A stretch of DNA of 29,277 bases, taken from positions 1 through 29,277 of the IMG/VR virus record IMGVR_UViG_3300031773_000026; one strand, 5' to 3'. The notes beneath the pieces are model-generated. The model worked only from the letters and a program-made list of their open reading frames with translations, was not told where the DNA came from and searched no databases. The first letter of the stretch is position 1. Each line of letters opens with the position of its first letter. The translations under genes were made by a program, and so were the position numbers. Below are positions 1 through 29,277 of this stretch, one piece after another. This DNA is from a virus.

Positions 1-139
1 GTTGATACATTTTCAAATCTTGATTTAATCCAAAAACCAGTCGACTCGAATAACCGTCACCGTATCGGACTTCAAGAACTCGGGGACTACTAGATTTTGC
101 TAACCCGTAATTTGGATTTATCGAAGGAAAATTTGCCAT
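1..139 (-). CDS. Minor tail protein, lambda gpM-like (partial, N-terminus only)
   Basis: The start codon is ATG at 139-137, 3 bp after the tape-measure stop, and the frame is open to the window edge (46 codons seen). The N-terminus contains NYGLAKSSSPRVLEVRYGDG followed by a phenylalanine-glycine-leucine-asparagine stretch. This matches the pattern of phage minor tail proteins of the gpM family (SSKP-R-VR-RFGDGYEQR...FGLN), which join the tape-measure tip complex at the distal tail end. Position directly downstream of the tape measure is the canonical place for this gene. Only the first third or so is present, so the family call rests on motif and context. Confidence 0.75.
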   Translation of the reverse strand, partial: MANFPSINPNYGLAKSSSPRVLEVRYGDGYSSRLVFGLNQDLKMYQ

Positions 140-142
140 AAG

Positions 143-2209
143 TTAAACCGCTAATAATCCGCCCGGTCTTTTCTGGCGGACTAGTTCAGCCTGAATTGCT
201 GCCCCTATCATATTGCCCAACTGTGCGGCTTGGTCGCCTTCACCTTCAACTGAAGAACCAGACGCATCAACATTGACGGACACATTGACGGAACCACCTC
301 CACCTAATTGATTATTCGGAATAATTGTTCCAGCCTGACGAGGAACAAAAAGTTCCGGACCACGCTCCCCAACGAGCGCAGGTTTTCCAACTGGCGGCTT
401 TCCTCCTGCTGCAAAGCCCGGAAGACCAAAATATTTAAAGGCTGCTCCGATGGCCATATCAATCAACATATCCTGAATTTTATTTGCAATATTTCCAAGC
501 ATTTCACCCAATGATTGAGTGCCCTTTATTAGCCCTTTGATCCCTTGCGCCAAGCTTTGCGAGATAGTAACGCCAACCTGTTTAAATCCTTCGTCTAAAT
601 ATTTTGTTAATTCAATTTGCTTTTTCAACGAAGCTTCTGCTTTTTTATTTGCTTCTTGTTTTTCTTCTTTGTTCTTTTTAAACGTTTCTGGTTCGAATTG
701 ACTTTCATCTAAAGTCTCAAATTGCAATCTTGAGATCGGTTCAGCACTAACCCCAAACATCCGCTTCGCCCAAGCTGGCATGGAGTTCTGTATATCAATA
801 AACGCGTTCTTCATCGCAATGACAAGGTTGCGTCCATATAGTTTTGATGCCGCCATTGCTCTTTGTAATCGCCTTTCAAGATCAATAAAAGAATTAGCCC
901 AAGCCTTTTCAAAATCTTGAATAATATTTATTTGTTCAATTCCAAACGCCTCACCAATCGCCGAACTAATACCCTTAATGACTTGAAAGACAGCGCGAAA
1001 AGGTGCCGCTACAAGTTTCACCGCGACAGCAAGAAGGTCAATCCCTATAGCAAGAGCGCGAATGGTTTGCTTCAATATTTCGCCAGCCTCCGAACCTTCT
1101 GCAAAAATATTCTGAAATGAAACACCAAGCCGTTTTATTTGGCCTTGCAAAGTATCCGACGCTGTAAAGGCTGCTCGAGCTGCAACGCCATTAGCCTTTT
1201 CCTGACTCTCGACTAATTCTCGATACCTTTCCATATCTTTCAATATCGGCGCCATAACCTGAATCGCTTCCGCCCCAAAAATATCTGTCAAAGCCTGAGT
1301 ACCCATCCCGCTTAATTTCTCCAAGTTCGCGGCTAATCCTTCCGCTTCAATTGTCGTTGCACTTATATCAACCCCGAAATCTTTTAGTTTTTTCTGACCT
1401 CGTGAACTTACAAGCTTAAGCATTGAAACCTTCAAACCAGTGAAAGCCGTCTCGGCCTTTACACCTGCCGCAGTTGATTGGGCAATAATCGCGTTGACTT
1501 CCGACAGAGGGACGTTCAAGGTTGCCGCCACAGAAGCGACCTTACCAATATTATCCGCATATTCAGAGACAACTATCTTTCCATCGTTCTGAGTTTGAAT
1601 GAATTGGTCCATTATTTTGCGCGACTCTGAAGCGCTGGCGCCATACGCATTTAAAACACTTGTTAAAGCATTTCCTGTTGTATTGAGATCAGCGAAGCCA
1701 CCCGTTGCCCCTTGACTTGCCGCCTTTAAAACTTGCGCGGCCTCTGCGGCTTTACTAAAACCAGCCGAAGCAACATCATAAGAAGCGGATGTTAATTCTG
1801 TAACACTAATTTGATTATTCAACTCAGCCGACACCATTTTCAGTTGATGGACTAAATCTTCTGAATTACCTCCTAGAGTTTCAAACTTTGCTTCTCCAAA
1901 ATCTTGTTTGACTAAAGTGCCAAACATTTGCTGTAATGCTGCACCCGCCGCAATTAACGGAAGGATTGGAGCCAGTGCCGCATGTAACGCCATCCCCGCG
2001 CCAGCAATTCCCGGCGTTGCCGCTTTAGCTGCGCCACCTATCCCAAGAAAACCGAGAGCTGTTCCTTTTAATCCACCTTGAACAACCTTTAATTTTGAAC
2101 CTTGCTTATTAATCGTTCCATTGAATTTCTTTGCTTGCGCGTCAACTTTTTTCAGACCATTGATTGTCTGTCCAGTTTCAAGGCGTAAAGCAATACCGAC
2201 TTGTTTCAT
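143..2209 (-). CDS. Tail tape measure protein
   Basis: This 688-aa protein would set tail length and be threaded inside the tail tube. The N-terminal 60 residues are basic and polar. A Gly/Ala-rich hydrophobic stretch follows at about 50-95, then a TP901-type tape-measure core (about 100-330) with the Ala-rich helical repeats typical of the family, including ASQGATGGFADLNTTGNALT. A second hydrophobic segment lies near 385-425. A Lys/Glu-rich coiled coil at about 505-540 precedes a Gly-rich C-terminus containing ALVGERGPELFVP, a frequent motif at tape-measure C-termini. It lies between the tail terminator and a gpM-like gene. The tail tube and chaperone genes normally found just before it are about 20 kb away on the other strand. 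Confidence 0.93.
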   Translation of the reverse strand: MKQVGIALRLETGQTINGLKKVDAQAKKFNGTINKQGSKLKVVQGGLKGTALGFLGIGGAAKAATPGIAGAGMALHAALAPILPLIAAGAALQQMFGTLVKQDFGEAKFETLGGNSEDLVHQLKMVSAELNNQISVTELTSASYDVASAGFSKAAEAAQVLKAASQGATGGFADLNTTGNALTSVLNAYGASASESRKIMDQFIQTQNDGKIVVSEYADNIGKVASVAATLNVPLSEVNAIIAQSTAAGVKAETAFTGLKVSMLKLVSSRGQKKLKDFGVDISATTIEAEGLAANLEKLSGMGTQALTDIFGAEAIQVMAPILKDMERYRELVESQEKANGVAARAAFTASDTLQGQIKRLGVSFQNIFAEGSEAGEILKQTIRALAIGIDLLAVAVKLVAAPFRAVFQVIKGISSAIGEAFGIEQINIIQDFEKAWANSFIDLERRLQRAMAASKLYGRNLVIAMKNAFIDIQNSMPAWAKRMFGVSAEPISRLQFETLDESQFEPETFKKNKEEKQEANKKAEASLKKQIELTKYLDEGFKQVGVTISQSLAQGIKGLIKGTQSLGEMLGNIANKIQDMLIDMAIGAAFKYFGLPGFAAGGKPPVGKPALVGERGPELFVPRQAGTIIPNNQLGGGGSVNVSVNVDASGSSVEGEGDQAAQLGNMIGAAIQAELVRQKRPGGLLAV

Positions 2210-2212
2210 TAT

Positions 2213-2626
2213 TTACACCGCCTCGAAAATATCGAAAGTGATCCTGACCTGAGTCTGAAAATATGATTCAGGTTCGGGATTGACAAAAACTTCAGGGCCA
2301 ACAGGCGCATCAAAATAAACCCCTGAAACTTTTACTTTATTATAAAGATCTCTAATCCTTTTCCCGACAATAAAATTTTCACCCGGTCCCATTCCTTTCG
2401 TACTAAATACATTAAAAACAACAACGCCACTAACCTTATTCTGATCCATCGAAACATAGGAACTACTACCAAAACTAATATCGCATTGAACCCAAGTTTT
2501 TTTATTTGGTGGCTTAAAAGGCGTGTTATTAAAAACGACCGTAATTGGTGGAGTGCCTGTTAAGAGTTCATCTTGTAAACGCGTTTCAATCGTCGATCTG
2601 ACTGTGTTTAAATCTGCCGCGGCCAT
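2213..2626 (-). CDS. Tail terminator protein (gpU / DUF4128-like)
   Basis: The 137-aa protein begins with a helical segment of the type ADLNTVRSTIETRL and continues as an alpha/beta domain (DISFGSSSYVSMD, VVFNVFSTKGMGPGE) ending in RITFDIFEAV. This arrangement matches phage tail terminators, which cap the tail tube and form the tail side of the head-tail interface. The GMGPGE loop is typical of the family. The ATG overlaps the stop of the upstream gp10-like gene by one base, so translation is probably coupled. Size, position between the gp10-like protein and the tape measure, and sequence pattern all agree. The precise subfamily (DUF4128) is from memory. Confidence 0.78.
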   Translation of the reverse strand: MAAADLNTVRSTIETRLQDELLTGTPPITVVFNNTPFKPPNKKTWVQCDISFGSSSYVSMDQNKVSGVVVFNVFSTKGMGPGENFIVGKRIRDLYNKVKVSGVYFDAPVGPEVFVNPEPESYFQTQVRITFDIFEAV

Positions 2627-3084
2627 TACTTACCACCCCACGCTTTCCAGAGTTGCTTGCTTCTATCTTCAAGGTCTTTTTCTATTAAGTCAATCCAGCC
2701 AACCTTTTGTTTTATAGCTTCGCCTCTTTTCTTATTTCCGCTTCTATATTTTCCACCCCAAGAAGGCGGCAAGCTTGTCCCAAAAACAACAGGCTCCGCA
2801 TAAGGCAAATTGTTATGCACGTAATAAGTATTTCCAACTTTTTCTTTCCCGACAATGTAATTACTTCCTTTAGCTGGCCCCGCATTTTGATATTTACCCG
2901 GTGGCTTTGGTGCGCCGCTTGTGTCGTTTTGTCCTATCTGCCAACTAGCCGCAAGTCTTCCTGTATCAACTGGCGTTCCTTGTTTTACTAACGAATCGGC
3001 TTCTAAAACCAAAACGCGCATTAATTGATCCAACTCCTTTTCATATTCTGGACCCATATCAAGAATAGAAATGTTGTCAAACAT
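2626..3084 (-). CDS. HK97 gp10-like neck/tail-completion protein
   Basis: The 152-aa protein contains the hallmark TPVDTGRLAASW (a helix ending in PVDTGRLR/AS, shared by the HK97 gp10-like family) at about residues 38-50, and NLPYAEPVVFG, matching the YA..VE.G motif of the same family. These proteins sit at the head-tail joint and help complete the tail. The basic segment around GKYRSGNKKRGE is a loop. The ATG overlaps the preceding gene's stop, and the stop overlaps the next gene's ATG. Order (adaptor, head closure, gp10-like, terminator) is the standard siphovirus order. Confidence 0.85.
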   Translation of the reverse strand: MFDNISILDMGPEYEKELDQLMRVLVLEADSLVKQGTPVDTGRLAASWQIGQNDTSGAPKPPGKYQNAGPAKGSNYIVGKEKVGNTYYVHNNLPYAEPVVFGTSLPPSWGGKYRSGNKKRGEAIKQKVGWIDLIEKDLEDRSKQLWKAWGGK

Positions 3085-3446
3085 TATGCCCTCAAGTACA
3101 AAACATAATTAAGGAAAATACCCGCCTGAATTTCTTTTTCAACTCTCACAATTTGATATGTTATTCCACTCATAATAAGTTCATCCGTCGTTGAAGGCTC
3201 AACAGTTAAAGCATCCGAGGCGATCATTATTTTTAAATCATCGCCCTGAATTAATTCATTAACTTCCCGTTGATTAACAGACGACAAAACACCCTTCAAG
3301 GAAGTATCACTTGTCGAGCGATTAACTTTACTGTTCTTAACGTCGTACGTTCCCATCGTCACGCGCCTAAAAGTCACAGAGGTTCCGATGCCGGTCGTTG
3401 CGACAACTTTACCGATGACTTTTTTTAGGCCCGTTTCAAGTCCCAT
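3084..3446 (-). CDS. Head closure / head-tail stopper-like protein
   Basis: This 120-aa mostly beta protein has an N-terminal amphipathic helix (GLETGLKKVIGKVVATTG), a segment with DLKIMIASDAL, and a C-terminus with GITYQIVRVEKE-type strands. In head closure proteins (SPP1 gp16/HK97 gp7-like) the closing pattern is 'D.v...G..Y.V..v......' , which this follows. It lies between the adaptor-side genes and the gp10-like gene, where the stopper normally lies. The family assignment is by position and fold-like pattern rather than a strong motif. Confidence 0.62.
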   Translation of the reverse strand: MGLETGLKKVIGKVVATTGIGTSVTFRRVTMGTYDVKNSKVNRSTSDTSLKGVLSSVNQREVNELIQGDDLKIMIASDALTVEPSTTDELIMSGITYQIVRVEKEIQAGIFLNYVLYLRA

Positions 3447-3683
3447 TTATAAATGATAGGCAATAACAGAACCCGCGCTTGTCTGAGTAATACTTGTGAA
3501 GACTCCCTCAATTTCTGTGCTTGCTTTTAGATCAATTCCAGAAACAGTTGAAGAACCATTCTTTGTGACATTTGGAGAAACCAAAGTAACAGTCGAATCT
3601 GTTAAGCAAGTGATTTTCCCAAACCTCCCTGTATGGGCGTTTGTGTCTGTGATAATAACCGCTGATGAATAGGCGTAACCCAT
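3447..3683 (-). CDS. Small beta-rich head-tail region protein, function unknown
   Basis: This 78-aa protein starts MGYAYSSAVIITDTNAHTG and ends FTSITQTSAGSVIAYHL. The shape 'hydrophobic strand, DTNAHTG, ..., GVFTSI.L.SG.VIAY' is recurrent in a small phage protein found next to head-tail connectors, probably a beta barrel, whose role (decoration or connector cement) I cannot assign. It abuts the head closure gene (stop to start without gap) and follows the adaptor gene by 5 bp. An overlapping ORF in another frame (3532-3723) is a shadow. Confidence 0.7.
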   Translation of the reverse strand: MGYAYSSAVIITDTNAHTGRFGKITCLTDSTVTLVSPNVTKNGSSTVSGIDLKASTEIEGVFTSITQTSAGSVIAYHL

Positions 3684-3688
3684 TTTGT

Positions 3689-4246
3689 TTAGCTCCGTTT
3701 GATTGATACATTACCCGGCCCACTTATTCTAAGACCTCTTAAGGTTCTTTCATACATTGGCGGAACACGATCAGCGCCAACAGCTCCCGTACTCATAGGT
3801 TCAACAGCAATTCCACCAACCCCGACGCGTTTATAATCTTCCAAACCTGAAAGTCCTAAACCCGCTTTGTTGTTGTTTAAGTAAACAGCCAATATGACCT
3901 GTGCTTCTTTTACTTGAACAGGTATTTCCGTAGTTGTATAATAATCCGCCGTTAATGTATAAGGAAAACCAGCAATCGAACGGTTATAAGTGTCAGGTTT
4001 TAGGACTCCTTCTCTTGGCCATTGCATCCCCTGAGTATCTGTTGCCCTAGCGCCTAGAAATCTTTCACTGTCAACTCTTACCGCCGCAGTATATAAAGCT
4101 CTGTTTTTCTGGTCGGTTGTTGCGGACGCCCATGCAGCGACGTCGTCATCTTCAACAAGACCATCAATTAAATCTTGTGCATCAGTCAGAGCTAGGTAAC
4201 TGTTCGCGTTCGACGCTCCGACCGTGTGATGAATCGTTATTGCCAT
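3689..4246 (-). CDS. Head-tail adaptor (DnaT-like/gp6-type connector)
   Basis: The 185-aa protein has a helical N-terminal half starting with the conserved SNANSYLALTDAQDLID motif, followed by NRALYTAAVRVDSERFLGAR, MQWPREGV and EIPVQVKEAQVILAVYL. This motif series ('N.Ysl..A..Y.........W.......K..ALi.At..ld...f.G.......LqWPR.........iP..v..A...lA') is the phage family often labelled 'putative DnaT-like ssDNA binding protein', which by position acts as the head-tail adaptor. The DnaT label is probably misleading here. Its 5' end overlaps the small basic gene at 4182-4361 by 65 bp in another frame. Confidence 0.8.
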   Translation of the reverse strand: MAITIHHTVGASNANSYLALTDAQDLIDGLVEDDDVAAWASATTDQKNRALYTAAVRVDSERFLGARATDTQGMQWPREGVLKPDTYNRSIAGFPYTLTADYYTTTEIPVQVKEAQVILAVYLNNNKAGLGLSGLEDYKRVGVGGIAVEPMSTGAVGADRVPPMYERTLRGLRISGPGNVSIKRS

Positions 4247-4361
4247 TTGTTAAAGGCTTGGTTTTTCTTTTACGTTTTGGCTTTGCCTTGACAGTAGAAC
4301 AGGAAGCCGTCGAAGCGGCCTCCAATTCTGCTTGCCTTCGCCTAAATGCGAATAATCCCAT
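4182..4361 (-). CDS. Small Arg/Lys-rich head-region protein
   Basis: This 59-aa ORF starts at an ATG (4361-4359) that overlaps the stop codon of the decoration-like gene as TAATG. It ends with TGA at 4184-4182, inside the start of the adaptor gene. It begins MGLFAFRRRQAELEAAST, continues with a strongly basic KPKRKRKTKP segment and has an acidic/polar tail. Short proteins with 'MGLF.fRR..' plus a KPKRK patch are, as I recall, common at this place in siphovirus head modules. Without it there would be a 114-bp gap in an otherwise gapless operon. Function unknown; a capsid or DNA contact through the basic patch is conceivable. Confidence 0.65.
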   Translation of the reverse strand: MGLFAFRRRQAELEAASTASCSTVKAKPKRKRKTKPLTNGNNDSSHGRSVEREQLPSSD

Positions 4362-4774
4362 TAGTGGGCAGAAGTCACACCAGAGTAAACAGTGATCGCT
4401 TCAGAGCCGCTTGCAATAGCTGTAACACGTCCCAAGAAAGCGCGTGTTGCTGCTGCTGCTGCGGTGTTTGTGTTATCACCGTCAAGAGTAACGCCTGTTC
4501 CTCCTGCCAAAGTCATAGCGTGAGTAGAGGCCGCTTGATTTCTCAAAGTGATTGAGAAAGTTGTACCAATACGAACACCAGATCCAAGCTCGGAAACAAT
4601 TGCTGCTGCTGTTGCTGTAGTAACGGTTTTCGCTCCTGTAGGAGTCATTACGACAAGACTGTTAACAGACTGAGCCGCTGTCAAAGTTGTGTCAGCGTCG
4701 GACGCTGCTACAAGTTCAACGCTTGAGTTCTCTCTGTTAAAAACAGGATTCTCAAGTTGGAAAATACTAGCCAT
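4361..4774 (-). CDS. Capsid decoration-like protein
   Basis: The 137-aa protein is Ala/Thr/Gly-rich and predicted all-beta (for example TTFSITLRNQAASTHAMTL, GTGVTLDGDN, SEAITVYSGV). Composition, size and position directly after the major capsid gene, coupled by a TAATG overlap, suggest a head decoration or auxiliary structural protein that sits on the capsid surface. No specific family motif is recognised, so the role is inferred from context. Confidence 0.6.
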   Translation of the reverse strand: MASIFQLENPVFNRENSSVELVAASDADTTLTAAQSVNSLVVMTPTGAKTVTTATAAAIVSELGSGVRIGTTFSITLRNQAASTHAMTLAGGTGVTLDGDNTNTAAAAATRAFLGRVTAIASGSEAITVYSGVTSAH

Positions 4775-5805
4775 TAGTCCATATTAGATAAATTGGACAC
4801 TCTTACGATCCCAACGTTTTTGGTTTCGTATACCTTGCTCCAGTTAGTAACTGTTGAAAGCTGACTAGCTGTAGGGTTCGCTGTAGTCACTGCCCACTTA
4901 GATCCGATTGGATGATAAATGTAGTGAAGGTCGAAACTCATAGCATCAGACTTGGCAAGGATGTCCCTGTCAAATTCTGTTTTAAGTCCTGCCTGCTGGC
5001 CGCTACCTACTGAACCGTTAGCAAACAAATAAGTCGCGTAAACTGTTGAAGCTCCAGAGCCTTTAGTTGTTACGTCATCAGAAACAATAACGTTCAAACC
5101 GCAGTACTTAGGAACAGTGCCTTCGCCACCGTAAGCCGCAGCAATTGAACCACCTGAAGCGGTTGCACTTGCATTTGTATCAGCAGCAAGAACGAAATCA
5201 ACCATCTTGCGCTCTAACAAGTCATAAAAGACGTTGCTGTGAACACAAATGGAGGTAAGCTTTCCGCCTTGATCGCCAAGCTTTGCTTTTGCTTTTGCAA
5301 TATGGCCGGGGCTTAATGCTGTTCTTGTATCACCTGCTAAAGCATCAACAGCTAAATCAGAGAAAGCGGTGTTTCCTGCATTAAGAGCAGAAAGATCACC
5401 AAACACACCCGCCAAAGTATTTAATAAATCCTTCTGACGTTCGTGAGCAATATAAGAAGCAAGCTTTGTTCCAACTGCCTTAAGAGGATCAGAACCAGCC
5501 GCTAATGCTGCCAAGTCTCTAGCTTCGAAAGCATCGCCACGATGTAAAACCGCTGCGACTTGCTTGTCTGCTGTGATCTTCTCAGGAACAAGAGAAGTGC
5601 TGTCTGTTAAAACCTTGAATGTGCTGTTAAGGTTCGCATTCCAAAAAGGAACATTAACGAAATCACCACCATCCTCGGATGCGTTGAGCTGCGCCATTGG
5701 TTGAACAACACCAGACGCCAAGAAGGCATCCTTTTTAGTTGTTTCTTCATTGACGTAGCTCTCAAACACCTCGGGGATAATGACGTCGCTTCTAAGCGTG
5801 GCCAT
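4774..5805 (-). CDS. Major capsid protein (HK97-fold)
   Basis: The 343-aa protein has the features of the gp13-like branch of HK97-fold capsid proteins. The N-terminus reads SDVIIPEVFESYVNEETTKK, an E-loop-like segment follows (SEDGGDFVNVPFW), then QVAAVLHRGDAFEARDLAAL and the long spine helix region with SYIAHERQKDLLNTLAGVF at about 115-135. Motifs ICVHSNVFYDLLERK and KYCGLNVIVSDDV belong to the A/P domain, and the C-terminus contains the DLHYIYHPIGSKW strand. There is no N-terminal delta domain, consistent with the separate scaffold gene upstream. It is followed without gap by the decoration-like gene. Confidence 0.92.
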   Translation of the reverse strand: MATLRSDVIIPEVFESYVNEETTKKDAFLASGVVQPMAQLNASEDGGDFVNVPFWNANLNSTFKVLTDSTSLVPEKITADKQVAAVLHRGDAFEARDLAALAAGSDPLKAVGTKLASYIAHERQKDLLNTLAGVFGDLSALNAGNTAFSDLAVDALAGDTRTALSPGHIAKAKAKLGDQGGKLTSICVHSNVFYDLLERKMVDFVLAADTNASATASGGSIAAAYGGEGTVPKYCGLNVIVSDDVTTKGSGASTVYATYLFANGSVGSGQQAGLKTEFDRDILAKSDAMSFDLHYIYHPIGSKWAVTTANPTASQLSTVTNWSKVYETKNVGIVRVSNLSNMD

Positions 5806-5833
5806 TGCCGAAATTTATGAAAGTGTATTATTC

Positions 5834-5844
5834 GCCCGCAGGGC
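5834..5844 (-). repeat. CCGCAGG triloop hairpin upstream of the capsid gene
   Basis: Plus-strand GCCC-GCA-GGGC forms a 4-bp stem with a 3-nt loop, 28 nt upstream of the capsid ATG on the minus strand, inside the 92-nt gap between scaffold and capsid genes. The same core with different, still complementary flanks occurs before the scaffold gene and upstream of TerS. Confidence 0.45.
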
Positions 5845-5897
5845 TACAGTCCGCAGCGCAGCCTTGAAACTGTTACCGACTATCTTAGCGCGTTATC

Positions 5898-6641
5898 TTA
5901 TTTGTTTGCAGAAATTATATCCTTAGCCTTTAACCAAGCGTCACGACCATACCTCTTATAAATATCGTGTTCAACATCATGCTCGCCATTAGCGAGCCTT
6001 TTCATTAGGTCGGAATCAATGCCCGCAGCATTGCCAGAAGCAGAACTTCGACTTGCTGGCGCTCCGCTTCCTTGAGGTGAAGGATCTTTTAATAAATAAT
6101 CGCGCTTATCTTCGACGAGTTTATTTTTAATCCACTCGGTAACGGGTGGTCTGTCGTATCCATCAATAACAACAGGAACGCCATCTTTCATTTCGATCTT
6201 TTCTTTAGGCAAGAAATTATTCAAAACAAGATCAGGATCTCGAACGACTTCAGATAAAGCTTGAACGGCTGGATTGATTAACTCAAGATTTTTAACTTTA
6301 GATTCAAGCTCTTGAATTGCTTCTTTTTGCTTTGCCTCCCTTTCCCTGAATTGTTCCTCCCTTGCCGTTAAGGCTTCGCTATATTTCCCTTTACGCTCCA
6401 GCTCCGCTTGCTCGCTTTGCTGTTTAAAGGTTAATAATTCATTGATGTCGGTTCCTTCAGGTAAACCCGAAAGAGTTTCTTCGACCTTTTTAAACTTCCT
6501 TTTTTCTTCTAGGAGTTCTTTGTTCTTGATGTCGGTTGCATCAATACGACTTTCAAGCTTTTTAACTAAAGCTTGTAAATCTTCGACATTTGTTTGATTT
6601 GAATCGCTCGGCGCAGCTTCGCGATTTTGTTCGTCTGACAT
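5898..6641 (-). CDS. Capsid scaffold protein
   Basis: The 247-aa protein is highly charged and mostly coiled coil: residues about 20-55 and 75-125 are rich in Glu/Lys (LVKKLESRIDATDIKNKELL, FREREAKQKEAIQELESKVK). A C-terminal domain with 'NPAVQALSEVVRDPDLVLNNFLP' spacing follows, then a basic, Gly/Ser-containing tail ending in YGRDAWLKAKDIISANK. Such proteins assemble the procapsid through the C-terminus and leave before DNA packaging. Position immediately upstream of the major capsid gene and downstream of portal/MuF is diagnostic. Closest in type to DUF4355/gp20-like scaffolds. Confidence 0.85.
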   Translation of the reverse strand: MSDEQNREAAPSDSNQTNVEDLQALVKKLESRIDATDIKNKELLEEKRKFKKVEETLSGLPEGTDINELLTFKQQSEQAELERKGKYSEALTAREEQFREREAKQKEAIQELESKVKNLELINPAVQALSEVVRDPDLVLNNFLPKEKIEMKDGVPVVIDGYDRPPVTEWIKNKLVEDKRDYLLKDPSPQGSGAPASRSSASGNAAGIDSDLMKRLANGEHDVEHDIYKRYGRDAWLKAKDIISANK

Positions 6642-6644
6642 GAA

Positions 6645-6657
6645 AACCCGCAGGGTT
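6645..6657 (-). repeat. CCGCAGG triloop hairpin at the scaffold start
   Basis: AACCC-GCA-GGGTT, a 5-bp stem with 3-nt loop, ends 3 nt before the scaffold ATG on the minus strand. Compared with the copy before the capsid gene the flanking bases differ but still pair, which suggests selection for the hairpin. Confidence 0.5.
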
Positions 6658-6668
6658 GCATTTATATA

Positions 6669-6722
6669 CTAACAATAGCCCTTCTTCTTTGCACCTTTGC
6701 CCTTTTTGCCTTTACGTGCCAT
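6669..6722 (-). CDS. Possible 17-aa highly basic peptide
   Basis: An ATG at 6722-6720 opens 17 codons, MARKGKKGKGAKKKGYC, ending in TAG at 6671-6669. Nine of the 17 residues are Lys or Arg. It is on the same strand as the head operon, between the MuF gene and the scaffold. The composition is too biased to be typical random coding. However, the length is minimal and the region could instead be the leader of the antisense gene at 6756. I regard it as a candidate only. Confidence 0.35.
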   Translation of the reverse strand: MARKGKKGKGAKKKGYC

Positions 6723-6755
6723 GATAGAAACAAACGAACCACACTTGAACCCATT

Positions 6756-6941
6756 ATGGCAAAAAAAGAACCCTATATAGACCGAAGTCCTTTTACGGCT
6801 ATTGGTATTAGTTACAACATCGACCCAGAGGACGACAGAACCAACGACCAAATAGATAAAGATCTTGACAAGGCTTTAAAAGCAGAAGGAATTGAAACAG
6901 AGACGATTAAACTTTCTAAAGAGCCTGATTATCTTAAATAG
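6756..6941 (+). CDS. Small acidic protein antisense to the head operon, adjacent to the toxin-like MuF gene
   Basis: This 61-aa protein (starts MAKKEPYIDRSPFTAIGISY, ends LSKEPDYLK) is rich in Asp and Glu and has no recognised family. It is the only plus-strand gene in the 12.8-kb structural block and its last 8 bp overlap the 3' end of the convergent MuF/ADP-ribosyltransferase gene. Its leader at 6731-6743 reads CAAACGAACCACA, the same sequence that precedes the early gene at 16644, which supports real translation. A TATACTAA hexamer context lies at 6665-6672, but no good -35 is seen. A role as an immunity or regulatory partner of the toxin domain is speculation from position. Confidence 0.68.
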   Translation: MAKKEPYIDRSPFTAIGISYNIDPEDDRTNDQIDKDLDKALKAEGIETETIKLSKEPDYLK

Positions 6942-9630
6942 CTTCTAAAACAACCTCAGTCATTGAGAAATCTTCTGCAACTCCATCAACTTTCTTTGTC
7001 CAAGTCTTTGTCTTCTTACTAATAAGCTTGTAACGAACTCCGCTAGGTTGCAATATTTCGCTTTCATTCATTCCATTTAAATATTCAATAGGTGATCCAT
7101 GTTTATTGACATGTCTCATTACAAGCCCATGATTTCCACGTCCAATTTCTCCTTTTGCAAATTTGATTGCAATTCGAGGATCTGCTGACCAACTTTCCAT
7201 CGTTGTCACAGCCTCACCTGCTTTTATATTTTGGAGAACATCCTCAACGATGTTTTTACTATTAACAGTCATCCCCCGGAAAACGGTTCCATTAGGCTGC
7301 TTATCATAAAAAGCCTCTCCAAGTTTGACAGTCTTCCCATCATAAACAGCTCTTGTTCCTCCCTTCCATTTCGGAGTTCTAGCGATATACCGTTCCATTC
7401 TGTCGGCATCTCTAGCAATGGTATTAACTGTATTTTTATTTCTCCCTTCAAACATCTCGAATTTCTTTAATTGTCTTATTTCATTAGGGTTTAGCTGTTT
7501 TCCTACAAGTTTTGCCTGTTTTATTTGAAGTGCTCGAATCTCTCCGAAATTCGTCCCTGTCCAATTACTAATAACCTCGGATGTTTGATCAAATTGGACT
7601 TTGGTCATATCATAATTTTTCACAGAATCTTTTACGTCCGATTTATACCAAAGATCATCTGTTGATTTCTTTCCTTGTTTTGCTGTCAACCTTGGAGGTG
7701 GTGGTGTCTTCTTGTTGGTGCTTCCAATATTCTTTTGAATAAAGGATTCGTCATCCCATTTTTTAATTGGTGCTTTAGGTTTGACAGGAGTAGGATTAAG
7801 TAATTTTTTAAAGGCTTTATCATATTTCGTTTGAAGTTTAGTAAGTTCTTTTTTCTCTACAAGCTTGCCGAGTTCTTTAGGTGTGATCGTGTCAAATTTA
7901 CCTTTAGGGATCAATGTCCCATTGAAAAGCTTTTGATTCATAAACCAGTTCTGATGCTTTTTATTTGTTAAATCTGCTTTCTTGAAATTCTCCAGAGTGT
8001 TTTTTGTAGAATCATCTAACTTTTGAAGAGTTGCAACTTCTGGTTTTAAATCTCCGGAAACAACCTTTTTCGCCTGAGTTTCTACAACAGACTTATCAAC
8101 CATTTTCTTTTGGGCTGTTGTCAAAGGCTTATAAGGAACAAGCCCTTTCTTTTCCGCCTCAGTCATATATTTTCCTTCTTTAGCAAGTAAAGCTTTTGAA
8201 GGTGGTTTGATTTTTTCAAACTCAGCAAGTGTTTTCTTCTCTTTATCTGAAAGAAGCTTTGTCTTTTTGATTGGTGCTTTTGGTTTTATATTTGACGGCT
8301 TGCCATAAGTTTTTTGTAATTGCTTCAGGCTCTTTTCACTTCCGTCTGAACTTACAAATTTCGCAATAGCTTTATCTGGACCAACCTTCTTCGACAACTT
8401 ATCGAAATATTGAAACTTGCCTCGCCATGCTTTCTTTCCACTTGCAAGCGTGACTTCTTTGCCGCCTAATATTTTCGCCCGCATTTTCGGCGGTTGTTTT
8501 TGCAGCCAAGACCCGTAAGAAGTTCCAGTTGGAACAGGCCCACCAACAGCGGCCCTTGTGCTTCTCGTGAAGTTTGGCGGCGGTATTCCTAACCCTTCAT
8601 AATCAATAGTCGCAACGGTTCGACATCTGCAATTGAAATGTTGAGGCGGTGTCGGCCCCTGACCATATTTGAAAACTTGCCCATCAAGCATCATGCACTG
8701 CGGCGCGGTCCTGCTGTCTAGCGTCGCGATCCACTTATAACTTTCCGTGATGTCGCTGTTTTGTTTATAGACCGACTGCGCGGCTGTATCGCTGACCTGT
8801 TGAATTGAAGTACGAACAAGCGTTGAAATTTGGTGGTTAGCCATTTTAGTGGCTTCCCCACCTGCTAACGCGAGTTGTTTCGCTGTCCTTGCTTTCTCTC
8901 CAAAATACAATTGACCCAGAAGACGCCGCCCGACCTGTTGAGTTGTTTCTCCTGAAAGCAACCCGTCGCGAATTGTACGCCCAAATAAATCAGCGTTCTT
9001 TTCTGCTAACCCCCTGAAAGCTTTACTAATAATGTCACCATTCGGAAGGGTTAATTTCGATCCCATCTTTGCGGTTAAATTAAAACTTCCCTGTGCTTTT
9101 CTTAATCCATCAACGCCTTTAACCGCCGCCTGTAAATCATCGCTTAAAACATTTGCATTTATATCAGTCGCTTTATTTTTAACAACGGCCTCGGCAAACT
9201 TTGGAGACACTTCAACAGAACGAACAGAAGAACGCATTCCCGCAGGTAAAACTTTTTTTAATTGTTCTTCTACAAATTCAGATTGAAGCTTTGCAACACC
9301 ATCAAGATTTTTTATCAATTCCTTTGAACTACTATTTGACCAACCTTCAAGACTTTTCTTCGTCTGGGCTAATAACGAACGTAAACGAGCCGCCGTATAT
9401 TTGGGTTGGCTTGCTTTTGGCAGTCTTTCTATTGCTTCAAGCTTTCGAACCGAATCAAGAATGATCCGGTTGTAAGACTGCATCAATTCTTTTGAAACTT
9501 TATTTTCAAACCGATTTAAGTCGAGCGAATTACGAAAATAAGTCTCTGGAATTAGATCAGAATAAGGAACCTCAGCCCCGACTTTTCCACGGTCAACAGT
9601 TCCGAAAATAGATTTTATTTTAGGAGCCAT
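6934..9630 (-). CDS. MuF/SPP1 gp7-like head protein fused to a C-terminal ADP-ribosyltransferase domain
   Basis: This 898-aa protein has three parts. Residues 1-345 form a minor head protein: the MuF signature is visible at about 300-340 as IATLDSRTAPQCMMLDGQVF followed by PPQHFNCRCR, placed next to the portal gene as expected. Residues about 345-700 are a Lys/Pro-rich linker with the repeated segment KPKAPIKK. Residues about 720-898 look like an Arg-Ser-Glu type ADP-ribosyltransferase: FRGM with Arg785, S-W-S at 813-815 (the STS motif), ADPRIAIKFA, and NESEILQPSG with E856-S-E858 (ExE). This places the domain with arginine-specific toxin-like ARTs. Such fusions can be packaged in the head and delivered with DNA, but delivery here is inference. 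The length far exceeds plain MuF proteins (about 250-450 aa). Confidence 0.9.
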   Translation of the reverse strand: MAPKIKSIFGTVDRGKVGAEVPYSDLIPETYFRNSLDLNRFENKVSKELMQSYNRIILDSVRKLEAIERLPKASQPKYTAARLRSLLAQTKKSLEGWSNSSSKELIKNLDGVAKLQSEFVEEQLKKVLPAGMRSSVRSVEVSPKFAEAVVKNKATDINANVLSDDLQAAVKGVDGLRKAQGSFNLTAKMGSKLTLPNGDIISKAFRGLAEKNADLFGRTIRDGLLSGETTQQVGRRLLGQLYFGEKARTAKQLALAGGEATKMANHQISTLVRTSIQQVSDTAAQSVYKQNSDITESYKWIATLDSRTAPQCMMLDGQVFKYGQGPTPPQHFNCRCRTVATIDYEGLGIPPPNFTRSTRAAVGGPVPTGTSYGSWLQKQPPKMRAKILGGKEVTLASGKKAWRGKFQYFDKLSKKVGPDKAIAKFVSSDGSEKSLKQLQKTYGKPSNIKPKAPIKKTKLLSDKEKKTLAEFEKIKPPSKALLAKEGKYMTEAEKKGLVPYKPLTTAQKKMVDKSVVETQAKKVVSGDLKPEVATLQKLDDSTKNTLENFKKADLTNKKHQNWFMNQKLFNGTLIPKGKFDTITPKELGKLVEKKELTKLQTKYDKAFKKLLNPTPVKPKAPIKKWDDESFIQKNIGSTNKKTPPPPRLTAKQGKKSTDDLWYKSDVKDSVKNYDMTKVQFDQTSEVISNWTGTNFGEIRALQIKQAKLVGKQLNPNEIRQLKKFEMFEGRNKNTVNTIARDADRMERYIARTPKWKGGTRAVYDGKTVKLGEAFYDKQPNGTVFRGMTVNSKNIVEDVLQNIKAGEAVTTMESWSADPRIAIKFAKGEIGRGNHGLVMRHVNKHGSPIEYLNGMNESEILQPSGVRYKLISKKTKTWTKKVDGVAEDFSMTEVVLEAI

Positions 9631-9634
9631 TTAC

Positions 9635-11083
9635 TTAGTCTTCTTGATCTACATCTTCAGGTTCCGCAGATTCTTCTTCTTCATCTTCGTTAGCTTCAGG
9701 AATTGGCGCTTCTGCTTCCATTGCTGTTAATCCTTCTTGCTGGACAGCTAATAATTCTTCTTCGATTTCAAAATCATCGCCCAACACTTCACCCGCTTCC
9801 AATTGCTTCAATAAGGTTTCCTGTGTAATTGCTCCGCTTGTCCATAGCTCCTTAAGGCTGTTGATTTCTTGAGGATCTAAACGTGAACCGAGGAAGTCCC
9901 GATTGACAAAACAATTACCAGACTGCGAAAGGTTTAAATATTTCGCGTGATACATGAGGCAGTTATCAATCAAATCCTGTAACTGTTGTGCAACCACCTT
10001 CATCGTGCTATCGCCTTGTGATCTATCTATTTCTTTTGACCTTGCTGTTTCTGCCGATGCTTTTAATTTAGTTCCCAGAATTGCAGCCATCCCAAGCTCG
10101 TTTATTTGCTTCTCAATTCGATCTAATTGTGTGAATTGTGCATCAAAAGATTTTCCTTCTGGTTCAACAAAGCGCACATCTGAATCAGTTGGAAGACTTA
10201 ACGCTTCACTTGGTCCCGCGCTTACTTCCTCCGCGCTTTGAGGGAACCCGAAGAAACACAAAAACGGGACTGCTGAAATATGGAGCTGATTCGAAACATC
10301 AGAGCCATTTTGATAACTGAGAACATTTAACTGGGCCACGTCACCGAGGGGCGGCCTCGACTCCATAAAATTAACCCTATTGGAATAAGCAACGGCAAAA
10401 GGAATTTCAGAAAGGCTTGTCGTTCCTTCATCGTGCAAAGTGAACTCACCTTGTTTGTTCCTTCTGTGTATTTCAAAAGCGCCCGGAGTTAATAGACGAA
10501 CTTGCTCGACGGTAGTTTCTGAATATTCGCCATCAGGCTCAATGACCTTTTCCAAGAGTCTTAATTGTGTAAATTTGCGAGCGCCGTCAATAATTTCTGA
10601 ACGCCATCCAAGAATTTCCCGAGGGCTATATGTAACCCAATAAGGACGCCCGCCATTCTTGTCGGCCTCGACTAAAACGCCACAGTGTCCATAGCGAATA
10701 ATCGTTCTTGCACAGGTATAGGCCCAAACTGAAAGCCCGTTAGATTGCAAGTCAATATCAAATAAATCTTCTGTTATTCGCGGCGGGACGTCATTCGTTC
10801 GAATTGGCTTTCTGATCAACATCCCTGCCAATAGCTTTTCTATTCGTTCGTAATAAGGAGGACAAACAGAACGGCTCAATCTGCGGTCGTAGCTTCTTTC
10901 ATCCTCGCGCTCCATTTGCGGCAAATATTTCCGATGCTTCGCCCTGATGCCCTGCGAACCTGTTAGCAAATCTTCAATAATTTCCCAGTAAACCTCCTGA
11001 TCCAAATAAGCCTGACAAGGCTGTTCGATTCCTCCGTCATTGGGCTGCCTTCTATGCTCGTAAATGTTGTAACCGCTATACAC
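9635..11083 (-). CDS. Portal protein (DUF4055-like)
   Basis: The 482-aa protein matches the DUF4055-type phage portal: an N-terminal segment with YLPQMEREDERSYDRRLSRS and PPYYERIEKLLAGMLIRKPI, then ARTIIRYGHCGVLVEADK, PYWVTYSPREILGWR, SEIPFAVAYSNR and the C-terminal core with KASAETARSKEIDRSQGDS and LQDLIDNCLMYHAKYL. It forms the dodecameric channel at the capsid vertex through which TerL drives DNA. The last 45 residues are almost entirely acidic. It lies between TerL and the MuF gene, 4 bp from the latter. The start chosen is the ATG at 11083, with 45 bp to the TerL stop. Confidence 0.9.
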   Translation of the reverse strand: MYSGYNIYEHRRQPNDGGIEQPCQAYLDQEVYWEIIEDLLTGSQGIRAKHRKYLPQMEREDERSYDRRLSRSVCPPYYERIEKLLAGMLIRKPIRTNDVPPRITEDLFDIDLQSNGLSVWAYTCARTIIRYGHCGVLVEADKNGGRPYWVTYSPREILGWRSEIIDGARKFTQLRLLEKVIEPDGEYSETTVEQVRLLTPGAFEIHRRNKQGEFTLHDEGTTSLSEIPFAVAYSNRVNFMESRPPLGDVAQLNVLSYQNGSDVSNQLHISAVPFLCFFGFPQSAEEVSAGPSEALSLPTDSDVRFVEPEGKSFDAQFTQLDRIEKQINELGMAAILGTKLKASAETARSKEIDRSQGDSTMKVVAQQLQDLIDNCLMYHAKYLNLSQSGNCFVNRDFLGSRLDPQEINSLKELWTSGAITQETLLKQLEAGEVLGDDFEIEEELLAVQQEGLTAMEAEAPIPEANEDEEEESAEPEDVDQED

Positions 11084-11128
11084 TTGTTAATCCTCTGGAC
11101 GTTATGAACATCATCTTAATTGTACTCA

Positions 11129-12475
11129 TCAATAAATCCTAATACCTGTTGATTTTCCTGCGTTTAGATGTAAAGGATTGAAGCGCCTCCAAATAATATA
11201 ACCAAGAGCGTCGGCGTAATGATCATGCCCCGAATCCTTCGAAGGTTGGCCTTTGTCGTCGTAACTTTGCAGTTCTAAGGACTTAATCATTTCTTTGCAT
11301 CGCGGATGAATATGGAAACGAATTTGTCCCTTACCATTTTCCAACAATGCTTGAACAGAATTAACACGGTCAGCAATAGCCGGATTCGACGCCCCGGATT
11401 GGTTATATATTTTGTAGTTTCCAAGAATTTGGATGTCGGTTCTGCTGCTATTCGTGCTTCTTGCTGAACCGCTTGCGTCAGGGTATCCATAAACCGTGGC
11501 TCTGGGAAATTTCGCCCGGATAGTTTTTCCCAATTCGTCGGTGTCATATGCTCTGATCTCATCGAATATGTAGAGTTCTTCGTTTTTGATAACCCCGAGG
11601 ATTCCCGACATTTTCCCGATATTAAAATCTATTCCTGCGTGAATAATCTCATTTGTTAAGTCGGGTATCTCGGTTGTCAAATGCTTTTCTCTACAAAAAC
11701 GGGTATATACACAACCTTGAGTTATGTTCACAAATTCACCTAAGAGATAACTCTTTAGAAGCGCTGGCTGAAAATTGGACTCTAAACGGTCGATGAAATC
11801 TTTCGGAAGGTGCTTATTCTCATAAGTGGTCATTTTGATAAGCTTCCGATCTGTTCGCGCTTGAGCTTCTTCTGTTCCGAAAGTGTTATAAAAAAACCTG
11901 AAACCTTCAGGAGTTGAAGCGGCTGCAAATTGCCTCACATTTCCATCTCTTAAACGTGCAAGGATTCGGGGAAAAGCCTGTTCGCAAATAGCCTGTCCTA
12001 CAACGTCTAACTCGTCGCAAACTACATGAGAGAGATTCAAACCTACAATCCTGTTGTAATTTTCAAAGGACCGACAGAGAAGCGTCGTCGGCTTTTCTAG
12101 GTGCAAAGTATATTCAGGCAACGGTGACGCCCTGAAACTGTAAGAAATTCCATATTGCTCTAGAAATTCATTAAAGCCCCGGATGAAAATATCGCGGACA
12201 AGAACATTAGTCGGCTCGAAGACGCAACCCGTATATCCCATATTTAAAATTGCGAGCTGAACGCATTTCGCAAACAAGGCGAAACTTTTTCCCGATCCAT
12301 AACCAGCACAAAGCCCAAGAATTTCCGTTGTTGTATCTTCAAAAAAACGAGCTTGGCCTGTATGAAGATCCGCTTGTATTCGTTTTAAAATATCGGCCGA
12401 ACGTGTTGGATCTGGCGGAGTAATGAAATCAAAGACACTTTCTTTCTTACAGACCGATTCAATAAGGGAACTCAT
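11129..12475 (-). CDS. Terminase large subunit
   Basis: The 448-aa packaging motor carries all expected motifs. Walker A GYGSGKS is at 58-64, Walker B with catalytic Glu (HVVCDELD) at 150-157 and coupling motif AASTPEG at 185-191. The RNase H-like nuclease has acidic residues at D283 (AGIDFN), D333 (GYPDASG) and D422 (HDHYADALGY). Length is normal for phage TerL. It translocates DNA into the procapsid through the portal and cuts it at termination. The ATG overlaps the TerS stop by 4 bp (ATGA), so the two are translationally coupled. Confidence 0.95.
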   Translation of the reverse strand: MSSLIESVCKKESVFDFITPPDPTRSADILKRIQADLHTGQARFFEDTTTEILGLCAGYGSGKSFALFAKCVQLAILNMGYTGCVFEPTNVLVRDIFIRGFNEFLEQYGISYSFRASPLPEYTLHLEKPTTLLCRSFENYNRIVGLNLSHVVCDELDVVGQAICEQAFPRILARLRDGNVRQFAAASTPEGFRFFYNTFGTEEAQARTDRKLIKMTTYENKHLPKDFIDRLESNFQPALLKSYLLGEFVNITQGCVYTRFCREKHLTTEIPDLTNEIIHAGIDFNIGKMSGILGVIKNEELYIFDEIRAYDTDELGKTIRAKFPRATVYGYPDASGSARSTNSSRTDIQILGNYKIYNQSGASNPAIADRVNSVQALLENGKGQIRFHIHPRCKEMIKSLELQSYDDKGQPSKDSGHDHYADALGYIIWRRFNPLHLNAGKSTGIRIY

Positions 12476-12810
12476 ACAGACATTTCAAAGCGTAAGAGCT
12501 TGGCTTGAAGCTCCAAAGATTTCATAGCAATGAGAAGATTATTGTCTTCTGAAGCTCGGCGCTCGTAATCCTGAAGACGTGCTATTGCGGCAAGGAGAAA
12601 TTGCGGGCGCTCCATTTCACAATCAATGGATTGAAGAACGCGAGCGCGTTGCAAATATTCTTCTGTTTGTCGAAGTGAAACCTTGAAATTTTCCGCGCAG
12701 TATCGGACGATCTGGGTTTTATTATGTCCGCGTAATAAAAGATCATAAACACGATGAACGCGTTTATCTATTTCAATATTAGTTGCTTTTTTTGCGGGCT
12801 TTTTCGCCAT
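12472..12810 (-). CDS. Terminase small subunit
   Basis: The 112-aa protein starts with a Lys-rich tail (MAKKPAKKATN). A helix-turn-helix (VYDLLLRGHNKTQIVRYCAE, then FKVSLRQTEEYLQRAR, about 22-62) and a helical oligomerisation region to the C-terminus follow. This is the usual layout of small terminases, which recognise the packaging site and load TerL. It is the first gene of the minus-strand late operon. The 87 bp upstream contain a perfect palindrome (12853-12867) and a triloop hairpin (12885-12895), but no minus-strand promoter that I can call. Confidence 0.85.
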   Translation of the reverse strand: MAKKPAKKATNIEIDKRVHRVYDLLLRGHNKTQIVRYCAENFKVSLRQTEEYLQRARVLQSIDCEMERPQFLLAAIARLQDYERRASEDNNLLIAMKSLELQAKLLRFEMSV

Positions 12811-12852
12811 GCTGTCACTATAGACGGCACTGATTAAATTTGAAACAAACTG

Positions 12853-12867
12853 AATCTTATTAAGATT
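12853..12867. promoter_or_regulatory. Palindrome AATCTTATTAAGATT upstream of TerS
   Basis: Arms AATCTTA and TAAGATT with one central T form a perfect inverted repeat 43 nt upstream of the TerS start. Its core TCTTATTAAGA recurs at 23268-23278 just before the tail-chaperone start codon. Candidate operator or RNA hairpin for late genes. Confidence 0.5.
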
Positions 12868-12884
12868 AAAAGGAAGGGGATGGC

Positions 12885-12895
12885 ATCCGCAGGAT
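12885..12895. repeat. CCGCAGG triloop hairpin between TerS and the first early promoter
   Basis: ATCC-GCA-GGAT is the third copy of this small hairpin. On the minus strand it lies 74 nt upstream of TerS; on the plus strand it ends 2 nt before the -35 box of the first early promoter. Confidence 0.4.
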
Positions 12896-12897
12896 AA

Positions 12898-12926
12898 TTG
12901 ACAGCCAATAGATAAAGATGTATACT
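12898..12926 (+). promoter_or_regulatory. Early promoter P1 (TTGACA-17-TATACT) with +1 hairpin
   Basis: The -35 TTGACA is at 12898-12903 and the -10 TATACT at 12921-12926, spacer 17. Seven bases after the -10, a hairpin GTCAG-CTCGTCA-CTGAC (12933-12949) starts at the expected transcript end. P2 has the same hairpin with a different stem and nearly the same loop. Confidence 0.9.
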
Positions 12927-12977
12927 AATTAAGTCAGCTCGTCACTGACACTTTTCAAAAAGAACCAACCGAACAAC

Positions 12978-13745
12978 ATGGCCGACTCGTTTCAATTCTT
13001 ATCTAAGTTGTTGGGAATGACCAACAGCACGAACGAAAATGAAAGCGCAGTTGCAGAAGCAAAACTTGAAGAACAACTTTTAAAGCGCGGAATTACAAAA
13101 GACCAACTTGAAAAAAAAGTTGAGGAAGGGATAGAAGATCCAACATTAAAAGAGGCGATCAATTGGACATGGACAGATGAAAAAGGCCATCAGCATTTTT
13201 CAAGAGTCAAACCACATGAACAAATTATCGTTAGCGCTTGCGTTTATTTCTTCAATGGGAAATTAGTTATCGGACACAGCTACAAAGGAAAATGCTTTGA
13301 CATCTTTGCGACAAAAGGAAACAGAAAACAAATTGATTTGTATTCTGCCTATTTAATCGAAGCATGTGAAAGAGCATTGAAGGAAGAAAGAAAAGGAGTA
13401 CGCGGCGGATTCGATGCAACATTCAATTCAAGCTTCAGAAAGAATTGGGCTTGGAAAATCCAAAGCAGATTGAACAAGATGAAGGAGGCAGAAGAAAAGG
13501 ACGGAAGGCGCGAAGTTAAGCAAGGCAAAAAGATCAACGTCAGAGCGATTCAAGTCCGAGGCAAAAATGAAATCGAACAAACAAAAGCGCTTTCATTAAG
13601 AGATCAAAAATATCCGAAGTTGAGAAAAGGAACAGGGTTCACAATCGGCGGAGCTGGAGCAAATGCAGGAAGACAGGCCGGAGCAAATACAGGATTAGGT
13701 CGTCAGGTATCAGGAAGACAAACACGGAGAATTGCAGGAGCATAA
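12978..13745 (+). CDS. Early protein with DUF2786/DUF7168-like pattern
   Basis: The 255-aa protein has a charged N-terminus (KLEEQLLKRGITKDQLEKKV) and a central domain from about residue 70. There HEQIIVSACVYFFNGKLVIG, an I/D pair after KCFDIFATKGN, AYLIEACERALKEERKG and SSFRKNWAWKIQSRLNKM resemble the helix and 'SFR.g....l...L' pattern of DUF7168/DUF2786 proteins, which are common in phages and of unknown function. The C-terminus (about 215-255) is Gly/Arg/Ala-rich and low complexity, perhaps nucleic-acid binding. It is the first gene after promoter P1. The leader contains GAACCAACCGAAC rather than a Shine-Dalgarno sequence. Family call is tentative. Confidence 0.8.
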   Translation: MADSFQFLSKLLGMTNSTNENESAVAEAKLEEQLLKRGITKDQLEKKVEEGIEDPTLKEAINWTWTDEKGHQHFSRVKPHEQIIVSACVYFFNGKLVIGHSYKGKCFDIFATKGNRKQIDLYSAYLIEACERALKEERKGVRGGFDATFNSSFRKNWAWKIQSRLNKMKEAEEKDGRREVKQGKKINVRAIQVRGKNEIEQTKALSLRDQKYPKLRKGTGFTIGGAGANAGRQAGANTGLGRQVSGRQTRRIAGA

Positions 13746-13758
13746 AAAGGTGATAAGG

Positions 13759-13809
13759 TCAGGGGACGGCCAAGGCTGTCCCTTGTACTTCGTGACAAGG
13801 CTCCCCTGA
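13759..13809 (+). ncRNA. Compact three-way-junction RNA in the 3' UTR
   Basis: In 51 nt, a 7-bp closing stem (TCAGGGG 759-765 with CCCCTGA 803-809, add 13000) encloses two hairpins. They are ACGGC-CAAG-GCTGT (766-779, one G-U pair) and CCTTGT-8nt-ACAAGG (781-800). Only three bases are unpaired at the junction. A further hairpin GTCAAC/GTTGAC follows at 13811-13831. It lies 13 nt after the stop codon of the 255-aa gene and before its terminator. It is not a tRNA: there is no T-loop or anticodon arm pattern. It could be a 3'-UTR-derived small RNA, an exonuclease block or a protein-binding site. Confidence 0.5.
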
Positions 13810-13850
13810 AGTCAACCGGTAAAAAGTTGACAGCCGTAAATCTTTTTTTG

Positions 13851-13877
13851 AAGATCTCCTTGACAGGGGATCTTTTT
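13851..13877 (+). terminator. Intrinsic terminator whose loop is the next -35 box
   Basis: AAGATCTCC (851-859) pairs with GGGGATCTT (866-874, add 13000; one T-G wobble) and is followed by T's. The 6-nt loop is exactly TTGACA, the -35 of promoter P2. Confidence 0.8.
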
Positions 13878-13887
13878 AATGTATACT
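13860..13887 (+). promoter_or_regulatory. Early promoter P2 (TTGACA-16-TATACT) with +1 hairpin
   Basis: -35 at 13860-13865 and -10 at 13882-13887. A hairpin GCAAG-CTCGTTA-CTTGC (13894-13910) begins 7 nt after the -10, matching P1 in place and loop but with a changed, still complementary stem. Confidence 0.88.
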
Positions 13888-13938
13888 AATAAAGCAAGCT
13901 CGTTACTTGCCGAACCAACCCGAACCGGAGCTAATCCC

Positions 13939-14097
13939 ATGACAACAATCACCGCGAAGAATACTAAGGCTGAAATTCTTGCCGAAGCTCTTCCACTGAT
14001 TGACGACCAAAAGGAAACGATTCAAACTCTTACCGAGAAATTGAACGCCGCCTTAATCCTTCTAGGAATCACAGCAGCAGCAGCCGCTATTTTCTAA
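13939..14097 (+). CDS. Small membrane-anchored protein (52 aa)
   Basis: The start chosen is ATG at 13939, because the longer frame from 13879 would begin inside the -10 box of promoter P2. The protein has a charged helical N-terminal part (NTKAEILAEALPLIDDQKET, then IQTLTEKLN) and a hydrophobic C-terminal segment (AALILLGITAAAAAIF), consistent with a tail-anchored membrane peptide. The leader has GAACCAACCCGAACCGG. It is monocistronic, with its own promoter and a strong terminator 8 nt after the stop. Function unknown; a small holin-like or membrane-regulator role is possible but not shown. Confidence 0.75.
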   Translation: MTTITAKNTKAEILAEALPLIDDQKETIQTLTEKLNAALILLGITAAAAAIF

Positions 14098-14104
14098 AAC
14101 ACCC

Positions 14105-14128
14105 GCCCCTCATTCCGAGGGGCTTTTT
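14105..14128 (+). terminator. Intrinsic terminator after the 52-aa gene
   Basis: GCCCCTC-ATTCC-GAGGGGC (7 bp, 5-nt loop) followed by TTTTT. Confidence 0.92.
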
Positions 14129-14177
14129 ATTGACAGCCTGCCAAACCCCGCCAAGATAAGACAGGACAAGGGAAACA

Positions 14178-14210
14178 AACGCTCCGAATCTGCGCGGGGC
14201 GTTTTTTTTT
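14178..14210 (+). terminator. Second intrinsic terminator, before promoter P3
   Basis: AACGCTCC (178-185) pairs with GGGGCGTT (196-203, add 14000; one T-G pair), loop of 10, followed by nine T's. Between this and the previous terminator there is a TTGACA at 14130-14135 but no ORF and no good TATACT. Confidence 0.85.
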
Positions 14211-14219
14211 GCGGATTAG

Positions 14220-14248
14220 TTGACACCTTTTAAAGTTGTTTGTATACT
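14220..14248 (+). promoter_or_regulatory. Early promoter P3 (TTGACA-17-TATACT)
   Basis: -35 at 14220-14225, -10 at 14243-14248, followed by AAAGAA and GTCA starting exactly 7 nt after the -10. The leader carries two GAACCA copies directly before the ATG at 14275. Confidence 0.92.
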
Positions 14249-14274
14249 AAAGAAGTCAACGAACCAAACGAACC

Positions 14275-14517
14275 ATGGACACTTTCTTCAATCGCTTCTT
14301 CGACGAAAAGAACCTAGAAAACAGGATCTACGAAGTAGTAGCCCCACAAGGAACAATGAACCTTATTGAAACCAATATGGTCATTGCAAAAATCAAAACA
14401 ACTCAGGGCGAAGAAGCTCAAAAGATCGAAACCGTTTTAAGAACAATCGATTTCAAAAACGGCAACGTTCACCATTTCTTAAACCACATTGCCCAGGCAA
14501 TGGCGGTTGATTTCTAA
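14275..14517 (+). CDS. Early protein of unknown function (80 aa)
   Basis: This acidic-to-neutral 80-aa protein starts MDTFFNRFFDEKNLENRIYE and ends GNVHHFLNHIAQAMAVDF. I recall similar small proteins in marine phages, but no function. The first codons share a 13-nt identical stretch (ACACTTTCTTCAA) with the gene at 16644, although the proteins differ afterwards. It is the first gene behind promoter P3 and is followed, without terminator, by a five-gene coupled cluster up to 16019. No Shine-Dalgarno sequence is present. Confidence 0.85.
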   Translation: MDTFFNRFFDEKNLENRIYEVVAPQGTMNLIETNMVIAKIKTTQGEEAQKIETVLRTIDFKNGNVHHFLNHIAQAMAVDF

Positions 14518-14536
14518 ACCTACAGGAACCCAAACA

Positions 14537-14668
14537 GTGAAAAACTTTTTTTTCTTTCTATGCGTCGCGGCGGTCTTCTATACCGCCCTTGACGGATCAT
14601 TAACAAACATGACCAAGGCAGATTGTCAGGCCGGAATACAGAAAGCGTGCGCGGAGCTAATCAAATGA
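14537..14668 (+). CDS. Small exported or membrane peptide (43 aa, GTG start)
   Basis: A GTG at 14537 opens 43 codons ending in TGA at 14666-14668. The product has a hydrophobic N-terminus (KNFFFFLCVAAVFYTAL), then a soluble part with two cysteines (DCQAGIQKACAELIK). The layout fits a signal-anchor or lipoprotein-like small protein. I recall comparable Cys-containing phage peptides. It lies 19 nt after the 80-aa gene and its stop overlaps the next ATG (ATGA at 14665), which strongly supports translation. Function unknown. Confidence 0.75.
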   Translation: MKNFFFFLCVAAVFYTALDGSLTNMTKADCQAGIQKACAELIK

Positions 14669-15144
14669 CTCTTTCTAACGACCAACTTAAAAGGCTTTTA
14701 AAACTTGTTTTGGATGCCCGCACCAAAGATGTTAATCGACTTGACGAAGAGCTACTTCAAAAATTAAGCATCGCATTTGTAGAAAGAACAATTGGAAAAG
14801 ATTACGATCAGAAAGAAAGAGAACCTCTGTCGAAAGAGCCTGTTCCAAAAGAACATGACTTCGAATGTATTTGGTCTACAAAAGAAACAGCAAAAAAATT
14901 GCATGTAACGCAATCAGACTTAAGGGCGCTACGTAATGCAAAAGAATTAAAAGAAGGATGGCATTACATGACAGGAAGATGGCCAAGACCTACAGCTATT
15001 TGGTACGACCTAAATCAAACTTGTAACCAGATACATGGAATTAGTTGGGATGATTTCAATAGCCCAAGCTTTGATTTAAAAGCACATACAGAAAGACGAA
15101 CAGCCCAAGCTTTTGAAGCGGCAAGAAGGAGGGCCAAGAAATGA
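14665..15144 (+). CDS. Helix-turn-helix protein of unknown function (159 aa)
   Basis: The start at 14665 (ATGA overlap with the peptide gene) is preferred over an upstream ATG at 14623 that would lie inside that gene. The N-terminal 55 residues are helical and charged. A linker follows, then at about 72-120 IWSTKETAKKLHVTQSDLRA with NAKELKEGWHYM has the layout of an excisionase/MerR-like winged helix. The C-terminus (ERRTAQAFEAARRRAKK) is strongly basic. It probably binds DNA. Context is an early cluster, so a regulator is plausible. Its stop overlaps the next gene's ATG. Confidence 0.8.
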   Translation: MTLSNDQLKRLLKLVLDARTKDVNRLDEELLQKLSIAFVERTIGKDYDQKEREPLSKEPVPKEHDFECIWSTKETAKKLHVTQSDLRALRNAKELKEGWHYMTGRWPRPTAIWYDLNQTCNQIHGISWDDFNSPSFDLKAHTERRTAQAFEAARRRAKK

Positions 15145-15362
15145 CCGTCGAACGATTCGCGCCCGGGACGCTCGTAAGAAAGCGCCCACCCTGTCACCCT
15201 GATTCAACAATTGGAACTGTTATCAAGCGTGAAGTATGGGAGCGCAAACGAAAAGGAAAGCTAGAACCTCAAAAAATTTCTTATTACGAAATTCTTTGGA
15301 GGGGCAAAACGAGAACCGACTGGCTACCTCAACAACGAATTAAAAAAGTCGAAGGAGTTTAA
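15141..15362 (+). CDS. Small SH3-like beta-barrel protein (73 aa)
   Basis: FAPGTLVRKRP, IGTVIKREVWERKRKGK, SYYEILWRGKTRTDWLPQQR and IKKVE form the alternating strand pattern of a small SH3/KOW-like barrel ('pG.lV.......GvV.......Y.V.W..g....'). The protein is very basic. It overlaps the previous gene by 4 bp (ATGA). Such barrels in phages often bind nucleic acid or host polymerase, but no specific role can be given. Confidence 0.8.
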   Translation: MTVERFAPGTLVRKRPPCHPDSTIGTVIKREVWERKRKGKLEPQKISYYEILWRGKTRTDWLPQQRIKKVEGV

Positions 15363-15366
15363 ACCA

Positions 15367-15720
15367 ATGACCCAAAAACAAGAACAAGACCAAATCAGGG
15401 CAATTAATCAAATTTGCTCGTTGATTGTTGGCGGTCGCGATGCTCGCGATACCGACATAATGAAGGATCGACCGTTACAAAGAGTTGAGAAATGTTTAGA
15501 GCTGGCTTCGCGTGAACAAGCCGAAACGGCTTCTGACCCAAACAATGACGCCGAAAAGTTTAGGAAGATTAAGCAAGTTTCAAGGAAGATTGACGCGCTA
15601 GGATCTTTACTCGTCTTGGCAAAACTTGTTGAGGAGCAAATGCAAGACCGCGCAGCCATCGCGGAAAATGCTTTTTTCCATGACGAATATTACGAACAAA
15701 CTGAAAAATTCAAACTATGA
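15367..15720 (+). CDS. Helical early protein of unknown function (117 aa)
   Basis: The 117-aa protein is predicted almost all-helical, with heptad-like Leu/Ile spacing (QIRAINQICSLIVGG, LQRVEKCLELASREQ, RKIDALGSLLVLAKLVEEQM). No recognised motif. It begins 4 nt after the previous stop and ends in an ATGA overlap with the next gene. Confidence 0.8.
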   Translation: MTQKQEQDQIRAINQICSLIVGGRDARDTDIMKDRPLQRVEKCLELASREQAETASDPNNDAEKFRKIKQVSRKIDALGSLLVLAKLVEEQMQDRAAIAENAFFHDEYYEQTEKFKL

Positions 15721-16019
15721 GAAAAGTCGATCGCCGTCGAACCAAAAAAGAAGACCCAACACGAACCCAATCCTTTAGAGACCGAATGAACAAACCCGCA
15801 ATTCTTGGCCCCGGATTATTATCTGGCGACGGAAGTTTTGAAGTGGATTTTTATCCCTATAAAAATTTAAGCGATCATTTCGTAAAGATCGTTCGCTTTC
15901 AAAATAGGACTGAATTTCGAGTTACGGTTAAGGCTCCGACGATGAGGGCAGAAGTTAAAAGACGACTCGAACATGAAGGCTTTAAACATATTCGGGACAA
16001 TAGACACCCGATCAGTTGA
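15717..16019 (+). CDS. Basic early protein of unknown function (100 aa)
   Basis: The N-terminus is very basic (MRKVDRRRTKKEDPTRTQSF), followed by a beta-rich part (SGDGSFEVDFYPYKNLS, FVKIVRFQNRTEFRVTV) and a final helix. No family recognised. Its TGA stop is embedded in the -35 box (TTGACA) of promoter P4, so gene end and next promoter overlap. Confidence 0.78.
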   Translation: MRKVDRRRTKKEDPTRTQSFRDRMNKPAILGPGLLSGDGSFEVDFYPYKNLSDHFVKIVRFQNRTEFRVTVKAPTMRAEVKRRLEHEGFKHIRDNRHPIS

Positions 16020-16044
16020 CAAGTTTATTTGGCGTTTGTATACT
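16016..16044 (+). promoter_or_regulatory. Early promoter P4 (TTGACA-17-TATACT)
   Basis: -35 at 16016-16021, -10 at 16039-16044, followed by AAGGAAGTCA and the leader ACGAACCAC before the ATG at 16071. Confidence 0.92.
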
Positions 16045-16070
16045 AAGGAAGTCAATTACACGAACCACAA

Positions 16071-16403
16071 ATGACAATTCTTCAACCTCTTGAATTTGTT
16101 CCCGGCCAAATCTGCATGATGAAGTGGGGCGCGACAATGACTCTTGTTGACTTCTATCAAGTAACACGCAGGACAGCCAAAACTGTATGGTTTAAAAAAG
16201 TTCCAAGCGTTGTTCATTCTCACGACGGTTACGGACAAGCAGGGAAAAAACTTCCTGACTTGAAAACCGAAAAGAGAGGACCAGAGTTCAGAAAGAAAAT
16301 CAAGATTGATCGTTATGATGGCGGAGAACAAGCGTGGGAAGAATACAAAGGTTTTATTGAACCTTGGAACAACCAACCAATTGCCTTCGACACATACGAC
16401 TAA
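16071..16403 (+). CDS. Conserved phage protein with 'DFYQV..RTAKTV' motif (110 aa)
   Basis: The segment MTLVDFYQVTRRTAKTVWFK at about 22-43 matches a widespread small phage family ('..qtnvdFyqV.k.t..tV.lr.i') of unknown function, followed by a basic strand region with FRKKIKIDRYD. An antisense ORF over the same bases is a shadow: the plus frame has its own promoter, leader and terminator. Confidence 0.85.
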   Translation: MTILQPLEFVPGQICMMKWGATMTLVDFYQVTRRTAKTVWFKKVPSVVHSHDGYGQAGKKLPDLKTEKRGPEFRKKIKIDRYDGGEQAWEEYKGFIEPWNNQPIAFDTYD

Positions 16404-16426
16404 AGAGCCATAAGGCTCTTTTTTTT
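16403..16426 (+). terminator. Intrinsic terminator after the 110-aa gene
   Basis: AAGAGCC-ATAA-GGCTCTT followed by T's; starts at the stop codon. The T run overlaps the -35 (TTGCAA) of promoter P5. Confidence 0.92.
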
Positions 16427-16453
16427 GCAATAAATTATTCCTGCATGTATACT
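16425..16453 (+). promoter_or_regulatory. Early promoter P5 (TTGCAA-17-TATACT) driving a probable ncRNA
   Basis: -35 TTGCAA at 16425-16430 and -10 TATACT at 16448-16453, followed by AAAGAA and GTCA at 16460, as in the coding units. Confidence 0.85.
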
Positions 16454-16459
16454 AAAGAA

Positions 16460-16583
16460 GTCAGGCGGAACGACATGAGGCCCGCCGCTTTTGCCACCTC
16501 AAACCCGAACGAAGGTGGGCGCGGGTTAGCCGCGGCGAGTTAACTAACCGGACTGGTCCCACGATACGGGACCATTTTTTTTT
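16460..16583 (+). ncRNA. Candidate phage small RNA (about 124 nt)
   Basis: Between promoter P5 and a strong terminator there is a clearly GC-rich stretch unlike the AT-rich surroundings. It can form four successive hairpins: GGCGG/CCGCC (464-468/482-486), CCACC/GGTGG (494-498/514-518), GGTTAG/CTAACC (524-529/544-549) and the terminator (554-574); add 16000. The predicted 5' end is the same GTCA as in the mRNAs. The only ORF is 22 codons (ATG 16475 to TAA 16543) and lacks the GAACCA leader, so a coding role is less likely but not excluded. No known RNA family recognised. Confidence 0.6.
16554..16583 (+). terminator. Intrinsic terminator of the candidate small RNA
   Basis: TGGTCCC-ACGATAC-GGGACCA (7 bp) followed by nine T's. 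Confidence 0.93.
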
Positions 16584-16589
16584 AATTAG

Positions 16590-16618
16590 TTGACACCCTG
16601 CAAGATAATATGTATACT
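16590..16618 (+). promoter_or_regulatory. Early promoter P6 (TTGACA-17-TATACT)
   Basis: -35 at 16590-16595, -10 at 16613-16618, then AAAGGAGTCA and leader CAAACGAACCACA before the ATG at 16644. Confidence 0.92.
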
Positions 16619-16643
16619 AAAGGAGTCAGTCAAACGAACCACA

Positions 16644-16913
16644 ATGAACACTTTCTTCAACCTCAACAAGCCAAGAGCAAAGAAAGCGTGTTGGATCATC
16701 CTTAACGCAGTCGAAGCAGCAAAAGGAACAAAGGGCATCGACCGCAACTACATGATCCAAACCTTCAAAGCTTTCGGATATGTTCAGCACTTAGCAGAAA
16801 GAGCAACAACCGCGTTGATCGAAGCAAACACCGACATCAACCACTGGAGCCGCTGGCAATCAAACACAACAGAAGATGGAAACGTTTTCTACCTACCTTG
16901 CAGCCTCGGCTAA
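16644..16913 (+). CDS. Early protein of unknown function (89 aa)
   Basis: The start is ATG 16644, since the longer frame from 16590 runs through the promoter. The protein starts MNTFFNLNKPRAKKACWIIL and contains KGTKGIDRNYMIQTFKAFGY, a helix pair of winged-helix type, and an N-terminal basic patch. It may bind DNA, but no family is recognised. It is monocistronic: own promoter, GAACCAC leader, terminator 13 nt after the stop. Its 5' coding end resembles that of the gene at 14275. Confidence 0.85.
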   Translation: MNTFFNLNKPRAKKACWIILNAVEAAKGTKGIDRNYMIQTFKAFGYVQHLAERATTALIEANTDINHWSRWQSNTTEDGNVFYLPCSLG

Positions 16914-16925
16914 CTAAAACAAACC

Positions 16926-16949
16926 AGACCCACAAGGGTCTTTTTTTTT
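16926..16949 (+). terminator. Intrinsic terminator after the 89-aa gene
   Basis: AGACCC-ACAA-GGGTCT followed by T's, 5 nt before the next -35. Confidence 0.9.
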
Positions 16950-16954
16950 GCTTG

Positions 16955-16983
16955 TTGACAAGTTCTAAATTTATATGTATACT
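16955..16983 (+). promoter_or_regulatory. Early promoter P7 (TTGACA-17-TATACT)
   Basis: -35 at 16955-16960, -10 at 16978-16983, then AAAAGAGTCA and leader ACGAACCACA before ATG 17009. Confidence 0.92.
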
Positions 16984-17008
16984 AAAAGAGTCAATCACAC
17001 GAACCACA

Positions 17009-17260
17009 ATGGAAATCACAAAGCCTTCTGAAACAATCACCGGATACACATTTCAGATTTCAGCAAAGCAAAATCTTTGCGTTGTAGTTAGCAAAGGCGA
17101 GTTTCCAAATTGCACCGTTACAGTCAAAACAATAGGCGGTCGTAATCTTCCATTCGGAAAAGTTTTCCACGGCGCGGACTGCTTACTTCAAGCGCTTGAT
17201 TCTTACAAAAGAGCAGCGGTTAAAAAAGGAATCCGTCAAGTGATTTCCGACATAAGCTAA
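17009..17260 (+). CDS. Early protein of unknown function (83 aa)
   Basis: The start is ATG 17009 because upstream codons in frame lie in the promoter. The protein is beta-rich at the N-terminus (TITGYTFQISAKQNLCVVVS, TVTVKTIGGRNLPFGKVFHG) and ends in a helix (LLQALDSYKRAAVKKGI), a small alpha/beta fold. No family recognised. It is a complete promoter-leader-gene-terminator unit; the terminator stem begins in its stop codon. Confidence 0.83.
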   Translation: MEITKPSETITGYTFQISAKQNLCVVVSKGEFPNCTVTVKTIGGRNLPFGKVFHGADCLLQALDSYKRAAVKKGIRQVISDIS

Positions 17261-17283
17261 GGGCCAAATGGCCCTTTTTTTTT
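17260..17283 (+). terminator. Intrinsic terminator after the 83-aa gene
   Basis: AGGGCC-AAAT-GGCCCT followed by nine T's. Confidence 0.93.
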
Positions 17284-17287
17284 AACT

Positions 17288-17485
17288 ATGAAACTAAAAA
17301 AAATCGACGTCAACATGACAAATGATCTTTTAAGCAGCGGTGCAATTCTTTACACCGTCGCATGGCTGCGAGAAGGCGAACAAACGGGCAAGATTAAATT
17401 CTGTTATGGAATTAACCAGTTCAAGGACGACGGCCTCCCGCTGGACGTCCTGACCGCCGTACAAGAAAAATTGAACCTGAACTAA
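17288..17485 (+). CDS. Small early protein of unknown function (65 aa)
   Basis: The protein reads MKLKKIDVNMTNDLLSSGAI then LYTVAWLREGEQTGKIKF and ends LDVLTAVQEKLNLN, an alpha/beta pattern. Its ATG lies 4 nt after the T run of a strong terminator, with no room for a promoter. Expression must therefore come from read-through or antitermination. It is coupled by TAATG to the next small gene. Confidence 0.78.
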   Translation: MKLKKIDVNMTNDLLSSGAILYTVAWLREGEQTGKIKFCYGINQFKDDGLPLDVLTAVQEKLNLN

Positions 17486-17610
17486 TGAAAAGATTTAATC
17501 CTTATCGTTTTATGAGGATCGGCGATCACGTCGTCGAAAACATTTACGAACCCGAATACTTTGAAGACGAAGAAACAGAAGAACTAGAGGACGACGATGA
17601 ACAATTCTGA
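17485..17610 (+). CDS. Small acidic protein (41 aa)
   Basis: An ATG overlapping the previous stop (TAATG at 17483-17487) opens 41 codons ending in TGA at 17608-17610. The N-terminal third is basic (MKRFNPYRFMRIGDH) and the C-terminal half nearly all Glu/Asp (YFEDEETEELEDDDEQF). It overlaps the next gene by 14 nt. The overlaps on both sides support it. Function unknown; strongly acidic small phage proteins can act as DNA mimics, but that is only a possibility. Confidence 0.7.
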   Translation: MKRFNPYRFMRIGDHVVENIYEPEYFEDEETEELEDDDEQF

Positions 17611-17857
17611 ACGGATTACATTCGCCGAACAAAGGCGAAAAGAATTACTATTCTTAATTAAGTGTTGGTCGAAAAATAGCGAGATGCCAAGAAAGCCTGA
17701 AGGGTCGGAATTATGGAGCGAAGTTCTTCAGGTCAGCGTGACGCCGGAAATAAAAAACGAAATATCAAAGATCGCCGCCGAGTCGGGAGAATCTCAGAGC
17801 AGCACGATCCGCAGGCTTCTAATGGAAGCCCTTGGAAAAGATCTTAATTGTAACTAA
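17597..17857 (+). CDS. Ribbon-helix-helix DNA-binding protein (86 aa)
   Basis: The C-terminal half is a clear ribbon-helix-helix domain: strand EVLQVSVTPEIKNEISKIAA, turn ESGESQSSTI and helix RRLLMEALGK. The N-terminal half is helical and basic. RHH proteins dimerise and bind operators through the strand, so this is likely a phage regulator. It ends the small-gene cluster and is followed by a promoter and the second candidate small RNA. Confidence 0.85.
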   Translation: MNNSERITFAEQRRKELLFLIKCWSKNSEMPRKPEGSELWSEVLQVSVTPEIKNEISKIAAESGESQSSTIRRLLMEALGKDLNCN

Positions 17858-17898
17858 TTGTTACGGCTAACTTCATTAGTATACTTTTAATGTATATT
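17858..17898 (+). promoter_or_regulatory. Promoter region of the second candidate ncRNA
   Basis: TTGTTA (17858-17863), 16 bp, TATACT (17880-17885) gives one promoter. A second hexamer context TGTATATTAAGGACATC (from 17891) resembles the conserved TGTATACTAAAGAAGTC of the other units but lacks a good -35. Either could start transcription. Confidence 0.6.
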
Positions 17899-17899
17899 A

Positions 17900-18070
17900 A
17901 GGACATCTCGGAGCGAGACACAAAGACCTCCAAGTTTCAACCGCCATTTACTGAACTTCGATCAGATAGGCTCCGCTAGTCGGATAAGTTACTAGGGCCG
18001 ATGACCAACCTCAAACCGTCGCCTAACAAGTTAGAGTTTTAAAAAAGCCTCCTTAACCGGGGGCTTTTTT
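17900..18070 (+). ncRNA. Candidate second small RNA (about 165-170 nt)
   Basis: No ORF longer than 13 codons with a sensible start is present between the promoter and the terminator at 18041-18070. Possible helices are TCTCG-GAG-CGAGA (17906-17918), AACTT/AAGTT enclosing the central part, CTAGT/ACTAG, and CTAAC-AA-GTTAG just before the terminator. The CTAGT/ACTAG and AACTT/AAGTT pairings would interlock, suggesting a pseudoknot or alternative folds. The exact 5' end is uncertain. No family recognised. The 3' end is antisense to the last few codons of the convergent small gene. Confidence 0.5.
18041..18070. terminator. Bidirectional intrinsic terminator
   Basis: AAAAAAGCCTCC-TTAACC-GGGGGCTTTTTT: 12 bp including one T-G pair, A-tract one side and T-tract the other. 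It works for the plus-strand RNA and is well placed for the minus-strand gene, whose stop codon lies in the loop. Confidence 0.9.
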
Positions 18071-18214
18071 AATGCAAGAACAAATTTTTTTCTGTCGGAT
18101 TAATTCATTATAAAGCCGATCACTTCTCTCAATTGCCTCGGCGGCAATTAAGAACGGATCGGCATGGCTCTCGAATAATTGAGCGCGAATTTGTAAAGCC
18201 TTAGACGTTGGCAT
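18053..18214 (-). CDS. Small protein with its own minus-strand promoter (53 aa)
   Basis: The start chosen is ATG 18214-18212; a longer frame to 18271 would translate the C9 tract. The product is helical (SKALQIRAQLFESHADPFLI, AAEAIERSDRLYNELIRQKK) with two cysteines near a basic C-terminus. It is the only minus-strand gene in the early block and is driven by the promoter at 18303-18332. Being divergent from the replication genes, it is placed like a regulator. Function unknown. Confidence 0.65.
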   Translation of the reverse strand: MPTSKALQIRAQLFESHADPFLIAAEAIERSDRLYNELIRQKKICSCIKKAPG

Positions 18215-18228
18215 CTCAGCCTCGGCGG

Positions 18229-18252
18229 TAGGGGGGGGGAATGTAGGAAAAA
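18229..18252 (-). repeat. C9 element, copy 1
   Basis: On the minus strand, TTTTTCCTAC-ATT-C9-TA lies about 15 nt upstream of the ATG at 18214. A near copy lies at 19598-19624, also about 15 nt before an ATG. Confidence 0.7.
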
Positions 18253-18302
18253 TAAAAACCCTGTATCCCAAAAGCAGGAAAAGTCCTATTGCTCCTATTC
18301 TT

Positions 18303-18332
18303 AGTATACAGGCATTGGCAACAATATTTCAA
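18303..18332 (-). promoter_or_regulatory. Minus-strand promoter (TTGAAA-18-TATACT)
   Basis: On the minus strand, TTGAAA (18332-18327) and TATACT (18308-18303) with an 18-bp spacer, followed by AAGAATAG, similar to the early plus-strand promoters. It drives the 53-aa gene. Confidence 0.72.
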
Positions 18333-18340
18333 TTGATGTA

Positions 18341-18370
18341 TTGACGACTTTTCGACGTGTGTCATTATAT
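18341..18370 (+). promoter_or_regulatory. Promoter of the replication/recombination cluster
   Basis: TTGACG (18341-18346) and ATTATA (17-bp spacer) or TTATAT (18-bp spacer). The downstream sequence lacks the AAAGAAGTCA block, so this promoter differs from the early set. The leader ends GAACCAAA before ATG 18409. Confidence 0.7.
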
Positions 18371-18408
18371 GATCGGAACACTTCACTACTGAAACAATCT
18401 GAACCAAA

Positions 18409-18984
18409 ATGGAAACAAAACCTATTCGAATTGATTGCAATCTGATCGACGAGTGCAACCTGATTAAGCCTTCATACATGTCCAGCAATGGTTTTATCAA
18501 TCACGTCATCAATGAGGGTCTTATAGCCCTTGACACACGTGCTAACTTGGGAAAGGCGACACAGACAAAGGAAGTTCAGAAAGAAGGGGAGCCTTTACCT
18601 ATTAATAATAAAACTATAGTTAATAATAAAAAGGTAAAAAATAAAATTTCAAAATTTCGATTCAAGCAAGAATTAATTCCTTTTATCTTGACGAAACACG
18701 CGGAGCGAATTGCTTTCTTTTGGTCGGTTAAGTCAGGAGCAAAAAGTGAAGCTTCATGGAAACAACTTCACAGGGGCTTGATTGATATACAAAAGAAATA
18801 TGGCGACGCTGTTGTTTCTGCTCAGATTGAATTGGCCATCGTTGGCGGTCCCCGTGGCCCGTGGTCTTCGATAACCCTTGCCAACTACGAGAAGATTAAC
18901 GGCGGCGGACAAGCCAGCAAAGAGCCGGCTCCGTCCGCTTTACAATCTCGGGTCTTTACAGCAGCAGGAGGTTTTGAAAACTAA
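18409..18984 (+). CDS. Probable replication-associated DNA-binding protein (191 aa)
   Basis: The N-terminal 50 residues have an RHH-like or recruiting pattern (PIRIDCNLIDECNLI, SSNGFINHVINEGLIAL). A Lys/Asn-rich AT-biased linker follows (about 60-85), then a helical domain (FKQELIPFILTKHAERIAFF, ASWKQLHRGLIDIQKKYGD) and PRGPWSSITLANYEKINGG. The last motif is typical of short phage proteins of the early module. No family name can be given. It starts the operon that leads to ERF and RusA, so a role in replication initiation or regulation is inferred. Confidence 0.8.
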   Translation: METKPIRIDCNLIDECNLIKPSYMSSNGFINHVINEGLIALDTRANLGKATQTKEVQKEGEPLPINNKTIVNNKKVKNKISKFRFKQELIPFILTKHAERIAFFWSVKSGAKSEASWKQLHRGLIDIQKKYGDAVVSAQIELAIVGGPRGPWSSITLANYEKINGGGQASKEPAPSALQSRVFTAAGGFEN

Positions 18985-19256
18985 TGGAACCAGCTTTCGA
19001 ACGTTCGACAATTGTCCGTCTTTTAAAAGGTGGATTAACAAGACCAAACCCCGCGAACCCAGAAGCCCCGATGTGGACGCTTAAAGACCTCGACCAATTA
19101 AGCCCCGGAGTCGCGGAACAAATCGCAACAGCAAACAATCACCCGACGTCGTTTCCTAATGGATATATAGGCGTTCAATTTGAAAACCTTGCTCGGGAAC
19201 ATTTACCCATCGGAGAGGCTGTCGAAATTATTGATCCTAAAGACTTGGCAACATGA
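18984..19256 (+). CDS. Conserved hypothetical protein (90 aa)
   Basis: Coupled by TAATG to the previous gene. The sequence includes PEAPMWTLKDLDQLSPGV and PNGYIGVQFENLAREHLP; it is compact alpha/beta with no known motif. ATGA-type overlap (4 nt) with the next gene. The ORFs read across this region in other frames are shadows. Confidence 0.78.
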   Translation: MEPAFERSTIVRLLKGGLTRPNPANPEAPMWTLKDLDQLSPGVAEQIATANNHPTSFPNGYIGVQFENLAREHLPIGEAVEIIDPKDLAT

Positions 19257-19594
19257 ACCAAACAGACCTATTTGATCAACCAACCGCACCACATAACAGA
19301 ACAGAAACATCAATCGAAGCGGCAATTGCTATTCAGCCCAAAATAAAAAAGGGACAGCAAACAATTCTAAATGCCGTTGAATTAGCTCCAGAAGGATACA
19401 CAAGAGAAGAAATTGCAACCGCGACAGGTTTACCCCTTGCGACTGTTTGCGCTCGCGTCAATGAATTAGTGAAAGATAAAAAACTTTCTTGTCGGATGAT
19501 ATTTGACCCGAAGGCAAAACCGTCTTTAATACTAAAGAAGATAACGAGGCCAACAAAGTCAGGACGAAAAGCCGAAGTTCTTTTTTTGTTTTGA
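19253..19594 (+). CDS. Winged helix-turn-helix protein (113 aa)
   Basis: Residues about 35-95 form a winged helix: KGQQTILNAVELAPEGYTRE, EIATATGLPLATVCARVNEL, then a wing with KLSCRMIFDPKAKPSL. This resembles the N-terminal DNA-binding domains of LexA/MarR-type regulators ('G.treEia..tgl...tv..rv.eL'). The N-terminus is polar and the C-terminus basic. It is probably a transcriptional or replication accessory factor of this operon. Confidence 0.85.
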   Translation: MNQTDLFDQPTAPHNRTETSIEAAIAIQPKIKKGQQTILNAVELAPEGYTREEIATATGLPLATVCARVNELVKDKKLSCRMIFDPKAKPSLILKKITRPTKSGRKAEVLFLF

Positions 19595-19597
19595 TTC

Positions 19598-19624
19598 TTT
19601 TTCCTACTTACACCCCCCCCCTTA
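19598..19624 (+). repeat. C9 element, copy 2
   Basis: TTTTTCCTAC-TTACA-C9-TTA lies directly after the winged-helix gene, 14 nt before the nuclease ATG. It shares the T5CCTAC block and exact C9 length with the minus-strand element at 18229-18252. Confidence 0.7.
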
Positions 19625-19635
19625 ATAATTGATTA

Positions 19636-20325
19636 ATGAACCAAACAAACCCGTTCGCAAAATGGCAACATTGCCAAACCTTAAAAAGAAAACCAAACGC
19701 ATGGTCAGGATTAAAACTTGACCCGCTGCCAATCTTTCGAGACGAAGCAAGACATAAATATTGTTGGGAACCTACAGGCGAATGGTTGGCCTTTTCAACA
19801 ACTCAAGCTTGCAACGATAAAAGCCCCGCAGCTATGGCAAACATCGAAAAATATCGACACGTTTGGGAACCTCGCGGCGTACATGTCCATTGGACTTTGC
19901 AACAGAAAATGCTCGGCGATCCAAGCCCAGACCCCGGAGATTTCAAAGAATGGGTCGAGCCGTTAATGAATCACAGCTATTGGAAAAGCTTCGAGCCTTT
20001 CGCAGTTGAGTACATGCTGTGCGATCTTTCTAAATCGGTCGGCGGACAGTTGGACCTTTTGGGATATGACCACGCGGCAAATCAACTTGTTTTGATTGAT
20101 TTAAAAACGCAAGGAAAAAACAAAGGCATTTATTCAACCGATGCTCAACTTGGAAGCTACGTTGACGCGCTGGCAAATCATCATGGAATCGTCGTTGATG
20201 CTTGCCGAACGGTTTGGTCTAGACCCGGCAAAACAGTTATCGGAGAAATTCAAGACCCTTTAACGTGTCGGCTTTCATGGTCTGACGCGTGGGCAAAGTT
20301 CGAAGACAAGCAGGAGTTCTTTTAA
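19636..20325 (+). CDS. PD-(D/E)XK exonuclease, Cas4/RecB-like
   Basis: The 229-aa protein carries the active site of the RecB/Cas4 nuclease group. E125 is in FAVEYML, GGQLD ends at D140, LVLIDLKTQ has D155 and K157, and the helix DAQLGSYVDAL has Q171 and Y175 (QxxxY motif). The N-terminal third has a Trp/His-rich helical region usual for phage members. It would process DNA ends, probably supplying single strands to the ERF-type annealing protein encoded downstream. Its stop overlaps the resolvase start (TAATG). Confidence 0.85.
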   Translation: MNQTNPFAKWQHCQTLKRKPNAWSGLKLDPLPIFRDEARHKYCWEPTGEWLAFSTTQACNDKSPAAMANIEKYRHVWEPRGVHVHWTLQQKMLGDPSPDPGDFKEWVEPLMNHSYWKSFEPFAVEYMLCDLSKSVGGQLDLLGYDHAANQLVLIDLKTQGKNKGIYSTDAQLGSYVDALANHHGIVVDACRTVWSRPGKTVIGEIQDPLTCRLSWSDAWAKFEDKQEFF

Positions 20326-20801
20326 TGGGTTTAATTTATATCCCCGTCGTTGGCATCCCTGCGCCTCAAGGAAGTAAAAGACACGTCGGTAATGGCGTAA
20401 TGATTGAAAGCAGTAAACGCGTCAAGCCGTGGAGGCAGGACGTCAGAGAAGCCGCTTTAAAGTTTTATCGTGGGCCAATCATTGAAGACGCTGTTGACAT
20501 TACGATCGTTTTTATTTTTCCTCGGCCTAAGAGCCATTACGGAACAGGCAAGAACGCGCAGCGTTTAAAACCATCTGCGCCTAAATATGTAACAAGCGTT
20601 AGAAATGGCGACCTTGAGAAATTGGAGCGAAGCACTTATGACGGACTAAGCCAAAAAGCGGGCGGGACAGTTTTGCAAGATGATTCGCTTGTTGTAAAAA
20701 ATTCTAATGAAAAAAGATATTGCAAACGGGGCGAACACGCGGGCGCGTACATCTACATAAAAAAATTAAAGAACGTTCAACAACATTTGAAGGTCGTCTA
20801 A
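20325..20801 (+). CDS. RusA-like Holliday-junction resolvase
   Basis: The start chosen is ATG 20325, overlapping the nuclease stop; the upstream ATG at 20289 lies inside the nuclease gene. The 158-aa protein shows the RusA pattern: PVVGIPAPQGSKRHVG at the N-terminus, VDITIVFIFPRPKSHY, NGDLEKLERSTYDGLSQKAG with the conserved Asp, VLQDDSLVV with the second acidic pair, and KRYCKRG. RusA dimers cut four-way junctions formed during phage replication and recombination. Confidence 0.88.
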   Translation: MGLIYIPVVGIPAPQGSKRHVGNGVMIESSKRVKPWRQDVREAALKFYRGPIIEDAVDITIVFIFPRPKSHYGTGKNAQRLKPSAPKYVTSVRNGDLEKLERSTYDGLSQKAGGTVLQDDSLVVKNSNEKRYCKRGEHAGAYIYIKKLKNVQQHLKVV

Positions 20802-20802
20802 G

Positions 20803-20830
20803 TTGACTCTTTTAATTCATTAGGTATACT
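20803..20830 (+). promoter_or_regulatory. Early promoter P8 (TTGACT-16-TATACT)
   Basis: -35 at 20803-20808, -10 at 20825-20830, followed by AAAGAAGTC. It lies between RusA and the ERF gene, the last member of the promoter family. Confidence 0.88.
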
Positions 20831-20853
20831 AAAGAAGTCCCTTAGTCTAAACA

Positions 20854-21576
20854 ATGCCGAACCAACAGAAACCGAAAACGTTAAACGAAGCATTAATCGA
20901 ATTTAAGAAAAACGCGCCGAAGTTAATCAACACGAAACCGGCGCATAATTATTCTTATTTGCCTTTAGAAATGACGCTCGACCAATTAAACCCGGTCTTG
21001 CTTGAATATGGACTTTTCGTTTCACAACCTTTTGGAGTTACGCCACAAGGTCAGCCCACCGTTATCACAATTCTCAGACATGTATCAGGCGAAGAAATAA
21101 AAGGAGAAATCCCTTTGTTTATTCCAATGCTTCCTGAGACAACTCCGCAGCATAAACAAATGTTCGCATGGGGCGGCGCCATTACATACGCGAGGCGCTA
21201 TAGCCTTAAAAGTATTCTTGGCCTTGAATGTGACAACGACGACCCAGAAACAGAAGACAAAAAGCCACAACAAAAACACAGCTTTAGCAGCAACAAAAAG
21301 ACGGGTATTAGTCGCAGTCCGTCCGGCCTGAATAAAAAAACAGAGCCACCAAAAACTTCACAGAAAAAAGAAGAAACTATTGATCCTAAAGTTTTAGATC
21401 AAATCAAAGTTAAGCTGGCTGATCCGCATCTTTCAGCAGATAACAAAAACCACGCCAAAAAACTTTATAAGGCGAAGTTCAACATTAGCTCTGAGAATTT
21501 GGCCCCTAGCCATATTCAAACAAAAGAGCAAGGCGACTACATGTCCCAACTATTAGACCAATACCAAAGCGCATAA
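20854..21576 (+). CDS. ERF family single-strand annealing protein
   Basis: The 240-aa protein has the ERF core in its first 135 residues: TLNEALIEFKKNAPKLINT, a helix with LDQLNPVLLEYGLFVSQP, TVITILRHVSGEEIKGEIPL and the diagnostic FAWGGAITYARRYSLKSILG with LECDNDDPE. The C-terminal 100 residues are Lys/Ser/Pro-rich linker plus a small helical end. ERF proteins anneal complementary strands in recombination-dependent replication or genome circularisation. It has its own promoter (P8) and the typical partners RusA and exonuclease upstream. Confidence 0.9.
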   Translation: MPNQQKPKTLNEALIEFKKNAPKLINTKPAHNYSYLPLEMTLDQLNPVLLEYGLFVSQPFGVTPQGQPTVITILRHVSGEEIKGEIPLFIPMLPETTPQHKQMFAWGGAITYARRYSLKSILGLECDNDDPETEDKKPQQKHSFSSNKKTGISRSPSGLNKKTEPPKTSQKKEETIDPKVLDQIKVKLADPHLSADNKNHAKKLYKAKFNISSENLAPSHIQTKEQGDYMSQLLDQYQSA

Positions 21577-21577
21577 A

Positions 21578-21778
21578 ATGAGTCCCGAGGCAGCCGAACG
21601 TTCTGGCGAACTAATCCGCCAGCAATTGAAAGAACGTAATCAGGCCTACAACCGTAATATTTTTACGGTTCGAACTGATGACGAAGAGGCCCAAGCCTTG
21701 CGGAAAAAATGCGATCAACTAGGTATTAAACCAAACAAATTCATTCGTTCCCTAATCCGAAAAAACTTAAATGGCTGA
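21578..21778 (+). CDS. Ribbon-helix-helix-like small protein (66 aa)
   Basis: The second half (RNIFTVRTDDEEAQALRKKC, then LGIKPNKFIRSLIRKNL) has a beta strand followed by two helices with the RHH spacing, including the conserved 'KPNKFIRSLI' N-cap to the second helix. Likely DNA-binding regulator. It starts 1 nt after the ERF stop and overlaps the next gene by 8 nt. Confidence 0.78.
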   Translation: MSPEAAERSGELIRQQLKERNQAYNRNIFTVRTDDEEAQALRKKCDQLGIKPNKFIRSLIRKNLNG

Positions 21779-22103
21779 TTTCAACGAGTTCGTTCCCGCT
21801 TTACCTTTCACTTTGAAATGGTCTTTGAACGATAATCCTTTTGATGATTCCGACGCGAATCCAAAACAGATGTCGATTGCTATCCCTGTAAAATCTGCGG
21901 ATGCTCTTTGCGCCCATATTTACAAACTTGCGGCGGATGCTAAGAACATCAAGAAAGATAAGAAAGTTTGGAATCCTGTTACAAGACAGGAAGAAATAGG
22001 TGATGTTATTTACATCAACGCAAAAGGAAAAATCTCCTCTGACGGAGAAAGTTGTTATGGAAATATCAACCCAAGAAAGATCGAAACAGACGACGCTTTT
22101 TGA
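21771..22103 (+). CDS. Early protein of unknown function, possible ssDNA-associated (110 aa)
   Basis: The 110-aa protein contains MSIAIPVKSADALCAHIYKL and KVWNPVTRQEEIGDVIYINA with an acidic C-terminus (IETDDAF). An acidic C-terminal tip after a beta-rich domain in an ERF/RusA operon recalls single-strand binding accessory proteins, but no motif confirms it. A terminator for the plus strand follows at 22148-22176. Confidence 0.8.
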   Translation: MADFNEFVPALPFTLKWSLNDNPFDDSDANPKQMSIAIPVKSADALCAHIYKLAADAKNIKKDKKVWNPVTRQEEIGDVIYINAKGKISSDGESCYGNINPRKIETDDAF

Positions 22104-22106
22104 TTT

Positions 22107-22391
22107 TTATTTAGAAAGATAGGTTGAAAATTTTTCAATCAAAGAACAAGAGCGCTTTTCGAGGCGCTCTTTTTTTATTTCTAACTCTGTAACTTTTTCC
22201 TCTAGATCTCCAATTTTTTCAATTGCCTTAAACATGATCTGATCCTTGACTGTGTTCTGATGTAACAAACTCACGCACATCTCCGCAACTTCTTTGTGAT
22301 TTTTATTATTTAAAATTTGCCGGCTGTAAACCTCAAGCAAAAAATCTTTCTCGGGCTTTGAATCAATAACAAGCCAATCCATAAACTCCAT
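22107..22391 (-). CDS. Small coiled-coil protein (94 aa)
   Basis: N-terminus MEFMDWLVIDSKPEKDFLLE, then a helical region, and a C-terminal coiled coil (KIGDLEEKVTELEIKKERLE). An alternative start is the second Met (MDWLV, 9 bp in). It is convergent with the ERF operon, and the operon's terminator hairpin lies within its C-terminal codons. Function unknown. Confidence 0.75.
   Translation of the reverse strand: MEFMDWLVIDSKPEKDFLLEVYSRQILNNKNHKEVAEMCVSLLHQNTVKDQIMFKAIEKIGDLEEKVTELEIKKERLEKRSCSLIEKFSTYLSK
22148..22176 (+). terminator. Intrinsic terminator of the ERF operon
   Basis: AAGAGCGC-TTTTCGAG-GCGCTCTT followed by T's; it lies inside the convergent 94-aa gene. Confidence 0.9.
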
Positions 22392-22452
22392 AAAAAATTG
22401 CTTCTTTCTTTCACTATGCTAAAAAAACAGGAAATCGTCGAGGATCAAAAAA

Positions 22453-22653
22453 ATGATAAAAAAAATTCTTGATGCTATTGGGCGCCCTTTTGTTTATAAA
22501 TCCCCGACCCACGAAGAACTTTATGCAAAGAGTTTGCGGCAATATCCGAATTGGTATCTACGACGAATGGCAGGGACAACCCACACCTACAACAAAGACA
22601 CGCTGATTAAATTGATATTATTGAATACAATAAACACAAAGGAAAAGGTCTAA
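22453..22653 (+). CDS. Small protein of unknown function (66 aa)
   Basis: The basic 66-aa protein starts MIKKILDAIGRPFVYKSPTH and contains RQYPNWYLRRMAGTTHTYNK. No family recognised. It starts a plus-strand run leading to the tail tube gene and is coupled by TAATG to the next small gene. I see no member of the conserved early promoter family upstream. Confidence 0.75.
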   Translation: MIKKILDAIGRPFVYKSPTHEELYAKSLRQYPNWYLRRMAGTTHTYNKDTLIKLILLNTINTKEKV

Positions 22654-22799
22654 TGGAATTTACTGAAGAAATGCTTGACGTTATCGAAGAGGTTAAAGGC
22701 GTTCGAAACGTCAATTATTGGGATGGACGTTGTGAGCAACGCTATAAGGCAAAACAAGAAAATTCAAAAAAACCTGACTCAACCACAACAAAAGGTTAA
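22653..22799 (+). CDS. Small protein of unknown function (48 aa)
   Basis: The ATG overlaps the previous stop (TAATG, 22651-22655) and the frame ends at TAA 22797-22799. The product starts MEFTEEMLDVIEEVKGVRNV, then NYWDGRCEQRYKAKQ and a polar tail. Codon use is even and the coupling is tight, so it is likely real. Function unknown. Confidence 0.68.
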   Translation: MEFTEEMLDVIEEVKGVRNVNYWDGRCEQRYKAKQENSKKPDSTTTKG

Positions 22800-22827
22800 A
22801 CTCTAATCAAACCTTCATTTTCAACTC

Positions 22828-23244
22828 ATGGCAATTAGAGGACAGGAAGGCTCAGTTAAATTCAAAAACGCCGCCAGTTCTGTGGCTGCTGTTGCTGGAG
22901 TTCAAAACTGGAGCTTTACCGAAGAGAAAGAAACCTACGAAACAACTAAGCTAGGAGACACCGCAAAGTCTTTTATTGGTGGCTTGACTTCAGGAAGTGG
23001 CTCGCTTGAAATGCTTTATGAAGCACCCGGCGCATCAACTGGAGCTGGAGAGATTATTGTTGAAGCGTTGACTGCTTCCGACCCTGCGGATGCAGCGTTT
23101 GAACTTTATCTCGACAGCACAAGGAAGATTGGATTCAGTGGAATCATCACAAGCGTAGATTTCGGCGCAACAACAAACGAAGTTGAAACTTGCTCTGTGA
23201 ACTTCCAAGCTTCTGGCGCAATCACTAACTCCGTTACAACCTAA
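22828..23244 (+). CDS. Major tail tube protein
   Basis: The 138-aa protein fits the TP901-1/lambda V-like tail tube family. It starts AIRGQEGSVKFKNAASSVAA followed by VAGVQNWSFTEEKETYETTK, with GDTAKSFIGGLTSGSGSLEM and the C-terminal strand pair IGFSGIITSVDFGATTNEVE and ETCSVNFQASGAI. The 'G..g.i.s......v.e.v..svsfqgsG' end is characteristic. It would form the hexameric rings of the tail tube. Next to it lie the tail chaperone genes, as usual, but the tape measure is far away on the minus strand. Confidence 0.88.
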   Translation: MAIRGQEGSVKFKNAASSVAAVAGVQNWSFTEEKETYETTKLGDTAKSFIGGLTSGSGSLEMLYEAPGASTGAGEIIVEALTASDPADAAFELYLDSTRKIGFSGIITSVDFGATTNEVETCSVNFQASGAITNSVTT

Positions 23245-23262
23245 AAAGTCTTTCTTGTGTAG

Positions 23263-23283
23263 AATTATCTTATTAAGATAATT
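23263..23283. promoter_or_regulatory. 10-bp-arm palindrome before the tail chaperone start
   Basis: AATTATCTTA-T-TAAGATAATT is perfect, followed by T's, and ends 5 nt before the ATG at 23289. The core TCTTATTAAGA is shared with the palindrome upstream of TerS. It could be an operator, a leader hairpin limiting translation, or a weak terminator. Confidence 0.6.
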
Positions 23284-23288
23284 TTTTC

Positions 23289-23654
23289 ATGGCAACAAAG
23301 AAGACAGATCAAAGGGCGGCTGATATTTTATCGGCCGCTTTTGACATGAATAGTCGTCGTAAATATGAACTAATCATCGACGAAAAACATTTGTTGGATT
23401 TATATTTCAAGCCTATTACCCGCGCCGATCGTCTTTCCGTTCAAGGCAGGGCAGGAACAGACGAAGCGATAAAGATGTCAACTTATATGTTGATAGAGAA
23501 GGCGGAGCTGGAGGACGGAACGAAGGCTTTTTCTATTGGAGAAGTTGCAGCATTGCGCCGATTACCTGAACAGATTTTAAACGAATTAGAATTGTTTCTT
23601 TTTGGAGTTGATGAAAATGGAAACCCAACTCTTGAAGAAGCAAAAAAAGACTAA
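23289..23654 (+). CDS. Tail assembly chaperone G-like protein
   Basis: The 121-aa zero-frame product starts MATKKTDQRAADILSAAFDM and includes YELIIDEKHLLDLYFKPITR, MSTYMLIEKAELEDGTKAFS and LRRLPEQILNELELFLFGVD. This alpha/beta to helical pattern fits lambda gpG-type tail chaperones, which coat the tape measure during tail assembly. It follows the tail tube gene and ends in GCA AAA AAA GAC TAA, which contains the slippery site for the GT extension. Confidence 0.82.
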   Translation: MATKKTDQRAADILSAAFDMNSRRKYELIIDEKHLLDLYFKPITRADRLSVQGRAGTDEAIKMSTYMLIEKAELEDGTKAFSIGEVAALRRLPEQILNELELFLFGVDENGNPTLEEAKKD

Positions 23655-23824
23655 CGGCGGACAACTGGCTTAACTTTGAATTAATGCTTGCCACTGAATT
23701 AGGGATGACCCTGAGCAGGTTACGACAAGAATTAACAGATGAGGAATTAGTTTATTTCGCCGCTTATTATGAGCTGAAAGCAGAAAGAGAAGAAGCCGCC
23801 ATGAACAAAGCGCGGCGCAAATAA
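23289..23824 (+). CDS. Tail assembly chaperone GT fusion made by -1 frameshift
   Basis: Seven A's (23642-23648, zero frame GCA AAA AAA GAC) form an A AAA AAA slippery heptamer 4 nt before the zero-frame stop. Slipping back one base continues with AGA CTA ACG GCG GAC AAC TGG and runs 58 codons to TAA at 23822-23824. The extension contains NWLNFELMLATELGMTLSRL and ELTDEELVYFAAYYELKAER, a typical GpT-like domain (W......l...g.t..el......e...w.ayy.l). The fusion would be 178 aa. No independent ribosome start is needed, although an in-frame ATG exists at 23684. Confidence 0.82.
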
Positions 23825-23853
23825 AAAGCTCTCAGCATGGGGAAACTGAGAGC
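23823..23853 (-). terminator. Intrinsic terminator for the minus-strand trio
   Basis: GCTCTCA/TGAGAGC (7 bp, 12-nt loop), followed on the minus strand by TTTTTAT. It is just past the stop of the 23857-24027 gene and just past the GT stop on the other strand, where the T-run is weaker. Confidence 0.78.
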
Positions 23854-23856
23854 CTT

Positions 23857-24027
23857 TCACCTGTCCATCGCCTTAGACATCAGAGCCGCATCGCTGGCTC
23901 CTTTCTTAAAGTAACTATTTTTACAATAAGAGACAAGTGCTTGCTTTTTTGCCGATCTTGCTTCTGCTTCTGTTTGCTGTCGCTCTATGTTTCGACAGTG
24001 AGAACATTTGCACTTAGTCAGATTCAT
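23857..24027 (-). CDS. Small Cys-rich, probably zinc-binding protein (56 aa)
   Basis: The ATG at 24027-24025 opens MNLTKCKCSHCRNIERQQTE, ending in MSKAMDR and TGA at 23859-23857. CKCSHC near the N-terminus plus a later SYCKNSYFKKG give four cysteines that could bind zinc. The rest is Lys/Ala-rich helix. It overlaps the upstream 56-aa gene by 14 nt and is followed by a terminator. Function unknown. Confidence 0.72.
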   Translation of the reverse strand: MNLTKCKCSHCRNIERQQTEAEARSAKKQALVSYCKNSYFKKGASDAALMSKAMDR

Positions 24028-24184
24028 TTTCGTCTAAAACCTTTTCTAGTTCCTCGGCCTTTTCCGCGAGTCCTATGAAAAGCCCATGTTTCGGATGCGT
24101 CGCCAAGTGACGCTGGTCCAAAATATAGAGGCGTTCCATTCTTAACATCCTTTCATTTTGAACGAACCATTCCTTCGTGGACAT
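24014..24184 (-). CDS. Small helical protein of unknown function (56 aa)
   Basis: ATG at 24184-24182, stop TAA at 24016-24014. The sequence starts MSTKEWFVQNERMLRMERLY and ends in an acidic helix (EKAEELEKVLDENESD). Coding-like composition and a 14-nt overlap with the following gene support it. Function unknown. Confidence 0.68.
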   Translation of the reverse strand: MSTKEWFVQNERMLRMERLYILDQRHLATHPKHGLFIGLAEKAEELEKVLDENESD

Positions 24185-24222
24185 TTTCAAAAGAGATAGA
24201 GAACTAACGATAAATCAAAAAA

Positions 24223-24405
24223 TCAACTTCGCCAATTACTTCTTCTTGAGGGTGAGGCGGAAAGCGTTGCAACTTCTTTTTCTAGCTTATTGATCCTTGC
24301 AAACAACTCCCGAACGTCGCGCTCCCGGCGTTGGGTAATGTTGCTAATTGCCATAAGAACAATCGAAACAGAGGCTCCTATAGTTGCAGCAATGATTTCA
24401 TTCAT
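24223..24405 (-). CDS. Small membrane protein with cytoplasmic coiled coil (60 aa)
   Basis: Residues 1-22 (MNEIIAATIGASVSIVLMAI) form one membrane span, followed by a charged coiled coil (QRRERDVRELFARINKLEKE). This shape is seen in haemolysin XhlA-like and other small phage membrane proteins near lysis genes, but no lysis function is proven. It is the first gene of a minus-strand trio and diverges from the membrane protein gene at 24434. Confidence 0.75.
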   Translation of the reverse strand: MNEIIAATIGASVSIVLMAISNITQRRERDVRELFARINKLEKEVATLSASPSRRSNWRS

Positions 24406-24406
24406 T

Positions 24407-24427
24407 TAATCTAAATAAGATTAGATT
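24407..24427. promoter_or_regulatory. Inverted repeat between divergent genes
   Basis: AATCTAA-6nt-TTAGATT (24408-24427), with an alternative TAATCT-5nt-AGATTA (24407-24423). It fills the 28-bp gap between the starts at 24405 (minus) and 24434 (plus). It resembles the TCTTATTAAGA palindromes. Confidence 0.45.
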
Positions 24428-24433
24428 TTTATT

Positions 24434-24910
24434 ATGACTGAAGAAATCAAAACAGACGAGCCAAAAACAGAAGAGAAGAAAAAAGAGAAAGGAGTCCTTG
24501 GGAAGCTTCAGGAGATCACTCCCGATAAGGACGAGCAGGTTGCATTGATCGGCGTGGCCGTGAGGCTTGGCATTGTCGTTTGGTCCGGATTTATCTTGAC
24601 TCTTGCCTACGTTGATTTGCCCGGATTTCAAAAACAAAACTTCGATCCGACTTTTATTGCAAGTATTTTTACATCGACTTTAACGGCCTTCGGCGTTCAG
24701 GCCGCATCTAAAAAAGGAAATGGTGGCGGAGTAACGAAAGAAGAAATCGAGGCCATGATGGCGAAAAGCAATACACAACAAAATGAACAGGTCATTAGAG
24801 TACAGACACCTTTAACCATTAACGGGGCCGAAGTCGTAACAACTCCACAGGCAAAAGTCGATCCACTCACTCAACGGCCCATCGATCCACAAACAGGAAA
24901 ATTAGTATGA
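24434..24910 (+). CDS. Membrane protein, possible holin-like (158 aa)
   Basis: A charged Lys/Glu-rich N-terminus (about 1-37) precedes two hydrophobic segments: LIGVAVRLGIVVWSGFILTL (about 38-58) and a shorter one near FIASIFTSTLTAFGVQAASK (about 74-95). A polar C-terminal tail ends TQRPIDPQTGKLV. Two short spans with a charged N-terminus would fit a holin, and it lies next to another small membrane protein, but no endolysin gene is visible nearby. It overlaps the next gene by 4 nt. Confidence 0.78.
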   Translation: MTEEIKTDEPKTEEKKKEKGVLGKLQEITPDKDEQVALIGVAVRLGIVVWSGFILTLAYVDLPGFQKQNFDPTFIASIFTSTLTAFGVQAASKKGNGGGVTKEEIEAMMAKSNTQQNEQVIRVQTPLTINGAEVVTTPQAKVDPLTQRPIDPQTGKLV

Positions 24911-25395
24911 AAAAAGCCCTTTTGATTCTGCCTTTTCTTTTGGCAGCTACACCACTAAAAGCCGACCTGCGTCATCAAGTGACGGCCTCGACCCAACTAA
25001 CTGTGAACGCGGCAGCGACTCAGGCCCAAAGAATCGGGTCGAGTTTTTCGGCGGCGGGATCGAATATTGACGTAACGGACGGGACGACTGCAAATGTTAT
25101 TTCAGCCGGTGCAATCACTTCAGGCATATATTCACCCGGCACAATTTCGGCCACAGTGGACGACCCCGGACAGGCGTTTTCCTTCAGTTCTAGCTACACC
25201 CAAGGGGATGTAATTCCAACTTCTGCCCCCTCAGTCGGAGCAGTAGGAAATTTTTCCAACGTAACTTCTACGGCTGCCGGGACTGCTGGATCATTAGCGG
25301 GGACAATTTTGAGCGATCAAAGTATTACGCTAACAGCCGGGTCGAGTGGGACTTCGGCTATAGGCCAAGTAATAACAGAATTAAGCGTTGACTGA
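24907..25395 (+). CDS. Secreted Ala/Ser/Thr-rich protein (162 aa)
   Basis: The N-terminus MKKALLILPFLLAATPLKAD is a standard Sec signal peptide (n-region KK, hydrophobic core, small residues before the cut, likely LKA-D). The mature part is Ser/Thr/Gly/Ala-rich with regular short strands (NVISAGAITSGIYSPGTISA, SITLTAGSSGTSAIGQVITE), likely a beta-solenoid or fibre. I recall similar proteins in marine cyanophage contigs, without function. It is the first of three exported products from one coupled operon. A phage virion protein would not normally need a signal peptide. Confidence 0.82.
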   Translation: MKKALLILPFLLAATPLKADLRHQVTASTQLTVNAAATQAQRIGSSFSAAGSNIDVTDGTTANVISAGAITSGIYSPGTISATVDDPGQAFSFSSSYTQGDVIPTSAPSVGAVGNFSNVTSTAAGTAGSLAGTILSDQSITLTAGSSGTSAIGQVITELSVD

Positions 25396-25490
25396 TGCAC
25401 GTCCCTTTATTAGTTGCTTTTATTGCTGTTATCATTGTCGCCACATTTAACTTTTTAATGTGGAAACATTATATGGACATTCATAAATAA
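25395..25490 (+). CDS. 31-aa single-span membrane peptide
   Basis: The ATG overlaps the previous stop (TGATG, 25393-25397) and its own TAA overlaps the next ATG (TAATG, 25488-25492). The product is MHVPLLVAFIAVIIVATFNF followed by LMWKHYMDIHK: one membrane span and a short basic/aromatic tail. Coupling on both sides makes it very likely real. It may help insert or anchor the two neighbouring exported proteins, or act on the membrane itself. Confidence 0.75.
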   Translation: MHVPLLVAFIAVIIVATFNFLMWKHYMDIHK

Positions 25491-25918
25491 TGAAACGGAT
25501 TTTCTTGTTGTTGTTTGTATTTAATGGCCCTTGTTTTGCCGGGGCTGTTATCCCAAATTTTCAGCAAGGAGTTTTACAAAATCACACCGAGACTTCCAGC
25601 GTTGTCGTGGAAAATATAAAAAGTTTTGACTTCCGTAATGGTTATCAACTGACTACGGGCGGGATGAACATAACACCTTCAACAAATAATGTTGCACCTA
25701 CTGGCCATACAACAAACACCCAAACAGTTCAGGGCGTTAATACAACAGTGACAACCCCAAGCTATACAACAAGGCCCACATATAACATCGTTGATGAGGG
25801 CGCGAGCTGGAATTATTTCGAAACGCTAGAAACTGGCGGGCTTTCTAATTTTACAGAAATAAATAGGACCACCACAATCGAAAGTATCAGCGATTCAACG
25901 AGTACATTTAGCCAGTGA
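25490..25918 (+). CDS. Secreted Thr/Asn-rich protein (142 aa)
   Basis: The signal peptide is MKRIFLLLFVFNGPCFAG with probable cleavage after CFA. The mature chain is Thr/Asn/Ser-rich, beta-prone (GYQLTTGGMNITPSTNNV, QTVQGVNTTVTTPSYTTRPT, TEINRTTTIESISDSTST). No catalytic motif is seen. It could be a surface or extracellular structural protein. It overlaps the next gene by 4 nt (GTGA). Confidence 0.8.
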   Translation: MKRIFLLLFVFNGPCFAGAVIPNFQQGVLQNHTETSSVVVENIKSFDFRNGYQLTTGGMNITPSTNNVAPTGHTTNTQTVQGVNTTVTTPSYTTRPTYNIVDEGASWNYFETLETGGLSNFTEINRTTTIESISDSTSTFSQ

Positions 25919-26673
25919 TTAGAGGTTTAAAATATACTTTAGCGATTGCTTTTGTATTATCAAATATTTCCAACAAGGCTTACAGTAACACGGTTAACAC
26001 TACATCAAATTCTTCTGGCTCGGTCACAAATCAATCTATTCAAGTGGTGCCTTCTAGGCAGTTTTCAAGTTCTGTTGGCCCTTCTATTCAGTGCCAAGGA
26101 AGCACCCTAAATATTAACCCATTTTTGCAAACCACCAATTCTTATGGTGAACCTTTTGAGCCAACCTATAACGAACCCGTCTACGATTTACAAACAAATG
26201 ATGACGGCGCGTTAATCAATCCCGGCTCTATTCTTTACTACAAGCCCGTTAGAACAGGCCAAAAACAAAACAACATGTCAGTATCGTCAGGAATAGCGAT
26301 GACCTTTGCAATCCCATTAGACCGGGAACAAATAAGGCTTTGCAAATCTGCAATGAAAAAACAAGTTCAATTATATGAACATTCACTCGAATCGAAAAAA
26401 TTAAATTATCACGCGTCAAGAATTAACACCTGTGCCAAGTGGAAAAAAGAAGGCGTTTTATTAACTGAAAATTCACCTTTGTTTGGTCTTTGCCAAGATG
26501 TTAGCCTAGTCAATCCTCCGAACACTTTGCCCGATCACGCGCACGAAATAGAAACTATTACCATCCCTTTTTCAGCTTTCGATGAGCGCGGTTCAAGTCT
26601 CTTTGAATCATCAACTTCTGAAAGCGGCTTAACTTTTCGGGAGGCTTTTTTAACACCTTCGCCTTCACAGTAG
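25915..26673 (+). CDS. Secreted protein with C-terminal Cys-containing helical domain (252 aa, GTG start)
   Basis: GTG at 25915 overlaps the preceding TGA. The signal peptide IRGLKYTLAIAFVLSNISNK precedes a Ser/Thr/Asn-rich region. A strand motif SVSSGIAMTFAIPLDREQIR and a coiled helix with CKSAMKKQVQLYEHSLESKK (about 142-165) follow, then two more cysteines (INTCAKWKKEG, FGLCQDVS). The pattern 'sg....f.iPld..q...C......q....' is one I associate with marine picocyanobacterial and phage hypothetical proteins. Its last 116 bp overlap the 3' end of a convergent gene. Confidence 0.78.
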   Translation: MIRGLKYTLAIAFVLSNISNKAYSNTVNTTSNSSGSVTNQSIQVVPSRQFSSSVGPSIQCQGSTLNINPFLQTTNSYGEPFEPTYNEPVYDLQTNDDGALINPGSILYYKPVRTGQKQNNMSVSSGIAMTFAIPLDREQIRLCKSAMKKQVQLYEHSLESKKLNYHASRINTCAKWKKEGVLLTENSPLFGLCQDVSLVNPPNTLPDHAHEIETITIPFSAFDERGSSLFESSTSESGLTFREAFLTPSPSQ

Positions 26674-27292
26674 TAATCAATTTTTTAACGGTAGGCTTTA
26701 CAACTTTTAAAATTAGATCAGCAATAGGCTTTGCCAATACGGAACTAATGACAGCCGTCGAGGCGATCACGCCCGTTGTTGAAACTGTCGAAAGTTGAGG
26801 AAGGTACTTTTCTACTGCTGAAATATCAGAATACAAAACGACACAATTCCCTTCTCTTAATTCAAACCCTGAAACTTTTTCTTTTCCGCTTGCCGCAATA
26901 TCTCCAATTCGCGGGTTGTTCTTTGTTGGATCAGGACAAGGAACTTCTTCTTCTGGAGGAACATCAACAGGCGGAACTTCTGCCGTTGGTGTAGTTGCTG
27001 TATTAGTTGGCGGCGGTTGAATATTTGGTTTTTGTGTTTCTATTATTTGAATCTTTTTCGGGTTGTAAAGAACTGGCTCAAACCACGGAAGCCCCGGACA
27101 GATAACGCTATTTCCTGAAGGGTCGTCTGTGAAGATCTTTTTGCTAGTCGTATAATCCCGCCGTACTTCTGCACAAGGCGAATAAATATAAGGAAGCGGA
27201 ACCTGTGGCGAGCCTATTATTTTAGGCGGCGTAATCTTTGGGACCGTCCAGATTGTTATAGACGGGACTTCAATTTCTGTTATTTCATCCAA
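26558..27292 (-). CDS. Proline-rich membrane-associated protein (244 aa)
   Basis: The N-terminal half is Pro/Ile/Thr-rich with repeats of the form P.i...vP (EIEVPSITIWTVPKITPPKI, then PQVPLPYIYSPC) and a Pro/Glu linker at about 85-115. The middle contains DPTKNNPRIGDIAASGKEKV and a hydrophobic region (about 170-195, TTGVIASTAVISSVLAKPIA). The C-terminus is strongly basic (KLITTVKAKVLKKPPEKLSR). Similar proteins occur, as I recall, in marine cyanophage contigs next to such exported genes. It is convergent with the third secreted gene, overlapping it by 116 bp. Function unknown; an envelope or virion role is possible. Confidence 0.8.
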   Translation of the reverse strand: MDEITEIEVPSITIWTVPKITPPKIIGSPQVPLPYIYSPCAEVRRDYTTSKKIFTDDPSGNSVICPGLPWFEPVLYNPKKIQIIETQKPNIQPPPTNTATTPTAEVPPVDVPPEEEVPCPDPTKNNPRIGDIAASGKEKVSGFELREGNCVVLYSDISAVEKYLPQLSTVSTTGVIASTAVISSVLAKPIADLILKVVKPTVKKLITTVKAKVLKKPPEKLSRFQKLMIQRDLNRAHRKLKKGW

Positions 27293-27388
27293 CTTTGAGA
27301 AAATAAAGTAAACTAATCTTCGAGGGTAGAAAGTCCCTAAACCAAGCCGTTAAATCTGCCTCTGCTCTGTAGGGTGGTCTTTCTCTCT

Positions 27389-27616
27389 CTAGAATTTGGG
27401 CATTGAGAAACCTGAAGACTTAGGAATTGCCCCACCGGTTGTGCTAGGCATCGAAGGAAGTTTCATCCCTGCCATTACGTCTTCAATTACTTTCTGTTTG
27501 ACGTTCTCTATATTTTCAGGATTCTTTAACCAGAAGAACGAATAGGTTCCAGCTCCAGCGGCTAAGACAACGAAACCAAAAGAAACTAAACTTAAAACGT
27601 TGACTATTTTTTGCAT
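27389..27616 (-). CDS. Small single-span membrane protein (75 aa)
   Basis: The N-terminal span LSLVSFGFVVLAAGAGTYSF (about 8-28) follows a short basic stretch. The outside part has NIENVKQKVIEDVMAGMKLP and a Ser/Pro/Gly C-terminus with SGFSMPKF. No family name. It lies 96 bp after (on the minus strand, before) the proline-rich gene; I see no promoter or terminator in the intervening sequences. Confidence 0.75.
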   Translation of the reverse strand: MQKIVNVLSLVSFGFVVLAAGAGTYSFFWLKNPENIENVKQKVIEDVMAGMKLPSMPSTTGGAIPKSSGFSMPKF

Positions 27617-27660
27617 GATAAGAGACGCAATTTTAAAAGCTCTTGCTCACACTAGCTTAA

Positions 27661-27879
27661 TTACGTTTGCGGGGCTTCTTCCTTTACTTCCTCTGTTTCT
27701 GATTCTGAAGTCTTATCCTCCTGTTGTTCTCCAATCACCCTCTGCGCAAACTGAATACCGCCCTCAAGCATCGCAATGGTAGCCTTCTTCTGAGCTAAAG
27801 CATCTTCAATTTGGCGAAGAGTTTTTCTTTCTTCTTCTAGTTGCTTCGCCCATGTCTGGGCTTCTGTTTCAACAGTCAT
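27661..27879 (-). CDS. Coiled-coil protein (72 aa)
   Basis: Residues 8-50 form a coiled coil (WAKQLEEERKTLRQIEDALA, QKKATIAMLEGGIQFAQRVI). The last 20 residues are Glu/Ser/Thr-rich and acidic. Short coiled-coil proteins of this form are frequent near phage tail-fibre genes. It is preceded by an AT-rich inverted repeat (27888-27906). Confidence 0.75.
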   Translation of the reverse strand: MTVETEAQTWAKQLEEERKTLRQIEDALAQKKATIAMLEGGIQFAQRVIGEQQEDKTSESETEEVKEEAPQT

Positions 27880-27887
27880 CTGATAAA

Positions 27888-27906
27888 AAACTTTCTTAAT
27901 AAGTTT
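27888..27906. promoter_or_regulatory. AT-rich inverted repeat before the coiled-coil gene
   Basis: AAACTT-7nt-AAGTTT with the inner palindrome CTTAATAAG, 9 nt upstream of the start at 27879. Related in form to the palindromes at 12853 and 23263, but the match is weaker. Confidence 0.35.
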
Positions 27907-27948
27907 AATACTTTAATACTTAAGCGGCAATCTCAACAACCGTATCAA

Positions 27949-28365
27949 TTACGAAGGTTTAGTAGGCCAAGTGACAGAAGTAGGGAAACTACTTTGTTCT
28001 GGAACATCGAGCAAATTCCTTCTGTACTGAGTCCATTCAGTCTGCTTTTCTGATGTTAATTCAGCCCACCTAAAGGAGTTTGTGGCTAACGGATCAACTT
28101 CTGAGACTAACTTATAATCTCTTTCGGCTCGAATTGAGTGGGCTGCTGCTGTATTGAGTTCTTCTTGTGTTGGCGCAACATAAGCCTCGAAAGTAGAACC
28201 AATTAAAGTAGTAAGTTCTTCGTTTTTGATTGTTTCATCTGTGTCATCTGGATCAAGTGTGTAAGGTATCCAGCCATGGTCTGGGTGTTCTATCTCAACA
28301 TCAAACCGAGTATTCTCAGCATTGAGAGATTTAGCGTTTCTGAAGTTTGTAATTGATGTAGCCAT
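27949..28365 (-). CDS. Tail-fibre assembly chaperone-like protein (138 aa)
   Basis: The start is ATG 28365, overlapping the fibre gene stop (TAATG); an upstream in-frame codon at 28383 lies inside the fibre gene. The N-terminal half has VEIEHPDHGWIPYTLDPDDT. The C-terminal half has RAERDYKLVSEVDPLATNSF, WAELTSEKQTEWTQYRRNLL and DVPEQSSFP...WPTKP. This is the standard 'R..RD.lL...Dw......l...........YRq.LRDip.q..fP..v.wP..P' motif of tail-fibre assembly/tail chaperone proteins. It follows the fibre gene as expected. Confidence 0.85.
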   Translation of the reverse strand: MATSITNFRNAKSLNAENTRFDVEIEHPDHGWIPYTLDPDDTDETIKNEELTTLIGSTFEAYVAPTQEELNTAAAHSIRAERDYKLVSEVDPLATNSFRWAELTSEKQTEWTQYRRNLLDVPEQSSFPTSVTWPTKPS

Positions 28366-29277
28366 TAAGAGATCCTCACCCAAAGAGTAATTGTCATAGC
28401 ATAAGTAGTTGATTTCCTACCATTACCCATACATCTCCATGTTCCGCTCATTGTAGATACCATGTAGAAACCGGGAGCAGCATTTGCGTTTGACACGTAA
28501 TAGGTTCCACCAGAAGTTGCGGTCTGAGCATACATCGCTCCATAAACACCTGTTGAGGCAGGGTTCAAGTTACTACCAGCAAGTGTGCCATCAACAGCGA
28601 TCGAACCAGCGTAATAAGCCATTGCATAAGTTCCTACAGTGTTCCAAGTTGTAGGAGGTGAGGCCGAAGTAATATAACCAGCACCGTTTGACAGTTGATT
28701 ATTATTACTCGGAATAGTGGGCAAGTTAGAAAGAGAATTATAATTCTGACCACTGACGCTCGTTATATAACCAGCACCGTTTGAAAGCTGATTATTATTG
28801 CTCGGGATAGTAGGTAGATTTCCAGTGTGATAGACAGTTCGATAAGAACCGTCATAAAATTGAACATCACTGCCTATCCTAAGACCCCTACTATGTTCTT
28901 GATTCCAGTGATAAAAATATCCGTCGGTTCCCCACTGAATATAGGCTTTATCTGTAGAACCTTCTCTGAACCTTACATAAGGTTGACTTGAACCTGCAAG
29001 AACGATTTTCCCATCATCAGAACCATCAATAACTAATGGGTATTGACCACTTCTTGTAAGAGAAAGCTGGCTTGACATCGTGTCATTAGCATCCGATCTT
29101 AAGAACGAGCTAGAATCAATGCCATCCAATGTTGCTGCATTTCCACCGTCCGCTGAGGTTATATATCCAGCACCGTTTGTTATTGCATTGTTGTTTAAAG
29201 AGATATTGGCCGATCCATTAAAACTAACTCCTGCAATCGTTCTGGCTGTGGCAAGGGTTGTAGCCGTTGCAGCATTT
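28365..29277 (-). CDS. Tail fibre / receptor-binding protein (partial, N-terminus beyond the window)
   Basis: The frame is open from the window edge to TAA at 28367-28365 (303 codons seen). Three repeats of NNNQLSNGAGYITS type occur (one as NNNAITNGAGYITS), plus TLDGIDSSSFLRSDANDTMS and a beta-rich C-terminal part (GIRIGSD-like segment, FYDGSYRTVYHTGNL). These are typical of phage fibres with short collagen-like or intertwined repeats, and 'VYHTGN' with 'NGAGYIT' is a familiar fibre signature. The last 100 residues are unique and probably form the receptor-binding tip. A putative start at 29129 is only an internal TTG. Confidence 0.88.
   Translation of the reverse strand, partial: NAATATTLATARTIAGVSFNGSANISLNNNAITNGAGYITSADGGNAATLDGIDSSSFLRSDANDTMSSQLSLTRSGQYPLVIDGSDDGKIVLAGSSQPYVRFREGSTDKAYIQWGTDGYFYHWNQEHSRGLRIGSDVQFYDGSYRTVYHTGNLPTIPSNNNQLSNGAGYITSVSGQNYNSLSNLPTIPSNNNQLSNGAGYITSASPPTTWNTVGTYAMAYYAGSIAVDGTLAGSNLNPASTGVYGAMYAQTATSGGTYYVSNANAAPGFYMVSTMSGTWRCMGNGRKSTTYAMTITLWVRIS

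Follow-up and report, generated by a model that had tools for sequence, protein, structure and literature searches.

A putative noncoding small RNA unit in an exchangeable cassette slot of marine cyanosiphoviruses

The DNA analysed here, 29,277 bases in length and referred to as the window, is a virus record from IMG/VR and, by its sequence, a fragment of a marine cyanosiphovirus genome. It carries genes for a tape measure protein, a major head protein, a portal protein and a terminase, and its nearest relatives are marine cyanosiphoviruses, the terminase showing 58% identity to KBS-S-2A, S-H1 and MED4-184/P-HS2 and the capsid protein 57-68% identity to the same relatives. To the right of the terminase gene, which points leftward, small genes follow one another in rightward orientation, and many of them share one design: TTGACA-N16/17-TATACTAA..AAGTCA, followed by a leader ending in GAACCA(CA)ATG, an ORF and a terminator. 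The majority of these motif units, in the window as well as in related phages, encode proteins, in line with a first-pass annotation that had placed the unit described below among coding units of like design. In the region 14220-17280, single-gene cassettes, each with its own promoter and terminator, are gained, lost and swapped among close relatives; the gene at 16071-16403, for instance, is replaced in the related contig L013. The coding units in 16030-17011 and in the same region of the relatives L013, L077 and L078 have the leader GAACCACAATG directly before the start codon in common and show no evident Shine-Dalgarno sequence. Further to the left, no gene is evident at 13746-13860, between the end of an ORF at 13745 and a promoter at 13860; this stretch is 95-100% identical in relatives and may have a regulatory role or encode another RNA.

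The unit of interest occupies positions 16425-16583 on the plus strand and opens with a sigma70-type promoter (16425-16453), in which the -35 element TTGCAA (16425-16430) and the -10 element TATACT (16448-16453) are separated by a 17-nt spacer. Around the -10 element, the sequence reads TGTATACTAAAGAAGTCA (16446-16463), with the GTCA start at 16460. When the window was scanned for the motif TGTATACTAANNAAGTCA with at most two mismatches, nine sites were obtained, compared to 0.01 expected, and 16446-16463 was among them; the promoter is thus a statistically real member of the series. Its -35 element is degenerate and weaker than the TTGACA of most neighbouring units, and the claim that the promoter equals that of its neighbours holds for the motif, including the -10 element, but not for the -35 element. 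The unit ends in an intrinsic terminator (16554-16583), composed of a 7-bp stem (16554-16560/16568-16574) and nine T's (16575-16583). Both this terminator and the GTCA start agree with the first-pass annotation. Apart from the weak -35 element, the unit has the own promoter and intrinsic terminator that are found in the class of independently transcribed phage sRNAs, and the predicted noncoding RNA, with GTCA as its start and the T-tract as its end, would span about 124 nt (16460-16583).

The interior of this unit had been described as GC-rich, which is correct: the GC content of the core is 63% compared to 42% for the window, a value reached by only 37 of 29,185 segments of core size, most of which belong to the locus itself. 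Of the four consecutive hairpins claimed, three are robust, with pair probabilities mostly between 0.6 and 0.97, namely hairpin 1 (GGCGG/CCGCC, 16464-16486), hairpin 2 (CCACCT/AGGTGG, 16494-16518) and hairpin 3 (CGCGG/CCGCG, 16520-16534) of the predicted fold, whereas the fourth is weak and missing from the centroid structure. The fold as a whole is not more stable than that of dinucleotide shuffles, with z-scores of -1.0 and +0.5 with and without the terminator, respectively. After the fact, we spotted a candidate H-type pseudoknot in the core, which remains a possible structure predicted by pairing. Its two stems are perfect and 6 bp long: stem 1 is the stem of hairpin 2 (16494-16499/16513-16518), and stem 2 (16502-16527) pairs AACCCG (16502-16507) with CGGGTT (16522-16527) in competition with hairpin 3. 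A comparable pseudoknot was present in 28 of 5000 shuffles (0.6%).

A search with the downstream protein yielded the contig L013 (IMGVR_UViG_3300030376_004596), in which the unit is found at the corresponding place (5818-5940) with 118 of 123 positions identical. Three of the five differences fall within the hairpin 1 loop, in which an ATG is changed to ACA, and the other two are in the terminator, where they jointly turn a T-A pair into a C-G pair and are hence compensatory. All hairpins remain intact despite these differences, and the 79 nt following the lost ATG (16478-16556) are identical. Covariation between the two copies is limited to the compensatory pair in the terminator, as the pairs in the body are invariant; the pseudoknot stems are also unchanged and hence uninformative in this regard. 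Over 16 genes, 12.6% of the four-fold sites differ between the window and L013. In the two genes that follow the unit, however, only 2 of 72 four-fold sites differ, and a neighbouring gene is 98.9% identical with none of 33 four-fold sites changed. Since these genes are nearly identical too, the unit's divergence of 4% is no evidence of purifying selection.

The other two relatives differ at this place. The promoter stretch TTGCAATAAATTATTCCT, which is identical in the window, L013 and L077, and a closely similar terminator enclose an unrelated interior in L077, while L078 lacks the unit at the corresponding place. Because of this differing interior and this absence, the locus is, on comparison of these genomes, an exchangeable cassette slot that is not reserved for an RNA throughout the group. 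The L077 interior contains a 43-codon ORF, MGVLADTLRESLRQLAQSDARRLRELDQILKESRSIDEPARTK (L077:2558-2689), without a match to any family, whose product is possibly a small helical protein.

Wider searches produced no further copies. Neither the 300 cyanobacterial genomes nor the 50,697 phage records that were searched yielded a credible homologue, DNA searches of phages and plasmids returned chance matches only, two core pieces used as exact patterns against IMG/VR retrieved the L013 contig plus chance matches (unrelated contigs sharing a short word only), and a scan of GTDB contigs with one core piece retrieved nothing. Both searches proposed in the first-pass annotation were run. The Rfam 15 scan gave no credible match to any family, neither with curated nor with permissive thresholds. 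The covariance model, applied to 0.55 Mb of related phages, recovered only the two known copies; weak scores were also obtained for L077 and L003, the latter match being a protein gene with a terminator. ARAGORN found no match to a tRNA or tmRNA. We also rejected a host origin of the unit, for which 16 and 300 cyanobacterial genomes gave weak short matches only. The best of these matches, antisense to a host prenyltransferase-like gene, is at the level expected by chance for 300 genomes and is not put forward as an interaction; it lies at about position 1501-1539 in four cyanobacterial genomes (L172-L175). Pairing of the core with start regions of phage genes revealed no significant target and was no better than that of the shuffled core.

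The unit could encode a micro-protein instead of an RNA, or be the decayed remnant of a small gene, with translation in the window phage of its best plus-strand ORF, the 22-codon MRPAAFATSNPNEGGRGLAAAS (16475-16543), and loss of the start in L013. Of the other motif units in these phages, most are protein-coding, the slot in L077 contains an ORF within the shared promoter and terminator, and in the window the ATG is preceded by GAACGACATG, a near-match to the neighbours' leader, and lies 15 nt past the start of GTCA, not far from the roughly 19-20 nt that leaders of coding units measure. The claim that the unit lacks a GAACCA leader therefore does not wholly hold for the window copy, but it does for L013, the only homologue, where leader and ATG are both lost and no ORF of at least 8 codons starts in this frame. 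Comparison of the two copies thus leaves no conserved coding frame in the unit. Moreover, the 22-aa peptide has no match in PHROGs and no similarity to the L077 ORF. The earlier judgement that there is no convincing ORF is upheld: as L013 has ACA in place of its start codon, the 22-codon ORF is probably not a gene, and we regard translation of the unit as unlikely. The same low likelihood is assigned to a non-functional spacer, in which a former gene was replaced or lost and leftover promoter and terminator sequences sustain weak transcription. The degenerate -35 element in all copies, the swapped interior in L077, the missing slot in L078 and a fold stability like that of shuffles would be in agreement with a spacer, but for a compact phage genome rich in AT the GC content is extreme, the change in the terminator is compensatory, and the interior was kept alike in two distinct phage contigs.

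The position of the unit directly upstream of the gene at 16644-16913, both in the window and in L013, raises the question of an action in cis, as an attenuator or terminator-controlled leader of this gene without a free sRNA. This is very improbable, given that the gene has a full promoter of its own (TTGACA-N17-TATACT, 16590-16618) and that L077 retains the promoter-terminator frame in front of a different gene. Least credible is a product of the other strand, either from a 33-codon GTG frame or as an antisense transcript from a promoter-like site at 16633-16605. Both the site and, in either copy, the frame exist, but no start signal was seen and GC-rich sequence yields such frames by chance, while the site overlaps the palindromic TATAC of the plus-strand promoter and its -10 element is altered from TATTAT to TATTAA in L013.

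We favour a noncoding RNA because the hairpins survive all five differences, because one pair of these is compensatory, and because the start of the ORF is lost. With a probability of about 0.62, the unit would be an accessory, independently transcribed gene for a noncoding sRNA acting in trans. A dedicated RNA gene of about 124 nt, as first proposed, is accordingly the best reading of a unit that keeps its promoter and terminator but no ORF, although its stability is not above chance and the slot carries an ORF in L077. The sRNA is a plausible new phage RNA, represented in two virus genomes.

A second promoter-terminator unit without a conserved ORF is located at 17858-18072. It shows 7 and 5 substitutions in 178 nt in L077 and L078, respectively (96-97% identity), where four-fold divergence amounts to 13.9% and 16.9%, and its 29-codon frame is shortened or altered in both. 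The unit is absent from L013, and a pattern scan retrieved only known relatives and chance matches. By this comparison, it is a stronger noncoding-RNA candidate than the unit at 16425-16583, and since its conservation far exceeds that of four-fold sites, the phage group seems to carry noncoding RNAs. The word ACCTCAAACC, which the two units share, was dropped from consideration as it is not conserved in the homologues of the second unit.

Moron cassettes of temperate phages are insertions of one gene each, equipped with a promoter and terminator of its own, and they vary among close relatives. The unit at 16425-16583 resembles them in these respects, but its cargo is apparently an RNA and it has many neighbours of like design. 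As a kind, phage sRNAs are already known, and the unit adds one candidate to them. Phage-encoded trans-acting sRNAs include c4 of P1/P7, sar of P22, AgvB, IsrK and others, and for c4, pairing by way of its loops has been proposed (PMC12197685). In common with these, the candidate is a short phage RNA with hairpins and no clear ORF; unlike them, it has no sequence or Rfam match and is situated among the accessory cassettes of a marine cyanosiphovirus rather than in an immunity or virulence locus. The noncoding RNAs described from cyanophages, i.e. CfrI (S-PM2), PhotoRC-II, wcaG, manA, glnA and abiF, are cis-antisense RNAs, 5'-leaders or Rfam-defined families, mostly of T4-like myoviruses (PMC9964418, PMC2864571, PMC12197685). 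The candidate would likewise be a noncoding RNA of a marine cyanophage, but matches no Rfam family.

We propose that the unit functions as an accessory, moron-like gene whose product is a noncoding RNA and which lies in a variable region of the cyanosiphovirus genome, in which many of the small genes come with a promoter and a terminator of their own. The host RNA polymerase would transcribe it during infection, and the RNA would adopt either the fold with three GC-rich hairpins or that of a compact pseudoknot, and would act in trans. If it is an sRNA, its most likely mode, put forward tentatively, may be base-pairing with or sponging of a host or phage RNA via the single-stranded CAAACCCGAACGA loop; next in order, the compact fold might bind or decoy a protein. 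It is a speculative and rather improbable extension that the unit represents a new family of pseudoknotted cyanophage sRNAs in an exchangeable slot, where a fixed promoter-terminator frame takes up RNA or small-protein cargo acting on the host during infection. If this reading is confirmed, a free-standing sRNA would be encoded by a cyanosiphovirus in the form of an exchangeable cassette, and would provide an accessible case for the use of RNA by marine phages against their hosts.
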